In this document: piece after piece, positions 1-64,000 of the stretch | Layout of the letters: every line of letters begins with the position of its first letter | Numbering within the stretch: the first letter of the stretch is position 1 | Assembly (NCBI GenBank): GCA_031277095.1 | Contig: JAISLU010000084.1 | Location: 1-64,000, forward strand | Reading direction: 5' to 3' | Source: Synergistaceae bacterium | GTDB lineage: Bacteria > Synergistota > Synergistia > Synergistales > Aminobacteriaceae | Length of the DNA: 64,000 bases | Notes under the pieces: generated by a model | Seen by the model: the letters and a program-made list of their open reading frames with translations, nothing else | What the model was told of the DNA's origin: nothing | The model's database searches: none | Program-made: the position numbers and the translations under genes

Positions 1-117
1 CTGAGTCGCAAGGCATTTCGTGATCGCCGCCGTCAGCGTCGTTTTGCCGTGGTCGATATGTCCGATCGTGCCGATGTTCAAATGCGGCTTGTTACGATCA
101 AATTTTTCCTTTGCCAT
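1..117 (-). CDS. tuf: Elongation factor Tu, N-terminal part (cut by window edge)
   Basis: The first 39 codons of EF-Tu, the GTPase that brings aminoacyl-tRNA to the ribosome, are visible; the rest lies beyond the left edge. The peptide begins [16 protein letters not shown] and contains the G1 loop GHIDHGKT, which is diagnostic. The ATG at 117-115 follows a GGAGGG-type ribosome binding site. It is the last visible gene of the str operon, 80 nt downstream of fusA. Identity is essentially certain for this part. Confidence 0.95.
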
Positions 118-197
118 AACTGAAATTCCCTCCTGTAAATTTTAGAGTCCGCAACGAACTCTTTTAGGATCTTATTAGATTTTCTTCTTATTACAGA

Positions 198-2255
198 TTA
201 TCTTTTTAAAACTTTTTCCGCCACGTCGGCGGGCGTCGGCTCGTAATGGTCGAACTGCATGGTGTAGTTCGCTCTGCCCGACGTTTTGCTCCGCAGGTCT
301 GTGGCGTAACCGAACATGCTCGCCAAGGGCACATGAGACCTGACGATGCGGGCGTTGGCCCTCATATCCATACCCTCGATGCGCCCTCTTCGGGAGGACA
401 GGTCGCCGATGACGTCCCCTACGTAATCTTCGGGGGTTACCACCTCCACGGACATGATGGGCTCCATCAAAATAGGGGCGGCTTTTTTCATCGCCTCTTT
501 GAAGCCCATGGACGCCGCGATTTTAAAGGCCATTTCCGAGCTGTCCACCTCGTGGTAGCTTCCGTCCACCAGGGAGACCTTGATCCCGATGACGGGGTAC
601 CCGCCCAGAACGCCGCTCTGAACGGCCTCCTCCACTCCTTTTTGCACCGCAGCGATGTATTCTTTGGGAACGACACCCCCTACGATCTTGTCCTCGAACT
701 CATAGCCGCTGCCCCCCGTTAAAGGCTCTATGTCGAAGACCACGTGGCCGTACTGCCCTCGGCCGCCCGATTGCCGGATGTACTTGCCCTCGCCGGAGGA
801 GGATTTTTGAATGGCCTCCCGGTAGGCGACCTGTGGGCGCCCCACCTTGACGTCAACCCCAAATTCTCTTTTCAGGCGATCGACGATGATCTCCAGGTGC
901 AGCTCCCCCATGCCCGAAATGATGGTCTGGCCGCTCTCCTCGTCGGTGCGGACGCGAAAAGTGGGGTCCTCGTCGGCCAGGGCGACCAGCCCCTTGGAGA
1001 GCTTCATCTTGTCCCCCTGAGTGGCGGGCTCCACGGAGAGGGAAATTACCGACTCCGGAAATTCCAGGCTTTCCAGGACAATAGGGTCTTTCTCCAGGCA
1101 AAGGGTGTCCCCGGTTTTCGTGTTCTTGAGGCTGGGAACCGCCACGATCATCCCCGCCTCCATGAAGTCGATGTCCTCCCGCTTGTTGGAGTGCATCCGC
1201 ATGATACGCCCGATGCGCTCCCTTTGGCCGGAGCTGGCGTTGAAAATGGTGCTGCCTTTCTCCAAAGTTCCCGAATAGACCCGCAGGAAAATCAGCTTGC
1301 CCAGAAACGAGTCAACCGCCACCTTGAACGCCAAGGCCGTGAAAGGCTCCTTGGGGTCTCCGTGGCGCTCCACCACACTGTCCGGGGCGTCGGGGCGGAC
1401 CCCCTTCGTGGAAGGCAGCTCCACGGGGGAGGGCAAGTAGTCCACCACGGCGTCCAGCAGAAGCTCCACGCCCTTGTTTTTGAAGGCGGACCCGCAGAGA
1501 ACCGGCACGGCCTTCAGCGCGACGGTGGCGTCCCTGAGGACTTTACGGACAAGGTCGCTTCCCACTTCTTTGCCTTCCAGGTACAAGGTCATGATATCGT
1601 CGCTGAAGTCCGAAATAGCCTCGATAATGGCGTCCCGTCCCGCCTTGGCCGCGTCCACCATTTTGGCGGGTATGGGCCCCACGACGGGGGGATGTCCCAA
1701 CTCCCCGCTGAACATCACGGCCTTCTGGTCGATCAGGTTCACCACCCCGGAAAAATCTTCCTCCGCGCCGATGGGTATTTGAATGGGGATGGCGTTGGCG
1801 CCCAAACGATCCTTCAGCGCGGTCACGACGGCGTCGAAATCTGCCCCGATACGATCCATTTTGTTGACGAAGGCGACCCGGGGAACGTGATACTTGTCCG
1901 CCTGACGCCAGACCGTTTCCGATTGAGGCTCGACCCCTCCCACCGCGCAAAAAACCGAAACGGCTCCGTCCAACACCCGCAGAGACCGTTCCACCTCCAC
2001 AGTAAAGTCCACGTGGCCGGGCGTATCAATCAAGTTGATAGTATGGTCTCTCCAGACGCAGGTCGTGGCCGCTGAGGTGATGGTAATACCCCGCTCCCGC
2101 TCCTGCTCCATCCAGTCCATGGTGGCCGCGCCCTCGTGAACTTCCCCGATTTTATAATTGCGTCCCGTATAATAAAGAATCCGCTCGCTGGTCGTCGTCT
2201 TGCCGGCGTCGATGTGGGCCGCGATTCCTATATTTCTCAATTTCGTGATATCCAA
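198..2255 (-). CDS. fusA: Elongation factor G
   Basis: EF-G, the GTPase that drives ribosomal translocation. The 685-residue length is usual for the family. The GTPase motifs are intact: AHIDAGKT at 13-20, RGIT at 55-58, DTPGH at 77-81 and NKMD at 131-134. The C-terminal domains end with the expected [17 protein letters not shown] region. The start is a TTG codon (2255-2253) preceded by AGGTG about ten bases upstream; no ATG fits better, because the conserved [11 protein letters not shown] start is reached directly. It lies between rpsG and tuf in the str operon, all transcribed leftward. Confidence 0.97.
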
Positions 2256-2352
2256 AAAAACAGCACCTGCCCGCTACAAAAAGTCAGTACATAAACCCGT
2301 ACATTAAAAAACACCCCAAATCAGGAGGGATGTCTGTCGTTACTTCAGTGAA

Positions 2353-2823
2353 TTACCAGCGATAATGCGCGAATGCTCTGTTGGCTTCCGCCATTTTATG
2401 CGTATCTTCGCGCTTTTTGATGGAGCTGCCCTCGTTCTTGTAGGCGTCCATCAGCTCCCGCATCAAACGCTCGGACATGGGCATACCTTTTTTGGCGCGA
2501 GCGTAAGATAAAATCCATCGGATGGAAAGAAGCTGCCCCCTTTCGGGCGTGACTTCCACCGGCACCTGGTACGTTGCGCCGCCTACACGGCGGGGCCGAA
2601 CTTCAATCTGAGGCGCGACGTTGCTCATCGCTTTCTCGAAAACATCGAAAGGCTGGGTATCCAGCTTCTCCGCGGCATGGTCCAAAGCGTCGTACAAAAT
2701 CCTCTCGGCGATACTCTTCTTGCCGCCCTTCATCAGGCTGGCAATGAACTTCGCAACCGCAGGATTTCCGAAACGCGTATCCGGCACGACTTCCCGTTTT
2801 CTTACATGACCTTTACGAGGCAT
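2353..2823 (-). CDS. rpsG: 30S ribosomal protein S7
   Basis: Ribosomal protein S7, a primary 16S rRNA binder that organises the head of the small subunit and, in many bacteria, represses the str operon. The protein has 156 residues, the standard length, with the typical start MPRKGHVRKREVVPD and the RPRRVGGATYQVPVEV loop. The ATG at 2823 follows a GAGGGG ribosome binding site. It sits 32 nt after rpsL and 97 nt before fusA in one leftward operon. Confidence 0.97.
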   Translation of the reverse strand: MPRKGHVRKREVVPDTRFGNPAVAKFIASLMKGGKKSIAERILYDALDHAAEKLDTQPFDVFEKAMSNVAPQIEVRPRRVGGATYQVPVEVTPERGQLLSIRWILSYARAKKGMPMSERLMRELMDAYKNEGSSIKKREDTHKMAEANRAFAHYRW

Positions 2824-2855
2824 CCTAAATCCCCTCTCTAGACTGCTCTTCCGAA

Positions 2856-3233
2856 CTAACTCTTTTTCGGTTTCCGCGCGCCGTACTTCGAGCGGCTGCG
2901 TTTTCTATTTTCCACTCCGCCGCAGTCCAAGGTGCCGCGCACGATATGGTAACGCACACCGGGAAGATCCTTCACGCGTCCTCCGCGAACGAGGACCACA
3001 GAGTGTTCCTGCAAGTTGTGTCCAATCCCCGGGATGTAGGATGTGATCTCGATTCCGTTGGTCAAGCGTACGCGGGCCACCTTTCTCAAAGCCGAGTTCG
3101 GCTTTTTGGGGGTGACGGTATACACCCTCGTACATACTCCACGTCTGGCGGGATTGCCCTGCAACGCCGGAGAGTCGCTTTTGGCGCGCTTTTCCGAACG
3201 CCCATGACGGACAAGCTGGTTGATTGTCGGCAC
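2856..3233 (-). CDS. rpsL: 30S ribosomal protein S12
   Basis: Ribosomal protein S12 of the decoding centre. The 125-residue protein has the conserved [17 protein letters not shown] and [11 protein letters not shown] segments that carry the streptomycin-contact lysines. Residue K of TPKKPNS is wild type, so no classical streptomycin-resistance change is visible there. The start is GTG (3233-3231) with a strong GGAGGAG ribosome binding site seven bases upstream. It lies 142 nt after the L7Ae-like gene; that spacer is very AT-rich and could hold a second promoter, but no convincing one was found. Confidence 0.97.
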
Positions 3234-3375
3234 AGAATCTCCTCCTTCTAAAATTTGTCTAAATGTCGATATAGTGAATTAAGATAAAAAGCCTAAAGTT
3301 AAAATAGCTAAAAACAAGTCAATTGCTCTATTTAGCACGTGTAAATTTAACATTTTTTAAGTTAAACGACTATAT

Positions 3376-3645
3376 CTATATGCCGGTACTCGGCATTGTA
3401 TGTTTCAACAAGCCCACCACGGCAGCCGGTCTGTCTATCGCGCAGGCACGGCCCAGTTTCAATTTCGAATCGACTTCCTCCACCTCGACACGAAGCTCGG
3501 CCGCAGCCGCAAGAAAACCCGCAATAATTTTCGCGTCACTATCCGTCGCTACAAAAATCTTTCGCAAAAGGTTTTTGTTCAACGCACGGCGGACTTCTCG
3601 TTCTCCCACGACCCTTTCCGGAACGGCAAGCTCGTTTAAAGGCAC
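3376..3645 (-). CDS. L7Ae/L30e-family ribosomal-type protein (YbxF-like)
   Basis: An 89-residue protein of the L7Ae/L30e/S12e/Gadd45 fold, whose members bind kink-turns in RNA. A homologous gene sits just upstream of rpsL in many Firmicutes (ybxF, rplGB). Seen here: a compact alpha/beta pattern with LRKIFVATDSDAKII followed by a hydrophobic AAVVGLLKHT end. The GTG start (3645) has a GGGGG ribosome binding site eight bases upstream. It is the first gene after the promoter at 3679-3708, so it heads the str operon. Usually rpoC precedes this gene; here rsmG does. Exact RNA target unknown. Confidence 0.8.
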   Translation of the reverse strand: MPLNELAVPERVVGEREVRRALNKNLLRKIFVATDSDAKIIAGFLAAAAELRVEVEEVDSKLKLGRACAIDRPAAVVGLLKHTMPSTGI

Positions 3646-3678
3646 AAAAATACCCCCTGTCCCAAAGACACAAGGGTA

Positions 3679-3708
3679 ATAATATCAAAAGAAATCTCTC
3701 TCTGTCAA
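3679..3708 (-). promoter_or_regulatory. Sigma-70-type promoter of the str operon
   Basis: Reading leftward, TTGACA (3708-3703) is followed after 18 nt by TATTAT (3684-3679), about 34 nt before the GTG of the L7Ae-like gene. A second TTGACA lies just upstream at 3720-3715. Phased A-tracts (3731-3760) precede it. This is a near-consensus housekeeping promoter. Confidence 0.75.
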
Positions 3709-3730
3709 GCAAAATGTCAAGCAAGAGGTG

Positions 3731-3760
3731 TAGATATTTTTAGATATTTTTAGATATTTT
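3731..3760. repeat. Three perfect 10-bp A/T-tract repeats upstream of the str promoter
   Basis: The decamer TAGATATTTT occurs three times head to tail with no mismatch. A 10-bp period matches one helical turn, so the T-tracts lie on one face of the helix and should bend the DNA. On the transcribed strand they are A-tracts just upstream of the -35 box, the position of an UP element. Confidence 0.9.
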
Positions 3761-3858
3761 TAATACCTATCTGCACGGACATTGAAATTTTCCAGCGTCG
3801 AGGGTATTTCTAGTATGAACGCTTACAAAATGCACGTTTGTTCTGGGTCTTTTATCCC

Positions 3859-4602
3859 CTATCCTTTCCACCAGTGTTTCGACAGAGCCAACCCCGGTCT
3901 TCGCGGATAACACGAAGGGCAGGGAAGGGTTTTTTCCCATAGGACGAAAAAATAGTTTCTGTCCCTGGGGCCGTAGGGCAGGAGCTGCGGCGGGCTCAAC
4001 CCCAGCTCCTGCCATTTGCTTTCCCGCTTATTTCCACCTTTGCTTTCTTCTTTGCTTTCTTCCTTGCTTTCCACTTCGGCCAATTCTTCGGCGCCCCTGG
4101 GGCCCTTGAACGCCAACAAACACCCTCCCCTTGGGACCAGGGGAGAGAGGTATTCGGCTAAAACGCCCACATGGGCCACCGCCCGTGCCGAGGCCAGGGC
4201 ATAACGTTCCCGGGCGGAAAGAGCGTGTTCTTCGCACCGCTCCCACACCACGGAAACGTTTTCGAGGTTCAGCGCGGCAGCCATCTCCAAGAGGGCGCGG
4301 CATTTTTTCCGCGAACTGTCCAAAAGGGTCACAGCCAGATCGGGGCGGCAGATCGCCCAGACTAGACCCGGCAGTCCTCCTCCGCTGCCCACATCGACAA
4401 TCCTGCCCGTCTCGGGCAAGAGAGGCACGGAGTGAAGGGAGTCCTTCACGTGAAGGTCGTAGAGTTCCTTCGCCTCTCGGGATCCCGTAAGGCGCGCCGC
4501 GGAGTACGAAGCCAGAAGCTCCGCATAACGCCTGAGCGGGTCTTCCCATGACAGCTCCAGATCCGTTACGTCGTTTGTCCTACCGAGGTCTTTTCTTTGC
4601 AT
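3859..4602 (-). CDS. rsmG: 16S rRNA (guanine-527-N7) methyltransferase RsmG, with a repeat insertion
   Basis: RsmG methylates G527 of 16S rRNA using S-adenosylmethionine. The SAM-binding motif VDVGSGGGLPGL spans residues 69-80, followed by LDSSRKKCRALLE and the RAVAHV segment typical of the family. The protein has 247 residues, longer than most. The excess is a Lys/Glu/Ser repeat at residues 177-196 (units like ESKE) placed in the loop before the last strands, plus a basic tail. The repeat is encoded by about 12-nt units. The start has no clear ribosome binding site. The gene lies between a Liv-type binding protein gene and the str operon. Confidence 0.9.
   Translation of the reverse strand: MQRKDLGRTNDVTDLELSWEDPLRRYAELLASYSAARLTGSREAKELYDLHVKDSLHSVPLLPETGRIVDVGSGGGLPGLVWAICRPDLAVTLLDSSRKKCRALLEMAAALNLENVSVVWERCEEHALSARERYALASARAVAHVGVLAEYLSPLVPRGGCLLAFKGPRGAEELAEVESKEESKEESKGGNKRESKWQELGLSPPQLLPYGPRDRNYFFVLWEKTLPCPSCYPRRPGLALSKHWWKG
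4015..4074 (-). repeat. Degenerate 12-nt tandem repeat inside rsmG
   Basis: Units close to GAAAGCAAAGAA repeat through codons 177-196 of rsmG, keeping the frame. They encode a charged ESKEESKEESK-like segment. Confidence 0.8.
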
Positions 4603-4649
4603 ATCAAAAATTGCACATTAAAAAAATATTAAAAGCTGAACGGGCCGGT

Positions 4650-5909
4650 TCAGCTTTCGGGCGACCAGGTTTCCAGGAAGACAGCCCGGTCTTTCAGCCC
4701 TTTGAGGATAACACCGGGTTTGTTGAGGGGGTTGTGGGTTTCCTTGTCCACCGTCCATTTGAAGTGCGTCACCTGAAGGTCTTTCGTATTCTCGATGGCG
4801 TCGCGGATAGCCGTCGGGTCGTCGCTTCCCGCCGTCGTAATGGCGTGGGCGAACATTTGTATGATGTCGTACCCGAAGGCCATATTCATGGGCTCCGTGG
4901 CTTTTTTGCCGTACTCCTTTTCAAAAGCCGCCATGAGGCCCGCTATGGAGGGCTCTTCGCCGGAGAGGCCGTAGACCCAGAACGTTCCCTCCATGGCTCC
5001 GCCGGCTATTTCGAACATGTTGGGGCTGTACCCGGTACCCCCCATGAAGTAGGGAGTCCAGCCCATCTCGGCGGCCTGTTTGATCACCAGGGCCATCTCC
5101 TTATAGAGCATGGTCAGCCCCACCGCGTCCGCTCCCCAGGCCCTGGCCTCCGTCAACTGCGCGCGGAAATCCACGTCGCCGCCCCGGTAACCCCAGAATT
5201 TGTTCTCCACCCCCAGCTTATCCGCTTGTTTTTTCTCGTACTCCGCCAGACCCTCGGAGTAGGCGTCGCCCACGTCGCCGATGATCGCAATTTTCTTCGC
5301 GCCGCATTTGCGGACCAGATAGTCGGCGATGACAGTTCCCTGGTAGGTGTCGGTGTAGTTGATGCGGAAGGTGTAGGGCCGGACTTTGCCCGTATCCGCG
5401 TCCACCGTGACGGCGGGGTTCGTGGCCGTGCTGGCGATGTTGGGGACCTTCGCCTTGTCGATGACGGGCGCGATGGCGAGCTGAACGCCGCTGTAATTGC
5501 AGCCGCCGATGCCCACCACTTTGTCGTGATCGATCATTCTGCGCACGGCGATGACAGCGTCCTCCGGTTTCCCCTTGATGTCGTAGCAAATCAGCTCCAC
5601 CGGACGCCCGAGAAGCCCGCCTTTCTCGTTGATCTCCTTGACCGCCAGCATGGCAGCATCGCGCTCGTGCTGACCCCACGTGGAGCCCTCGCCCGTCAGA
5701 GTAGCGATGTAACCGATCTTGATCGGCTCCCCGGAAGGCGCCGCGAAGGCCCCTCCACACGTTCCGAACAAAACAGCCGCCAGCAGCAGTCCTTTCATGC
5801 ACGTTTTCATAAATTTCCCTGTGAATTTTCCCGTGCATTTCCCCATAAATTCCTCTGTGAAGCTCCTCGTAAATCTCTTCATATCCTTCGACATCCTCTC
5901 TTTCGACAT
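4650..5909 (-). CDS. LivJ/LivK-type ABC transporter substrate-binding protein
   Basis: A periplasmic binding protein of the branched-chain amino-acid/amide family (PBP type 1). After the signal peptide the mature chain starts near IKIGYIATLTGEGSTWGQ and keeps family motifs such as AMLAVKEINEKGG. The first 40 residues are unusual: MSK, MGK, TGK and FMK units arising from a 12-nt repeat that also duplicates the ribosome binding site and start codon. The real signal peptide is probably MKTCMKGLLLAAVLFGTCGGAFA, so translation may begin at one of several ATGs between 5909 and 5796. No permease is adjacent. A strong promoter lies at 5956-5983. Confidence 0.88.
   Translation of the reverse strand: MSKERMSKDMKRFTRSFTEEFMGKCTGKFTGKFMKTCMKGLLLAAVLFGTCGGAFAAPSGEPIKIGYIATLTGEGSTWGQHERDAAMLAVKEINEKGGLLGRPVELICYDIKGKPEDAVIAVRRMIDHDKVVGIGGCNYSGVQLAIAPVIDKAKVPNIASTATNPAVTVDADTGKVRPYTFRINYTDTYQGTVIADYLVRKCGAKKIAIIGDVGDAYSEGLAEYEKKQADKLGVENKFWGYRGGDVDFRAQLTEARAWGADAVGLTMLYKEMALVIKQAAEMGWTPYFMGGTGYSPNMFEIAGGAMEGTFWVYGLSGEEPSIAGLMAAFEKEYGKKATEPMNMAFGYDIIQMFAHAITTAGSDDPTAIRDAIENTKDLQVTHFKWTVDKETHNPLNKPGVILKGLKDRAVFLETWSPES
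5790..5909 (-). repeat. Degenerate 12-nt repeat covering the start region of the binding-protein gene
   Basis: Related units (GGGAAATTTATG, CACGGGAAAATT and earlier AGAGGATGTCGA pairs) run from the first ATG to the signal peptide. They create several ATG codons each with a purine-rich stretch upstream. Confidence 0.75.
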
Positions 5910-5955
5910 CCTCTCTCTCCCTTTCTTCCCGATCTGTAAAATGTTTCGTTTCAGA

Positions 5956-5983
5956 ATTATACTTTTATTTTATTATATGTCAA
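5956..5983 (-). promoter_or_regulatory. Consensus sigma-70 promoter for the binding-protein gene
   Basis: Leftward, TTGACA (5983-5978) and TATAAT (5961-5956) are both perfect, separated by 16 nt. The -35 box overlaps the stop codon of the upstream helicase gene. The start codon at 5909 is about 47 nt downstream of the -10. Confidence 0.8.
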
Positions 5984-8325
5984 TTAATGAAATAAAATTT
6001 ATTCATGACTTTCATCACTTTCAGCGCCCCTTGAATGTCGAGATATTTTTTTCCGAAGGACTCAAGCAGGAGGTTTTCCGGGAGATAACAATCATATTTT
6101 TCGCGTCCTTTGAGGGCAAGCTCGAACTTTGCGGCGATGCGCTCCACTGTGGGAAGGTTTTCCAGAAAAGGCGCGTAGGCCTCCCGGAGTTCGCCAGGGG
6201 TCGTTCTTTTGAATTCCAAGGCGATGCCTCGGTCCTCCACCTCCAGCTCGGCCAGCAGACCCAAGGCGGTCAGAGTTCTGTGAACGGCGGAGCTTTCCCA
6301 GGGCAACCACAAGAGGTCGCGTTTTTGCCGCAAAAACGGCGAATCCAGAAGCCCCGCTTCTCGGGCGGCGGAGCGGGCCTCCCGAAGCATGTTTGCGGCC
6401 CCTGAGTCCAAGTACCGAGGGACGTCGTTGCCGGCCAAAACCTCGAACATCTTTCGGCGGACGCGGGAGTGGATTTCCGGCCCGGAGTCGCCGCCAAAGG
6501 GCGGGGCCTTGCCGCCTTTCGCCGGTTCCACGGTCATCTCGTTTTTTTCCAAGTCGATGAGCATAATTTTCCACCGCCGCCCCGCCAAAAGAATGAGTCC
6601 CTCGGGGATCATGTCGAGGGCCAGGAAGATGCTGCCGACTTTTCGCCCTCGATGAACCACGGAGATCTCCTGGGGCGCGGCGAAGGCGGCGTAAAAGTCC
6701 CGACGCCGGACGAGGCGCTCGCCCGCAAGCCCGAGAATGAGCGCGCCCTCCGGAGTTTGTTCGACGAGATCGTGGGTTCCGAGAGAGCGCAGGATATCCG
6801 TAAACGCGGAGTGAGAGGCGGCGACGAAAGCTCCTTGACCCACCAGAATGTCATAGAGCCGCTTTGCGGAGACGCCTCCTTTTTCGGCGATAACGCTCAG
6901 ACATTGCTGCGCCAGCGTCGAATAATGAGGCAGTCCCAGAGCGGGGGGCTCGCACCAGCGTTCGAAGAGAAGCTCCGACATGGCGACGGTCTGCAAGAGT
7001 TCCAGGTGGATTTTATCGATGACGGACGTGTGTTCCGATTCTCCCGCGGTTTTGTCTACGATGAAGAGGACCAGGGCGGATGGCTCTCCGTCCTTGCGGC
7101 CGCTGCGGCCCAGACGCTGGCGGAGGGCGCTCACGGACCAGGGCGCGCCGAACTGCCCCACGCGCTCGACGTTCCCCACGTCGATGCCGAGTTCGAGGGT
7201 ACTGGAGCAGAACGTGACGACTCCTTCTTGGGTTTTGAGGGCCTCCTCCGTGTCCTCCCGCTCGTCTTTCGAGAGGGAACCGTGGTGGACGCGATAACGA
7301 TCGGGCAATTTCTTGGCCTCCACGACCCTTTGGACCGTGTAGGCCAGGTGTTCGAGCATACGTTTGGAGTTGACGAAAACGAGAGCCGTGGAGGGAAACA
7401 GCCGTATCAAATCGGAAACGTAGTCCGATCGAGAAGGCAACGCCTCGCCACCGAGACCGGATTCATCCCCCTCCTGCCTTTCTTCTTGGGTCCAAGGCCC
7501 ATGTTCCTGTCTTTCCTCCTGGGTCCAAGGCTCACGGGCCTGTTTTTCCTCCTGGGTCCAAGGCTCACGGCCCTGTTCTTCCTCCTGGGTCCAGGGCCCG
7601 CGGCCCTGGTAGGCTTTGAGGCGATAGAGGATTTCTTTTTCGTCGGGAGCGGTCAACACCTTCACGTCGCGGGGGGCATGGGGCCGCAGCCACGCCTTGG
7701 CAATCTCCAAGTCTCCGATGGTGGCGGACAAGGCCAAAATCCGCGCGCTGTGAGTACCGCGGGGCCGGGCTTGTTCGATGCGGGACAGGAGGCTTTTCAG
7801 TTGGGCTCCCCGCTCGGTCCCCATGAAGGCGTGCAGCTCGTCGAGAACGATCCAGGAAAGGTTTTTGAACAAGGGCGCGACATGCTGAGAGTGGTTGACG
7901 AAAATGGACTCTATCGACTCGGGAGTGATGAGCAGCACGCCGCCGGGCGCGGCCAGAAATTTTTTTTTGCGCGGAGAGGCGACGTCCCCGTGCCACTTGA
8001 ACACGGGAATACCCGTCCGCCGGCACAGGTCCTCGAGACGGCCGAACTGGTCGTTGATGAGCGCCCGAAGCGGACTGACGTAAAGAACCCGCAACCCCTG
8101 CCCCGGCATCTGCAAAATTCGTGAGAGAATGGGGAGAAAAGCGGCCTCTGTCTTGCCCGACGCCGTGTCGGCCGCGACGATCAGGTCCTCCGTCCCCTGA
8201 AAAAAGGCGCGAATGGCCGCCGCCTGTATGGGCCGCAGCTCGGTCCATCGCATGTCATACAACTTCTGCTGAATGGAGGCATGAAGGAGATAAAAAGCGC
8301 TGCCGGCGGAATCGGCGTTGTCCAT
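5980..8325 (-). CDS. Lhr/BrxHI-like DEAD/DEAH-box helicase
   Basis: A 781-residue superfamily-2 helicase. Motif I is TASGKTE at 54-60, motif II DELH at 162-165, motif III SAT at 200-202, and motif VI QRLGRSGRK occurs in the second RecA domain. The layout and C-terminal extension resemble Lhr-type helicases, including BrxHI of BREX phage-defence systems; it is much shorter than full-length Lhr. An 11-residue unit (consensus REPWTQEEKQA) is repeated four times at residues 241-284 between the two RecA domains. The gene follows a BrxD-like ATPase by 26 nt and bioY before that, suggesting one leftward transcript. DNA repair or defence are both plausible; neither is proven. Confidence 0.82.
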   Translation of the reverse strand: MDNADSAGSAFYLLHASIQQKLYDMRWTELRPIQAAAIRAFFQGTEDLIVAADTASGKTEAAFLPILSRILQMPGQGLRVLYVSPLRALINDQFGRLEDLCRRTGIPVFKWHGDVASPRKKKFLAAPGGVLLITPESIESIFVNHSQHVAPLFKNLSWIVLDELHAFMGTERGAQLKSLLSRIEQARPRGTHSARILALSATIGDLEIAKAWLRPHAPRDVKVLTAPDEKEILYRLKAYQGRGPWTQEEEQGREPWTQEEKQAREPWTQEERQEHGPWTQEERQEGDESGLGGEALPSRSDYVSDLIRLFPSTALVFVNSKRMLEHLAYTVQRVVEAKKLPDRYRVHHGSLSKDEREDTEEALKTQEGVVTFCSSTLELGIDVGNVERVGQFGAPWSVSALRQRLGRSGRKDGEPSALVLFIVDKTAGESEHTSVIDKIHLELLQTVAMSELLFERWCEPPALGLPHYSTLAQQCLSVIAEKGGVSAKRLYDILVGQGAFVAASHSAFTDILRSLGTHDLVEQTPEGALILGLAGERLVRRRDFYAAFAAPQEISVVHRGRKVGSIFLALDMIPEGLILLAGRRWKIMLIDLEKNEMTVEPAKGGKAPPFGGDSGPEIHSRVRRKMFEVLAGNDVPRYLDSGAANMLREARSAAREAGLLDSPFLRQKRDLLWLPWESSAVHRTLTALGLLAELEVEDRGIALEFKRTTPGELREAYAPFLENLPTVERIAAKFELALKGREKYDCYLPENLLLESFGKKYLDIQGALKVMKVMNKFYFIN
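7474..7605 (-). repeat. Four 33-nt tandem repeats inside the helicase gene
   Basis: Four copies of a 33-nt unit encode 11-residue blocks around the core PWTQEE. Copies differ at a few bases, mostly in the first and last residues of the block. The array lies in the linker between helicase lobes. Confidence 0.92.
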
Positions 8326-8351
8326 CGTTGTGCAGCTCCTTCGGCGGAAAG

Positions 8352-9767
8352 CTATTTGAGTATGAAGCGCGTGAGTTCGTCGTCCTGTCCGCCGGGGTCC
8401 CCGTCAGAAGGGAAAGAAGGATTATCAGATGGGTCGAGGGAGGGATCAAGAGAAAGATCAAGGGAAGGCTCGATGGGGACGTTTCCCAAGAGAGACCTCC
8501 AGCCGACGCCCGGGTTTTGCTCCAGCAGGGAAAGGAAGCCGACGAAGGCTTTCGACGCATCCCGGGGTGTCTGGTAAAAGGACGCCCCCAAGGTTTGGGC
8601 GCAGCGCTGAATGAAGGCGTGAAGGGCCTCGTCCGGGACGAGGTATTTTGCGGGGTCACCAAGGGCAAACACGCTGCGGATATTGTGGAGCAGCAGATAG
8701 AGATCCTCCGGTGAAAGATTTTTCAGCCGAATCACCGGCCCCAAAAAGTCCTTCAGCCCCGCCTTGGCCCCCATTTGCCCGTAGGGATTCGCGGCCAGCC
8801 TGCCGGCCAGCGCGCCGTAACTCATGAGGCCGCGCCTGGGATCGTCCAGAAAGGCGTCCGTTCCGGCGAAGACAAATCCGATGCCGGAGACGTTCCCCTG
8901 CAGGCAGTCGTTCAAAATTTGCAGCAGAACCTCGTAGTTGGCGTTTCGCGCCGGGGCGTTGTTCAGGCGGTGGGACAACACCCCCATCTCGTCCAGGCAG
9001 ACGAGCAGCCCCTCGTAGCCTGCCAACCGCACGAAAGCTCCCCACAGCTTCAGGTAATCGTACAGGTCGCGGTCCGTGACGATAGAGCGCACGCCCAGGG
9101 CTTCGCGAGCCTCCGTCCGGGTGGCATATTCCCCGCAGAACCAGCGCAGCGCGGCCTCCTGTAGTTCGTCCGCGCCGGAAAGGTATCCTTCCAGGTACCG
9201 GCAGAGAACGTCGGCGAAAACATACCCTCCAACCCGGTCCAACAGAGGCTTCAGCTTTTCCCGGATTTTTTGCGGGGCTTGTGCGGCGTATGACGTTTTT
9301 TCGCCTTGCCAGACCGACTCGCCGAGCCATCGCTCCAGCACCCCTGGCAGCGCCCCTCCCTCGGGTTTCGAGCGGACGGCCATGCTGCGGGTCAGCTCCG
9401 TGTAAAGGGCCGCGGCCTGCCCCGCCGAGGCGGAGAGTCGCCGGGCGGGGGTGAGGTCCGCCTGCATGACGACAAATTTTTTCTCCAACGCCAGAGTTCT
9501 CGTCAGGTTCAAGAAGAAACTCTTGCCCGTTCCGAAGGGTCCGATCACAAAACGGACCGCCGCCCCTCCGTCCTCGACGCGCTCCAGATCTCTCAGCAGG
9601 GCCGTGGTCTCGTCTTTTCTCCCCACCTGAATGTGGTGCAGTCCTATGCGGGGCACGACGCCGGCCGCCAGAGACTGAAGAATGGCGCCTCGCTCCCGGG
9701 GAAGAATTTTTATAGGGGGGATTTTTGTAGAGTTGGTAGGGTTGTTTATTATGGAGGACTCAGCCAT
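8352..9767 (-). CDS. BrxD-like P-loop ATPase (DUF2791-type)
   Basis: A 471-residue ATP-binding protein resembling BrxD, an ATPase that accompanies a BrxHI helicase in type 2 BREX loci; related ATPase-helicase pairs also occur outside BREX. Seen: the opening IKILPRERGAILQSLAAGVVP, Walker A GPFGTGKS at 76-83, a Walker B strand LLVCLDEMG, and a sensor region GIGFVFAGTDAFLDDPRRGL. Near the C-terminus (433-455) is a Ser-Leu-Asp-Pro repeat from 12-nt units, which is unlike the family and probably a late insertion. The gene sits 20 nt after bioY and 26 nt before the helicase. No PglZ, methylase or BrxC gene is nearby. Confidence 0.78.
   Translation of the reverse strand: MAESSIINNPTNSTKIPPIKILPRERGAILQSLAAGVVPRIGLHHIQVGRKDETTALLRDLERVEDGGAAVRFVIGPFGTGKSFFLNLTRTLALEKKFVVMQADLTPARRLSASAGQAAALYTELTRSMAVRSKPEGGALPGVLERWLGESVWQGEKTSYAAQAPQKIREKLKPLLDRVGGYVFADVLCRYLEGYLSGADELQEAALRWFCGEYATRTEAREALGVRSIVTDRDLYDYLKLWGAFVRLAGYEGLLVCLDEMGVLSHRLNNAPARNANYEVLLQILNDCLQGNVSGIGFVFAGTDAFLDDPRRGLMSYGALAGRLAANPYGQMGAKAGLKDFLGPVIRLKNLSPEDLYLLLHNIRSVFALGDPAKYLVPDEALHAFIQRCAQTLGASFYQTPRDASKAFVGFLSLLEQNPGVGWRSLLGNVPIEPSLDLSLDPSLDPSDNPSFPSDGDPGGQDDELTRFILK
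8403..8471 (-). repeat. Degenerate 12-nt repeat near the 3' end of the BrxD-like gene
   Basis: Units like CTTGATCCCTCC repeat about four times in frame and encode SLDP-type blocks. Confidence 0.8.
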
Positions 9768-9787
9768 GTTCCGGGACGCCGGGCGTC

Positions 9788-10393
9788 TTACTTCGATCTA
9801 TCCGGCAGCAGCCTGCCCAGCGCGGGAACCAAGCGGCGCGCCAGATAGCCGGCAACGACGGCCTTGATGGAATCTCCGATCACGAAGGGCAGAAACGCGA
9901 CCTGAAGTGTTCTGCCGACGCTGACGGGCGTTTTTGCCACGTATTTCATGTTGAAGTGGAAGCAGGGCAGCGCGATGGCGTAAAGGACCGCCGTCGCAGC
10001 GAAACATACGAAGGAGTACCCCACGGCTGCCTTCCGCCCCTCTTTAGGAATCCAATTTCCGGAGGACAGGAAGCCCGTGACCCAGGAGACGAAGGGGTAC
10101 CCCAGCAAGAAACCGAAAGAAGGAGACAGCACGCGGTGAATTCCCCCCGTTCCTCCGGCAAAGACGGGCAGCCCCGCCAGCCCCATCGCCAGATAGAGGA
10201 CCTGAGACAGAGGCCCATACTTGGGGCCCAGCAGAAGCCCCGACATCAGCACAAAAAAAGTCTGCAAAGTGATGGGAACCAGGGGCGTGGGGATCGTCAA
10301 GGCCGCCCCCACCGCGGTCAAAACGGCAAAAAAAGCGGCCAACAGAAAACCCTTGAGCATAGGACCATTTTTGAGCGCAGAAGCACTTCCCAA
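9788..10393 (-). CDS. bioY: BioY biotin ECF transporter S component
   Basis: BioY is the membrane protein that captures biotin for energy-coupling-factor transporters. The 201-residue protein has about six hydrophobic segments and the family signature regions TPLVPITLQTFFVLMSGLLLG and GGxGG...SPSFGFLLGYP. No ecfA or ecfT genes are in the window, so it would use a shared energising module or work alone. The start is TTG (10393) with GAGAGG upstream. It leads a leftward run into the BrxD-like ATPase; an unrelated function sharing the transcript is unusual. Biotin need fits a biotin-dependent decarboxylase such as the one at 22428-23921. Confidence 0.9.
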   Translation of the reverse strand: MGSASALKNGPMLKGFLLAAFFAVLTAVGAALTIPTPLVPITLQTFFVLMSGLLLGPKYGPLSQVLYLAMGLAGLPVFAGGTGGIHRVLSPSFGFLLGYPFVSWVTGFLSSGNWIPKEGRKAAVGYSFVCFAATAVLYAIALPCFHFNMKYVAKTPVSVGRTLQVAFLPFVIGDSIKAVVAGYLARRLVPALGRLLPDRSK

Positions 10394-10492
10394 ATTAAAA
10401 ACCTCTCTTTAAAAGATTAAAAATTAGAGACTAAAGTATTGAAAATTAAAAATTGAAAAGGAAAAACTGGAGATTAAAGTTTTTTATAGGTG

Positions 10493-12355
10493 TCATTCCA
10501 GCATGTCGGGCCAGAGCGGGACCCAATCTTTTGTGTGCATCAGGCCGACGTCCAGGTATATCGTCAGCATGGAACGGCTGGGGTAGCCGGAGGAAGAAAG
10601 CTCCTGAGGCAGGGGGATGCGTATTTGAATTTTGCTGTCGGGGGCCGTCAGGTCCGGCGCGCTGGCAAGGGAGAAGAGAACCTTGCCGCCCGAGAGAGCG
10701 GCGGCCCGAACCATCTCCACCGCGGGGATCGACCGGGCCCACAGGTCCAGCTCCACTCCGTTGTTCAAGCAGAAAAGAGTCAGGGCGTCCAGCTCGTCCT
10801 GGGAAAAAATAATGGAGGAATCCACCACGATGTTCGTCAACGTCCTTCTTTGAGTACTCCAGATGGAGGGCAACGCGATCTGAATGTCCGTCCCGTTTTC
10901 CGCTACGACGGAATCCAGCCCCGGGTGGATGGTGCCCACGGGGGCGGGCCTGTGGAAAACCAGCGCTTCCATCTTCCCCGTGCCCTCCCGCCGCTCGGCG
11001 AAGGATGGGATCGTCTTGTTGTTCCAGACCGCGTGGACCACCAGGGTCGCTATTTTCGAGTACGTCACGAAGGGGGACATCAGATCGGCCTCCAGGACGA
11101 AGCTCTCTTTGTTTTCCTCTCGGCTCACCGAGGGCCGGGCGATGCTCAAAAAACCCAGCGATGCGTTGACGTCCGGAACCGACACGGCCTTCCACAGCTT
11201 GGAGGCGGAGATATCCAGGCAGTACAGGTCCCCCCGGGAAGAGGGAAACAACGCCCATCCGTTCTCCAAACCTCTTTCCAGCAGGTCGGCGGACTCGGTT
11301 CTCCGGTCTCGGAAATCCACGAGAACCCTGAAAATATCCCCGTCCTCGTTGATGACGAAAAGCTCCCCTATGGCGGACCAGGCAACGTCCCGCGGGCGCG
11401 GGATATCCACGGAAAAAAAGTCCCGCCCGTTCACGACGTTCAGAAAAAAAACCCTGCCTCCTCCCCGGTCCGCCACCGCCAGCCAGGGGCCGTAGGCCGC
11501 CAGCCCCACGGGCTCGAACAGGAACTCGTCCTCCGGAGGGGACCAGGAGCCCGTTTTGGAGAAGGTCGTGCGGGAGTAGAAAGCCGTTTCCCTCGCAACG
11601 GGGTCCGCAATGGCGAACTCGCTGGCGGAAAACGACACCGCGTCCGCCACCGTGTTGTCGAAGGAACCTCTGAAGTCCAAGGATAGGGTATCGCCCGCTA
11701 TGAAGGAGTGTACGTCCCCGCTGACGGTCACTACGTAAAAAGAATCGTCCCCCATGGGAAGGGTTACGGCTGGGCTTTCCACGGAAATGCTCTTTATCCC
11801 CGGGGTTCCCGTTGTGTAAAAGTCCACGCGGTCTCCGAGGGTATCCGATATACACAGGGCCGAGCCCCAGGCGTCCGCCTTCCCCATTCCACTGACGCTG
11901 AGGGGCCTGAACGTCCCCAGCCCAAACTCGTTCTGGAAGTCCGGCCGGGTGATCTGCCACCGGGCGGAGAGGGCGGAAGTTCCCAACACCCTGCGCAGTT
12001 CCCGCTGCTGCCCGATGGCGTAGGACAATATCCGGGGCGCGGTGAAGTCCATAGGGCGAACCTCCAGGTAGTACGCAAGAGCCTCCCGCCCCGCGCCGTA
12101 GTCGCCGGTCCGGTTCATCGTCAATCCCTTCATGAGGTAGTAGTCCACCAAGTACGTGTTGGCCTTCAAAGCACGGTCCAGATAGTCCGAAGTCCCCCAG
12201 TAGTCCCGATTGAGGAAACGCAGATAGGCCTCGGTGAAGAATCGCTCCGACTCGTCCAATTGGGCACGGGGCAGATCCGCCCCGAAGGCGGCGCCGATGA
12301 AAAACATACACGCTAAAATTGCGATCCCCGCGAGAATCGTTGCCCTTTTTTTCAT
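10493..12355 (-). CDS. Exported protein of unknown function with TPR-like N-terminus and beta-propeller-like middle
   Basis: I do not recognise this 620-residue protein. It starts with a clear signal peptide (MKKRATILAGIAILACMFFIGAAFGA). Residues about 30-110 look like tetratricopeptide helices (LRFLNRDYWGTSDYLDRALKAN, YYLMKGLTMNRTGDYGAG). The middle alternates short beta strands with DVAWSAIGELFVINEDGDIFRV-type blades, as in NHL propellers. The last 150 residues (LTNIVVDSSIIFSQDELDALTLF) look like a separate alpha/beta domain. A TATAAT at 12402-12407 lies 47-52 nt upstream of the ATG. It is divergent from the hydrolase gene. A secreted or periplasmic scaffold role is only a guess. Confidence 0.7.
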   Translation of the reverse strand: MKKRATILAGIAILACMFFIGAAFGADLPRAQLDESERFFTEAYLRFLNRDYWGTSDYLDRALKANTYLVDYYLMKGLTMNRTGDYGAGREALAYYLEVRPMDFTAPRILSYAIGQQRELRRVLGTSALSARWQITRPDFQNEFGLGTFRPLSVSGMGKADAWGSALCISDTLGDRVDFYTTGTPGIKSISVESPAVTLPMGDDSFYVVTVSGDVHSFIAGDTLSLDFRGSFDNTVADAVSFSASEFAIADPVARETAFYSRTTFSKTGSWSPPEDEFLFEPVGLAAYGPWLAVADRGGGRVFFLNVVNGRDFFSVDIPRPRDVAWSAIGELFVINEDGDIFRVLVDFRDRRTESADLLERGLENGWALFPSSRGDLYCLDISASKLWKAVSVPDVNASLGFLSIARPSVSREENKESFVLEADLMSPFVTYSKIATLVVHAVWNNKTIPSFAERREGTGKMEALVFHRPAPVGTIHPGLDSVVAENGTDIQIALPSIWSTQRRTLTNIVVDSSIIFSQDELDALTLFCLNNGVELDLWARSIPAVEMVRAAALSGGKVLFSLASAPDLTAPDSKIQIRIPLPQELSSSGYPSRSMLTIYLDVGLMHTKDWVPLWPDMLE

Positions 12356-12563
12356 GACCCGTTTTCATGTCCATTTCCAGAAAATTTTTCCTTATAACGG
12401 CATTATAGCGCATAGGATACGGCCAAGGCGAACGTTACAAGTGGAGGTTCGAGAGGGTTGAGTTTACGGACAAGACCGAACCTGGAAGAGCTTTTCCCCA
12501 TTTTTCCCATCTTGCCGTCAAACTCGGGTTATAATTTTTGCGGAATTCAGGTTACGGGTTGAA

Positions 12564-13511
12564 ATGTCGATACGGGGTTCGAGTTTTGAATTTCGGGGAT
12601 TGGTTGTGTGGATGTGGATGTGTGACAAAAAAACGAATGACGATGTGAGTCATTTCAAGGAAATGCGTCTGGAGGGGATTCACATCGGCTATTACGACAG
12701 GAGCCCCGAAGAGAGGCGCTTTAGAGGACTGAAATCTGAAGACCTGAAATCTGGAATTTTGGAATCTGAAAGGCCGGGATTTAAGAATCCTGCGGTTTTG
12801 TTTTTGCACGGCTGGGGGTCTGACTTTTCGGTGTTCCGTTCTTGCCTGCATCGCATAGCGGACCGCAGGGTGTGCGCGTTGAACCTTCCGGGCTTCGGCG
12901 ACAGCGAAGAGCCGCCCGCCGCGTGGGGGGTGGGGGACTACGCGGATTTTGTCGCTTCATTTCTAAAAAAAATTCAGGTCGACAAGGTGATCTTGATCGG
13001 GCATTCTTTTGGAGGACGGGTCATCATCAAACTGGCCGTCAAGAAAACACTTCCGTTCCAGATCGAAAAGATCGTCCTGGTGGACAGCGCCGGGGTCAAG
13101 CCCAGAAGAACGCTCCGGCAAAACCTGCGACTGGGGTTTTACAAATGCGCCAGAAAAATTCTGTCGTTCCCGGCGGTGGAGAGGTTTCTGCCCGGGGTTC
13201 TCGAGGCTTGGCGGCGCAGGGCCGGGTCGGCCGATTACCGCAGCGCGTCCCCGCGGATGCGCGAATGTCTCGTGAAAACGGTCAACGAAGACTTGACACC
13301 CCTTTTCTCCTCTATCCCTTATCCCACCTTGCTGATCTGGGGAGAAAACGACCGCGACACGCCTCTCGGAGACGGGAAAATTATGGAGCGCCTGATCCCG
13401 GATTCCGGGTTGGTTACCTTGAAAAACGCCGGTCACTACTCTTTTTTGGACCAACCTTTCGTGTTCGGAAGGGTACTCGACTCGTTTCTCGGTATCCAGA
13501 GGGTATCATGA
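12564..13511 (+). CDS. Alpha/beta-hydrolase-fold protein
   Basis: A 315-residue alpha/beta hydrolase. The oxyanion-hole motif HGWG is at 82-85, the nucleophile elbow GHSFGG puts the serine at 148, the acid is D263 or D265 in ENDRD, and the histidine is H291 in AGHYSF. The substrate is unknown. Residues 54-72 hold a GLKSEDLKSG-type repeat insertion from a roughly 15-nt unit, in the loop before the first core strand. The start is uncertain: the ATG at 12564 has no good ribosome binding site, and internal ATGs exist. A TATAAT lies at 12530-12535. The stop overlaps the ATG of the next gene (ATGA), implying coupled translation with the Mur-ligase-like enzyme. Confidence 0.85.
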   Translation: MSIRGSSFEFRGLVVWMWMCDKKTNDDVSHFKEMRLEGIHIGYYDRSPEERRFRGLKSEDLKSGILESERPGFKNPAVLFLHGWGSDFSVFRSCLHRIADRRVCALNLPGFGDSEEPPAAWGVGDYADFVASFLKKIQVDKVILIGHSFGGRVIIKLAVKKTLPFQIEKIVLVDSAGVKPRRTLRQNLRLGFYKCARKILSFPAVERFLPGVLEAWRRRAGSADYRSASPRMRECLVKTVNEDLTPLFSSIPYPTLLIWGENDRDTPLGDGKIMERLIPDSGLVTLKNAGHYSFLDQPFVFGRVLDSFLGIQRVS

Positions 13512-15064
13512 TCGGGCTGTCCCTCGCATTTCTCTGCAGTCATTGGGTCTCCGTCGTGCATTACGTACACATGTTCCAGTTGAACGCCTATAAAACAGGG
13601 GTGCAGTTCCGCTGGTTCGCAAAGAACAAAGGGGACTATCTGCGCAAGAACGCCGCGGTTCTTCCCGTCTTCCTCGCGCTGCTGGCGCCGGTAGGGCAGA
13701 GTGCGCTTTTCCTCGTCTGCTCATGCTGTTTCCTCCTTCAAGGGTATCTCAATAGACCCCGTCAGGCGAAAAAACCCTTGGTCTACACAAACCGGGTCAA
13801 GAGGATGCTCGTCACGCAAGGGATGTTCCTCGCCGCGCTCCTGCTTTTCCTTTTCTCTGTGGAAAACCCGAAAGTTCAGGCAGCCTGTCTCGCGGCCGCA
13901 CACCTTCTCGCTCCCTGTTTCGTCCTGTTGGCCGACAGAGTGAACATGCCCCTCGAAAAATCCATCAACCAAAGTTACATTAAAGACGCGAAGCGGCGAT
14001 TGCGTGAGCATCCCGGCCTTATTGTCGTGGGTATAACGGGAAGTTACGGCAAAACAAGCACGAAATTTTTTCTGCATAGAATTTTGTCGGTCAAATACGA
14101 CGTTCTGATGACGCCGGAGAGCTTCAACACGACGCTGGGGGTGGTGAGAACCGTGCGCGAGAAGTTGAAGCCCTTTCATGAGATCTTCATCTGCGAGATG
14201 GGCGCGAGAAACGTCGGCGACATAGCGGAGATATGCGATATCGTGAGGCCTCGATACGGGATACTCACCTCCATTGGGCCGCAGCACATAGAATCCTTCA
14301 AATCCCTGGAGAACGTCGTCAGGGCAAAATTCGAGCTGCCCGACGCCCTCCCCGGCGATGGAGCGGCTTTCTTGAACTTCGGCAACCCCCATATCCGAGC
14401 CGAGTGCCTTCGCCGGGGGCAAACCGGGCAAACCGTCACCTACGGGTTTTCCGAGGACTGCGGCTACCGTGCGGGGAACATCGTCACGTCGGGGGAAGGG
14501 TCTTCTTTTTCCGTCAGGATGCCCGATTCCATAGAAATGTCCTTCGAGACGCAGCTTATCGGAAAACACAACGTCGAAAACATCCTCGCTGCCATAGCCG
14601 TCGCGGATTTCTTGGGCGTCGAGCGGCGCCGAATAGCGATGGGAGTGCGCAGGCTGGAGAGCGTCCCCCACCGGCTTCAATTGATCCGCCACGGCAAAGA
14701 CCTCCTCATCGACGACGCCTACAACTCCAACGCCGCCGGAGCGAAGGCGGCCCTGGACGTTCTCGCAATGTTCGACGGCTGCAAAATACTGGTGACCCCC
14801 GGTATGATCGAGCTAGGAGTCAAAGCGAAAGAACTCAACGAAAAATTTGGAGCCCAAGCGAGCGAAGTCTGCGATTTCGTGATACTCGTCGGGAAACGTC
14901 AGACGGAGAGTATTCGAAAGGGACTGGCGGACGCCGGCTATCCCGATGACAACATTTTTATCTCGGAGGACATCTTCCAGGGACTGGCAAGGGTGAGGGA
15001 ACTCGACGGGAAAGGTAAACAAAAGGTCGTTCTGCTGGAAAACGACCTTCCCGACAATTATTGA
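13508..15064 (+). CDS. Mur-ligase-family enzyme with N-terminal membrane segments (MurF-like)
   Basis: A 518-residue ATP-dependent ligase of the Mur family. Three or four hydrophobic segments fill the first 150 residues. The ATP loop GITGSYGKTSTK follows, then the central-domain motifs ICEMGARNVGDIAEICDIVRP and the second-domain signature GKHNVENILAAIAVA. The C-terminal domain has DDAYNSNAAGAKAALDVL and TPGMIELG, as in MurF. Membrane-anchored MurF-like proteins paired with a hydrolase gene occur in several anaerobes, but their substrate is not established; ordinary murF is usually in the dcw cluster. It overlaps the hydrolase stop by four bases. Confidence 0.85.
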   Translation: MIGLSLAFLCSHWVSVVHYVHMFQLNAYKTGVQFRWFAKNKGDYLRKNAAVLPVFLALLAPVGQSALFLVCSCCFLLQGYLNRPRQAKKPLVYTNRVKRMLVTQGMFLAALLLFLFSVENPKVQAACLAAAHLLAPCFVLLADRVNMPLEKSINQSYIKDAKRRLREHPGLIVVGITGSYGKTSTKFFLHRILSVKYDVLMTPESFNTTLGVVRTVREKLKPFHEIFICEMGARNVGDIAEICDIVRPRYGILTSIGPQHIESFKSLENVVRAKFELPDALPGDGAAFLNFGNPHIRAECLRRGQTGQTVTYGFSEDCGYRAGNIVTSGEGSSFSVRMPDSIEMSFETQLIGKHNVENILAAIAVADFLGVERRRIAMGVRRLESVPHRLQLIRHGKDLLIDDAYNSNAAGAKAALDVLAMFDGCKILVTPGMIELGVKAKELNEKFGAQASEVCDFVILVGKRQTESIRKGLADAGYPDDNIFISEDIFQGLARVRELDGKGKQKVVLLENDLPDNY

Positions 15065-15118
15065 CGAGTATTCACAAACAATCGGGGTCGCTCACAAGCC
15101 GGGTGGCCGTTATTTTCC

Positions 15119-15157
15119 CTTTTCAAATGAAATTTCCTTTTTCAAACTAAATTTCTT
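15119..15157. repeat. Two-copy degenerate repeat between the Mur-ligase-like gene and recO
   Basis: Two adjacent copies of a unit of about 19 nt, TTTTCAAATGAAATTTCC and TTTTTCAAACTAAATTTCT, lie in the convergent spacer and reach the end of recO. Confidence 0.7.
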
Positions 15158-15788
15158 TCAAAAAAATCTCCGCTCGCCGGGCTGCCCTTGCGAAAAGGGC
15201 TCCGCCCGCCTTGCCCACGTCGGCGGTCAATTTTTTCAGCTCGGGGGTCTTTGCCCCGGAGGTTCGTCGAAGCAGTTCAAGCTCCCAGGGCGCGCAATCG
15301 GCCCACTCCGCCAACTCTGGGGCCAACCCCCAGCTTTTCAGCCAGCGCCAGATAAAACGCCACTCCAAAACCTCGGCGGAAATCTCTCCTTCGTTCAATA
15401 ATTTCATGTTCCAATAGAGATTCGCCAGCAGATCGTCCGCAGGGTGCCCCTCCATCAGATGGCGGGTCAGGAGCTTTGCCCAACCCACAGCCATAAACAA
15501 CGCCCGGGCGCTGGTCCGCAGCTTCAGCATGTCGTCGGCGATATCCACGCTTTTGAGGTATTTTCTGCCCTCTTCGCCTTTTCCCTGATAAAGGCCAAAG
15601 ACGCCCCACACCATGGGCTCGGTTCCCCCGCCGAAGCGCACTTTTCCCCCCGCCGCTCCGGGGGCGGAGGCGAAGGTCATCCCCATTCCTTTGAGAAAAA
15701 GGGTCAGCAGCAAATCTCCCTCGCCGACGATACGCCGGCTCAACACCACGCCCGAGGCGGATCGAAAACCCACCGGCTTCTGGTTCAC
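15147..15788 (-). CDS. recO: DNA repair protein RecO-like
   Basis: RecO loads RecA and anneals single strands in the RecFOR pathway. The 213-residue protein begins with the N-terminal OB-fold pattern (GVVLSRRIVGEGDLLLTLFLKGMGMTF) and continues with the helical C-terminal half. The zinc-finger cysteines found in many RecO proteins are not seen. Identification rests on the fold pattern and on position directly downstream of era (four-base spacing), the usual recO place. GTG start at 15788. Confidence 0.8.
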   Translation of the reverse strand: MNQKPVGFRSASGVVLSRRIVGEGDLLLTLFLKGMGMTFASAPGAAGGKVRFGGGTEPMVWGVFGLYQGKGEEGRKYLKSVDIADDMLKLRTSARALFMAVGWAKLLTRHLMEGHPADDLLANLYWNMKLLNEGEISAEVLEWRFIWRWLKSWGLAPELAEWADCAPWELELLRRTSGAKTPELKKLTADVGKAGGALFARAARRAEIFLKEI

Positions 15789-15792
15789 GGGC

Positions 15793-16713
15793 TCATCGGC
15801 TGCCGGGGCGGGAATAGCCCAGACGCCTCAAGACCAGATCGGATTGTCTCCATCGGGGGGAAACCTTCACCCACAGTTCCAGATACGCAGAATGACCGGT
15901 GGCTTTTTCCAGGTCGAACCGGGCGGCCTGGCCTATTTTTTTGAGCATTTTCCCCCCTTCGCCTATCAAGATGGCCTTCTGTCCCGTAGTTTCCACGATC
16001 AGGGACGCGCGGACGTACAGTTTGCGGCGGTCCGGATATTCGTCGGGGCTTTTGTATTCTTCGATCTCCACGGCGACGCAGTGAGGAACCTCGTCCCGCA
16101 GCAGAGACAGCACATGACCCCGAAGGATTTCCCCCGCCCTGAAGCGTTCCGTGCTGTCCATCAAAATATCGGGATCGTACAGGGGCTCCCCTTCGGGCAG
16201 AAACGGCAGCAACATGCCGATGAGCGCGGCGACCCCCTTGCCGCTTTTCGCCGAAAGAGCCGTGTGCCCCGCGAAGGGCCTCGCGCCCTCGTAAAGCCCA
16301 TAGACCCGCTCCGGACCGTCACGAGAGTCGGCCCGATCACACTTGTTGACCACAAGAACCACGGGACAGGTGACGTCCGCAAGAGCGTCTATCACCTCTC
16401 TGTCCTCGGCGCCGATTTTTCGGTCTCCCACCTCCACCAGCCAGCAAACCGCGTCGGCGTAGTCGAGGGTGTCCTTTACGGAGTCGCAGAGAAAGCGCCC
16501 CAGCTTGTTTTTGGGGAGATGAATCCCCGGGGTGTCCGTAAAAACGATCTGCGCCCCTTCGCCGTTGTAGATGCAGCGCACGGCGTTGCGCGTGGTCTGA
16601 GGTTTCGGGGAAACCACGGCCACTTTATCCTTCAGAAGAGCATTGATCAGCGACGATTTCCCCACGTTGGGACGCCCTACCAGGGAAACGACCCCGCACC
16701 TCATTTTGGCCAT
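15793..16713 (-). CDS. era: GTPase Era
   Basis: Era is a GTPase that binds the 3' end of 16S rRNA and helps mature the small subunit. The 306-residue chain has G1 GRPNVGKS at 13-20, the DTPG switch in IVFTDTPGIHLPKN, and NKCD for guanine recognition. The C-terminal KH domain follows with VRASLIVETTGQKAILIGEGG. Length is standard. It lies four bases after cdd and four before recO in a leftward operon. Confidence 0.95.
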   Translation of the reverse strand: MAKMRCGVVSLVGRPNVGKSSLINALLKDKVAVVSPKPQTTRNAVRCIYNGEGAQIVFTDTPGIHLPKNKLGRFLCDSVKDTLDYADAVCWLVEVGDRKIGAEDREVIDALADVTCPVVLVVNKCDRADSRDGPERVYGLYEGARPFAGHTALSAKSGKGVAALIGMLLPFLPEGEPLYDPDILMDSTERFRAGEILRGHVLSLLRDEVPHCVAVEIEEYKSPDEYPDRRKLYVRASLIVETTGQKAILIGEGGKMLKKIGQAARFDLEKATGHSAYLELWVKVSPRWRQSDLVLRRLGYSRPGSR

Positions 16714-16717
16714 CGAC

Positions 16718-17149
16718 TCAGGTTCTTTCCGTCAAGGAAAAGCTGAGAGGCAGAAGCTCGTTGACGTTCATGACGATGATTCTGTTGGGGGACTCCAAGA
16801 CCACCAGCATGTCGGGGTTGAACTCCGCCAAAACTTGTCGGCAAGCCCCGCAGGGAGGGCAGGGCGTGCCAGATCGTCCCCCCACGACGGCGATGGCTAC
16901 AGGGTCCAGATGCCCCATGGCGATCATGCTGACGACAGCGCTGCGTTCCGCGCAAATCGACATGCCGTAGGAAGCGTTTTCGACGTTGCAACCCAGAACG
17001 ACGCTGCCGTCCGACGTCAAAAGCGCAGCTCCTACCTTGAAATTCGAATAGGGCGCGTAGGCACGTTCCGCCACGCCCCGCGCTCTTTGCAGAAGGGTTT
17101 CGGCGGGCACATCGGGCCAAGGCCAGTGGAATGTACGTTTGTCCGTCAC
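16718..17149 (-). CDS. cdd: Cytidine deaminase
   Basis: Cytidine deaminase converts cytidine and deoxycytidine to uridine forms in pyrimidine salvage. The 143-residue protein is the short homotetramer type. The catalytic zinc site is complete: CAERSAV (Cys ligand and catalytic Glu) and PCPPCGACRQVL (two Cys ligands). The substrate loop YSNFKVGAAL is present. Start is GTG at 17149. It is in the usual position just upstream of era. Confidence 0.95.
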   Translation of the reverse strand: MTDKRTFHWPWPDVPAETLLQRARGVAERAYAPYSNFKVGAALLTSDGSVVLGCNVENASYGMSICAERSAVVSMIAMGHLDPVAIAVVGGRSGTPCPPCGACRQVLAEFNPDMLVVLESPNRIIVMNVNELLPLSFSLTERT

Positions 17150-17208
17150 CTGGGGCTCTTCCCCTTTCCAAATGATATTTTTTCCAAAATTTCCCCAAAA
17201 TTCGATCT

Positions 17209-18588
17209 TCAGGCAGCGCCCCGACCTTTCAGATTTTGATTTTTAGAGCCTTGATTTTTCGAGCTTTGGCCTTTCGGGCCTTGGCTTTTCAATTCATTTT
17301 CCTCGTTTTTCGGAGAATGGTCTTTCCGCATGAGGCGAAGCAGCTTTATGCGATGATCTTCCAGGTCCACGACCTTGATGATCCAGTTTTCATATTCGAA
17401 TTCGTCGTTGTCCTCCGGGAAATTTCCCGCCAAGGACAGGACGAGCCCCGCGATGCTCTCGGCGTCGTCGGACTCGAAAGGACACTTCAAAGCCTCGCTC
17501 AAGTCTTCCAGACTCATGTTCCCCTGAACGAGGTACGAGCCGTCTTCCTCCTCGAGAATGTCGGGGGCTTCCTGGTCGTATTCGTCCTGAATTTCCCCCA
17601 CGATCTCCTCCAGCAGGTCCTCCATGGTGACGATGCCGGCAATTCCGCCGTATTCGTCCACCACCACGGCGATATGCACGTGATCCCGCCTCATGGCCTC
17701 CAACAGCTCCACGGTCCGGATGCTCTCGGGAACGAACATGGGTTTCCGCACGAGAGACCCCACGGGCTGCTGGAGATCCCCCGCGATCAGGTGCTTCAGG
17801 GTATCCTTGACGTAGAGGATGCCCACGATGTTGTCGGGGCTGCCGTCGTACACCGGCAGGCGCGAGTGCCCGTGTTCGATGAACACTTCCATCGCCGCGC
17901 CCATAGTGTCCGCGGTCTCGATGGTCACCACGTCGATCCGGGGGACCATGATTTCGTAAACCCGGGTTTCCTCGAAGTCGATGACGCCGTGGATCATGCG
18001 GCGTTCGACGGCTTCCAGGGCGCCGCTTTGCTCTCCGATATTGACCACTTGCTCAATTTCTTCCCGGGTTACAAAGGGGCTTTGCCGTTTCAAGTCGATG
18101 TGGAGAAGCCACCCGATGGCGTAAACGGCTGCCTGAAGCAGACGGGTGAAGGGGTAGGCCACAAAGTCGAGAACGCGCAGAATAGGCGCGCAAAAGAGAA
18201 GAGCCCGCTCGGAATAGATGATGGCGATGCTCTTGGGCAGGATTTCGCCGAAGATGACGATCATCACCGTCATGAAGGGCACGACGTAAACCAGCCCTCC
18301 TCCGCCGAAAAACTTCAGGGCGATAGCCGTGGCCAGTGTGCTGGCCCCGATGTTGACGACATTGTTGGCGATCAGGCAAAGGGTCAAAACCCGCTGTATA
18401 TCGTTGAGCATCCAGTGGAACAAAGATTTGTAAAAAGGCCGCGTCTCCTGCAGAGCCAGAAGTTTGCCCCGTCCCGCCGTGGTGATGGCCGTTTCGGAGG
18501 CGCTGCAGAAAGCCGACAGAAAAAGCAGGACGATCAGCCAGAAAAGGCCCCCCAATAACGGGACCACAACGTCGGAGAACACCCCCAT
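17209..18588 (-). CDS. Hemolysin/CorC-type membrane protein with DUF21 and CBS domains
   Basis: A 459-residue member of the CNNM/CorC family, linked to Mg2+ or Co2+ transport. The N-terminal DUF21 region has about four membrane segments (FWLIVLLFLSAFCSASETAI). Two CBS domains follow (MVPRIDVVTIETADTM, KPMFVPESIRTVELL), then a CorC_HlyC domain with GNFPEDNDEFEYENWIIKV. The last 30 residues are a Lys/Ser/Gln repeat from 15-nt units, foreign to the family. I chose the ATG at 18588, which overlaps the ybeY stop by one base (TGATG). Confidence 0.9.
   Translation of the reverse strand: MGVFSDVVVPLLGGLFWLIVLLFLSAFCSASETAITTAGRGKLLALQETRPFYKSLFHWMLNDIQRVLTLCLIANNVVNIGASTLATAIALKFFGGGGLVYVVPFMTVMIVIFGEILPKSIAIIYSERALLFCAPILRVLDFVAYPFTRLLQAAVYAIGWLLHIDLKRQSPFVTREEIEQVVNIGEQSGALEAVERRMIHGVIDFEETRVYEIMVPRIDVVTIETADTMGAAMEVFIEHGHSRLPVYDGSPDNIVGILYVKDTLKHLIAGDLQQPVGSLVRKPMFVPESIRTVELLEAMRRDHVHIAVVVDEYGGIAGIVTMEDLLEEIVGEIQDEYDQEAPDILEEEDGSYLVQGNMSLEDLSEALKCPFESDDAESIAGLVLSLAGNFPEDNDEFEYENWIIKVVDLEDHRIKLLRLMRKDHSPKNEENELKSQGPKGQSSKNQGSKNQNLKGRGAA
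17212..17300 (-). repeat. Degenerate 15-nt repeat at the 3' end of the CBS-protein gene
   Basis: Units like CTCGAAAAATCAAGG run to within a few codons of the stop and encode SKNQG/PKGQS-type blocks. Confidence 0.8.
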
Positions 18589-19097
18589 CAGCGGACCTCC
18601 TGGAGCGCGTTCAGCAGTTTCGACTTCAAAGAGGCCTGGCGCTCCCACATCGCCTGTTCTTTTTCGGGGGTATCGTGGTCCCACGCCAGCAAATGCAAAA
18701 AACCGTGGGCCAAAACCAGGCAGAGGGCCTCTCTGTAAGGCAGAGAACAGTGGATGCGCCTCACTTCTTCGGGGCAGACGAGAATATCCCCCAAGGGCAG
18801 CAGTTCCGGCAGGCCCTGGGGCACGAATCGCCCCTGATCCTCCCAAAGAGGAAAAGACAGCACGTCTGTAGGCTCGTCCGCGTCTCTATGGCTTTCGTTG
18901 ATCTTTCTCATCTCTGAGCCGTTCAAAAACGAAAGGGAGATCTCCACCTGAGCGTACCTGTCTATCTCAGGGCAGAAAAGCGGCAATTCTTCCTGAAAAA
19001 CCCTCTCCAAATTTTTGACCGCACTGGGCGAAAATAAACAAAGGAAACTTTGAGGGTCGTCGTCCTCCGAAGCGTCGATATTCAACTGTAATTTCAA
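18588..19097 (-). CDS. ybeY: Endoribonuclease YbeY
   Basis: YbeY is a zinc-dependent endoribonuclease of rRNA maturation and ribosome quality control. The 169-residue chain contains the family signature HGFLHLLAWDHD, holding the three metal-binding histidines, and PTDVLSFPLWEDQG before it. Start is a TTG at 19097 with AGGGATTTAGG upstream. It is translationally coupled to the CBS-protein gene and follows the 7TM-HD gene, as in many Gram-positive genomes. Confidence 0.93.
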   Translation of the reverse strand: MKLQLNIDASEDDDPQSFLCLFSPSAVKNLERVFQEELPLFCPEIDRYAQVEISLSFLNGSEMRKINESHRDADEPTDVLSFPLWEDQGRFVPQGLPELLPLGDILVCPEEVRRIHCSLPYREALCLVLAHGFLHLLAWDHDTPEKEQAMWERQASLKSKLLNALQEVR

Positions 19098-19172
19098 AAC
19101 CTAAATCCCTCCCATAGATTTAGCTCAGGGGGAGCCCCTTCGGCCCATTCATATCCTGCTCGACTCATGTCT

Positions 19173-21389
19173 TTACGGGCTCATGCTCCGGCCGACAAAA
19201 TCCTTGTCGGCCGGAAGAGGGACGGGAAGAGGGGCATCAGGGGCCTGGGCCTTTACTTCTTTTACCTCTTTTACCTCTTTTACCTCTTTTATTTCTTTGA
19301 CTGTTCTCGTGTGATACATCGACTGGAAGGCTTTGAGCATCGCCTCTTTGACGCGCTCTATTTCCTTGAAGGTGAAATCCACATCCTCCAGTTGTTTGCC
19401 CGTGATCTTGGCCGCCACGACCCGCTCGATGATTTCTCGAATGTCCTCCACTCTGGAGATATTTCTGCTCTCCGCCCTCATGGCCGCTTCCAGGGAATCC
19501 AGCAGCATCAAAAGCGCCGTTTCGCGGGACTGGGGTTTGGGGCCGGGGTAACAGAACTGTTCCAGTTCGACTTTCTCTCCCTGGGCCAGAGCTTTTTTGT
19601 AAAAATAACCCAGAGAGGTCGTTCCGTGATGCTCGGCAATGAACTCTTTCACTTTTTTTGGGAGGCCAAATTCGTTCGCCAGTTCGATTCCTTCTCGAAC
19701 GTGGGCGATGATCGCCACAGCCGACAGGGTCGGGGACATGGTATCGTGAATATTTTCGCCGCCCAGTTGATTTTCCACAAAAAACCGGGGGCGGCGCAGC
19801 TTGCCGATATCGTGGTAGTACGCTCCCACCTTCATCAGGTTCTCGTCCATCCCCAACTCCTCCGCGACGTTCTCCGCCAGGGTCCCGATCATCAAACTGT
19901 GGTGATAGGTTCCGGGGGCCTCCACCTGGAGCTTTCGGAGCAGCGGGCTGGAAGGATGACTCAAATCTCTCGTTTTGAGAATGGAAAGGACGCCGATGTG
20001 GTTTTCGATCATGGGCAAAAGGCCGATTATGAGGTACGTCACCACAAGGTCGAAAAACAAAATTTGCCCCACCACGCGCCACGTTTCCCCCAGGGGCCAG
20101 CTCAGCCTCAGAGACTCCCAGGTTACGGGGAAGCCTTGAAACCTGCGGATGATCACCGTCAGCACGGCCATAAAAGCGGCCATGACCAAGACTTTATACC
20201 CCAGATTTTCCCGGGAGTCGATCTTGTGCAGAATGTAAAATCCGCTGATGGAAAGTACAAATCCGAAAATCAGCAGCGACAAAGCGCTGTAGATGGAAAG
20301 CCCCGTGATCAGAAACACCGCCGAGACCGTCCCCGCGAGACAAACGTTGAACGCGAAGCGTCGGGACATGCAAAGATACGCCAGAGTCACCGCGGGTAAG
20401 ATCCCGGCGCCTGCAATGCCCACATGAGCGCCCGTCGCCTCGCACAGCCAGGCCACGCTGATGACAAACACCACGCAGCTCCCGGTGGGGCGGCTTTCGG
20501 GTATCTCTTTCGCCGAAATTTCCAGCCAGAAGGGCAGAACGAACATCAAAAGGCACAGCACGAGAAGCTGGTGCAGGGGAAATTCGTCCTCCGAATAACC
20601 TTGAAGCCGCAACAAACGTGCAATCTGAGGAGTCACGGTCTGCCCTTGCTCGACTATGACCTTGCCGGGCTCCAACTGACGTTCGATGGAAGGAACCGCT
20701 TTTTTCGCCGTGTCGCGCACGAACTGCGTCAGCTTGGGATCCACTTTGTAGCTGGGATCGGCGACTTCCTCCAAAAGTTGGTAAAGGAGGTTTTCCTCCG
20801 CGGCGGACATCCCCAGCTTCTCGATTTCCGCCCACAGCACGGATTTTTCCTCTCCCAGCCTCAACCCTCCGACATCTCCCGAGGCCAGAGCCGCGAAGTA
20901 GATATCACCCACGGCGTCGGCGGAGGCGAGGAGCGTTTCTCTGCGGTCGTCGGGCAGGCCGCCGAAGGCCTGCATCAGCTCCCCGGAAAAACCTTTCACC
21001 GGCGCAGCCCAGTCTCGAATGGCGTGAAACTCGGACAGACGCCGCTTCATGCGATCGCTTGCGCCGACGTCCCGCACCATGACGCCCGCCACGGAGTCTC
21101 CCGCCCTGTGGCGCAAGTCCTCCGTGGAAGCGATGTCCAGATACCTCATGGGGGAAACCGCGACGTAGCTGTAGGGGGACGGGGCACCCACCGTGAAGTT
21201 GTGCCCGCTGGAGGCGTAACTCCACTCCAGCAGGATGACCGCGACCCCCACGCACAAAAGAAGCATCACGGGGACCACATAATGAGAGGCATCGAACTCG
21301 CCGAAAACGCGTTTCAATCTCTGGGAGGAAACTTTATGCCCAAATTTATTGGTCTTGTGTTTATTGGCCTTATGATTGCTGTTGCTCAT
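19173..21389 (-). CDS. 7TM receptor with intracellular HD hydrolase (PgpH-like c-di-AMP phosphodiesterase family)
   Basis: A 738-residue membrane protein. After a first membrane segment (VVPVMLLLCVGVAVILLEWSY) comes an extracytoplasmic 7TMR-HDED domain to about residue 270, then seven membrane segments, then a cytoplasmic HD domain with HHSLMIGTLAE and YYHDIGKL. Characterised relatives hydrolyse cyclic di-AMP. The last 50 residues carry a VKE repeat made of 9-nt units. The ATG lies within the final codons of phoH (20-base overlap), so the two are coupled. Order phoH, 7TM-HD, ybeY is the common one. Confidence 0.92.
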   Translation of the reverse strand: MSNSNHKANKHKTNKFGHKVSSQRLKRVFGEFDASHYVVPVMLLLCVGVAVILLEWSYASSGHNFTVGAPSPYSYVAVSPMRYLDIASTEDLRHRAGDSVAGVMVRDVGASDRMKRRLSEFHAIRDWAAPVKGFSGELMQAFGGLPDDRRETLLASADAVGDIYFAALASGDVGGLRLGEEKSVLWAEIEKLGMSAAEENLLYQLLEEVADPSYKVDPKLTQFVRDTAKKAVPSIERQLEPGKVIVEQGQTVTPQIARLLRLQGYSEDEFPLHQLLVLCLLMFVLPFWLEISAKEIPESRPTGSCVVFVISVAWLCEATGAHVGIAGAGILPAVTLAYLCMSRRFAFNVCLAGTVSAVFLITGLSIYSALSLLIFGFVLSISGFYILHKIDSRENLGYKVLVMAAFMAVLTVIIRRFQGFPVTWESLRLSWPLGETWRVVGQILFFDLVVTYLIIGLLPMIENHIGVLSILKTRDLSHPSSPLLRKLQVEAPGTYHHSLMIGTLAENVAEELGMDENLMKVGAYYHDIGKLRRPRFFVENQLGGENIHDTMSPTLSAVAIIAHVREGIELANEFGLPKKVKEFIAEHHGTTSLGYFYKKALAQGEKVELEQFCYPGPKPQSRETALLMLLDSLEAAMRAESRNISRVEDIREIIERVVAAKITGKQLEDVDFTFKEIERVKEAMLKAFQSMYHTRTVKEIKEVKEVKEVKEVKAQAPDAPLPVPLPADKDFVGRSMSP
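19249..19310 (-). repeat. 9-nt tandem repeat at the 3' end of the 7TM-HD gene
   Basis: Five or six copies of GAGGTAAAA or close variants encode EVK triplets. This is one of the least diverged arrays in the window, so it is probably young. Confidence 0.88.
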
Positions 21390-22389
21390 AACGTTCGTAA
21401 GCTTGCACTATTTTCTGGACGATCTCGTGACGCACGACGTCCGTGTGGGTCAAATCGAAAAAGCCTATTCCCTTGATGTTCTGGAGAATGGCACGGACGT
21501 GATTCAGCCCGGACTCTTTTCCGTTCGGCAGGTCGATCTGAGTGACGTCGCCCGTGACCACCGCTTTCGATCCAAATCCCAGCCGAGTCAGAAACATCTT
21601 CATCTGCTCGGGGGTGGTATTCTGCGCCTCGTCCAGAATGATGAAACTTTCGTTCAAGGTACGCCCCCTCATATAGGCCAAAGGAGCTATTTCGATAACG
21701 CCCTTGTCGATGTATCTCGCGAACCGCTCAGGCGACAAAAGGTCGTAAAACGCGTCGTAGAGCGGGCGGACATAGGGTTCTACCTTTTCTCTGAGATCTC
21801 CGGGCAAAAAGCCCAGACTCTCCCCCGCCTCCACCGCCGGACGCACCAAAATGATGCGCGCGACTGCCCCCGATTTCAGCATCGACACCGCCTCGCAGAC
21901 CGCCAGGTACGTTTTGCCCGTCCCCGCGGGGCCCACGGAGAAAAGGATGTCGTTCTCCCTCATCGCGTTCACGTAAGCGCGCTGTCCTACCGTTTTCGCC
22001 CTGATCGGCCTTCCCTTGGCCGTGGTGCAGATGATATCCGAGTAAAGAGCTTCCAGCTTGGGCTCGTGCCCCTCCGCTAACGCGTCCATCGCATACCTCA
22101 CATCCGCGACGTGTACGTCGTACCCTTTGTCGGCGACGACAGAGAGCTGGCGTATCAAGTCGCTCACGATTCGGACAGGTTCCCTGTCGGACCCGCCCAC
22201 TTGAATGCTGCAGCCGCGGACCACCAAGTTGACGGGGTAGCGCTCTTGTATGGCCTCCAGATTTTCGTCGTTCGCCCCGGAAAGACGCAGCATCGCGCTC
22301 TCCCCGGATATTTCGACGCCCTCCGACCAGGGACTCGGCACGCCTCGAATCGCAGTCACTCCTTCAGCCGTACTTTCGCTGGGTTCCAT
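21370..22389 (-). CDS. phoH: PhoH-family ATPase
   Basis: A PhoH-type P-loop ATPase, linked to RNA metabolism and often next to ybeY. The 339-residue protein has Walker A GPAGTGKTYLA, the GFLPGDLREKVEPYVRPLYD segment and Walker B ESFIILDEAQNTT, followed by GFGSKAVVTGDVTQIDLP. These are all standard. It begins at ATG 22389, 38 nt after the carboxyltransferase gene, and overlaps the 7TM-HD gene. Confidence 0.93.
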   Translation of the reverse strand: MEPSESTAEGVTAIRGVPSPWSEGVEISGESAMLRLSGANDENLEAIQERYPVNLVVRGCSIQVGGSDREPVRIVSDLIRQLSVVADKGYDVHVADVRYAMDALAEGHEPKLEALYSDIICTTAKGRPIRAKTVGQRAYVNAMRENDILFSVGPAGTGKTYLAVCEAVSMLKSGAVARIILVRPAVEAGESLGFLPGDLREKVEPYVRPLYDAFYDLLSPERFARYIDKGVIEIAPLAYMRGRTLNESFIILDEAQNTTPEQMKMFLTRLGFGSKAVVTGDVTQIDLPNGKESGLNHVRAILQNIKGIGFFDLTHTDVVRHEIVQKIVQAYERYEQQQS

Positions 22390-22427
22390 CGTCAGTTAAA
22401 AAAACCTCCCTATCGAAATCTTCCTCT

Positions 22428-23921
22428 TTAAACAGGGTAAGCGCTTTCGTCCACCAGTTCGTTCAGTCCCACGTCTCTCTTTGTGGAGCGCGCATATTTT
22501 TTGGGCAGGAAGTCCTTGGCGATCTGGGGGAACATGATCCACGTCAGGGCATCCTCCGGCTGCAGAGACCAAGCGGCGGACGCTTTTTCAGCGTCCTCCA
22601 GCTCCGGCGCGATTTTCTCTCCCGGCCTGCAGGTGATGGGGGGGTCGTCCCCTATCGCCAGCTTCTGAACCTCCGGGTCCAAAGGAGCGGGCGCCGTGCC
22701 GTAGTAGCCCAGAAAATACTGTTTGACCTCCTTGGGGATAACCTTCCATCTTTGTCCCGTCAGAACGTTGAGGGTGGCCTGGGTGCCCACGATTTGGCTG
22801 GTGGGGGTCACCAGGGGAGGATAGCCCATAGCCTTCCGCACGACAGGAATTTCTTGCATGACGTCCTCCAGCTTGCCGAGGGCGTTCTGCTCCTTGAGCT
22901 GGTTCACCAGATTCGAGTACATGCCGCCCGGGATCTGGTATCGGAGAATATTGATGTCGACCCCGCCGATATCCGCGATGAGGCTGCTGTACTTCTCTCG
23001 AAGTTTTTTGAAATATTCCGCCACGGGCACCAGATTTTCCAGCTTGATGCCGGTGTCCAGAGGACCGCCCGCGAGAGCCGCCACTATGGATTCCGTGGGC
23101 GGCTGGCTCGTTCCCATGGAGAAGGGCGAAATGGCGGTGTCCACCACGGACGCCCCCGCTTCGAGACCGGCGTAATACGTCATGGAGGCCATTCCGCTGG
23201 TGTAATGGGAATGGAGCTGGATGGGGACGTCGGTTTTCGATAGGATGGCCTTCACGAGGCTGACGCAGTCCACCGGGTTCAAAAGCCCCGCCATATCTTT
23301 GATGGCGATGGAGTCGGCCCCCATTTTCGACATTTTGTAGGCCAGCTCCGCGAAAGCGTCCAGGGTATGAACGGGGGAAAGGGTGTAAGAGATGCACATC
23401 TGCAGATGAGCGCCCTCTTTCTTTACCTGATCCGCCGCGACCTCCATGTTGCGCAAGTCGTTGAGCGCGTCGAAAATCCGAACGATATCTATGCCGTTGC
23501 CCACGGCGTATTTGACGAACTCCCGCACCACGTCATCTGCATAATGGCGGTATCCCACCAGATTCTGGCCCCGCAAGAGCATCTGCAGCTTCGTGTTCTT
23601 GATGTGTTTACGAATGATTCTCAGCCGCTCCCAGGGATCTTCGTCCAAAAAACGCATACAGCTGTCGAAGGTAGCTCCTCCCCACATTTCGAGAGAGTAG
23701 TACCCCACGGCATCCATCGTCTCCAGCACCGGAATCATGTCCTCCGTCCGCATCCGGGTGGCGATCAAAGACTGATGGGCGTCGCGCAGCGCCGTTTCCA
23801 TGATCATTCCCTTGCGCTTTGCCGGGGAGACATTTTCCTCCTTCCGCTCTGCGTTGGATGGACGTTCGATGTGCGAGGTTTCGCTTTGCGCGGCGTGTTT
23901 TGCCGCCTTATCTTTTGGCAT
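22428..23921 (-). CDS. oadA: Oxaloacetate decarboxylase alpha / pyruvate carboxylase subunit B, carboxyltransferase without biotin domain
   Basis: The carboxyltransferase subunit of a biotin-dependent decarboxylase or carboxylase. The HMGL-like barrel begins ETALRDAHQSLIATRMRTEDM, with DRF-like metal-site motifs and SMTYYAGLEAGASVVDTAISP. The PYC_OADA domain follows. The protein ends after 497 residues with no AMKM biotin-attachment motif, so the biotin carrier must be a separate protein. I chose the ATG at 23921, with GAGGGG upstream; a longer TTG start at 23993 would run into spacer repeats. Other subunits are not in the window. A role in oxaloacetate/pyruvate interconversion is likely. Confidence 0.88.
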   Translation of the reverse strand: MPKDKAAKHAAQSETSHIERPSNAERKEENVSPAKRKGMIMETALRDAHQSLIATRMRTEDMIPVLETMDAVGYYSLEMWGGATFDSCMRFLDEDPWERLRIIRKHIKNTKLQMLLRGQNLVGYRHYADDVVREFVKYAVGNGIDIVRIFDALNDLRNMEVAADQVKKEGAHLQMCISYTLSPVHTLDAFAELAYKMSKMGADSIAIKDMAGLLNPVDCVSLVKAILSKTDVPIQLHSHYTSGMASMTYYAGLEAGASVVDTAISPFSMGTSQPPTESIVAALAGGPLDTGIKLENLVPVAEYFKKLREKYSSLIADIGGVDINILRYQIPGGMYSNLVNQLKEQNALGKLEDVMQEIPVVRKAMGYPPLVTPTSQIVGTQATLNVLTGQRWKVIPKEVKQYFLGYYGTAPAPLDPEVQKLAIGDDPPITCRPGEKIAPELEDAEKASAAWSLQPEDALTWIMFPQIAKDFLPKKYARSTKRDVGLNELVDESAYPV

Positions 23922-23971
23922 TGTCTTTTCCCCTCTCGTTTGACTGAATCTCATCCGCCTTGACTCGTCAC

Positions 23972-24060
23972 TCGATTCAATATTCAACTGCAATATTTAA
24001 CTTCAATGCAATATTTAACTTCAATAATAGTACTGAATTTCAATGCTTAACTTTATTCTT
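23972..24060. repeat. AT-rich degenerate repeats between mazG and the carboxyltransferase gene
   Basis: Units like CAATATTTAACTT repeat three to four times in the spacer and grade into the repeat-encoded C-terminus of MazG, so one array crosses a stop codon. Confidence 0.78.
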
Positions 24061-24990
24061 GATTTTATTCTCGATTTCGTTTTTGATTTCACTTTTGGCT
24101 TCATTCCAAAACGCGTCCAACTCTGACAGCGAACAGCCTTCCAACTGAAGGCCCCTATCCGACGCGGCCCGCTCCACTTTCCGGAACCGCTCCGCAAACT
24201 TGGCACAGGCCCGGGAAAGGGCTGCATCCGGGTTAACGTCCAAATGCCGGGCCAAGTTTACCGTCATAAAAAGCACGTCCCCCAGCTCGTCCTCCATCTC
24301 GTCGGCGGCGTTTGCCGCGACGGCCTCTTTCAGCTCCTCCACCTCTTCGCCCAACTTCTCGAAGAGAGGCTTCAAATCCCCTCGGGGCCAGTCGAAGCCC
24401 ACGTGAGCCGCTTTGCCCTGCATTCGATGGGCTTTCAACAAGGGAGGCAGACCTTTGGGGACTCCGGCCAGAATGGAAAGCTCTTCTTGTTTGTCTTTGC
24501 GTTCTCCCCGTTTTATGCGCTCCCAGTTGCGCAGTACCTGCCCGCTGTCCATTTCCGCTCCGTTTTCACCGAATACATGGGGGTGGCGGCGGATCAGCTT
24601 GTCGCAGAGGGCGCGCGCCACGTCTCGGATGTCGAACGCTCCCGCCTCTTTCGCGATGGAGGCCGCGAAAACAATCTGGAGCAGAAGATCCCCTGCCTCC
24701 TCGCGGACCTTGTCCATGCGCTCTTCTCTATGTTCTTCCGTAATGGCGTCCGCCAATTCGTAAGCCTCTTCGACGATGTAGGCGCGCAGGTCCGTGAGTT
24801 TCTGCTCCCTGTCCCAAGGACATCCTCCCGGCGCTCTCAGGCGCTCTATTATCTCGACCACCTCGTCGAAAAAATGAACTTCGCCGCAATCTTTCACATT
24901 GTCTTTCACTTGATTGTCTTTCGCTTCATTATCTTTCACTTCATCATCTTTCACTTCGTCTCGCACTTCGTCTTTCAGATCGTCTCTCAC
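24040..24990 (-). CDS. mazG: MazG-type nucleoside triphosphate pyrophosphohydrolase with repeat tails
   Basis: MazG hydrolyses NTPs and dNTPs to monophosphates, a housecleaning role. Two MazG domains are visible: one with APGGCPWDREQ, EEAYEL and EEAGDLLLQIVF, and a second with EEVEELKEAV and EDELGDVLFMTVNLARHL. Both acidic metal-binding sets are intact. The 316-residue protein has repeat-derived tails at both ends: residues 1-34 (DEVKDNEAKDN-type, 15-nt units) and about 300-316 (KNEIENKIKN-type). The GTG at 24990 is the start of the repeat and its ribosome binding site is distant, so the true start could lie inside the array. Confidence 0.9.
   Translation of the reverse strand: MRDDLKDEVRDEVKDDEVKDNEAKDNQVKDNVKDCGEVHFFDEVVEIIERLRAPGGCPWDREQKLTDLRAYIVEEAYELADAITEEHREERMDKVREEAGDLLLQIVFAASIAKEAGAFDIRDVARALCDKLIRRHPHVFGENGAEMDSGQVLRNWERIKRGERKDKQEELSILAGVPKGLPPLLKAHRMQGKAAHVGFDWPRGDLKPLFEKLGEEVEELKEAVAANAADEMEDELGDVLFMTVNLARHLDVNPDAALSRACAKFAERFRKVERAASDRGLQLEGCSLSELDAFWNEAKSEIKNEIENKIKNKVKH
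24889..24990 (-). repeat. Degenerate 15-nt repeat forming the N-terminus of MazG
   Basis: Six or seven units near GATAATGAAGTGAAA are read in frame and give an acidic/basic helix-prone tail. Confidence 0.85.
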
Positions 24991-25099
24991 AGTGAAAGTC
25001 TACACCTCCCGCCTGTGCCAGGGACACCGCTTTAAACGAAACATCGCCGATTATACAAATTCGCTCCCCGTAATCTTCTAATCTTCAAACTCTTCTTTA

Positions 25100-25127
25100 T
25101 TGACTTGTCAAATTATAAAGCCATAAT
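25100..25127 (+). promoter_or_regulatory. Candidate promoter for the histidine kinase gene
   Basis: TTGACT (25100-25105) and CATAAT (25122-25127) are spaced by 16 nt, about 33 nt before the TTG start. The -35 box is part of an inverted repeat TTGAC-TT-GTCAA that could also be an operator. Confidence 0.5.
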
Positions 25128-25159
25128 AAAATAATCATAACATATCAAATCAAAAGGGC

Positions 25160-27637
<2,478 letters not shown>

Positions 27638-27827
27638 GTGAGGAGAACTGCGGGGAAGAAGAATAGTCCCTGTTGCGTTTCCGTCAGTGGAAGTCGGTAG
27701 GTTATAATGAACGTCCATAGGCGGCTTCGTCGACGAGAGATTTTGGGAAAAAATTTAGAGGGGAAATTTGGAGGGAAAATTTTATCTGTGTCTCTAAATC
27801 GAGATGGCGGGAGGAATTTAAAGCGAT

Positions 27828-29441
27828 ATGCGGCATTTTAATATTACAGGCCCCAACAGAGAACAAGAACATTTCAGTTTGAATCCATTGAAACGCATAG
27901 ATTATCCCTTGCTTGAAACTCTTCTCTCGAGAGGACGATATTTTTCCGTGTGTTCGCCCAGGCAATCGGGGAAGACGACTTTTTTGTTGACTCTCAAAAA
28001 GAAGCTGAACGAGGAGGGAAAATACCGCTGCCTTTACTGCAACGTGGAAACCGCTCAAGTGGCGGGCAACGACACGGAGCGCGGCATAAAGCTGATTTTG
28101 AGCCGGATCGCCCAGGAAGCGGAATTCGAGTTTCAGGACCCCTGGCCTCACCAAAATTTCGTGTCCATATTGGAGCACACGGGACCGGACGGCGCGTTGG
28201 TCACCCTCTTCGAACGGTGGATGTACAGAGAGCAGCCTCCTCAGGCGCCTATCGTCCTTTTGCTCGACGGCATCGACGTTTTGAGGGGGGAAACCCTGAC
28301 GTCTGTCATGAGGCAGCTTCGGACAGGCCAGATCAGCAGCCCGCGCCTGTTTCCCCAATCCGTCATTTTAAGCGGCGCGCGAGACGTGAGGGACAGCGAC
28401 ATAGAAATCGGCAAAGACGAGTACCTGCTTGGCCGATCAGGATCGGACATCCGGGATCATACTCTCGTCCTCTACAATTTCACTCAGGGTGAAATCAAGG
28501 AGCTGTGCGACCAATACACGGCGGAGACGGGGCAGACCTTTCAAGAAGCCGTCTATTCCCGGCTCTATTCTTTGACGGGAGGGCGCCCTTGGCTGGTGAA
28601 CACCCTTCTTTGCGAAGGCCTTTACGAGATGGGTTTCGGCAGCGACGCCTCGAAGCCCGTCACTTTCGGAATGATCGACGCGGCGAAAGATCATTTCCTG
28701 GCCCGCCAGGATATCTACATGGATCAGTTGGCGGCAAAACTCTCCTCCCGCAGCGTTCGGGAGACGCTTTTCCCCATCTTGATCGGCGGAAGGTGGGAAA
28801 AGAAACCTCTTCAAGAAGACCTGGATTATTTGGAGGACCTGGAACTCATCAGGAAATCTCCCGGCGGGTGGGGAATTCCCAACGCGATATACCGGGAAAT
28901 CATCCCCAAGGTGATGGGCAGAAACTTAAAAGATGAACTGTCCCACGTCGTCGACCGCTCCAAATTTCTCAGGCCCGACAGACGGCTGGATTTTCGCGAA
29001 ATGATCAAATTTTACCAAAAACTTTACTGCGAGTATTTTCTGGTTTGGGGCCGCCGGTACGATCTGCAGGGCGTGTTGGCTCAGATTTTGTTGCATACCT
29101 TCCTCCATTACGTTCTTGGCGACCGTGGGCGCATGGAATGCGATTACGCCTTGTCCACCGGGTGCGTCGACATCAGCGTGGGGTGGGGTTACAGTCTGGA
29201 GAACGGCGAGCGACGGGAAGAGCGTTTCGTCGTCGAAATCCGCCTCTTCGACAACACCCAAGCCCACGAAGTCGGGGTGCGCTACGGCGTCACGCAGGTG
29301 GTCGCTTACGCAAAACCGCGCCAGCCCTACGAGGTTTATCTCCTCATCCTGGACGAGGACGAAAGCAAAACCTGGTACGACCGACTCTTCCAAGAACAAC
29401 ACGTCTACGACAACATGACGGTTAACGTTTACGGATTATAA
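27828..29441 (+). CDS. AAA-like P-loop ATPase with C-terminal nuclease-like domain
   Basis: A 537-residue protein of the AAA_35 / DUF1703-like group, whose functions are mostly unknown. It opens with the typical MRHFNITGPN element, Walker A SPRQSGKT at 43-50 and Walker B IVLLLDGID. The C-terminus (LGDRGRMECDYAL followed by ERFVVEIRLF) sits where related proteins have a PD-(D/E)XK nuclease fold with ExK; here the lysine is Arg, so catalysis is doubtful. Proteins of this group are abundant in gut anaerobes. It is a single-gene unit on the plus strand between the kinase and the SRP RNA gene, with a TATAAT at 27703-27708. Confidence 0.75.
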   Translation: MRHFNITGPNREQEHFSLNPLKRIDYPLLETLLSRGRYFSVCSPRQSGKTTFLLTLKKKLNEEGKYRCLYCNVETAQVAGNDTERGIKLILSRIAQEAEFEFQDPWPHQNFVSILEHTGPDGALVTLFERWMYREQPPQAPIVLLLDGIDVLRGETLTSVMRQLRTGQISSPRLFPQSVILSGARDVRDSDIEIGKDEYLLGRSGSDIRDHTLVLYNFTQGEIKELCDQYTAETGQTFQEAVYSRLYSLTGGRPWLVNTLLCEGLYEMGFGSDASKPVTFGMIDAAKDHFLARQDIYMDQLAAKLSSRSVRETLFPILIGGRWEKKPLQEDLDYLEDLELIRKSPGGWGIPNAIYREIIPKVMGRNLKDELSHVVDRSKFLRPDRRLDFREMIKFYQKLYCEYFLVWGRRYDLQGVLAQILLHTFLHYVLGDRGRMECDYALSTGCVDISVGWGYSLENGERREERFVVEIRLFDNTQAHEVGVRYGVTQVVAYAKPRQPYEVYLLILDEDESKTWYDRLFQEQHVYDNMTVNVYGL

Positions 29442-29461
29442 AAAGATTGCAAGAAATTTAA

Positions 29462-29489
29462 GGGAAATAGGGAAATAGGGAAATAGGGA
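29462..29489. repeat. 8-nt tandem repeat 3' of the AAA ATPase gene
   Basis: The octamer GGGAAATA occurs three times in perfect tandem, followed by a partial fourth copy. It is non-coding. Beyond it, AT-rich bases lead to the end of the SRP RNA gene. Confidence 0.85.
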
Positions 29490-29538
29490 AAGGAAAGGGT
29501 TGTTCTATTTTCTAATATTTTCTAAACTGAAGTATTTC

Positions 29539-29645
29539 GCGGGAACTCAGCGGGCTCATGGCACCCGACGGACATCGCTTACTGCTGCTCCCTTCCGGGC
29601 CTGACAGGATTCACGAGCCTTCGCCGCATGAGACTGAGCCCCCGC
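29539..29645 (-). ncRNA. ffs: Signal recognition particle RNA (4.5S-type, small bacterial form)
   Basis: The minus strand carries the conserved SRP RNA apical domain: CAGGCCCGGAAGGGAGCAGCA, i.e. the GGAA-type tetraloop flanked by the Ffh-binding asymmetric loop (29584-29605). The ends pair perfectly: GCGGGGGCTCAG at 29645-29634 with CTGAGTTCCCGC at 29550-29539, 12 bp with two G-U pairs. The length is about 107 nt, with no Alu domain. With Ffh it targets nascent membrane and secreted proteins. A good promoter lies directly upstream. Confidence 0.95.
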
Positions 29646-29651
29646 GTTGCC

Positions 29652-29680
29652 AGTATACAAGGAGGAGATATTTTTATCAA
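29652..29680 (-). promoter_or_regulatory. Promoter of the SRP RNA gene
   Basis: Leftward, TTGATA (29680-29675), a 17-nt spacer and TATACT (29657-29652). The predicted start about 7 nt downstream coincides with the first base of the terminal stem of the SRP RNA at 29645. Confidence 0.8.
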
Positions 29681-29774
29681 GGGCGCCGATCCCGCCCGGA
29701 ATTTTGGCCCCATTCTAACCTACCCGACGTGTCGCCCACAGTGAAGCGTACCGAGTGACAAATTTCGGCCGGAA

Positions 29775-30623
29775 CTAAATTTTTTTGCGCTGCTGCAGCC
29801 GGTATTCTTTGGGGCTCACCCCGACGTATTTTTTGAAGACTTTGCTGAAATACAAGGGATCGCTGAAACCGACAGCGGAGCTGATCTCGGATATACGGAA
29901 GATGCCCGTGGAGATCATGTTTCGGGCTTGTTCTATGCGCAGTTTCGCTTGGTAGGAAAGGGGGGACATTCCGTAGTGCTTGCGGAACAGTTTTTCAAAC
30001 CACGAAACGCTGTAGCCGGAGGTTTGGGCAATTTCTTTGATGTTCAGGTCCACGTTGTAGTTGACCGCGATATGCTGTTCCGCGTTTTTGAGCTGCGACA
30101 CCTGGTTGTAATCCGCGCGATCCACGTAATTTTCCTTGAGAATGGCGCCGTTGATGAGCCCCAGTACACGGAAAAATTCTCCCCAGACGATTTCGCTGCG
30201 GGAGGGGGCGACGACCATCATCTGACGGATCAGGTTCGATATGGCTTTAGCGAGGTAGTCGTCCACGCCCACGTTATGGATGCTTTTCTGCAGCAGAGGC
30301 ATTCTCGCTATGGTTTCTTCGATTATTTTGCCGCTGAAAGCGATGCCGTAGTAGTGAAGGTCGGATTCTTCGGTGGTTGCGTAATGCTGGTGCTCGTGGG
30401 GTTTGTAGAGAATCAGAGTTCCGGGGTCCAAACGCAGAAAACGGTTTCCATCGTCATAGAGGCAGATACCGTCGTAAATGTAGAGCAACAGAAAACGCTG
30501 GTGATATCGGTCGAGTACAAAGCCCGGCTTGCACCACACCTCGCCCGCCCAGCGAATTTCCAAGCCCAGACGTTCGCTTTCCTGGTCGATAAGGCGGTAC
30601 ACTTCGTAGGAAGATCGCTCCAA
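29775..30623 (-). CDS. AraC-family transcriptional regulator
   Basis: A 282-residue regulator with an N-terminal cupin-like sensing domain (YDDGNRFLRLDPGTLILYKPHEHQHY) and a C-terminal double helix-turn-helix (NIKEIAQTSGYSVSWFEKLFRKHYGMSPLSYQ, then ISEISSAVGFSDPLYFSKVFKKYVGVSPKEYR). I chose TTG at 30623, with GGAGGAG eight bases upstream; an ATG-like start at 30725 would overlap the dehydrogenase gene. It is the last gene of the long leftward catabolic and transport region, 22 nt after the GlcD-like gene, so it most likely senses the substrate of that region. The inducer is unknown. Confidence 0.9.
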   Translation of the reverse strand: MERSSYEVYRLIDQESERLGLEIRWAGEVWCKPGFVLDRYHQRFLLLYIYDGICLYDDGNRFLRLDPGTLILYKPHEHQHYATTEESDLHYYGIAFSGKIIEETIARMPLLQKSIHNVGVDDYLAKAISNLIRQMMVVAPSRSEIVWGEFFRVLGLINGAILKENYVDRADYNQVSQLKNAEQHIAVNYNVDLNIKEIAQTSGYSVSWFEKLFRKHYGMSPLSYQAKLRIEQARNMISTGIFRISEISSAVGFSDPLYFSKVFKKYVGVSPKEYRLQQRKKI

Positions 30624-30645
30624 AGCCCGTACCTCCTCCCCTGGT

Positions 30646-32223
30646 CTAGAACATATTGCCCGGGTTGAGAAGCCCGTCCGGGTCGAAAAAATCTTTGACG
30701 GCACGCGCCGCCGCAAGCTCCTCATCGGGCATGTGGCGCAATAAATTACGCTTTACCTTGCCGACGCCGTTTTCGCCGGCAAGCCTTCCCCCCATGACGA
30801 TGACGTGCTTTGCCCAATCGTCTATGAGAGCCTGAGCCACCTCTATTTGCCCTGGCGTCTCAGGGAAGAGATTGACGTGAAGCCTGCCGACCGAGGCGTG
30901 GCCGAAGACCGCCCCGGAGAGGCCCCGTTCTTTCATGCCCCGCCGGTACATAAACACGGCCTCTTCCATGCAATCCAGGGGCGTCGTGAAGTCGGTGGAC
31001 AGCTTATATACCCCCGGACAGCTCTGACGGAGATCGTCGAAACGGGCGTTGGCGGCCTCGGGGACGGCATGACGGAACACCTTGAACTTTTCCATTTCGT
31101 CCTCGCCCTCCGCCGCCCATGTGGCCTCTTCATTTCCTCCGCAGGCGGAAAACGCGTCCAGCAGGGTCAGCAACGCTTCCTCCATCGCGTCGGCGTTCCC
31201 GGCCGACAGATGAACATACACCGACGCCTGATACTCGGCGGGAATGTCCGGCACAAGGTGGAGCCGGGTCACGCTTCTTTTCAGCTCTTCCACCAGGTCC
31301 AAGGAAGTTCGGTCGAAAAACTCCACGGCCTCCAGGTCGGCGGGCCCTGCTCTGTCGCCGGCGACGACGCTTTGTGAAAATGCCAGGGCCCCAGAAAGCT
31401 CCTCAAAGAAAAACATAATGCCCCACTGAACGAGAGGAGCAGAGGTCAAGGCCAAAGTCAAGTCCGTGACGATGCCCAACATTCCCTCGCTGCCGGCCAG
31501 AAGGTCCAGGAGGTCCATCCCCTGGAGGGGTATGGGGCAGCGGCAAATCGGCTGGATGCGGCTCGACTTTACCTTCAGCCTCCCTCCGTCGGGAAGCGTG
31601 ACCCCCTCGGCGTCGAAAAGATGCCGTCCCCGCACGATCTTCCAGCTTCGTCCGTCCGGCAGCGCCAAGGTCACACAATGCACGTGATCCGCCGTGCCAC
31701 CGTATCGGTAGGCGTTCGGGCCGTGGGCGTCGCAGGCGAACATACCGCCGAAGGTGGCGGTGGTTTCGGTGGGGTTCGGGGGGAAAATTTGAGCGGGGGC
31801 GCGTTTCAGGCGCTCCAATGCGTCCTCCGAATCTTTACTCCAGCCGCTGACGTCGAAGCTCTTTCGCGTCAGACAATGCTCCAACTCCGACAACGGCACC
31901 CCCGGCTCGACGGTGACGAAAAAACGGCCCCCTTCGTCGACGGAAAGTCCGGTGATCGCGTTCATCTTGACCATGCTGAGAATCCCCCCGCCCGCGGGCG
32001 TGGCCGCGCCGGATATTCCCGTGCGGGCGCCCTGCACCGTTAGCGGGGTTTTCGACGACGTCATATGCCTCAGCGCGTCCTCAACCTGTGCCGCGTCCGC
32101 GGGAAACAGGATTTCCTCCGCCTTGCCCGCGAAACGGGATTCGTCTTGCAAGTACATTTCGTATTTATCGCCCACGGGTTCCCGGGCGCATTGTGCCCTC
32201 GTGTTCATGAAATCGCGGTCCAT
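30646..32223 (-). CDS. FAD-linked 2-hydroxyacid dehydrogenase (GlcD/LctD-like)
   Basis: A 525-residue flavoprotein of the GlcD/D-lactate dehydrogenase group. The FAD-binding PP-loop region reads PLTVQGARTGISGAATP, and the C-terminal FAD-oxidase domain ends with SVGRLHVNLFP and GGRLAGENGVGKVKRNLL. The family usually has GEHGIG; here the His is Asn. The start ATG 32223 has AAGGA upstream. It directly follows etfB and etfA. This order matches Etf-linked lactate dehydrogenases (LctBCD type), so electrons from the hydroxyacid likely pass to this Etf. Possible substrates are lactate, glycolate or 2-hydroxyglutarate. Confidence 0.85.
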   Translation of the reverse strand: MDRDFMNTRAQCAREPVGDKYEMYLQDESRFAGKAEEILFPADAAQVEDALRHMTSSKTPLTVQGARTGISGAATPAGGGILSMVKMNAITGLSVDEGGRFFVTVEPGVPLSELEHCLTRKSFDVSGWSKDSEDALERLKRAPAQIFPPNPTETTATFGGMFACDAHGPNAYRYGGTADHVHCVTLALPDGRSWKIVRGRHLFDAEGVTLPDGGRLKVKSSRIQPICRCPIPLQGMDLLDLLAGSEGMLGIVTDLTLALTSAPLVQWGIMFFFEELSGALAFSQSVVAGDRAGPADLEAVEFFDRTSLDLVEELKRSVTRLHLVPDIPAEYQASVYVHLSAGNADAMEEALLTLLDAFSACGGNEEATWAAEGEDEMEKFKVFRHAVPEAANARFDDLRQSCPGVYKLSTDFTTPLDCMEEAVFMYRRGMKERGLSGAVFGHASVGRLHVNLFPETPGQIEVAQALIDDWAKHVIVMGGRLAGENGVGKVKRNLLRHMPDEELAAARAVKDFFDPDGLLNPGNMF

Positions 32224-32264
32224 CACATTTCCTTTCCCATTGATATCGTCAGACCGATATATCG

Positions 32265-33386
32265 TCAATCCAAACAGGAGCCCTGGGGCTCCGCCCCAGA
32301 CCCCGCAGGGGACGCGTCCCCTGACCCCATTTGTCGCTCTTTCATTAGGATACGCTCCAGTTCCGACGCGATCGCGTTGCAATCCTCCACTACGCCGACG
32401 TCGCAATACTTGAAAATGAGCGCGTCGGGATCGTTGTTGACGGCAGCCAGCACGCCGCTTTTCTCGACACCCGCCATGAACGGCCCGGAGCCGGAGACGC
32501 CCATCGCCAGACAAAGCCTCGGCCGAATCAGGTTCCCCGACGCGCCGACCAGGTCTTTATGTTTCAGCCACGCGTCCAACACGGCCGGACGGGTTCCCCC
32601 CAGTCTGCCGTTCATCAGCCCGGCAAGGCGGCGCATCCGCTCCATATTCTCCCGATTGCCCACGCCTCTGCCGCCGATCACCGCGACTTCCGCCGACTCG
32701 ATGCCCTCCTCCGCCTCTTCCCTCCGCAATTCGAGTCCCTTGTGCCAAGAACCATCGGAGAGCGACTCGACGAGGGTAATTATCTCCGGAGTTCCCTTGT
32801 CTTGAGTGGGTTCTCGGGTGGGTTCATGGAGGGGTTCGTGGTTGGATTCATGGAGGGATTTATGGAGGGATTCGAAAGCTCCTTTCGCGATGGAAAGCAC
32901 CCAGGGTCCCTCCATGTCGAAGTGCGCCGTCAGATTGGAGCCGTAAGCCCCCCGGGCCACCGTGAGAACATCCGCGTTCATCGAAAAAGAGGAGACCTCG
33001 GTCATACAGCTTCCTCCCACGCGCACGGCAAGGCGTACCGCCAGTTCGTTCCCGGCCAGATCGGAGCAGAACAAAACCGCCTGAGGCCGACGCCGCTGGT
33101 ACAACCGCGTCAGGGCGGGCATCCATTCCTCCGCCGAGCAAAGGCGGGGCTCCTGAAGTGTGACGTGACAGATCACGTCGACGGGAAGCAAAAGGGCTTC
33201 GTCCAGATACTCCTCCCCCAGAAGCCACAGCTCGGTCTGGGGAGGCACCGTTGCCCAAGAGGCGGCAAGTGCCGCGAAATGCGCCGCGCCGGCCAAAAGT
33301 TCGCCCGTCCGGCCAAAACTCCTCTCCGAGGCGAAAACCACCACCGCGATCCTCGTAACCTCGAAGTTCTCGATTTCAGCACTCAT
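32265..33386 (-). CDS. etfA: Electron transfer flavoprotein alpha subunit
   Basis: EtfA, the FAD-binding half of the electron transfer flavoprotein. The C-terminal FAD domain is recognisable: GGRGVGNRENMERMRRLAG, GTRPAVLDAWLKHKDLVG, RLCLAMGVSGSGPFMAGVEKS and VNNDPDALIFKYCDVGVV. No N-terminal ferredoxin domain is present, unlike LctC of Acetobacterium. Residues 172-198 are a His/Glu/Pro repeat (12-nt units) in the domain linker. The last 20 residues (GSGDASPAGSGAEPQG) are the translation of a REP-like palindrome. The ATG at 33386 overlaps the etfB stop by four bases (ATGA). Confidence 0.9.
   Translation of the reverse strand: MSAEIENFEVTRIAVVVFASERSFGRTGELLAGAAHFAALAASWATVPPQTELWLLGEEYLDEALLLPVDVICHVTLQEPRLCSAEEWMPALTRLYQRRRPQAVLFCSDLAGNELAVRLAVRVGGSCMTEVSSFSMNADVLTVARGAYGSNLTAHFDMEGPWVLSIAKGAFESLHKSLHESNHEPLHEPTREPTQDKGTPEIITLVESLSDGSWHKGLELRREEAEEGIESAEVAVIGGRGVGNRENMERMRRLAGLMNGRLGGTRPAVLDAWLKHKDLVGASGNLIRPRLCLAMGVSGSGPFMAGVEKSGVLAAVNNDPDALIFKYCDVGVVEDCNAIASELERILMKERQMGSGDASPAGSGAEPQGSCLD
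32283..32323. repeat. REP-like double palindrome at the end of etfA
   Basis: Two hairpins lie back to back: CTGGGGC-TCC-GCCCCAG (32283-32299) and the perfect 18-bp palindrome CAGGGGACGCGTCCCCTG (32306-32323). They are inside the reading frame, just before its stop. Confidence 0.88.
32793..32873 (-). repeat. Degenerate 12-nt repeat inside etfA
   Basis: Units like GGGTTCATGGAG (plus-strand sense) repeat six to seven times and encode SLHE/PLHE/PTRE-type blocks in frame. Confidence 0.85.
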
Positions 33387-34288
33387 GATTTCAGCACCTT
33401 TGCGAGACAGGAATCGTACAGCAGTCGGGCTTTTTCCTCCGGAGATTTGCCTGGGACAAACCGGCACTCTCTCCGCAATTTTTTGACCGTCAGGCCCCTG
33501 TGAACCACCTGAGGCAATCGTTTTGCGGCGGATGCATTGGATGAATCGATTGAATTAGGGGAATCAGGGGAAACGAGGGTTTCTCCCGCAATAACCAGAA
33601 CTTTTTTTTGCGAGGCGGCCATGCGTTCGCGCAGGGTGGGCACTCGAAGGTAAGGGTGCGCCGCGTTGGCCACAGCCAGCACCGCCGGCGGCGTCACCGT
33701 TTGCTCGAGAACTCCCTCGTCCACGAGGCTGACGACACGCACTCCTTCTTCCAGGCAAGAGTCTTTCAGGCATGAAGCGTCGATCACGTTGAGGATGCAG
33801 GGAATCCCCAGCTTCTCGGCCATCAGAAGGTGAGTCTGGCCGTTGTCCCCCACATTGGCCTGCTGCCCGGTGAGAATCCAGTCGAAAGACTTTTTTTCAT
33901 TCAGGTTTTTTTCTTCATTAAAAAATTTTTCTTTTTGGGAGTGTTTGGTAAATCCGCAGAGCAGGTCGGCCGTGAGATCCGGGCGGAAGCGCAGGTCTTC
34001 GGAACAGGTCACTTGGACCACGCGGGCGTAGCCTGCCGCAAATAGGTTTTTGGCCGCATGGTCCTCCATGTCCTCGTCCACGGTGAGTGCGGTCAGCTCC
34101 GCTTCCCGGCCCATAGCCCGCGCTTCCTCCGCGAGGCGAAGGGCAAGCTCCAGCGCCGATTCGTCGTAGGCGCCTATCGCTTTTTTCATGTACGAAGGAA
34201 GCTGGCCTTCCTCCAAACGATTCCATTCCTCCGCCGTCACATCATCCAAGTTCCAGCAGGTTTTGAAGCAGGCAAGCAGTCTCAGCAA
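33383..34288 (-). CDS. etfB: Electron transfer flavoprotein beta subunit
   Basis: EtfB, partner of EtfA. The 301-residue protein keeps the family frame: KKAIGAYDESALELALRLAEE, LTALTVDEDM and DWILTGQQANVGDNGQTHLLMAEKLGIP. Bifurcating EtfB proteins usually have a DGDTAQVG-like loop here; the diverged VGDNGQTH makes bifurcation uncertain. It is about 40 residues longer than usual because of two low-complexity inserts, NEEKNLNEKKS and SPDSPNSIDSSNAS, placed in loops. It is the first gene of the etfB-etfA-dehydrogenase set, after the FGGY kinase gene and a 161-nt repeat-rich spacer. Confidence 0.88.
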   Translation of the reverse strand: MLRLLACFKTCWNLDDVTAEEWNRLEEGQLPSYMKKAIGAYDESALELALRLAEEARAMGREAELTALTVDEDMEDHAAKNLFAAGYARVVQVTCSEDLRFRPDLTADLLCGFTKHSQKEKFFNEEKNLNEKKSFDWILTGQQANVGDNGQTHLLMAEKLGIPCILNVIDASCLKDSCLEEGVRVVSLVDEGVLEQTVTPPAVLAVANAAHPYLRVPTLRERMAASQKKVLVIAGETLVSPDSPNSIDSSNASAAKRLPQVVHRGLTVKKLRRECRFVPGKSPEEKARLLYDSCLAKVLKS

Positions 34289-34310
34289 GGTCGGTATTTC
34301 CTTTCATCTC

Positions 34311-34453
34311 TCGATTTGTCGCATGTTCGATTTTCTCATGTTTCGATTTGCATATTTCGATTTTCTCTACTGAATTTTTTCTAGTGAATTTTTCTGTGAA
34401 AATCATTCCGTGAAAATTATTCTATGAAAAATTTCCTATGAAAAATTTCCTAT
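34311..34453. repeat. Repeat-filled spacer between the FGGY kinase gene and etfB
   Basis: TTTCGATTTTCTC-type and GTGAATTTTTCT-type units follow each other, ending with a perfect tandem of the 14-mer CTATGAAAAATTTC at 34422-34449 that abuts the kinase stop codon. Confidence 0.8.
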
Positions 34454-35943
34454 TGAGGCCAGTTCAGCGAGCGCTCGAGAGCGGTTTGCCAGACGCCGAA
34501 CTGTTTTTCGTACTTTTGCGTTTCCTGGGGGTCCGACGAAAAAACTTGCAGCCCGCCGTGGTAGTAAGAGTCGAAGGTGTCTTCGCTCCACAGGCCGCTT
34601 TGCATCCCGGCGATCTCGGCGGTCCCCAAAGCGGTCAGTTCCACCGTGCTGAGCCGTCTCAACGGGCGCTTCATGACAGAGGAGAGTATCCGGCAGAAGA
34701 TATCGCTGTTCGCCAAGCCTCCGTCGATTCGCATGTCGTTGATCGAGATGCCCAATTCTTCGGTCATGGCGTCCGCGATGTAGCGGATGAAAAACGCGAT
34801 CCCCTCCAGGGTGCCCCGCATGATGTGCTCCCTCCCACAGGACTCAGAAATGCCCATGACCGCGGCGCGGGCGGTCGGGTCCCGCCTCGGATGGAGCGTT
34901 CCGAACAACGTGGGCAAAACCACCACTCCTCGCGAATCCTCCACTTTGGCGGCCAGTTCGTCGATTTCCTTGTAGCTTTCCAGGGCGAACACTTTTTTGA
35001 TCCATCGCTGAAAGGTGCCGGTGGTAGGGGCGTAACACTCCGCCACGTAGGTCGGGATGCCCGCCAGCTTCCAGCCCAGCAGGACGGAATGACTGCGCCC
35101 AGGGGGCAGGCTTTCGTGGCCGATGTTCAGATCCAGGAAGGCTCCGGTCCCGTTGGTGCATTTGCAGTCGCCTCGGTTGACGACCCTCTGGGCGAAAAGC
35201 GAGGCGTGCTGATCCGCGATCACGCAGGTGATGGGAATCTCCGCTCCGAAGAGGCTTTTGTCGGTGACGCCATAAACTGCGGCGTTGTCCAGCACCCGGG
35301 GCAGGTTGCCGGAGGGCAGACCCAGATATTCGAACAGTCGTTCGGTGGGTTCGAAACGATGAAAATCCACCATCCCATTCAACATCGCGTGATCGATGCT
35401 GGTGTAATAGTTTTTGCAGCCGGTCAGACGGTATATCAGCCAACTGTCCACAGACCCGTAAAGCAGATCTCCCTTTACGAGGCGCTCGTGGAAGCCCTCG
35501 ATGTTTTCGTCCATCCACTTGATGATGAAAATACCGCTGGTCGCCTTGCTGCGCCCCAGGTCGCTGAAGACGTAATCCAGCATGCCGTCCCGTTGGAGCC
35601 TTTCCGTCAAGTAGCCCATCCGGGTATCCTGCCAGCTGACGGCCATTCCGGAGGGTTTCCCGGAATCTTTCTCCCAGGCGAGGAGAGTGGAGCGCTGGGT
35701 GGCGACGCCCATGCAGGCAATTTCATCCGCCTCGATCCCGGCTTTTTGAATGGCCTCGCGACAGACCTCCACGCTTTTTTCGAAGATCTCCCCGCCATCC
35801 AGTTCGGCCCTGCCGCAGCTCGTGCTGTACAGGGCGAGTTCCCGATAACCGCTGGAAACGATATTCAGGCTTTTGTCGAAGACAAAGGCTTTTGTCCCCG
35901 TCGTTCCCTCGTCCACAACCAAAACATACGTTTTTTCGCTCAT
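34450..35943 (-). CDS. FGGY-family carbohydrate kinase (glycerol-kinase-like)
   Basis: A 497-residue sugar or polyol kinase. The phosphate-binding start VVDEGTTGTKAFVFD, the IADQHASLF and CTNGTGAFLDLNIG segments and the RIDGGLANSDIFC ATP motif follow glycerol kinase, but the substrate pocket region (SWQDTRMGYL) differs, so glycerol is not certain. The ATG at 35943 was chosen because the longer reading frame extends into a non-conserved Arg-rich stretch. It lies between livF and etfB in the leftward region, so its substrate may be imported by the adjacent LivHMGF system or derived from that substrate. Confidence 0.85.
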   Translation of the reverse strand: MSEKTYVLVVDEGTTGTKAFVFDKSLNIVSSGYRELALYSTSCGRAELDGGEIFEKSVEVCREAIQKAGIEADEIACMGVATQRSTLLAWEKDSGKPSGMAVSWQDTRMGYLTERLQRDGMLDYVFSDLGRSKATSGIFIIKWMDENIEGFHERLVKGDLLYGSVDSWLIYRLTGCKNYYTSIDHAMLNGMVDFHRFEPTERLFEYLGLPSGNLPRVLDNAAVYGVTDKSLFGAEIPITCVIADQHASLFAQRVVNRGDCKCTNGTGAFLDLNIGHESLPPGRSHSVLLGWKLAGIPTYVAECYAPTTGTFQRWIKKVFALESYKEIDELAAKVEDSRGVVVLPTLFGTLHPRRDPTARAAVMGISESCGREHIMRGTLEGIAFFIRYIADAMTEELGISINDMRIDGGLANSDIFCRILSSVMKRPLRRLSTVELTALGTAEIAGMQSGLWSEDTFDSYYHGGLQVFSSDPQETQKYEKQFGVWQTALERSLNWPQ

Positions 35944-36028
35944 GCCTCGCTCCGCCCTTTTGTTCCGATTTTCGATCCGCCGGCTCACCCCCGAGGCCGA
36001 CAAGAACCCTGGGGGGCCGGACATTCAC

Positions 36029-36739
36029 TTACAGGCCAAGGTATGCCGCTTTCACATGTTCGTTGTTGCGCAGCTCCGTGCCGGAGCCCTCCAGCGCCAG
36101 CTCTCCGTTCTCTATCACGTAGCCGTAATCGACGATCTTCAAGGCTTGGTTGACGTTCTGTTCCACGAGAAGAATGCTGACGCCATCTCGGTTCAATTCT
36201 TTCACGGTCTGCATGAGAGTATCCACGACGATGGGCGCGAGCCCCAGAGAAAGTTCGTCGATCATCAGCAGTTTGGGATCGCTCATGAGGCCCCGGGCAA
36301 TGGTGAGCATCTGCTGTTCTCCCCCGCTGAACGTTCCGGCGATGCGATTGCGGTTTTCCCCCAGCACGGGAAAAAGCTGAAACACCCGATCGATATTCCT
36401 GGCGATGCGGGGAGCGTCCTGTTTGAAGCGGTAAGCGCCCATCTTCAGGTTCTCCAGCACCGTCATTTCATAAAAGAGCTTCTTCCCCTCCGGCACCATC
36501 GCGATACCTAAAGCGGCAACCGCTTTGGGCTGCCAGCCGGTGATGTCGAGCCCTTCGAACTCGATTTTCCCGGCCCAAGGTTTATCGAGGCCGGAAATCG
36601 CTCGCAGCAGGGTGCTTTTCCCCGCGCCGTTAGCGCCGACCACGGCCACTAGACGCCCTTCGTCGATGGTGATGTCGATGCCCTCCAGTACCCGGAGACC
36701 GTCCACCACAACACATAAATTCGTGATTTCAAGAAGCAT
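36029..36739 (-). CDS. livF: Branched-chain amino-acid-type ABC transporter ATPase LivF
   Basis: The second ATPase of a Liv-type importer. The 236-residue protein has Walker A GANGAGKST, the signature FSGGEQQML and Walker B LLMIDELSLGL; EGKKLFYEMTVLENLKMGAY is typical of LivF. The ATG 36739 lies within the last codons of livG (11-base overlap), indicating coupling. The substrate set is defined by the upstream binding proteins and need not be leucine-type amino acids. Confidence 0.93.
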   Translation of the reverse strand: MLLEITNLCVVVDGLRVLEGIDITIDEGRLVAVVGANGAGKSTLLRAISGLDKPWAGKIEFEGLDITGWQPKAVAALGIAMVPEGKKLFYEMTVLENLKMGAYRFKQDAPRIARNIDRVFQLFPVLGENRNRIAGTFSGGEQQMLTIARGLMSDPKLLMIDELSLGLAPIVVDTLMQTVKELNRDGVSILLVEQNVNQALKIVDYGYVIENGELALEGSGTELRNNEHVKAAYLGL

Positions 36740-37454
36740 CGTACTCTTCCCCCAAATACGCTTTGACCACCAGCGGGTTCTTCGAGAGTTCGTCCGGCTT
36801 GCACTCCGCGATGATTTTTCCGTAGTCCAGCACGTACACTCGTTCACAAATACTCATGATCACTTTGATGACGTGTTCGACAATGAGAAACGTGGGCTTC
36901 ATCTCCCGGCGAATCCTGAGAACCAGGTCCACCATCTCCGAAACCTCGGTGGAGTTCAGGCCGGCAAAGAGTTCGTCCAGCAGCAGAAGTTCGGGACGAG
37001 TGGCCAGAGCGGCCGTCAGTTCCACTCGTTTGCGATCGAACATTGTCAGTTTATCGATCAAAGTGCTTTCTTTTCCCTGAAGTCCCGTAAAGGCGACGAG
37101 TTTCTCCGCTTCCTGCCGGGCGGCGGCTCTGTGGGTCGTTCGGCAATACGCGCCGATCATCACGGACTCCAGTACGTCCAATTGGGGGAAAAGCTGCGCG
37201 TGCTGAAAAGTACAGGCAATCCCCGCTTTGTTGATTTTAAAGGTGGGCAGTCTCGTCAAATCCTTGTCCTTGAATCGGATGGAACCCGAGTCGGGCCTCA
37301 CGAACCCGTCGATGATCTGGAACAAAGTGGATTTGCCCGCGCCGTTGGGTCCTATCAAACCCACGATCTCGTGCTGGTTTACGTGGAGGCTCACGTCCGA
37401 GTTCGCCACTAGGCCGCCGTATCGTTTGGTGATGCCCTGGATTTCGAAAAACAT
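36729..37454 (-). CDS. livG: Branched-chain amino-acid-type ABC transporter ATPase LivG
   Basis: The first ATPase of the importer. Walker A is GPNGAGKST, followed by GLxRTFQ-like IACTFQHAQLFPQLDVLESV, and the C-terminal part has LLLDELFAGLNSTEVSEM. The signature helix reads LTMFDRKRVELTAAL, where the usual LSxGxQ is altered to MFDRKR; LivG proteins often vary here, but this is a strong deviation. The ATG at 37454 has GGAG eight bases upstream; an ATG six bases earlier overlaps the livM stop and is the alternative. Confidence 0.9.
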   Translation of the reverse strand: MFFEIQGITKRYGGLVANSDVSLHVNQHEIVGLIGPNGAGKSTLFQIIDGFVRPDSGSIRFKDKDLTRLPTFKINKAGIACTFQHAQLFPQLDVLESVMIGAYCRTTHRAAARQEAEKLVAFTGLQGKESTLIDKLTMFDRKRVELTAALATRPELLLLDELFAGLNSTEVSEMVDLVLRIRREMKPTFLIVEHVIKVIMSICERVYVLDYGKIIAECKPDELSKNPLVVKAYLGEEYDAS

Positions 37455-37456
37455 GG

Positions 37457-38539
37457 TCATTTCTCCTTGGAAAACTGGGAAGCGTGAAGGGTTGATCCCC
37501 CGCCGGCCCCCAGGTTCTCTGGGTTAGGCCCCACTGAGGCATTGACGTCTTTGCTGGGCGTCAGAGCCGCGATCGCCATGCCGAAAGACCGTTTGAGGTT
37601 GATGCTGACGATGCCCTTCGGCCTGAACAGCATGAAGACGATCAAAATGACGCCGTACAGCGTGGAGGCCAAGGGAGCGTACCTCGCCCCCAGAGTGCCG
37701 CGGATGAACTCCTCCAGTAAAATCAGGACCGAACCGAAAATGGGCCCCCAGGCGTAGCCCATGCCGCCGATGATGCTCACCATGATGATCTTTTCCGAAA
37801 TGATGGGAGAAAGGTAGTTCGGGTCCACCACCTGGATATAGTAGGTGATGAACGACCCCACCACCGACGCGATCATCGCGGCTATGACGGAGGAAATGGT
37901 TTTGTATCTCACTACGTCCACTCCCAGCGAGCGCGCCAAGTTGATGTTTTCGCGGATGGCGACGAACATGCTGCCCGTGCGCGAGCGCCGCAGATACGCG
38001 AAAAATATCGAGACGGCCACGGCCATGGCGATAGACAGATAGAAAAACGTCATGCGGCTCACGATGGGGCGGAAAATTTTCAGCCCGGTGATACTGTTGG
38101 TAACGGGAGTCCACTGCATGGCGATGGTGCGTATGACCTGAGCGAGGGCGATGGTGGAGATGGTGAAGAAGAACCCGGTCAGCCTGGAACTGATGGCGCC
38201 CAGAAGCAGACCGAAGAAAGCCGACAAAACAATCCCCGCGGCCAGTCCCACGAGGGGGTTCAATTTGAGCTTCACCATGGCGACCGCCAGAGCGTATCCG
38301 CCCAAACCGTAGAAAGTGGCGTGCCCCAGAGAAAACATTCCCGTGAGCCCCGACAAGATATTCCACGTCTGGGCCAGAACGATATAAGACGCCACCATAA
38401 TGACCAGATGCATCGGCAACAACGCGGCGCCGCCTTTATAAAAAAACGGGATGAGCAGCACTGGAACGATCAATATACATACAAGGAGATTTTTGGGAGT
38501 TATCCAGTCTCCTATCCATTCTGTTTTCGCACTTTGCAC
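37457..38539 (-). CDS. livM: Branched-chain amino-acid-type ABC transporter permease LivM
   Basis: The second permease. The 360-residue protein has eight to nine hydrophobic segments and the family stretch LTGMFSLGHATFYGLGGYALA near residue 65, and the cytoplasmic coupling loop RSRTGSMFVAIRENINLARSLGVDV. A 30-residue hydrophilic C-terminal tail (SVGPNPENLGAGGG) follows the last membrane segment. The GTG start has AGGAGG eight bases upstream. It follows livH by 12 nt. Confidence 0.93.
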   Translation of the reverse strand: MQSAKTEWIGDWITPKNLLVCILIVPVLLIPFFYKGGAALLPMHLVIMVASYIVLAQTWNILSGLTGMFSLGHATFYGLGGYALAVAMVKLKLNPLVGLAAGIVLSAFFGLLLGAISSRLTGFFFTISTIALAQVIRTIAMQWTPVTNSITGLKIFRPIVSRMTFFYLSIAMAVAVSIFFAYLRRSRTGSMFVAIRENINLARSLGVDVVRYKTISSVIAAMIASVVGSFITYYIQVVDPNYLSPIISEKIIMVSIIGGMGYAWGPIFGSVLILLEEFIRGTLGARYAPLASTLYGVILIVFMLFRPKGIVSINLKRSFGMAIAALTPSKDVNASVGPNPENLGAGGGSTLHASQFSKEK

Positions 38540-38551
38540 CTGCTTTGCCTC

Positions 38552-39436
38552 CTATACCGCTCGTGAAATGCTTTTTCGAGATACGAACACACCGTTCGGC
38601 AGGAAGGTGAGAATGACCACGAAAAGGATAAAAAGAATCGCGTCATGCCACGTCGCGGCAAATATATTCGCCATCGTCGAAATGAGGCCGACCAAAAGCC
38701 CCGCGTAAAATCCGCCTTTCAGATTTCCCATACCGGCGATCACGCACACCAGGAAGCCGATCAACTGGTAGTAGTGGCCGGCCGTCGGTTCCAGCACGAA
38801 CTGCAGCGAAATCATCACCGAAGCGATAGCTGTGATGAGAAAGCTGATGCCGAAGCCGACGTTGATTATTTTCTCCGGATCGACCCCCATCAAAGAGGCC
38901 GCCTCTTTTTGCTGCACGACGGCCCGGATCGTCATGCCGAGCCAAGTGCGTTTCAGAAAAAGGGCAAAACCGATCAACACCAGGGACGAAACGGCGAAGG
39001 TGAGAACGTTCAACTTACTGATGACCAAAATACCGCCCATGAATGGAAATTTCCAAGTCGGGGGAATGCCGGCCAGCAAACTTCGGGGCAAAGCGCCGAC
39101 GATGAAAAGGACGACACTTTCCAGTACCAGCGCGACGCCGGACGTGATGATGATCTGCACGTTGGGGTCCGAACTCCTGAGCAACGTCGCGCGCAGAAAA
39201 TAACCGACGAAAAAATAGATCACGATCAAAATCGGCACCGCCGCCGCCGCGTGCAGCCCAAAATGATGTATCCCCGCGTACATGACGTACATTCCAACCA
39301 TCACGAACGCCCCATAGGCAAAGTTCATCATTCGCAGCGCGCCGAATTGAAAAGAAAAGGCGGCCGACACCAAACCGAACAGGCTGCCGGTACACAAGCC
39401 GTTGATGATTATGGTCGCCCAGATCGCCATATTCAC
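38552..39436 (-). CDS. livH: Branched-chain amino-acid-type ABC transporter permease LivH
   Basis: The first permease of the importer, 294 residues with about eight membrane segments. Family features include NGLCTGSLFGLVSAAF near the start and the coupling loop RTWLGMTIRAVVQQKEAASLMGVD. The GTG start (39436) has a G-rich ribosome binding site. A 259-nt spacer with a REP-like hairpin separates it from the upstream binding protein gene. Confidence 0.93.
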   Translation of the reverse strand: MNMAIWATIIINGLCTGSLFGLVSAAFSFQFGALRMMNFAYGAFVMVGMYVMYAGIHHFGLHAAAAVPILIVIYFFVGYFLRATLLRSSDPNVQIIITSGVALVLESVVLFIVGALPRSLLAGIPPTWKFPFMGGILVISKLNVLTFAVSSLVLIGFALFLKRTWLGMTIRAVVQQKEAASLMGVDPEKIINVGFGISFLITAIASVMISLQFVLEPTAGHYYQLIGFLVCVIAGMGNLKGGFYAGLLVGLISTMANIFAATWHDAILFILFVVILTFLPNGVFVSRKSISRAV

Positions 39437-39583
39437 AGTCTATCCCCCCGATTTTTCCAGGTATGAATGCCGCTCATACCCGGCTCATACCTGAATGGAT
39501 ACTGGCAACCGCTCAAGCCTCTTACACCCAATTCTCATCTGACAGAAGTTTTCAGGAATTTTCCGGAATTTAATTCGGGGGTT

Positions 39584-39606
39584 TCAGGGGGGCTCTGCCC
39601 CCCTGA
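39584..39606. repeat. REP-like hairpin between the binding-protein gene and livH
   Basis: TCAGGGGGGC-TCT-GCCCCCCTGA is a perfect 10-bp stem with a 3-nt loop. The core GGGGGCxxTGCCCCC resembles the first hairpin in the element at the end of etfA. The spacer (39437-39695) otherwise holds AT-rich degenerate repeats. Confidence 0.88.
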
Positions 39607-39695
39607 GCTTGAACGTTTACGGACACTGTACGTTTTAAGGTGAAAAAATTTAAAGATGAATGAGTTTTAAGATGAATAAATTTTAAGGCGAAGAA

Positions 39696-40937
39696 TCAAA
39701 GTTTGGACGGATCCCAGGGGATAATGGGCTCTCCGACCTTGATCTCGTCCGTCCCCACCGTAACCAGCTCTCCTTTTTGCCACTGACCGACGGCCAGGGG
39801 GTCGCCGGCTCCCACGTTCCTGTGATACTCGTCGAATTTGACGCCCCAGTAATTGGGATACTGCCCCTTGGGAATATCGGCGCTCTCGATGGCCTCCCGT
39901 ATCTTGTCCGCGTCGTAGGCTCCGGCCTTCTCGATCATATCTAACATAAACAAGGTGGCGGAGTAGGTCTGAGTGGCGTGAGTGAGGGGGTACCAGCCGT
40001 ATTTGGCCTTGTAGCCCTCGGCAAACTCCTCGAGACCCGGGGCGTTGTCGCGTTTGATGAAGGGATGGGTGTAGGACAAAACCAGGCAGCCGTCAACCAC
40101 TTCCGCGCCCTGAGCGCCGAAGTCGGGCTGGTCGTAGATCAATCCCATGGCGAAAAGCATGGGGGCTTCGTAACCCATCTCCACCATCTTCTTGCGGAAG
40201 GGAACTCCGTCCACGGAGCCCTGGCAGGGGATGAGGACGTCGATTTTGTTGCTTTGCAGGTTCGCGACGAGAGCGGTGAAGTCTTTACGATCCAGCGGGT
40301 ACCCCTCTTCGAAAACGGGGGTGATGCCGGCCGCTTTCAGACCGTCCCGAGCCGCGATGGCCACGTACTCGTAGTTGGCGTTCCAGATCAGGGCGACCCT
40401 CAGGTTCTCTTTTTTGATGCCGAGATATTTTTCGGCGTACTGAGGCATGTACTCCCCCATGCGGGTGCCGAACACGGCCACTCTCGGTGTCCAGTGGAAG
40501 TAGTTTTTGATCTTGTTGTCGGTGAACTCGTTTGCCCAGCCGGCGGCGGACATCATTACGGCGCCGTACTCATCCACCACGCCCTGCACCGCGAAATCCG
40601 CAAAGGAGCCGTAGGAGCCCATGAAAACCCGGTACCCTTTAGCGTACAAACGCTCGAACTCCGAGATAGCCTGGCTGGCGTCGGTGGCGTCGGCGGCCTC
40701 GAACTCGATTTTCTTGCCCAGAACTGTGCCCCGTTTCTCCACGGCCAGGGCGATGGCGTTTTTCACCTCGTTGCCGCCAAAAGCGTAAGCGCCGGTAAGA
40801 GGCCCTATTACTCCGATACGAATCACGTCGTCAGCCGCATGGGCAGCTTCGACGAAAACGAAAGGGACCACGGACAGCAACAGCGCCAAAGCAGAAATTA
40901 CACACCACCGCGAACGCAAAAATCCTCTTTTCATCAT
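39696..40937 (-). CDS. LivJ-type substrate-binding protein, tandem copy 1
   Basis: A 413-residue periplasmic binding protein with a signal peptide ending ...VEAAHA before ADDVIRIGVIG. It is nearly identical along most of its length to the protein encoded just upstream (41101-42345), so the pair arose by tandem duplication. Pocket-region differences are visible: GPLTGAYAFGG versus GSITGVYAFGG, MGSYGSFADF versus MGTYAPFADF, and NANYEYVA versus NTNVEYVA. It is the binding protein nearest to livHMGF. The ligand is unknown; family members bind branched-chain amino acids, amides, urea or carboxylates. Confidence 0.92.
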   Translation of the reverse strand: MMKRGFLRSRWCVISALALLLSVVPFVFVEAAHAADDVIRIGVIGPLTGAYAFGGNEVKNAIALAVEKRGTVLGKKIEFEAADATDASQAISEFERLYAKGYRVFMGSYGSFADFAVQGVVDEYGAVMMSAAGWANEFTDNKIKNYFHWTPRVAVFGTRMGEYMPQYAEKYLGIKKENLRVALIWNANYEYVAIAARDGLKAAGITPVFEEGYPLDRKDFTALVANLQSNKIDVLIPCQGSVDGVPFRKKMVEMGYEAPMLFAMGLIYDQPDFGAQGAEVVDGCLVLSYTHPFIKRDNAPGLEEFAEGYKAKYGWYPLTHATQTYSATLFMLDMIEKAGAYDADKIREAIESADIPKGQYPNYWGVKFDEYHRNVGAGDPLAVGQWQKGELVTVGTDEIKVGEPIIPWDPSKL

Positions 40938-41100
40938 GACCTTCCTCTCTTAATGTCTTTTATACCTTCTGAATTTCCGACTGAATTTCCGAAATCCCGA
41001 AATCTGCTGGATTTTTTGCAGATTTTTCAGGCTTGCTCAACGCGCGAGTTGGTTCGAGACGGTATCGAAGGGCATTCCCCCTCACCAGCCCTGTGGGGAC

Positions 41101-42345
41101 TCAAATCTTGGACGGGTCCCAGGGGATGATGGGCTCTCCGACTTTGATTTCGTCCGTGCCCACGGGCACCAGCGTTCCTTTCTGCCACTGACCGACGACC
41201 AGCGGATCGCCGGCTCCGATGTTTCGGTGGTAATCGTCGAATTTGACGGCCCAATAATTGGGGTATTGTCCCTTGGGGATGTCGGCGCTCTCGATGGCCT
41301 CGCGTATTTTGTCCACGTCGTAAGCTCCGGCCTTCTCGATCATGTCGAACATAAACAGGGTGGCGGAGTAGGTTTGAGTGGCGTGAGTGAGGGGATACCA
41401 GCCGTATTTGGCCTTGTAGGATTCGGCAAAATCGTCGAGGCCGCGGGCTTTCTCACGGCTGATAAAAGGATGGGTGTAGGACAAAACGAGACATCCGTCC
41501 ACCACCTCCGCTCCCAAGGCGCCGAAGTCGGGTTGGTCGTAGATCAAACCCATAGCGAAAAGCATGGGAGGGGTGTACCCCATTTCCACCATTTTTTTGC
41601 GGAAGGGAACTCCGTCGGCGGAGCCCTGACAGGGTACGAGAACGTCGATTTTACTGTTCTGGAGGTTCGCGACAAGGGCGGTGAAGTCCTTGCGGTCCGC
41701 CGGGTACCCCTCCTCGAAGACGGGAGTGATGCCGGCCGCCTTCAGGCCGTCCCGGGCCGCGATGGCCACGTACTCCACGTTCGTGTTCCAGATCAGGGCG
41801 ACCCTGAGGTTCTCTTTTTTGATACCGAGATATTTTTCGGCGTACTGAGGCATGTACTCTCCCATGCGGGTGCCGAACACGGCCACCCTAGGGGTCCAGT
41901 GGAAGTAGTTTTTGATTTTGTTGACGGTGAGTTCGTTCGCCCAGGCCGCGGCGGACATCATAATGGCGCCGTATTCGTCCACCATGCCCTGCAGCGCGAA
42001 ATCCGCAAAGGGAGCGTAGGTCCCCATGAAAACACGAAACCCTTTGGAGTACAAACGTTCGAACTCCGAGATGACCTGGCTGGCGTCGTTGGCGTCGGCG
42101 GCTTCGAATACGATTTTCTTGCCCAAAACCGTGCCTCTTTTCTCCACGGCCAGCTCGATGGCGTTCTTCACTTCGTTGCCGCCAAAAGCGTAAACGCCGG
42201 TAATGGACCCTATGACGCCGATACGAATCACGTCGTCGTCAGCACTCGCAGTTTTCGCGGCAAGGAATGGAACGCAAGAGAACACCATCAGGATGAAAAG
42301 AACACACAGCCGTGAACGTAAAAAACCTTTTTTCACCATCATCAT
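41101..42345 (-). CDS. LivJ-type substrate-binding protein, tandem copy 2
   Basis: A 414-residue paralogue of the downstream gene, with its own signal peptide (VKKGFLRSRLCVLFILMVFSCVPF...) that is more diverged than the mature part. The mature chain keeps long identical blocks such as HWTPRVAVFGTRMGEYMPQY. Differences gather in loops expected to touch the ligand. The 163-nt spacer to copy 1 contains a duplicated CTGAATTTCCGA unit and an inverted repeat AATCTGC/GCAGATT. Two receptors sharing one permease would widen or tune substrate range. Confidence 0.92.
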   Translation of the reverse strand: MMMVKKGFLRSRLCVLFILMVFSCVPFLAAKTASADDDVIRIGVIGSITGVYAFGGNEVKNAIELAVEKRGTVLGKKIVFEAADANDASQVISEFERLYSKGFRVFMGTYAPFADFALQGMVDEYGAIMMSAAAWANELTVNKIKNYFHWTPRVAVFGTRMGEYMPQYAEKYLGIKKENLRVALIWNTNVEYVAIAARDGLKAAGITPVFEEGYPADRKDFTALVANLQNSKIDVLVPCQGSADGVPFRKKMVEMGYTPPMLFAMGLIYDQPDFGALGAEVVDGCLVLSYTHPFISREKARGLDDFAESYKAKYGWYPLTHATQTYSATLFMFDMIEKAGAYDVDKIREAIESADIPKGQYPNYWAVKFDDYHRNIGAGDPLVVGQWQKGTLVPVGTDEIKVGEPIIPWDPSKI

Positions 42346-42437
42346 CCTTACCTCACTTTCTCCGTACTTTCTCCATGACCTCCCGAAATTTCCTTATCAG
42401 CGCACGCCCCGCAAGTTCGAGACGAAAGTGGACCCGT

Positions 42438-43370
42438 TCAGGACAAAGTTTTCACGTGATCTTCGATTCCCTGCAAGAGAGAGAAAATCGGGGTGTAACC
42501 CAGATGTTCCCGGGCGCCTCGGGTGTCGAACAGCCCCATGGTAGCGGGCCTCGCGTCATCGTCCACCAGAGTGATATTGGCCTTCGGAAGTACAAGGCGG
42601 ATGGTGTCGCAGTACTCGGCAGCCGTCACGCTGTGGCCGGTGCAGTTGTAGGTCCCCGAGGGAGGATTTTTCGCGAGGACGGCGCATACGGCGGCCTCGC
42701 TGGCGTCTTTGGCGTAGGTGATACTGACCTTTTTGTCGCCGAGGCGGCTTTGCTTCATCGGCTCACCTTTCATGGAGCCCTCGATCAAATCGTTCCAGCC
42801 GCTGGTTTTGGATCCTGCTTTTTTGCCCGGTCCGTAGATCAGCGCCAGCCGAACGCCCACGACGTTCAAACCGTAGACCTTGCCGTACTCCTTGCCCATC
42901 ATCTCGTCAAAGGCCTTGGTGACGCCATAGATATTGATGGGTCTTGAGGGCAGGTCGTCCGGCAGCTCTTTCACACCCAGAGATTCATAATATTCGTAAG
43001 ACCCCACCGTGGCGGAGGTGCTGGCAAACACGACCCGCTCCAGCCCAAATATCCTCGCAGCCTCGTAACAATTGACGGTTCCCTCGCAGTTGAGCCGGAA
43101 AGCTAGGTGGGGGTTGCGCTGGCTGTCCAGGTTACGCAGTGCCGCCAAGTGCATGATCCTGTCCACTTTGTGCTTTTCGATCGCCTCGAAAAGAGAAAGT
43201 GGGTTCAGCAGGTCGCCGCGAAAATGCTCCGTTCCCTTCAGCAGCTCCGTCGATTCCGGAGGTGGTCCGGACAATGTGTCGAACGTCACCACTTGATGTC
43301 CCAGAGACACCAGTCGATTCGCCGCGTACGTCCCGATAAAACCCAAGCCGCCCGTAATCAAAACTTTCAA
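42438..43370 (-). CDS. NAD-dependent epimerase/dehydratase (extended SDR)
   Basis: A 310-residue extended short-chain dehydrogenase. The NAD-binding motif GGLGFIG opens the protein, and the active-site Tyr and Lys are in INIYGVTKAFDEM, with the catalytic Ser/Thr in FASTSATVGS. Similar proteins act on nucleotide sugars, but catabolic relatives oxidise or epimerise free sugars or sugar acids. I chose the TTG at 43370 because GGGAGG lies nine bases upstream and it starts right at LKVLITGG; an ATG at 43406 adds 12 residues. It lies just upstream of the binding-protein pair, in the same direction. Confidence 0.82.
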   Translation of the reverse strand: MKVLITGGLGFIGTYAANRLVSLGHQVVTFDTLSGPPPESTELLKGTEHFRGDLLNPLSLFEAIEKHKVDRIMHLAALRNLDSQRNPHLAFRLNCEGTVNCYEAARIFGLERVVFASTSATVGSYEYYESLGVKELPDDLPSRPINIYGVTKAFDEMMGKEYGKVYGLNVVGVRLALIYGPGKKAGSKTSGWNDLIEGSMKGEPMKQSRLGDKKVSITYAKDASEAAVCAVLAKNPPSGTYNCTGHSVTAAEYCDTIRLVLPKANITLVDDDARPATMGLFDTRGAREHLGYTPIFSLLQGIEDHVKTLS

Positions 43371-43526
43371 CTTATTGACCTCCCGGCATGTGAATTTGTT
43401 TTGCATATTCGTTTATGAATTTGTTTTATTTATTTCGTGTATTGGTTTTATATTGATCAGGGAAAACGACGTCGAATCTAAACCGATCTTGCCCACCTCA
43501 GCCCGCAGACGAACAAGACCGGCATT

Positions 43527-43580
43527 TTCACTTTCTATTTCAATTTCTATTTCAACTTCTTTTCCAAATTTCTATTTCAG
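43527..43580. repeat. Degenerate 12-nt repeat between the epimerase and FAD-oxidase genes
   Basis: TTTCTATTTCAA-type units occur about four times in the 296-nt spacer 43371-43666. The rest of the spacer is AT-rich, and I see no gene in it. Confidence 0.75.
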
Positions 43581-43666
43581 GGAGCCTTTGGTCCCCATAC
43601 CGGCAGTTCGGAAATGGAAACGTATATATCTCCTCCGCCTCTTTCGTTCTTACTCTTGCATACACG

Positions 43667-45154
43667 CTATTCCAGGATGTCCATGCGTATCCCCGTCTGG
43701 AGACCGCTGTCCCCCCGAGATTTGATCAAAGCCCCTGGGTTCATGATATAGCGCGGGTCTATCGTGTCTTTCAAGGCGACCATCAGCGGATACGACGTTC
43801 CATGCTCCTGTTTTGCGAACTGCACCCGGCGCTTACCCATACCGTGATGATGTACGCAGCCGCCGGTGGGATACTTCAGCACCTCGCGGCAGATGGCGTA
43901 CACCAGTTCACTGTGTTCGTCGTTGGCGGTTTCGGGACTGGTCAACTTCAGCCGGTAAACGAAGTAGATGTTGGTGCCGTTGATGTAGCTGTGGGACACG
44001 TGGCCACCCAGCATGACCAGGTTGGGGAATTTCGGGGTTACGTTCTTCATCACGTCGTCGTATATCTTGACGATGTCGGTCCAGCTGGCCGATATTTCGG
44101 TGGTGGCGTACATGGTCTTGGTTTCGCGGTACTCCTGGGCCGTTTTGGGGTTGCCGTAGCGCTTGCAGAGGTCGTTGCGGTGTACCATCCAGTGCTCCAC
44201 CGCTTCCTTGCCGATAAACTCGCCGCCTGCTTTGACGGAGATTTCGTGGATCTTTTCGCCGGTGATCTGCGCGATTTCCCGCGGCCCCTCGCACACGAAG
44301 AACATATACGCCTCGTCGTCCTTCATTTTGACACTGCCGAAGTTGTAGTCCATGTCGGCCTTGTCGTAAAGGCGAACCACCGATGGCTTGTAGCCCTTGA
44401 TCATGATCTCGTGGAGGGCTTTGAAACCGTCGTGCATGTTTTTCATTTTGTAGCCCCCCATCCACATGTCGTCGGGGTAGAAGGGGAACAGCTTGAGGGT
44501 GACCTCCGTAATGAAGCCGAACGCTCCCTCGCCTCCGATGAACAGATGACGGAGGTCGGGGCCGGAAGAACGGCGCGGAACGCTGCGGATGCGGACCACC
44601 TCGCCGTTGGGCATGACGGCTTCCAGGCCGCACACCATGTCTTCGATACCGCCGTAGTAGGTGGAAAACTGACCGATGCTGCGGGTGGCGACCAACCCGC
44701 CGATGTCCGCCATAGGCAAACTCTGGGGACCATGTCCGGTGGTCAGTCCCTTCTCTCGCACCAAATTTTCCAAACGCTCCATGGGGACGCCGCACTCGCA
44801 GGTGACCATCATGTTGTCCGGGTCGACGCCGATGATCTTGTTCATCATGGAGGCGTCCAGAATGACGGTGCTTTCGTTGCGAACCTCCAGCAGTCCCTCG
44901 GCGGAGGAGTTGCCCGTTCTCGGGATCACGTAGACGTCGTTGTCGTTGCAGTATTTCATGACTTTGGAGAGCTCTTCCTTGGACGCGGCGTTCAGAATGC
45001 AGATAGGCAACGGATTTGAGTACACACCGTAGGCTTTGGCATAACTCCGGTTATAACCCTCGCCGAATTTCAAAGACTCCTCATCCGTCAAAACCCGGTC
45101 CTTGCCGAGCAGGGTGCGAAAATCCTCCAGCGCTTGCTGCTTTGTTACCAACAT
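43667..45154 (-). CDS. FAD-binding oxidoreductase, alkyl-DHAP-synthase/VAO-like
   Basis: A 495-residue flavoprotein of the vanillyl-alcohol-oxidase superfamily. The PP-loop is VIPRTGNSSAEG, then GHGPQSLPMADIGGLVATRSIG, and the C-terminal region has PTGGCVHHHGMGKRR, like the His-rich active-site motif of alkylglycerone-phosphate synthase. Bacterial relatives include dehydrogenases for aromatic alcohols and hydroxyacids. In this setting an oxidase of an imported hydroxy compound is at least as likely as ether-lipid synthesis. It lies downstream of a 358-nt spacer with a possible Crp/Fnr-type site. Confidence 0.83.
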   Translation of the reverse strand: MLVTKQQALEDFRTLLGKDRVLTDEESLKFGEGYNRSYAKAYGVYSNPLPICILNAASKEELSKVMKYCNDNDVYVIPRTGNSSAEGLLEVRNESTVILDASMMNKIIGVDPDNMMVTCECGVPMERLENLVREKGLTTGHGPQSLPMADIGGLVATRSIGQFSTYYGGIEDMVCGLEAVMPNGEVVRIRSVPRRSSGPDLRHLFIGGEGAFGFITEVTLKLFPFYPDDMWMGGYKMKNMHDGFKALHEIMIKGYKPSVVRLYDKADMDYNFGSVKMKDDEAYMFFVCEGPREIAQITGEKIHEISVKAGGEFIGKEAVEHWMVHRNDLCKRYGNPKTAQEYRETKTMYATTEISASWTDIVKIYDDVMKNVTPKFPNLVMLGGHVSHSYINGTNIYFVYRLKLTSPETANDEHSELVYAICREVLKYPTGGCVHHHGMGKRRVQFAKQEHGTSYPLMVALKDTIDPRYIMNPGALIKSRGDSGLQTGIRMDILE

Positions 45155-45512
45155 TTATTTTTCCTCCTCCGTACTTATGAAAAGATACATAATGAAAAGA
45201 TACAAAAAGACATGAGAAAACGAGATTAAAAGCATCAAATATTAAGCATCGATAAAAGCAACTGAAAGCATCTGGGAACATCGGACAAAATGTCGAGTTA
45301 TATTTTGTGGATATGATCACATAATTTGTATAGGAACAGAGTACAGCACATGGAGGGCAATGCAAATGTAAAAAATCATTGTGTATATGTAAAATATTAT
45401 CCTTTCGGTTTCTTTCAATGCGGAAAATTAAAGACAAAATGAGCATTCAAGGGAGGAAACCTTGGAATGTACCGCCGTATTATATCCTCCCTTTTAGGCT
45501 TTTACGGAAGGG
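45155..45512. other. 358-nt spacer without a gene
   Basis: AT-rich. Near the FAD-oxidase start it holds repeated GAAAAGATAC units (45178-45215) and AAGCATC units (45225-45275). The Crp-like dyad at 45306-45321 is the only regulatory candidate seen. No reading frame, RNA gene or clear terminator was recognised. Confidence 0.7.
45306..45321. promoter_or_regulatory. Possible Crp/Fnr-family operator
   Basis: TGTGG-ATATGA-TCACA differs by one base from the Crp consensus dyad TGTGA-N6-TCACA. It lies about 150 nt upstream of the FAD-oxidase start. It could be chance in AT-rich DNA. Confidence 0.35.
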
Positions 45513-46292
45513 TCACCTCTCGTCTGCGAGCCTCCGGGCTCCGTCGGCGATGGCCTTCGCCGCGGCCGCAAAGATCATGGTGTCCATTGAGTAGGCGAAA
45601 AACGTGAAACCCTGTTCGATTCTTTTTTTCATCTCCTCCTCCGAGGAGACGAAAATTCCAGCGAGCTTCCCGAATTTTCCGCAGACCGCCAGAACCTTGG
45701 CCACCGCCTCGGCCATTTTCGGATGGAACATGTCTCCCGGAACCCCCAGCGACAGGGACAGATCGTAAGGGCCGACAAAAATCAGGTCGATGTCTTTTAT
45801 GGACGCAATTTCCTCCACGTCCCGGACAGCCTGCTCCGTTTCGCACTGGACCATCCGCAGCAGTTGGGTGTTGGCTTCCGCAATGTATTCGAGAATGGGA
45901 ACGCTTCCGTAGGCGGCGGCCCGAGTACCGGCAAAGCCGCGGCAGCCGAGAGGCGGATACAACGTGGCGTCGATGAAAGACCGCGCCGTCACCGCGTCGT
46001 TCACCTGAGGAGCCAAAACGCCGCTGACCCCGAGGTCCAGCGTGCGCAGGACGGTCGTCCTTTCCACGTTGGTCAAGCGGGCGAGAACGTCCATGCCGGT
46101 CCCCTCCGCGGCCCGTATCTGGCCCATAATCGAGTTGGGCGCGCCCGGGGCGTGTTCCATGTCGAGAATCACGAAATCAAACCCGCTGCGCCCGAGGATT
46201 TCCACCGTGTCCACGCTGTCCAAGCCCACAAAGGTCCCTATGACCCTTTCGCCCTTCAGTAATTTTTTCTTCAATGCGGAACGTATGATCAT
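45513..46292 (-). CDS. HpcH/HpaI-family class II aldolase
   Basis: A 259-residue metal-dependent aldolase of the HpaI / 2-keto-3-deoxy-glucarate aldolase type, which splits 4-hydroxy-2-oxo acids into pyruvate and an aldehyde. Motifs: GFDFVILDMEHAPG (metal site and catalytic His), the QCETEQAVRDVEEIA strand with the metal-binding Glu, and DLIFVGPYDLSLSLGVPG. It is divergent from the Sel1 gene and is the first gene of the leftward catabolic region. If the product is tartronate semialdehyde, the glycerate 2-kinase at 49171 could complete the route; this is inference. Confidence 0.9.
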   Translation of the reverse strand: MIIRSALKKKLLKGERVIGTFVGLDSVDTVEILGRSGFDFVILDMEHAPGAPNSIMGQIRAAEGTGMDVLARLTNVERTTVLRTLDLGVSGVLAPQVNDAVTARSFIDATLYPPLGCRGFAGTRAAAYGSVPILEYIAEANTQLLRMVQCETEQAVRDVEEIASIKDIDLIFVGPYDLSLSLGVPGDMFHPKMAEAVAKVLAVCGKFGKLAGIFVSSEEEMKKRIEQGFTFFAYSMDTMIFAAAAKAIADGARRLADER

Positions 46293-46525
46293 GATCTTCC
46301 TCCCTGTTTCTTTTTTTTGAGATAAAGCCCGAGTATGCTGGCCTGCACCCCGACCTTCAGTCCTGCGGCCACGACCCCGAAAAGGCCAAGGACTGCTGAA
46401 GGAGGCGAGATATGAGAAGGGCCTGACCGTAATTCTTCAGTACGACGCTGTCGTTTTTCCGGACAAGCAATACGCACAGGATACACATGCGCTCTTTTCT
46501 GTTATCAGGCAACAGCCCTTTGGAA

Positions 46526-46546
46526 TATAATAATTTAGAATATAAT
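46526..46546 (+). promoter_or_regulatory. Two TATAAT boxes in a 15-nt tandem repeat
   Basis: TATAAT occurs at 46526-46531 and 46541-46546 within a duplicated AGAATATAATAATT unit, 46-61 nt before the Sel1-gene start. The -35 sequences are weak (TTATCA, TTTGGA). A promoter here may have been duplicated by the repeat process. Confidence 0.4.
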
Positions 46547-46591
46547 AATTGCAATACAAGATTTGAGCTACAACATTCTTGGAGGGAATCC

Positions 46592-47473
46592 ATGAAAAAA
46601 TTTTTGGGCGCGTTGCTTGCGACTTTGCTCCTGTTCGGATATGCCGAGGCGAGTTACGAAAAGGGCGTGGAAGCGCGTGCCGGCGGAGACTATGCCGAGG
46701 CGTTGAACCAGTGGATGGTGGCCTCCGACGATCCGCGGTGTATGACGGCCATCGGAGTGATGTACGATTACGGCGAGGGCTTGCCCAAGGACGAGGTCAA
46801 AGCCGCGGAATGGTACAACAGGGCGGCGGAAAAGGGGGAGTATCGGGCCATAGCCCAGTTGGCCAACTTCTCTTTGACCGGCGCGGGAGGCGTGGCTCAA
46901 AACCCCGCGGAATGGCGTAAAAAATTGGAGGCAATCAAAGGCAAAGACGGTTACGCCGACTATATCCTCGCTTTTTTTTACATCAACGGATTCGGGGGCG
47001 ACAAGAACCTCGATGAGGCCCAAGTCCTCGTGCGCGCCCTGGTGAATAAGGGCTACACCCAGTTGGAGGATACCCTTCGACAGGTGGAACGGAGACTCGC
47101 CGACCGAAACGCCGGCGTTTTGGACGTGGAGGCGCTCTCCGCCGAGATGGCACAGGGGAGCGTGTCTTTCGACCAGCGTTACAAAGACAAGCGTATTGCG
47201 GTCGCCGGATGGGTGAACTCCGTGGAACGGCTGAACGATAGAGGCTACGCCGTGAAATTAGGGGGGGCAGATTCTGCTCTTCCCAAAGACGACGTTTGGG
47301 CGGTCTTTTACGACCCTTCTCCCAGGGGAACTCTGGCCGAACTGAAACCCGGAACTTTCGTCAAACTGAACGGCGTTTACGTGGGAAAGCACCCTTTTCC
47401 ACTGGAAGACTGCTCTTTTACCCTGTTCGGATGTTCGTTGGTCGAGGTTATCTCGGAAGACAAGCGTCCTTGA
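46592..47473 (+). CDS. Exported Sel1-repeat protein with C-terminal OB-fold-like domain
   Basis: A 293-residue protein with a signal peptide (MKKFLGALLATLLLFGYAEA). Residues 25-170 form Sel1-like repeats (AIGVMYDYGEGLPKDEVKAAEWYNRAAEKGE, ILAFFYINGFGGDKNLDEA), which mediate protein contacts. The C-terminal 100 residues (DQRYKDKRIAVAGWVNSVERL, GTFVKLNGVYVG) look like a tRNA_anti-like OB fold. The ATG at 46592 has GGAGGG six bases upstream. Function unknown. It precedes a membrane glycosyltransferase-like gene by 25 nt. Confidence 0.82.
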   Translation: MKKFLGALLATLLLFGYAEASYEKGVEARAGGDYAEALNQWMVASDDPRCMTAIGVMYDYGEGLPKDEVKAAEWYNRAAEKGEYRAIAQLANFSLTGAGGVAQNPAEWRKKLEAIKGKDGYADYILAFFYINGFGGDKNLDEAQVLVRALVNKGYTQLEDTLRQVERRLADRNAGVLDVEALSAEMAQGSVSFDQRYKDKRIAVAGWVNSVERLNDRGYAVKLGGADSALPKDDVWAVFYDPSPRGTLAELKPGTFVKLNGVYVGKHPFPLEDCSFTLFGCSLVEVISEDKRP

Positions 47474-47498
47474 CGGGACGCGCCAAGGGTGACCTTCT

Positions 47499-49085
47499 TT
47501 GTGTTCGACTCGCAAAGCCGCCTTCCTCGTTTTTGTCGCTCTGCTGTATCTTTTTTTCCGGGGCGCGGGAGATCATGGTTTGCTGGACCCCGTCGAGGGG
47601 ATCAACGCGTCTGTCGCGCTGAATATGGTGGGGCGAAGAAACATCGTCGTTCCCCTGGCAGGAGATTTGCCCTACCTGGGGAAAACCATGGGGTTCTGGT
47701 GGTGTTCGACTTTGTCTTTGCTGCTCTTCGGCTGGCTCGAGTTCTCCGTGCGCTTCTGGTCCGTAGTGGGAGGATTGGGGATGAGCGCGGCAAGCTGGTT
47801 TATCGCCCGGCGTATCCAGGGTGAGCGCGCGGCCAATTACGCCGCGGTCATGACGGGGACGAGTCTTTTGACCTACGCGTCGTCGCAGCTCGCCTCTCCT
47901 CATGCGCTTTACGCCTGCTGTGTTGCCGCCGCCTTGGCGGGAATCGTGGAGGGCATTCAGGACAGGCGTTTTTTTCTCTTGTTGCACGTTTCCTCCATGC
48001 TCGCCTTCATCGTCTACGGCCCGTCAGGGGCGGTATTGCCTTGGTTGTGTCTGCTGCTTTACGCCTATATCGCCGACGAGGACCGGCTTTTTCTGGACGC
48101 GCTTTTCGACCGGCGAGGACTCCTGGCAACAGTGTTTCTCGGGGGCGGATACCTTTTTTTCCTCACCATGAAAAACCCGGCGATTCTGACGTTGATGAGG
48201 TACAACCCTCCTGCCCCGGCGTTCAACTCGATTTCTTCCAAGATGTTGTTTTTATCGGCCGGCTTTTTCCCCTGGCTGGGGCTCCTGCCCGAGTCCGTCA
48301 AAAACGCGCTGCCGCCCGACTGGAATTTCACCCTTCCCCACGAGCGGCGGAATGTCCTTCTTTTAATCTGGACAATCGTGTTTTTGTTTTTCGCCCTTTT
48401 TTCAGGAGACGCTCTTCTGCTGGTCGTGCCTCTCCCCGCTTTGGCGTCCCTCTGCGCCGCCAGTCTCGCCGCTGCGGTGGAGAAGAACGACGCGGTTTTG
48501 TTTCAAAGGGCGGTGGTGATGGAAATCCTGCTGTTCGTTCCCTTTCTTTTTCTTGAAATCCCGTGGGTTTATTATCGCAATATAAAATACCTGAGGAATA
48601 CGCTGATGTCCGTGGTCCCATGGATGTTTTTCTGCCTTCTGTTTCTTTTTGCCGGCTGGTACTACGCAAAAACACGTCAGCCCCGCAAACTGATGCTGCA
48701 CCTCAGCGTGGTTTCGCTGCTTTCCCTGCTTCCGCTGGCCGGAGCTTTCGACCTGCTGGCCGAGGCGGCATCCCTGCGGGATGTGGGCCTTCATCTGAGA
48801 AACAGTTTAGGGCGGGACGACCTCCTGATACAATATGGCATGAATCGTCCGTCGCTGTTCTTTTATACGGCCAAAGATTCCGTGCTGATCCGCTCTTCTC
48901 TCGTTCCGGGAGTGGCGGGTCAAAAGTCGCTGGATGATTCGTTTTTGCACGAGCTATGGAACGGCGCGGGCCGTGTTTTTATGACCGTGGATCGGCGGCT
49001 GCAGTTTTCGACTCCGCTGCCGGAGGATGTCTACAGCGTGAATGAAACGCGGGAAACGATCGTCCTGAGCAATCGAAGAGAGTAA
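47499..49085 (+). CDS. ArnT/PMT-like polytopic membrane glycosyltransferase
   Basis: A 528-residue membrane protein with about ten to twelve hydrophobic segments. The opening GLLDPVEGINASVALNMVGRRNIVVP matches the conserved first periplasmic loop of ArnT/GT-C enzymes (the DExx-type acidic pair here is DPVEG), and YLGKTMGFWW follows the same pattern. These enzymes use polyprenyl-phosphate sugars to modify lipid A, proteins or other envelope targets. The acceptor here is unknown. The TTG start has AAGGGTGA upstream. Confidence 0.82.
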   Translation: MCSTRKAAFLVFVALLYLFFRGAGDHGLLDPVEGINASVALNMVGRRNIVVPLAGDLPYLGKTMGFWWCSTLSLLLFGWLEFSVRFWSVVGGLGMSAASWFIARRIQGERAANYAAVMTGTSLLTYASSQLASPHALYACCVAAALAGIVEGIQDRRFFLLLHVSSMLAFIVYGPSGAVLPWLCLLLYAYIADEDRLFLDALFDRRGLLATVFLGGGYLFFLTMKNPAILTLMRYNPPAPAFNSISSKMLFLSAGFFPWLGLLPESVKNALPPDWNFTLPHERRNVLLLIWTIVFLFFALFSGDALLLVVPLPALASLCAASLAAAVEKNDAVLFQRAVVMEILLFVPFLFLEIPWVYYRNIKYLRNTLMSVVPWMFFCLLFLFAGWYYAKTRQPRKLMLHLSVVSLLSLLPLAGAFDLLAEAASLRDVGLHLRNSLGRDDLLIQYGMNRPSLFFYTAKDSVLIRSSLVPGVAGQKSLDDSFLHELWNGAGRVFMTVDRRLQFSTPLPEDVYSVNETRETIVLSNRRE

Positions 49086-49170
49086 AAAACATACTTGCGT
49101 CGATTTCGGGAAATTTTATTTTGGAGAAAATTTTATTGGGTCCCCAGAACGCCAACAAGGAGGAATGATT

Positions 49171-50418
49171 ATGACGATCCGTGAAACAGCCATCTCCGTC
49201 GCAAAAAGCGCAATCGACTCCGTTCTCCCCGAGCGAGCGGTCAAAGAAGCGCTTGCCGATCCCATAGAGGGGTCTGGCTCTGTCGTTTTGATTGCCATAG
49301 GCAAGGCCGCGTGGCGGATGGCGAACGCGGCCCACGAGTCCCTGGGACCCCAAATTGCCCGGGGCTGCGTCATCACGAAAGACGGACACTCCCGAGGCCC
49401 CATCGGAACACTCGAAATATTCGAGGCCGCTCATCCCGTTCTGGAGCAGCGCAACCTGGATGCGACCCGCAGGGCTCTCGCGATGGTAGAGGGGCTTTCC
49501 GAAAAAGACACGGTGCTTTTTCTGGTCTCCGGCGGGGGGTCTGCGCTCTTCGAGTTGCCTCTGGAGGGAGTGACCCTGGAAAATGTCGCGGATATGACCA
49601 ACCAACTGCTGGCCTGCGGCGCGGATATCGTCGAGATCAACACCCTGCGCAAACGTATTTCTTCCGTCAAGGGAGGACGTTTTGCGCAGGTGTGCGCCCC
49701 TGCCCGAGTGAGGTCCGTGGTGCTGTCCGACGTTTTGGGGGATCGGCTGGACAGCATAGCCTCCGGCCCGGCGTATCCGGATTCCAGCACCTGCGAAGAC
49801 GCGGCGTCCATCGTGGGGAAATACGGACTGAACCTTCCCTCCGGTATCTTGGACAAGCTCTCCCTGGAGACGCCTAAAAAACTGGACAACGTCGTCACCC
49901 AGATCACGGGCAGCGTTCCCGTCCTCTGCGAGGCCGCCAGAAAGTCTTTGGCGGAGCGCGGATTCGCAGCGATCCTTTTGACCACCACCCTGGTCTGCGA
50001 GGCCGCGGAGGGGGGAGCGATTTTCGCCGCTCTCGCCCGGGAGGCCGTGAGGGAGCGAAAACTCAGGACTGCGCCCGTGGCTTTCATCGCGGGAGGGGAA
50101 ACCGTGGTGAAGTTGAAAGGGAAGGGCAAAGGCGGTCGATGTCAGGAAATGGCTTTGGCGGCGGCCTTGGGATTGCAAGAACTGGAGGGGGTCGCTTTTG
50201 CCGCCGTGGGCTCCGACGGGACGGACGGCCCCACAGACGCCGCCGGCGGAGTCGTTGACGGCGGGACAATCCGAAGAATTCGGTCGCGCGGGCTGGACCC
50301 CCAGGGGATGCTGGACGGCAACGACGCCTACCACGCGCTGAAGGCCTCGGAAGATCTTTTGATTACGGGCCCGACCGGGACGAACGTCAACGACTTGATC
50401 ATGGCCTTGATCGAATAG
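49171..50418 (+). CDS. Glycerate 2-kinase (MOFRL family)
   Basis: A 415-residue kinase that phosphorylates D-glycerate to 2-phosphoglycerate. The N-terminal DUF4147 domain has VLIAIGKAAWRMANAA, LVSGGGSALFELP and LRKRISSVKGGRFAQ; the C-terminal MOFRL domain has FIAGGETVVKLKGKGKGGRCQEMALAAAL and AVGSDGTDGPTDAAGG. All are classic. I chose ATG 49171, not 49165, because of spacing to AAGGAGGA. It could receive glycerate formed from the aldolase route. Confidence 0.93.
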   Translation: MTIRETAISVAKSAIDSVLPERAVKEALADPIEGSGSVVLIAIGKAAWRMANAAHESLGPQIARGCVITKDGHSRGPIGTLEIFEAAHPVLEQRNLDATRRALAMVEGLSEKDTVLFLVSGGGSALFELPLEGVTLENVADMTNQLLACGADIVEINTLRKRISSVKGGRFAQVCAPARVRSVVLSDVLGDRLDSIASGPAYPDSSTCEDAASIVGKYGLNLPSGILDKLSLETPKKLDNVVTQITGSVPVLCEAARKSLAERGFAAILLTTTLVCEAAEGGAIFAALAREAVRERKLRTAPVAFIAGGETVVKLKGKGKGGRCQEMALAAALGLQELEGVAFAAVGSDGTDGPTDAAGGVVDGGTIRRIRSRGLDPQGMLDGNDAYHALKASEDLLITGPTGTNVNDLIMALIE

Positions 50419-50470
50419 AACGGGTTTTAATAGGTTTTAATGAGCTTTTTAGTTTAAGCGAGGTGTAAGT

Positions 50471-52318
50471 TTGAATTCCAAGCGGAATGCGATCCGTCAG
50501 GATGCTTCGCTGTGTTTTTGCGCAGCGGCGGAAGAGAAACTGCGAAAGATAGAGGACATCCTGGGGCGGCTGTTGTCGAAGGCCGGCTTTTACGTCTTCA
50601 TTGCCAGGCGGTATGGCACTGGAGCGCACAACGACAACTCTCTTCGCGTCAGAGTATCTTCCACTCCGGTCAAAGCGCCTGTGGAGCGCATCGATTATCT
50701 TTTTCTCCTTCTCGGGGGACTGCGCCCCGACGTCATAAACCATATCGCCTCCAAGACAAAGGTCGTCGGGGATGTGGGAACGATAACCCGCGACAGCCCC
50801 AAACTTAGGGAACGCGAGGCCGCGATTGTGGAACTGCCCCTGGCTGCGAGAATGAAGGAGCTGGACTGCGGCACTCACGAAGCGGAGGCGATGGCGGGCA
50901 TGGCGGCCGCCTTGTTCGGCTTGAGTGTCGAATCGAGCATCGTATCCCTGAATGTCCTGTTCCAGCGCCGCGACCAGTATCCGGAGGCCGTCACGGCCTT
51001 TCGCCTGGGCCACGCCCTGGGGATCGAGGTGGGGGAGGGCATTTTGGTGGCGCGGTACCTCCGCTCCGACAAAAATGAGATCTTGATCGACGCCGACACC
51101 GCCCTATCCTTGGGGACGGCTGCCGGCGGCTGCAATTTCGTGGCGTCGCCCTTTCCCGGCGCGCTTTTCGATTTCTACTCCAACAACGCCGAGTGCCTGG
51201 GCGCTGTCACCCTTCGTGCCGAGGACAAGGCGGGAGCCCTCAACATGTGCATCGGGGCCGCTTATACGGGTGCCCGAGCTCTGTTTACCACGTCGGACGG
51301 ATGTTCCGTAAGGGAGGCCATCGAGACCGCGAGCTTTTCGGAAACGCCCCTCGTGATCCATACGACTCCGCGGTATGACCCGGCGGATATGAATACCGAC
51401 GAAGGACAAAGGCTGAACGCGGCGCTCTGTTTCGGGCATGGGGAATTTCCCTGCGTCGTTTATTCCCCCGTGTCCGTGGAAAGCGCCTTCGCTTTAGGGA
51501 CGCGGGCCTTCGCCGCCGCCGAGAAATTTCGGATTCCCGTCCTTTTGATGACGGACCCGTATCTCTCGAAGACCGCCTACGACATGGAGCCTCTCCGCCC
51601 TTCCCAGGAGAAAGAAAATTTTCCCCGCGGCGTACCCGGCTACGCGCTGGACGACCGGGAGGACGCGAAGGAGCGGAACGTCTTCAAGGGCGTTGCGCTG
51701 AAGCTGCGACCGGAGGACGAGCGCATGAGAAAATTGGCGGTCCTGCGCGAGAATGCCCTGTCCCCGAAACTTTTCGGCAACCCACTCTACCGAACGCTCA
51801 TCGTTTTTTGGGGGGCCCTGCAGGAAACTCTTTTGGAAGTTCTGCGCACCGCCGAAACCGAGGGCCGCTTCGACACCAAAAGCGTCGCCCTGCTCTCTTG
51901 CGAGCAGGTTTACCCCCTATCCGACCAGATAGGAATTTTTTTGAAGCAGGCCCATCGCCTCATTTTTGTCGAACACAACGCCACAGGACAGTTCGCCCGT
52001 TTCGTACAGGCGGAAACCGGCTGTATTCCAACGGACATCCTTCTGAAATACGGCGAAGGGCCCTTCTCCGTGGAGGATCTGACGGAACGTCTGCAAAATC
52101 TGCTCGCCCCGAAAGAAGCCGCTCCTCCGAAAACAAAGAGATCAGAACTGAAAGCAGAAATAAAAACAGAAATAGGGAAAATAACGAAGAAAGACGCGGA
52201 GGAAAAGGCGTCCGGCTTCCCGGGCCTTCCCGTGGTCGCCCAACTCGGTTCTTTGGCTGCTCGGACCGCCTCGGCTGCCTCCCCTGTCGATGAAAGAAGT
52301 GAAGGTAGAACCCTATGA
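50471..52318 (+). CDS. 2-oxoacid:acceptor oxidoreductase-like alpha subunit (gamma-alpha fusion, divergent)
   Basis: A 615-residue protein following the KorA layout: a gamma domain (residues 1-130), a pyrimidine-binding domain and a C-terminal domain II. The alpha part has TAFRLGHALGIEVGEG, a YSNNAECLGAV-like region and CVVYSPVSVESAFALGTRAFAAAEKF. The gamma domain lacks the Gly-rich GGxGG motif expected near residue 15 (here FCAAAEEKLRK), so it is divergent. Residues about 550-580 are a Lys/Glu repeat (KAEIKTEIGKITKK). The TTG start follows GAGGTG. It overlaps the beta gene by four bases. Substrate unknown. Confidence 0.75.
   Translation: MNSKRNAIRQDASLCFCAAAEEKLRKIEDILGRLLSKAGFYVFIARRYGTGAHNDNSLRVRVSSTPVKAPVERIDYLFLLLGGLRPDVINHIASKTKVVGDVGTITRDSPKLREREAAIVELPLAARMKELDCGTHEAEAMAGMAAALFGLSVESSIVSLNVLFQRRDQYPEAVTAFRLGHALGIEVGEGILVARYLRSDKNEILIDADTALSLGTAAGGCNFVASPFPGALFDFYSNNAECLGAVTLRAEDKAGALNMCIGAAYTGARALFTTSDGCSVREAIETASFSETPLVIHTTPRYDPADMNTDEGQRLNAALCFGHGEFPCVVYSPVSVESAFALGTRAFAAAEKFRIPVLLMTDPYLSKTAYDMEPLRPSQEKENFPRGVPGYALDDREDAKERNVFKGVALKLRPEDERMRKLAVLRENALSPKLFGNPLYRTLIVFWGALQETLLEVLRTAETEGRFDTKSVALLSCEQVYPLSDQIGIFLKQAHRLIFVEHNATGQFARFVQAETGCIPTDILLKYGEGPFSVEDLTERLQNLLAPKEAAPPKTKRSELKAEIKTEIGKITKKDAEEKASGFPGLPVVAQLGSLAARTASAASPVDERSEGRTL
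52110..52210 (+). repeat. Degenerate repeat near the 3' end of the KorA-like gene
   Basis: GCAGAAATAAAAAC-type units of 12-15 nt repeat about four times in frame. Confidence 0.7.
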
Positions 52319-53175
52319 CCCGCATGGCGAACAGTTCCTCCGACATTTTCTCTGACGTTCCCTCTGACGTTTCCTTCAATAGTTCCTCCGAGCGGGGCGC
52401 CGTTGAAATTTTAAACAGCCTGTATTCGGCTCTGGCGGAGTTGGATCTGAGACCCGAGGAGGTCATATTGGTCTCCGGACACGAAAAGGCGCTGCGCGCC
52501 GTGGAACCACCGAAATTACCGACCCCTCATCGTCTCGGCGTCCCCTATGGCTGCGCTCTGCCCGCGGCAACGGGCATTCGAGCCGCCAACCCCCGGCTGT
52601 CCGTCATCGCCATAGGCAGCGACGGCGACATGTACGGCGCGGGCGGCAATCACTTTCTGCAGACGATCCGCCGCAATCCGAACGTCACCCACATCGTGTT
52701 CCACACCGTCCTCTGCGGCGAAGAAGACACTCCTCGTTCTTGGAGGACGGGGGGAGCGATGAATCCTTTGACGGTGGCTCTCTGCTGCGGAGCATCTTTC
52801 GTCGCGCGCGGCTCCGCGGGAGAGCCGGAGTTTACTCAGCTCCTGATGAAACGGGCCATGATCCACCAGGGTTACGCTCTGCTGGACATCCTCGTTCCTG
52901 ACGTTCTCGACGTGCCCGGCGCCGACAAGGAGCGCTGGCTCGCGGACAACACGTACAAACTGGAGGACAACATCGACGGCGAAAGGCTGATCGACCATGT
53001 GGAGGCGATGAACCTGGCCTTCGAGGCCAAACCTTATCCCTTGGGAGTTCTCTACGACTGTAGAAACCTTCCGACACTGGAAGAGGGCCTGGCTCCGTGG
53101 CAGAAGGACGACCGGCCTCTTTCCCAGCGCGAAGCTCCCCTGGACGCCGTTTGGGAATATATGAAAAATTTGTAG
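52315..53175 (+). CDS. 2-oxoacid:acceptor oxidoreductase-like beta subunit, apparently without Fe-S cysteines
   Basis: A 286-residue KorB-like subunit. The thiamine diphosphate region is recognisable: RLGVPYGCALPAATGIRAANP, VIAIGSDGDMYGAGGNHFLQTIRRN. The N-terminal CPGCG motif and the IGC segment that bind the [4Fe-4S] cluster in normal KorB proteins are absent; a 12-nt-repeat-encoded segment (residues 4-24, SDIFSDVPSDV) and SGHEKALRA stand in their place. The NxxYGMTGGQ region is replaced by HTVLCGEEDTPRSW. No ferredoxin subunit is nearby. So the electron acceptor, or even the activity, may differ from KorAB. Confidence 0.75.
   Translation: MTRMANSSSDIFSDVPSDVSFNSSSERGAVEILNSLYSALAELDLRPEEVILVSGHEKALRAVEPPKLPTPHRLGVPYGCALPAATGIRAANPRLSVIAIGSDGDMYGAGGNHFLQTIRRNPNVTHIVFHTVLCGEEDTPRSWRTGGAMNPLTVALCCGASFVARGSAGEPEFTQLLMKRAMIHQGYALLDILVPDVLDVPGADKERWLADNTYKLEDNIDGERLIDHVEAMNLAFEAKPYPLGVLYDCRNLPTLEEGLAPWQKDDRPLSQREAPLDAVWEYMKNL
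52324..52386 (+). repeat. Degenerate 12-nt repeat at the 5' end of the KorB-like gene
   Basis: CTCTGACGTTCC-type units repeat about five times and encode the first 24 residues. Confidence 0.78.
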
Positions 53176-53282
53176 TTCCCGTGTATGAAGCAGTAATATA
53201 TAGCGATAAGCAACTGAAAGAGCAATTAAAAGAGTATATTGAACGAGTATATTTAAGAGTAATTGAAAGGAGATTCATCTGG

Positions 53283-54470
53283 ATGTATAAAACACTGTCT
53301 GTCGCCAAGGACACCTGGTGGGTGGGGGTCAACGACTACGAAACGGATCTTTTCGAGTCGCTGTGGCCCCTGCCCCAGGGCGTGGCTTACAACGCTTACG
53401 TGATTTCGGCCGGCAAAACGGTCGCTGTGGATACGGTCAAAGGATCAAGGTTCGACGATTACATCGATAAAGTGTTGAGCGTACTCGATGGACGGCCCCT
53501 CGACTACCTGGTCGTCAACCACATGGAGCCCGACCACTCAGGGGTGATTTCCTGCCTGAAGCGCACTTACCCCGACCTCCAGCTCATAGGCAACGCCAAA
53601 ACCGTGCCCCTTCTGAAGGAATATCACGGCATCGTGGAAGGCGTCATCCAAGTCAAGGACGGGGAAAATTTGGACATAGGAGGCCACCTGCTGACTTTCT
53701 ACACGATTCCCATGGTCCACTGGCCGGAGAGCATGGTGACTTTCGACGGAACGACCCGGACCCTTTTCTCCAACGACGCCTTCGGCGGCTACGGGGCCCA
53801 CGAGGGCGGCATCTTCGACGACGAAAAACCCCGCGAGCGATGGGAAGGAGAGATGCTGCGCTACTACTCCACCATCGTCGCCCGCTACTCCGGCATGGTG
53901 CAGACGGCCTTGAAAAAACTCTCCGGGCTGGACATCGCCAACATTTACCCCGCTCACGGCACTCTTTTCCGCCACGACATCCGGCAGGTGATCGAACTGT
54001 ACGACCGATGGAGCAAGCAGGAAACGGAAAGCGGCGTCGTCGTGGCCTACGGCTCCATGTACGGCAACACCCGGCGAATGGCGGAGGCGGTCTGCCGCGG
54101 AGTCGCCGAGGGCGGAGTGAAAAACCTTCGCCTCTACGACGCGGCACGGGCGGATACGTCGCTGATCCTCAGCGATATTTGGCGTTACAAGGGCCTGGTC
54201 CTCTTGGGCTGCACCTACAACACCCTGCTTTTCCCCGCGCTGGATGCCCTTTGCACCAAATTGGTCAACCGTATGCCCAAGAAGCGCGTTTTGGGCATAG
54301 GGGGCAGCTACAGTTGGAGCAAGGGGGCCCTGGATGCCCTGCGGGCTTTCGCCGATACCGTCAAACTGGAAAAAATCGGCCCCGAGGTGGAGGTATTCGC
54401 CGCGCCCACCGAAGCCGATTTGGAGCAATGCGTAGAGTTGGGCAGAAACATGGCCAAGGCGGTCCTGTAG
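53283..54470 (+). CDS. FprA-type flavodiiron protein
   Basis: An A-type flavodiiron protein that reduces O2 or NO in anaerobes. The 395-residue chain has a metallo-beta-lactamase domain with a full di-iron set: H80, E82 and D84 in NHMEPDHSG, then H146, D165 and H225 (YPAHGTLFRHD). A flavodoxin domain starts near 254 (VVAYGSMYGNTRRMAEAV). No rubredoxin domain is fused. The ATG 53283 has AAGGAG about ten bases upstream; the upstream 107 nt are AT-rich and repeat-like. Role: oxygen or nitrosative-stress defence. Confidence 0.94.
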   Translation: MYKTLSVAKDTWWVGVNDYETDLFESLWPLPQGVAYNAYVISAGKTVAVDTVKGSRFDDYIDKVLSVLDGRPLDYLVVNHMEPDHSGVISCLKRTYPDLQLIGNAKTVPLLKEYHGIVEGVIQVKDGENLDIGGHLLTFYTIPMVHWPESMVTFDGTTRTLFSNDAFGGYGAHEGGIFDDEKPRERWEGEMLRYYSTIVARYSGMVQTALKKLSGLDIANIYPAHGTLFRHDIRQVIELYDRWSKQETESGVVVAYGSMYGNTRRMAEAVCRGVAEGGVKNLRLYDAARADTSLILSDIWRYKGLVLLGCTYNTLLFPALDALCTKLVNRMPKKRVLGIGGSYSWSKGALDALRAFADTVKLEKIGPEVEVFAAPTEADLEQCVELGRNMAKAVL

Positions 54471-54522
54471 CGGTTCCCGTTGCAGCTTTCATTGATCAGC
54501 CTCTCCATCGAGCCCCTCCATC

Positions 54523-54570
54523 GAAGTCGAACTTGAAGTCGAACTTGAAGCTGAAATTGGAGCTGAAACC
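54523..54570 (+). repeat. Degenerate 12-nt repeat upstream of queH
   Basis: GAAGTCGAACTT occurs twice and is followed by diverged GAAGCTGAAATT and GGAGCTGAAACC units. Just upstream CTCCATCGAGCC is also duplicated. Confidence 0.85.
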
Positions 54571-54601
54571 TTCGATCGAGGGAAAAGCGATCAAACGGCT
54601 G

Positions 54602-55135
54602 ATGTTGCACGTTTGCTGCGCGCCGGACGCCACGGTTCCCTTTCGGGATTTGAAATCCGAGGATTGGAGCGAAATCCTCGGATATTTTTACGGTTCGAAC
54701 ATTCACCCCGAGGAGGAGTACCGCCGGCGGGCCGAAACCTTGGCTTTTTTGTCGGAGGGGGAGGGCGTCGCCGTCTGTCTGCGCCCCTACGATCCCGAAG
54801 AGTGGTTTGCCCGCGCCGCGCCCTTGGCGGAGGAGCCCGAAGGCGGAGAACGGTGCGCTTTGTGTTTTTCCCTGCAATTGGAGGCCGCGGCGGCGGAAGG
54901 CAGGCGGTGCGGCGCCACCCACCTCGCCACGACGCTTTCCATCAGTCCCCACAAAAACGTGACCCTCATCTCCCGACTGGGCCGAGAGGCCTCAATTTCC
55001 TGCGGACTGACCTGGGAAGATCGAATATGGCGTAAACGCGACGGTTTTTTGCGCTCCGTTCAAATCTCCAAAGAGCTGGGGCTTTACCGCCAGAATTACT
55101 GCGGCTGCCTTTACTCGATGGCACATGGCCGTTAA
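54602..55135 (+). CDS. queH: Epoxyqueuosine reductase QueH
   Basis: QueH performs the last step of queuosine synthesis on tRNA, independent of QueG. The 177-residue protein has the adjacent cysteines in LHVCCAPDA, the CALC pair in GERCALCFSLQLE, the HLATTLSISPHKN motif and the late CGCLYS. Many family members have a third cysteine (CCAPC); here it is Asp, which occurs in some lineages. The start is uncertain: ATG 54602 begins right at the conserved core, but upstream in-frame TTG codons lie in the repeat and could add 15 or more residues. Confidence 0.85.
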   Translation: MLHVCCAPDATVPFRDLKSEDWSEILGYFYGSNIHPEEEYRRRAETLAFLSEGEGVAVCLRPYDPEEWFARAAPLAEEPEGGERCALCFSLQLEAAAAEGRRCGATHLATTLSISPHKNVTLISRLGREASISCGLTWEDRIWRKRDGFLRSVQISKELGLYRQNYCGCLYSMAHGR

Positions 55136-55176
55136 ACGAAATGAACTGGAACCCAATGAAGAAGTGAGGGAATTCG

Positions 55177-56151
55177 ATGTTCAAATGCAACGCAGTCGGG
55201 AAACTTCCGCCCGAAATTCTCAAAGAGGGAGTCTTGCGCTACTCGGGCTCCCCCAGGGCGGAGGTACTGGTCGGCCCCGGCCTGGGGGAGGACGCGGCTT
55301 TGATCCGATGGGGAGAAGAGCCCTATCTCGTGGCGGCCTCCGACCCTGTAGTGGGAGCCATTCACGGAGCAGGGCGTCTTTTGGTTCACATCAACGCCAA
55401 CGACGTGGCCTGCAAGGGGGGAGATCCGGCCTGGTTCGTGGTCACTCTGATTATTCCCGTCCGCGAGGGAGTGGCTTGCGTTCGGCGCGTTATGGAGGAG
55501 GTACACTCCGCCTGCCGGCATTTGGGGATAGCGGTGGTGGGGGGGCACACGGAGCTTACGGACCGGTACGATCACCCCGTGGTGGTGGGGACCATGATGG
55601 GCCCCTCCCGCTGGGACCTCCGCTCGGACAAAATCCGGGAGGGGGACGTCGTTCTCGTCACCAAACACGTTGGGCTGGAGGGAATGTCCATCATCGCCCA
55701 CGACCGCCCGGATCTTTTGGCCTTTCTCAGTGAAGAAGAATTGGAGGAGGTCCGTTCCTGGCAAGAGGACCTCTCTGTGCTGAAGGAGGCGCGGCTCCTG
55801 AGAGATCTGGCCCGCTACATGCACGATCCCACTGAAGGTGGGCTCGCCGGGGGACTCCTGGAGGTCCGTGAGTCCTGCGGATTGGGCATTGTGCTGAACG
55901 ACGGCGCCATTCCTCTCTCTCCCCTGACGGTCAGGGCCGCCCGGGAAATTGGCTTCGACCCGCTGCACTTGATTTCGTCGGGAGTTCTCGTGGCGGTTTT
56001 GCCGCCGGATAAAGTCGACTCCGCCTTGAGACGGCTGTCCGACGAAAACGTCCAGGCGGCCGTGGTGGGGCGTTTTGCCGCGCCTCGGGGAGAGTGTAGA
56101 ACGGACCATCACGAAGAGCTGTGGCGTATACTGGATATCCCCAATCGCTGA
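55177..56151 (+). CDS. AIR-synthase-family protein (HypE/ThiL-like)
   Basis: A 324-residue member of the PurM/AIR-synthase superfamily. The N-terminal half has VGPGLGEDAALI, ASDPVVGAIHGAGRLLVHINANDVACKGG and the glycine-rich VVGGHTELT; the C-terminal half has MHDPTEGGLAGGLLEV. This pattern fits HypE-like proteins, which dehydrate a carbamoyl group during NiFe-hydrogenase cofactor assembly, but stand-alone relatives without hyp genes, as here, have no known role. It sits between queH and aspS. GAGGG precedes the ATG by six bases. Confidence 0.85.
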   Translation: MFKCNAVGKLPPEILKEGVLRYSGSPRAEVLVGPGLGEDAALIRWGEEPYLVAASDPVVGAIHGAGRLLVHINANDVACKGGDPAWFVVTLIIPVREGVACVRRVMEEVHSACRHLGIAVVGGHTELTDRYDHPVVVGTMMGPSRWDLRSDKIREGDVVLVTKHVGLEGMSIIAHDRPDLLAFLSEEELEEVRSWQEDLSVLKEARLLRDLARYMHDPTEGGLAGGLLEVRESCGLGIVLNDGAIPLSPLTVRAAREIGFDPLHLISSGVLVAVLPPDKVDSALRRLSDENVQAAVVGRFAAPRGECRTDHHEELWRILDIPNR

Positions 56152-56196
56152 TATAATGAAATGTCACGAGCTTGATTCGATTTAGGAGGCGTCACG

Positions 56197-58032
56197 ATGG
56201 GAAGTGCGGAACCGAAAGAACCCGGGCGGCCGGATTTTTTCAATGAGTATTGGAAGCGTTCGCGCCTTTGCGGACAAGTGGGAGAAGACGCGATCGGCGA
56301 GGAGATCAGAGTCAACGGTTGGGTCCGCAGAAGGCGCGACCTGGGGGGTATCCTATTTATCGAGCTGTGGGATCACTCCGGCCTCGTTCAAGTCGTCTTC
56401 AATCCCGATTTAAAACCCGACGCGCCCGACGTTCATCGCCGAGGGGGAGACCTGCGCAGCGAGTATTGCCTGGCGGTACGGGGCAAGGTGACCAGGCGTC
56501 CCGAGGGCACGGAAAATCCCGCGCTGGCCACCGGGAAAGTGGAAATCGTCGCGGAGGACTTTCTTCTGCTTTCCTCGTCGGAACCTTTGCCCTTCGAGGT
56601 GGGAGACGCCACGGACAAAGTCGACGAAAACCTCCGGCTGACCTATCGGTATCTCGACCTGCGCCGGGAGCGGATGCAGCACAACCTGCGAGTGCGCAGC
56701 AAACTTTACTCTTTCACCCGAAATTACCTGGAGAGCAACGCCTTCGTCGAGATCGAGACACCGATGCTGACGAAAGCGACGCCCGAGGGCGCCAGGGACT
56801 ACCTGGTCCCCAGCCGGGTCAACCCGGGAACTTTTTACGCGCTTCCCCAATCGCCGCAGCTTTTCAAACAAATTTTGATGATCAGTGGGTTCGATCGCTA
56901 TTATCAAATCGTCAAATGCTTCCGAGACGAGGATTTACGTGCCGACCGCCAGCCGGAGTTCACCCAGGTCGACCTGGAGATGAGCTACATCGTCGAAGAC
57001 GACGTCATGACCATGATCGAGGGCTACATGAAAGGGTTGTTCAAGACAATTCTCAGCGAGGACATCCCCACCCCCTTTCGCCGCGTGGACTATTGGGACG
57101 CCATCGACCTCTACGGCAGCGACAAACCGGACCTGCGCATTCCCCTGGAGCTTGTGGACCTGGGTCCCGTTTTTCGGGAGGCTTCCTTCGAGCCCTTTCG
57201 GAAAATTCTGGAAAACGGCGGCGTGGTTCGCGCCCTTCCCCTGCCCGGCGGCGCGTCTCTGTCCCGCAAAGAGATTTCGGATATCGAGGAAAAAACGAAA
57301 AAATGGGGCGCGTCGGGCCTGGGCGTCTTTCAGTGCAAAGAAAACGACCTGAAGGGACCGTTGGTCAAGTTCATGAACGAAGAGGAACGCGACCGCTTAA
57401 AAACCATCGGCGGCCTCAAAGATGGGGACGCGCTTTTCGTCGTGGCGGATTCTTCGCGGCTGAAAGCGTGTACGGTGCTGGGAACGCTGCGTCTCGAACT
57501 GGGCAAAACCCGGGGATTGATCGACGAAAGCGCCTGGAAATTTTTGTGGGTGGTCCATTTTCCCATGTTCGAGTGGAGCGAGGAAGAACGCCGATGGTCG
57601 GCGATGCACCATCCTTTCACGTCCCCCGTACTGGAGCAGCTCGATGGGATGGAGACGTCCCCGGGAAATATTTTGGCCCGCGCTTACGACGTGGTCCTGA
57701 ACGGCAACGAAGTGGGGGGAGGCTCCATCCGAATCCACGACTCGGCGGTACAGCGCAAGGTTTTTTCGCTCTTGGGTATCGGAGAAGAACAGGCGAGAGA
57801 GCGCTTCGGCTTTTTCCTGGACGCCCTTTCCTACGGCACGCCCCCTCATGGGGGTATCGCCTTGGGCGTGGATCGCCTGGCGATGCTTTTGTGCGGCGGG
57901 CAATCCATTCGGGACGTCATGGCTTTCCCGAAAACGCAAAAAGCCCAGTGCCTGCTCTCGAAGGCCCCCGACGTCGTGGAAGACGCGCGCCTGGCCGAAC
58001 TGCACATCGAATGTATTCCCGTCGAAGACTGA
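56197..58032 (+). CDS. aspS: Aspartyl-tRNA synthetase
   Basis: Class II synthetase charging tRNA-Asp. The 611-residue bacterial-type protein has an N-terminal OB fold (VNGWVRRRRDLGGILFIELWD), motif 1 around FVEIETPMLTKATPEGARDYLVPSR, motif 2 FRDEDLRADRQPEFTQVDLEM, the bacterial GAD insertion, and motif 3 GGIALGVDRLAMLLCG. The ATG at 56197 has AGGAGG seven bases upstream. Whether it also charges tRNA-Asn cannot be judged here. Confidence 0.96.
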   Translation: MGSAEPKEPGRPDFFNEYWKRSRLCGQVGEDAIGEEIRVNGWVRRRRDLGGILFIELWDHSGLVQVVFNPDLKPDAPDVHRRGGDLRSEYCLAVRGKVTRRPEGTENPALATGKVEIVAEDFLLLSSSEPLPFEVGDATDKVDENLRLTYRYLDLRRERMQHNLRVRSKLYSFTRNYLESNAFVEIETPMLTKATPEGARDYLVPSRVNPGTFYALPQSPQLFKQILMISGFDRYYQIVKCFRDEDLRADRQPEFTQVDLEMSYIVEDDVMTMIEGYMKGLFKTILSEDIPTPFRRVDYWDAIDLYGSDKPDLRIPLELVDLGPVFREASFEPFRKILENGGVVRALPLPGGASLSRKEISDIEEKTKKWGASGLGVFQCKENDLKGPLVKFMNEEERDRLKTIGGLKDGDALFVVADSSRLKACTVLGTLRLELGKTRGLIDESAWKFLWVVHFPMFEWSEEERRWSAMHHPFTSPVLEQLDGMETSPGNILARAYDVVLNGNEVGGGSIRIHDSAVQRKVFSLLGIGEEQARERFGFFLDALSYGTPPHGGIALGVDRLAMLLCGGQSIRDVMAFPKTQKAQCLLSKAPDVVEDARLAELHIECIPVED

Positions 58033-58092
58033 AAGCCGAAGCCGAAAGTCGAGGACTGAAAGTTGAAGCCTAAGCGCCGAGAACTGAAAGTT
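58024..58092. repeat. Degenerate repeat just after aspS
   Basis: GACTGAAAG-, GAAGCCGAAAG- and GTTGAAGCC-type units begin at the aspS stop codon and fill the short spacer. Confidence 0.75.
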
Positions 58093-58132
58093 ACGGGTAT
58101 TGCAAAACCAACAGGACCGACATAGAGCGCAA

Positions 58133-59212
58133 ATGGATACACATTTCTCTCCCTCGTTCTCTCCTTTGGCGGGTGCGTCGCTTTCAGGGAATGGGGCCAG
58201 GTTGCAGATAGTTATCGCCCAGTCCGAACTGTTGATTCAGATGAAGCAGTTCGAACAGGCGCTGCATGAATTAGGAGTGGTCATCCAGGCAACCGAGGAC
58301 GACCGGGAACCATTTTGGGGGGGAAAATATACCGACGACGACGTCAGCGAATACCGCCATTTCGACAACCCCCGGGAACAGTCGCTGTACATGAAGCTGT
58401 GCCACCCGACCCGGCGGGTGGAGTCCGTTCCGGAAGATTACCCCCGTCTTTACGCGCTGTACGGTTTGGCCTGCATGGAGCTGAAACGGTACGGCGAGGC
58501 GAAGGCGGCCTTGCAAAAGTCCCTGCGTTGGAATCCCGTGAAAGTCGATACCCTTTGCATCCTGGCGGAACTCTGCAAAAGAAAGAAAAAGCCGGACGAA
58601 TATTTGGAAACCCTGAACGAATGTCTAGACTTCTCCTGCGCCCATGAAAATTCGGCGCAATGCTACCGTGACTTGGGTCGGTATTATGCCGAGGCTGGGG
58701 GCAAAAATACGGCAAAGTATCCTGACGGCATCCCGGCTGACCCGACGCCCGAAAACGCGGCTTCGGAGGTTCTGGAACTCATTGAGAACATGGAGTCGCT
58801 GAGAAAAAACATCGATACACTGGATGATTACCTGTCCCCGAATGCCGGACCGGAGGAGCATTCTTTCGCGGAGACGATCGTTTTTAGGGGGAAATGTTAC
58901 GTCGTCGTGGGCATCGACGAACACTCTTACATGTTTTATCCAAGCCGGTTCCTGGGCTATGAAAACAATTCGATGGCTCGGCATAAGAAGTGGATTCACT
59001 GCATCGATGGCCGGGAAACGAACAAGGCTATCACTAAAGTATTGAAAACCGAGCTCATAACCTCCGGCAAAAATCCCGATGAATGGAAGAGGCTGGAGCG
59101 TGCCTACGCCGCCTACTGCAGCTCCGTGAGTATCCCCGTCTCCCGAATGAAAAGAAAATATTGGCCCGCAATCGGCGGCAGCGATAGAGTAAAAAGTGAG
59201 CGAAAAGGGTGA
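58133..59212 (+). CDS. TPR-containing protein of unknown function
   Basis: I do not recognise this 359-residue protein. Helical repeats occur at about 45-170 (LYGLACMELKRYGEAKAALQKSLRWNP is a clear tetratricopeptide unit). The C-terminal part (VVVGIDEHSYMFYPSRFLGYENN followed by DGRETN) forms a compact domain with a PSRFxGY...DGRETN pattern that I associate, weakly, with nuclease- or DNA-linked proteins. The start ATG 58133 has no strong ribosome binding site; a TTG at 58100 is possible. It leads a three-gene rightward unit with an HTH protein and a helicase-protease. Confidence 0.6.
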   Translation: MDTHFSPSFSPLAGASLSGNGARLQIVIAQSELLIQMKQFEQALHELGVVIQATEDDREPFWGGKYTDDDVSEYRHFDNPREQSLYMKLCHPTRRVESVPEDYPRLYALYGLACMELKRYGEAKAALQKSLRWNPVKVDTLCILAELCKRKKKPDEYLETLNECLDFSCAHENSAQCYRDLGRYYAEAGGKNTAKYPDGIPADPTPENAASEVLELIENMESLRKNIDTLDDYLSPNAGPEEHSFAETIVFRGKCYVVVGIDEHSYMFYPSRFLGYENNSMARHKKWIHCIDGRETNKAITKVLKTELITSGKNPDEWKRLERAYAAYCSSVSIPVSRMKRKYWPAIGGSDRVKSERKG

Positions 59213-59249
59213 TTTTCGACGCGGATAGGGTTAATCAAATGGGGTCATA

Positions 59250-59310
59250 TAAAGATGGAGTTTTCGGTATAGTGGTGGATTTTTTGATACGGTGGTGGAT
59301 TTTTCAATAT
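59250..59310. repeat. Degenerate repeat upstream of the HTH gene
   Basis: TATAGTGGTGGATTTTTTGA, then TACGGTGGTGGATTTTTCAA, then TATGGTG: two and a third copies of a 20-nt unit; the last gives the start codon region. Confidence 0.85.
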
Positions 59311-59779
59311 GGTGAACGAAGGGGAATTCAGAAACAGACATTTTGAGACCAGAGGTATCCTCGAATTCCTGACTCGAGTGGCCGCCGGGTATAAATGGCA
59401 GCAAGATCGGCGAGAATTGGTCCATTCCATGTCGCGGATGCTGGAGGTTGTCCTGCAGGCCCGAAGGGAAAGGGGGGAGAAATCGCCGTCCATAGAGCGC
59501 ACGGTCGCGGACCAATGCGACATCCCCTATAACACCTATAAAAAATACATGGGACTGAAACGCCCAGTCACCCGCGTCGCCATCGCGAAGTTCGCGGTGG
59601 GCCTCCACCTGTCTCTGGACGACGCCAACCGACTGTTTCGCCTCCAGGGCGGCGAGCTGAACGAAACCAATGATTTCGACTACATCACCCTCCATGCCTT
59701 GAGGGACAAGGACAATGTCCAGGATTTTCTGGAGGAAGTAGAGAAATACACCGCAGTCAATACTCATCGTGCCCTTTAG
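59309..59779 (+). CDS. Small helix-turn-helix (XRE-like) protein
   Basis: A 156-residue protein. Residues about 65-120 fit an XRE-type helix-turn-helix (VADQCDIPYNTYKKYMGLKRPVTRVAIAKFAVGLHLSLDDANRLFRLQG), followed by FDYITLHALRDKDNVQDFLEEVEKY, a tail common in small phage- or defence-linked regulators of anaerobes. The upstream spacer carries GGTGGATTTTT duplications, one of which supplies the context of the ATG. The gene ends just before a hairpin at 59814-59840. It is probably the regulator of the neighbouring helicase-protease. Confidence 0.65.
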   Translation: MVNEGEFRNRHFETRGILEFLTRVAAGYKWQQDRRELVHSMSRMLEVVLQARRERGEKSPSIERTVADQCDIPYNTYKKYMGLKRPVTRVAIAKFAVGLHLSLDDANRLFRLQGGELNETNDFDYITLHALRDKDNVQDFLEEVEKYTAVNTHRAL

Positions 59780-59813
59780 ACCGGGCATCGGGGCAATTTT
59801 ACAGTACCGAATT

Positions 59814-59840
59814 GGGGGACAAGTTGTCCCTTATTTTTTT
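59814..59840 (+). terminator. Hairpin with T-tract between the HTH and helicase genes
   Basis: GGGACAA-G-TTGTCCC (59816-59830) followed by TTATTTTTTT. It fits a Rho-independent terminator, though with a 1-nt spacer it is also a perfect dyad that an HTH protein could bind. Confidence 0.6.
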
Positions 59841-59908
59841 CACGAAAAATAATTATGATTTACCCTATACGGCATCATAATCTATGACAAAAGGAGGCAC
59901 AAACCCAA

Positions 59909-62590
59909 ATGGAACAATCTACGTTTACCTGGGCAAACTTCGACACGGATTTTCTTCTCGCTGTCCTCAACAGCGGAAAAGCGCCGGCCGAGTGCAAGCC
60001 GTCGCTGAATAGCGACGATCCCAATATACTGGCGACCGGCCTGAACCTGTACTACCCTAAACCCACCCCGGACTTTGTGAAGTTGTTCAAACCGGAGATC
60101 GGACAGTATTTTTTCGGAAAATACTCCAGTAAACTCCGGGAGGTTCTGGAAACAGGGGAAGATTCGAAAGATACGGAAACGGCCTGCCTGCTGGACCAAT
60201 TTGCCCGGCAGCCCATGACGGCGGACAGGGTGAACAAGGTCGTCGCCGCTCTCTTAGGCGTTGGCAGCGGAGTCGACGAGCTTCCGCCTCGTTTCTCCCA
60301 AAGACCCGACCCGGTAAATCTGCGCGACAGCAGCGTGAATGATTTTCCGCTCTTTACGTTTCAAAGAGAGGCGGTGAGCGCGTTACAGAAAGCCTTTTTG
60401 CAGGGAGACAGAAAAAGCGGCCTGCTGGTGATGCCTACGGGCAGCGGAAAAACCATGACCACCGCGTACTTCCTGCTGCGTTACATGATCCCCGCGGGCT
60501 ATCAGGTGGTATGGCTGGCGCACCGTCATCTTCTGTTGGATCAGGCGGCGGGCGCGTTTTACGACAACTGCCCTCTCATCAAGCTGACCGACCCCACTAG
60601 GGAACGCTTTCAACTGGTGTGCGTCTCCGGAGAACACGAGAGCATTAAAAGCGTAGAGCGGGACGACGACGTGATCCTTCTGTCCGTGCAGTCGGTTTTC
60701 CGCAACTTGGAGTACCTGAAGCCGGTTTTGAGGGACAAACTCGTCATCGTCGTGGACGAGGCGCACCACACCATCGCGAAGACCTACCTCGAGACGATAC
60801 GCTTCATTCAAGGGCGCAACGAGAACGCTAAACTTCTGGGGCTGACGGCCACGCCAATCAAAGGACACATCAATAAAGACAACAAAGACAGCGTTCCCAA
60901 CAAGGAAACGGCTTACCTGCAAAAAATTTTTACCTGGCCTCCGATTTACGACATTTCGATCGGTACGCTCACCGCAAATGGAACCCTGGCGAAACCCCAG
61001 GTGGAACACGTGGAAACGGGAGAAAATTTCGAGTCGTCCATCACACCCTACGAGGCCAGGCAAATGGCCCAATTGTACAATATACCCGAGTCTCTGGCGA
61101 AAAAAATAGCGGACTCGAAAAAGCGCAACGCCCTCATTGTCGAACACTACATGAAGAACCGCGACCGGTACAAAAAAACGCTCATCTTTGCCCTGAATAC
61201 CGTCCACGCCAGAACGCTGCACGAAGACCTGGTGAATCGGGGGGTACGCTGCGGGTGCGTCTACAGCGACAACCCCAAAAATGCGTGTATCATCAAAAAA
61301 TTTACGAACAACGAATTGGACGTTCTGGTCAACATCAACATCATGACGGAGGGCAGCGACGTCCCCGACATTCAGACCGTCATGCTCACCCGCCCGACGG
61401 GAAGCGACGTCTTGTTGATGCAGATGATCGGCCGCAGCCTGCGAGGCACCGCCGTCGGGGGGACAAAAATCGCCACCATCGTCGACTTCCACGACCATTG
61501 GGATCGTTACAATTATTGGATCAACCCGGAGTGGCTGGTGGGCCCCGAAGTGCCCGAGCCGGATAAGCGGTCGGGGACGCGGAGGGAACCGCCCGAACTC
61601 TATCCCTGGCTCGATGTACGAACCGCTTACGACAGCATAAGCAGCCAATGCGGCCAATTCGACAGCTTCGTTGCCATGCCCTACGGCTGGTACAGCCTGG
61701 TGAACGACGGCGAGGACTACACGCTGCTCGTGTTCGAGGACCAGGTGGAGGGGTATGAGAGACTTATCGCCGACGCTCCCTCTCCCTCTCCCTCTCCCTC
61801 TCCCTATTCCTTCCAAGGGCTGGCGGAGAAATATTTCGGCGGTTTTTGCCTGAAGCCCTCCGAAAAAGATTTGAAGATTTTCCTGGACAACTTGCGCAGC
61901 GAGGACCCGCCGGCGCTGTTTCTGTTCGGCGACCGGGACGAAGTGGACCCGTGGCGGGTGGCGAAAAAGATACTCGAAGAAAACCTGAACGTGATGACAT
62001 ACCCGGCCGAACTGTACGCCCGGTACCCCGTCATCGAAAATCTGTTCGGCAATCTGGAAAATTACCGGGACAGAGTTTTTTACATCATGAATCACAAAGG
62101 GCAGCCTCTGGGCTGCACGGTCGTCTCTCTGGAGACGGAGCGGCTTCCCTTTGTCATCGATGGGGCCTACGACGTGAAACAACTGATGGGAGAGGTCATC
62201 GACGAACTGTTCACCGGACGGAACCCCGACATCCGCTCCATACGCTGGACGGACAGACCCTACCGGAGCTATTACGGCATGTTCTACCCAGCGAAAGCAG
62301 AGGACGGGAGGTTTGTGGGAGACGTCGCGATCAACCTGCTGCTGAACTCCTCTCAGGTGCCCCGCGAGGTGGTCAAGTACGTCATCTACCACGAGCTGCT
62401 CCATCGGGATTATCCGAGGCACGACCCCAAGTTCAGGGAGATGGAGCATAAATATCCCAACTACGTGGAGTGGGAGCGTTTTTTGGATTACCGCCTGCCG
62501 AGGTTTTACGATTTTCCATATTGGGACGACTCCAACCGCGTGGCTGTCGAACAGGTCCGCAGCGCCGTCGAGTCGCAGGTTGGCCGGTAA
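59909..62590 (+). CDS. SF2 DEAD/DEAH helicase fused to a SprT/YgjP-like zinc metalloprotease
   Basis: An 893-residue two-enzyme fusion. Residues 1-145 are an uncharacterised N-terminal part. The helicase has motif I MPTGSGKT 175-182, motif II DEAH 283-286, motif III GLTATP 311-316 and motif VI QMIGRSLRG 505-513, closest in style to RadD/type-III-restriction-like helicases. After a linker with a (SP)4 run (625-632, six-nt repeats) comes a C-terminal domain about 690-870: IRW...RSYYGMF, VGDVAINLLLNS, then YHELLHRDYPRHDPKF, giving zinc ligands H828, H832 and probably H838 with catalytic E829. SprT-like proteases cleave DNA-bound proteins. Ribosome binding site AGGAGG lies before ATG 59909. Confidence 0.85.
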   Translation: MEQSTFTWANFDTDFLLAVLNSGKAPAECKPSLNSDDPNILATGLNLYYPKPTPDFVKLFKPEIGQYFFGKYSSKLREVLETGEDSKDTETACLLDQFARQPMTADRVNKVVAALLGVGSGVDELPPRFSQRPDPVNLRDSSVNDFPLFTFQREAVSALQKAFLQGDRKSGLLVMPTGSGKTMTTAYFLLRYMIPAGYQVVWLAHRHLLLDQAAGAFYDNCPLIKLTDPTRERFQLVCVSGEHESIKSVERDDDVILLSVQSVFRNLEYLKPVLRDKLVIVVDEAHHTIAKTYLETIRFIQGRNENAKLLGLTATPIKGHINKDNKDSVPNKETAYLQKIFTWPPIYDISIGTLTANGTLAKPQVEHVETGENFESSITPYEARQMAQLYNIPESLAKKIADSKKRNALIVEHYMKNRDRYKKTLIFALNTVHARTLHEDLVNRGVRCGCVYSDNPKNACIIKKFTNNELDVLVNINIMTEGSDVPDIQTVMLTRPTGSDVLLMQMIGRSLRGTAVGGTKIATIVDFHDHWDRYNYWINPEWLVGPEVPEPDKRSGTRREPPELYPWLDVRTAYDSISSQCGQFDSFVAMPYGWYSLVNDGEDYTLLVFEDQVEGYERLIADAPSPSPSPSPYSFQGLAEKYFGGFCLKPSEKDLKIFLDNLRSEDPPALFLFGDRDEVDPWRVAKKILEENLNVMTYPAELYARYPVIENLFGNLENYRDRVFYIMNHKGQPLGCTVVSLETERLPFVIDGAYDVKQLMGEVIDELFTGRNPDIRSIRWTDRPYRSYYGMFYPAKAEDGRFVGDVAINLLLNSSQVPREVVKYVIYHELLHRDYPRHDPKFREMEHKYPNYVEWERFLDYRLPRFYDFPYWDDSNRVAVEQVRSAVESQVGR
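61776..61805 (+). repeat. 6-nt tandem repeat in the helicase-protease gene
   Basis: Five copies of CTCCCT, perfect, encode Ser-Pro pairs in the linker between the helicase and the later domains. Copy number could vary without frameshift. Confidence 0.9.
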
Positions 62591-62604
62591 CACCGGAGAG
62601 TACA

Positions 62605-62639
62605 AAGGGACTGCCGTTTTGTTCGGCAATCCCCTTTAT
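62605..62639 (+). terminator. Stem-loop in the convergent spacer before rplS
   Basis: AAAGGG-AC-TGCCG, a 7-nt loop, CGGCA-ATC-CCCTTT, followed by TATTGTTG. A likely terminator for the rightward unit; it may serve both strands. Confidence 0.55.
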
Positions 62640-62674
62640 TGTTGCGATTGTTTTGTGGCTGAAATCTTATTTGC

Positions 62675-63046
62675 CTAAAATTCTCTTCTTTCTTTGATAC
62701 GCGCGGCCTTACCGCTGAGCTTGCGCAAGTAGTAGAGTTTAGCCCGGCGCACCTTGCCCTGGCGTTTGACCTCGATCTTCTCGATAGAAGGGCAGTGCAG
62801 CGGGAAAATACGCTCCACTCCCACGCCGCTGGAGATCTTGCGGACGGTGAAGGTTTCGTTGAGCCCGCCGTGCTGACGTCCGATCACGATGCCCTCGAAG
62901 ACCTGTATGCGTTCCCTCACGCCTTCTTTGACCTTGACGTGTACCCTGAGAGTATCTCCAGGGCGAAAATCGGGAAGGTCGCTGCGGACATATTTTTTTT
63001 CGATAAAATCCAATACGTTCACTTTAGTACGCTCCTTCATGCTCAT
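62675..63046 (-). CDS. rplS: 50S ribosomal protein L19
   Basis: Ribosomal protein L19 at the subunit interface. The 123-residue protein is standard: [31 protein letters not shown] and [28 protein letters not shown]. The ATG at 63046 overlaps the trmD stop (ATGA), the usual trmD-rplS coupling. An ATG six bases later is possible. Confidence 0.96.
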
Positions 63047-64000
63047 TTTGAACCTAAAAAACGATCCAGTACCGCCGATATTTTTCCGAAAAGAGGAAGC
63101 CTGCCTCCCTGCAAGGGGATCATAAAAACGCTGCCGGCAACTTTCTCCAATTTCTCAAAATCAACTTCCTCGAAATTTCCTTCGCAACGGCTTTCCGCCG
63201 GGAAGTAAAACAAAACCGAGCCGCATTTTTCCAAAATGAATCGCTTGAGTTCGAGCCAGTGCTTCGCGCCGTTTTTTACCTCGTCGGATACTCCGACAAG
63301 CAACAGCCGGCTTTCTTTTTTTAAGGCCCACTCCAACGTCCGGGCCAGAGAGGGCATCCACTTTACCTTGGAAGAACCGGGAATTTTATCCGCTTTCGCT
63401 TCCGCTTTAAACGCCGCTCTGGCAAAATCCCTGTCTTGAGCGTTCTTCACGATCAAAACAAGACGAGCTGCGCCGTAACTTTCGCACAGCTTCGCCCACT
63501 CTCCGACCTGCTCCCGGATGAATCTTTCATCTGGCCATCTACCCTCCGGCCTCTCCCCATCCAGCCCCGCCATGTCCTCGCATTCGATGGCGAGGTAAAA
63601 GCCGCCCCCCATGTACTCCCGGAGGCTGCATTTCGACACTAAATCGGGGCGCCGGGAAAGGGTACGAAGAACGGCTTGCTCTCGGCGCCACCTGCAGATC
63701 TCTCCGGCATTTCCAGAAAGCAGCACCTCCGGGGCGTCTTTGCCGTTCCAAGATGCAGGCCGCGTATAATGAGGGTGATCCAGCATTCCTCGGTAGAAGG
63801 AATCTTCCACCACCGCCCCGCTTTTCCCCACGACGCCGGGCACCAATCGGGACACGGCGTCGATAACGGCCATTGCGGGAATTTCTCCTCCCGTCAGAAC
63901 ACAGTCGCCGATCGTGACCTCCAGGTCCACTTCGCTTTCGACAAAACGCTCGTCGATCCCCTCGTAATGCCCGCAGACGATGGTGACATGACCTTGACGG
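63043..64000 (-). CDS. trmD: tRNA (guanine-37-N1) methyltransferase TrmD fused to a second SPOUT-like domain (5' end cut by window)
   Basis: TrmD methylates G37 of tRNA to prevent frameshifting. The visible part starts in the SAM-binding trefoil-knot region with [14 protein letters not shown], continues with [29 protein letters not shown] and ends its TrmD part at RRPDLV. About 200 more residues follow ([42 protein letters not shown]), resembling the SAM-dependent RNA methyltransferase family seen as TM1570 in Thermotoga, but diverged. Such a fusion with TrmD occurs in some anaerobes. The start lies beyond the right edge. Confidence 0.9.

What the first reader, a model, noticed from the sequence alone, without database searches (positions are those of the whole stretch)
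58133..62590. Helicase fused to a SprT/YgjP-like metalloprotease, in a unit with an HTH protein and a TPR protein
A single 893-residue protein joins a complete SF2 helicase (motifs at 175-182, 283-286, 311-316, 505-513) with a C-terminal HELLH...H zinc protease signature at 828-838. SprT-like proteases (SPRTN, Wss1) digest proteins crosslinked to DNA, so one polypeptide could unwind DNA and remove bound proteins. A small HTH protein and a TPR protein with a PSRFxGY...DGRETN pattern precede it between aspS and rplS, a housekeeping junction where an accessory unit has likely inserted. I can name no described system with this composition. Roles: DNA-protein crosslink repair, or anti-phage attack on protein-primed or protein-coated DNA.
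Basis: partly seen in the sequence, partly recalled or inferred. Interest (0 to 1): 0.8.

Follow-up and report, generated by a model that had tools for sequence, protein, structure and literature searches.

The report
DNA motor fused to a zinc protease
A gut-type bacterium carries a single protein that joins a DNA-tracking motor of the kind used in restriction systems to a small zinc protease; near relatives in Deinococcus carry a DNA-cutting domain at the same place, so this is probably a defence-like system that attacks proteins rather than DNA, although that activity is untested.

Summary
The 893-aa ORF (59909-62590) has a complete SF2 motor, and its C-terminal HELLH...H domain is a genuine minigluzincin: it passes Pfam's YgjP-like cut-off, folds confidently (pLDDT 82), matches selecase, SPRTN and Wss1 structures, and evolves as conservatively as the helicase. 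The fusion is rare, in 3 of 188 Synergistota genomes. Relatives of the TPR and HTH proteins were found at usable strength only beside it (TPR in 2 genomes, HTH in 2), never all three outside this window.

Two findings change the interpretation. (1) Deinococcus plasmid proteins share the motor and middle region but end in an HNH nuclease, so the protease occupies what looks like an effector slot. (2) Stand-alone YgjP genes often follow hsdR of type I restriction systems (14 of 30 Synergistota loci, viral contigs, plasmids). The TPR protein's C-terminal domain is the N-terminal domain of some HNH endonucleases, probably a DNA reader.

Best reading: a restriction-like defence unit whose motor delivers a protease. 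The main rival is CapP/CapH-like cleavage of the neighbouring HTH repressor. Crosslink repair is less likely. The 'housekeeping junction' claim is weak: aspS and rplS are not adjacent in close relatives.

The parts
58133..59212 (+). TPR protein, 359 aa; residues about 1-200 TPR, 213-344 a PSRFxGY...GRxTN domain shared with N-termini of HNH endonucleases
   Evidence: Pfam TPR_8 E=1.4e-8; homologous to a TPR gene beside the fusion in G095/L023, 43% identity; C-terminal domain matches Acinetobacter and Pontibacillus HNH proteins, E 1e-6 to 4e-5
59256..59314 (.). three 20-bp tandem repeats (TGGATTTTTCGATATGGTGG) just upstream of and into the HTH gene; possible operator
   Evidence: tandem repeat finder score 76; function inferred
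59309..59779 (+). small HTH-like protein, 156 aa
   Evidence: no Pfam match; weak MerR/RstR profile hits; 73% identical homologue directly upstream of the fusion in G104; weak relation to an HTH-like protein beside a kinase gene in G164
59815..59832 (+). GGGACAAGTTGTCCC palindrome plus T-run between HTH and fusion genes; terminator-like or operator, partly conserved in G104
   Evidence: terminator-like site; L022 has GGGGTACAAATTGTCCC at the same place
59852..59881 (.). ATTATGAT/ATCATAAT inverted repeat in the presumed promoter of the fusion gene
   Evidence: not conserved in L022
59909..62590 (+). SF2 motor fused to minigluzincin protease, 893 aa
59909..60313 (+). N-terminal domain, residues 1-135, no family match; shared only with G104
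60314..61543 (+). SF2 helicase core, residues 136-545, nearest named kin RadD, PbeA, EcoAI HsdR and SauUSI motors
61544..62110 (+). middle region, residues 546-734, shared with Deinococcus SF2-HNH proteins
   Evidence: alignment with L021 and L041
62111..62533 (+). minigluzincin (YgjP/SprT-like) protease domain, residues 735-875; H828, E829, H832, H838
   Evidence: Pfam YgjP-like 36.1 bits against cut-off 26; AF2 pLDDT 81.9, pTM 0.80; Foldseek selecase, SPRTN, jannalysin, Wss1; dN/dS about 0.17

Best explanation
A rare accessory defence-like unit built on a restriction-type SF2 DNA motor in which the usual nuclease is replaced by a minigluzincin protease. Proposed mechanism: (a) the TPR protein's C-terminal domain, of the kind found in HNH endonucleases, or the motor itself recognises foreign or aberrant DNA; (b) the SF2 core engages and translocates on it; (c) engagement brings or activates the C-terminal zinc protease next to proteins on that DNA (phage replication, packaging, terminal or coat proteins) and cuts them; (d) the HTH protein keeps expression low. 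Shown here: domain composition, intact catalytic residues under purifying selection, patchy occurrence, partner co-occurrence, the HNH-for-protease difference between homologues, and the recurrent YgjP-hsdR gene linkage. Inferred: defence role, DNA-coupled proteolysis, substrate identity, HTH regulation, TPR recognition.
For: Complete SF2 core whose nearest named profiles are RadD, PbeA, EcoAI HsdR and SauUSI-type motors. Deinococcus radiodurans and D. actinosclerus plasmid proteins align through the motor and the following middle region and then carry HNH (PF01844 E=2.5e-12 in D. radiodurans) instead of the protease. Protease fold confident and matching selecase, SPRTN, jannalysin and Wss1; dN/dS of that domain about 0.17 against 0.13 for the helicase and 0.29 for the middle region. 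Fusion in 3 of 188 Synergistota genomes at different loci; TPR found in only 2 genomes (plus one very weak hit) and HTH in only 2 (plus one weak hit), always next to the fusion. YgjP directly after hsdR: 4 of 4 first hits, 14 of 30 best Synergistota loci, viral contigs L105, L106 (L107 is a duplicate) and L108, and plasmids of E. coli, Rhodococcus and Pseudomonas. The EPEC island with type I RM, DarTG and an M48 metallopeptidase gene protects against phage (PMC12255303). TPR C-terminal domain is the N-terminal half of HNH_2 endonucleases encoded beside xseAB on Acinetobacter plasmids.
Against: No anti-phage test exists for any member. No methyltransferase or specificity gene is present, so self/non-self discrimination is unexplained. 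The unit is not in a visible defence island: its flanks are housekeeping genes. Only three members are known, so co-occurrence counts are small, phylogenetically non-independent, and no second genome has all three genes: HTH is missing beside the G095 fusion, and no separate TPR gene was found beside the G104 fusion (the contig ends just downstream). The window's protease domain is only distantly related to the hsdR-linked YgjP proteins (19-23% identity). 16 of 30 Synergistota YgjP loci showed no hsdR within about 1.5 kb. The M48 gene of the EPEC island was not shown to be needed for protection in what I read, and I did not test whether it is YgjP-like.
Confidence: 0.42

Rival explanations
1. 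DNA-sensing regulator: when the motor engages invading or damaged DNA, the protease cuts the adjacent HTH repressor and derepresses the unit, as CapP cuts CapH and PprI/IrrE cuts DdrO in response to single-stranded DNA.
For: HTH gene directly upstream in G000 and G104 and found only there (plus one weak hit) in 188 genomes; palindrome and repeats around both promoters; published precedent for DNA-activated metallopeptidase plus HTH (PMC10904395; PMC13373217). hsdR-ygjP operons also carry a further HExxH protein, one with a C-terminal HTH match.
Against: The G095 fusion has no HTH neighbour. CapP and IrrE are ImmA/IrrE-type peptidases, a different zincin family. A regulator alone would leave the unit without an effector.
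Confidence: 0.22
2. DNA-protein crosslink repair: the motor tracks DNA and the SprT-like domain removes crosslinked proteins, as SPRTN and Wss1 do.
For: Predicted fold matches SPRTN (6mdx, Foldseek probability 1.00) and Wss1; the motor scores best in NCBIfam to the repair helicase RadD, though far below its cut-off.
Against: Present in 3 of 188 genomes at unrelated loci, unlike a core repair gene; homologues replace the protease by HNH; related YgjP genes are linked to restriction operons.
Confidence: 0.14
3. Self-control of a restriction-type motor: the protease limits the motor's own activity or clears stalled complexes from host DNA, analogous to ClpXP-mediated restriction alleviation of HsdR.
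For: YgjP genes overlap or abut hsdR, suggesting the protease serves the motor; ClpXP degrades translocating EcoKI HsdR (cited in PMC12255303).
Against: In the fusion there is no separate nuclease to restrain; no evidence of autoproteolysis.
Confidence: 0.1
4. Chance or remnant: an unrelated protease domain fused to a helicase without a joint function.
For: Few members are known.
Against: Fusion retained across 36-71% identity with all catalytic residues and dN/dS about 0.17 in the protease domain.
Confidence: 0.05

Closest known systems
Deinococcus SF2-HNH plasmid proteins (WP_027479745, AWT37349; no assigned function)
   Same: Same motor and middle region over about 470 residues at 32-33% identity, similar length
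   Different: C-terminal HNH nuclease instead of protease; neighbours differ
Type I restriction hsdR-ygjP operons, including plasmid and viral copies
   Same: SF2 restriction motor encoded with a YgjP-family minigluzincin
   Different: Two separate genes, HsdR has an N-terminal nuclease domain, HsdS and in places HsdM present where the locus was read far enough
SPRTN / Wss1 DNA-protein-crosslink proteases
   Same: Predicted minigluzincin fold with HExxH
   Different: No helicase fusion; SPRTN and Wss1 have other DNA- and ubiquitin/SUMO-binding parts (own knowledge)
RadD / YejH repair helicase
   Same: SF2 core, best NCBIfam score
   Different: 110 bits against cut-off 720; no protease
SauUSI type IV restriction enzyme
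   Same: SF2 motor, top PDB sequence hit (7clg)
   Different: No nuclease domain recognised in the window protein; match limited to part of the motor
CapP/CapH and PprI/DdrO
   Same: Metallopeptidase paired with an HTH protein
   Different: ImmA/IrrE-type peptidase, no motor; cleavage of the window HTH untested
EPEC RRDM defence island
   Same: Restriction motor genes and an M48 metallopeptidase gene in one anti-phage locus
   Different: Separate genes, with DarTG and RptR; relation of its M48 protein to YgjP not tested

Membership tests
YgjP-like metallopeptidase (PF01863) | profile score above curated cut-off | tested here: met
   36.1 bits for the domain, cut-off 26; G095 member only 12.8 bits
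YgjP-like metallopeptidase (PF01863) | HExxH plus third His five residues on | tested here: met
   H828 E829 H832 H838; the G095 member has one extra residue before the third His
YgjP-like metallopeptidase (PF01863) | N-terminal three quarters of the profile | tested here: not met
   only profile positions 151-205 of 207 match
Minigluzincin fold | alpha-beta-beta-beta-alpha(HExxH) core like selecase, SPRTN, Wss1 | tested here: met
   AF2 pLDDT 81.9, Foldseek first ten hits all minigluzincins; the alignment included viral YgjP rows; a 3-row model of the larger region was inconclusive
SPRTN/Wss1 DPC protease | proteolysis of crosslinked protein on DNA | not testable with these tools
   needs biochemistry
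SF2 helicase | Walker A, DEAH, motifs III and VI | tested here: met
RadD | NCBIfam equivalog cut-off | tested here: not met
   110.2 against 720
Type I HsdR | HSDR_N nuclease domain and HsdM/HsdS neighbours | tested here: not met
   no HSDR_N hit in the window protein; neighbours are TPR, HTH, aspS, rplS
SauUSI-type type IV enzyme | PLD nuclease and SRA-like domains | tested here: not met
   no such Pfam hits
Known PADLOC defence system | specific full-length model match plus partners | tested here: not met
   only motor-region hits (PbeA, mREase_IV); TPR and HTH none
CapP/CapH | ImmA/IrrE-type peptidase | tested here: not met
   Pfam finds YgjP-like and no ImmA/IrrE (M78) match
CapP/CapH | DNA-stimulated cleavage of partner HTH | not testable with these tools
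   needs biochemistry

The most novel reading that the evidence does not exclude
A restriction-like immune system in which a DNA-translocating motor delivers a protease instead of a nuclease: it recognises foreign DNA and destroys the proteins on it. Type I restriction systems with a linked ygjP gene would use the same principle in two-gene form.
Probability: 0.25. Interest if true: 0.9.

Novelty: new variant of a known kind. Interest (0 to 1): 0.6.

Why it matters
YgjP metallopeptidases are widespread and often encoded with restriction motors, and the literature searched here gave no function for them in that setting. A natural single-chain fusion, together with a homologue carrying a nuclease at the same place, makes 'does a restriction motor use proteolysis as an effector?' directly testable with one protein and two point mutants.

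Tried and rejected
AF2 of residues 561-876 with three sequences was low confidence and its Foldseek search meaningless; a domain-only alignment solved this. IMG/VR scans with the protease-middle region and with the full protein found nothing; a family alignment returned 80 generic SF2 helicases, none with a protease tail of this kind. Plasmid and phage tblastn with the C-terminal region found only distant stand-alone SprT/M48 proteins. HTH search in plasmids and TPR-domain search in phages: no match. aspS-rplS as an ancestral junction: rejected for close relatives; one more distant genome, G065, has a contig-end aspS fragment next to rplS. Foreign base composition as evidence of insertion: GC and GC3 of the unit do not stand out. 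Literature searches for a YgjP/type I restriction function gave none.
Full report
WHAT IS THERE. The fusion has all SF2 motifs and Pfam ResIII (E=1.4e-23), Helicase_C (2.3e-12) and YgjP-like (1.2e-7, above cut-off). The window comes from a Synergistaceae-type genome (G000); the relatives found by name are Synergistaceae MAGs.

IS THE PROTEASE REAL. HELLH with E829 and the third ligand H838 is kept in homologues at 71% (G104, L002/L022) and 36% (G095, L003/L023) identity. The motif appears in 5 of 20000 shuffles. Residues 735-875 alone score 36.1 bits to YgjP-like, cut-off 26. With viral YgjP proteins in the alignment AF2 gave pLDDT 81.9 and pTM 0.80, with helix, three strands, HExxH helix and two further helices. 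Foldseek's first ten PDB hits are selecase, SPRTN (6mdx), jannalysin and Wss1, and the same alignment as a profile finds selecase, projannalysin, proabylysin and Wss1 by sequence. The viral rows could bias the model; the earlier three-sequence model of a larger region was uninformative. Between window and G104, dN/dS is about 0.17 in this domain, 0.13 in the helicase and 0.29 in the middle region, so the protease is maintained.

DISTRIBUTION. Of 188 Synergistota genomes, 3 encode the fusion. The TPR protein is found in G000 and G095 (a third, very weak hit aside), both next to the fusion: upstream in G000, 212 bp downstream in G095. The HTH protein is found in G000 and G104, both directly upstream of the fusion, plus a weak relative in G164. 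No second genome has all three. G104 carries Sel1 repeats and G095 TPR repeats fused at the C-terminus of the helicase protein. The loci differ: G000 aspS-unit-rplS; G104 next to an XRE-type HTH gene and an lspA-like gene; G095 on a contig with an S24-type repressor-like gene. In G095 rplS is followed by other genes and aspS is on another contig. The unit is therefore accessory, but its insertion between originally adjacent aspS and rplS is not shown.

WHAT THE RELATIVES SAY. Two Deinococcus plasmid proteins align with the fusion through the motor and the following middle region and then end in HNH. The protease therefore stands where a homologue has a nuclease. Independently, stand-alone YgjP genes follow hsdR in the same orientation: all four first Synergistota hits, 14 of 30 best-scoring loci of the family search, IMG/VR contigs L105, L106 (L107 is a duplicate) and L108, and plasmids of E. 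coli, Rhodococcus and Pseudomonas, with further overlaps in the list. The upstream protein in G086 is a true HsdR (HSDR_N, SWI2_SNF2, T1R_D3). An EPEC anti-phage island contains type I RM, DarTG and an M48 metallopeptidase gene (PMC12255303); the role of that gene there was not resolved in what I read, and its relation to YgjP was not tested. The TPR protein's residues 213-344 are homologous to the N-terminal domain of HNH_2 endonucleases of Acinetobacter and Pontibacillus plasmids, beside xseAB in the former. That suggests a recognition domain; inference.

HOW IT PROBABLY WORKS. Motor engages DNA, possibly guided by the TPR reader; the protease, tethered to the motor, cuts proteins on that DNA; the HTH protein represses. 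Confidence 0.42 for a restriction-like defence role with protease effector. Rivals: CapP/CapH-like cleavage of the HTH repressor, supported by gene order, by a palindrome (59815-59832) partly conserved in G104 and by published DNA-activated metallopeptidase-HTH pairs (PMC10904395; PMC13373217); crosslink repair; self-limitation of the motor.

MEMBERSHIP. It is a minigluzincin and an SF2 protein. It is not RadD, not HsdR, not a SauUSI-type enzyme and not a PADLOC system by the tests run. CapP membership fails on peptidase family, although a CapP-like logic remains possible.

LIMITS. Only three members, one genome-contig scan with narrow patterns, no metagenome search, no experiment. The hsdR count covers only the 30 best-scoring YgjP loci and about 1.5 kb of flank, which truncates or hides some neighbours.

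Noticed in passing
L053 2755-3603; L105 5671-7311; L106 3945-5621; L108 5112-6698; L109 710-2308: Downstream of ygjP in these loci (hsdR-ygjP operons where the upstream side is readable) lies another conserved HExxH protein (HEALHWEK); the L108 copy has a C-terminal HTH match. These operons may carry two metallopeptidases.
   Followed up: partly
L037 4496-6825 and L039 2202-4550: Acinetobacter plasmids encode xseA, xseB and an HNH_2 endonuclease whose N-terminal PSRFxGY domain is homologous to the window TPR protein's C-terminal domain; possibly an uncharacterised defence cluster.
   Followed up: partly
window 61776-61805: Perfect hexanucleotide repeat (CTCCCT)x5 inside the fusion gene coding SPSPSPSPSP in the middle region; absent in G104. 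Changes of unit number would keep the frame.
   Followed up: no
window, mostly intergenic, e.g. 58021-58092, 54498-54568, 24897-24991: Many short degenerate tandem repeats with 12-15 bp periods, often between genes; origin unknown.
   Followed up: no
L029 1513-2292 and 1960-3015: Weak relative of the window HTH protein in another Synergistota genome, opposite a Ser/Thr-kinase-like gene; similar proteins occur in Listeria plasmid-collection records.
   Followed up: partly
L042 4653-9824: Mesorhizobium plasmid with an SF2 helicase related to the window motor, followed by an ATP-binding protein, a phospholipase-D-like protein and an opposite PAPS-reductase-family gene; looks like a defence cluster.
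   Followed up: no
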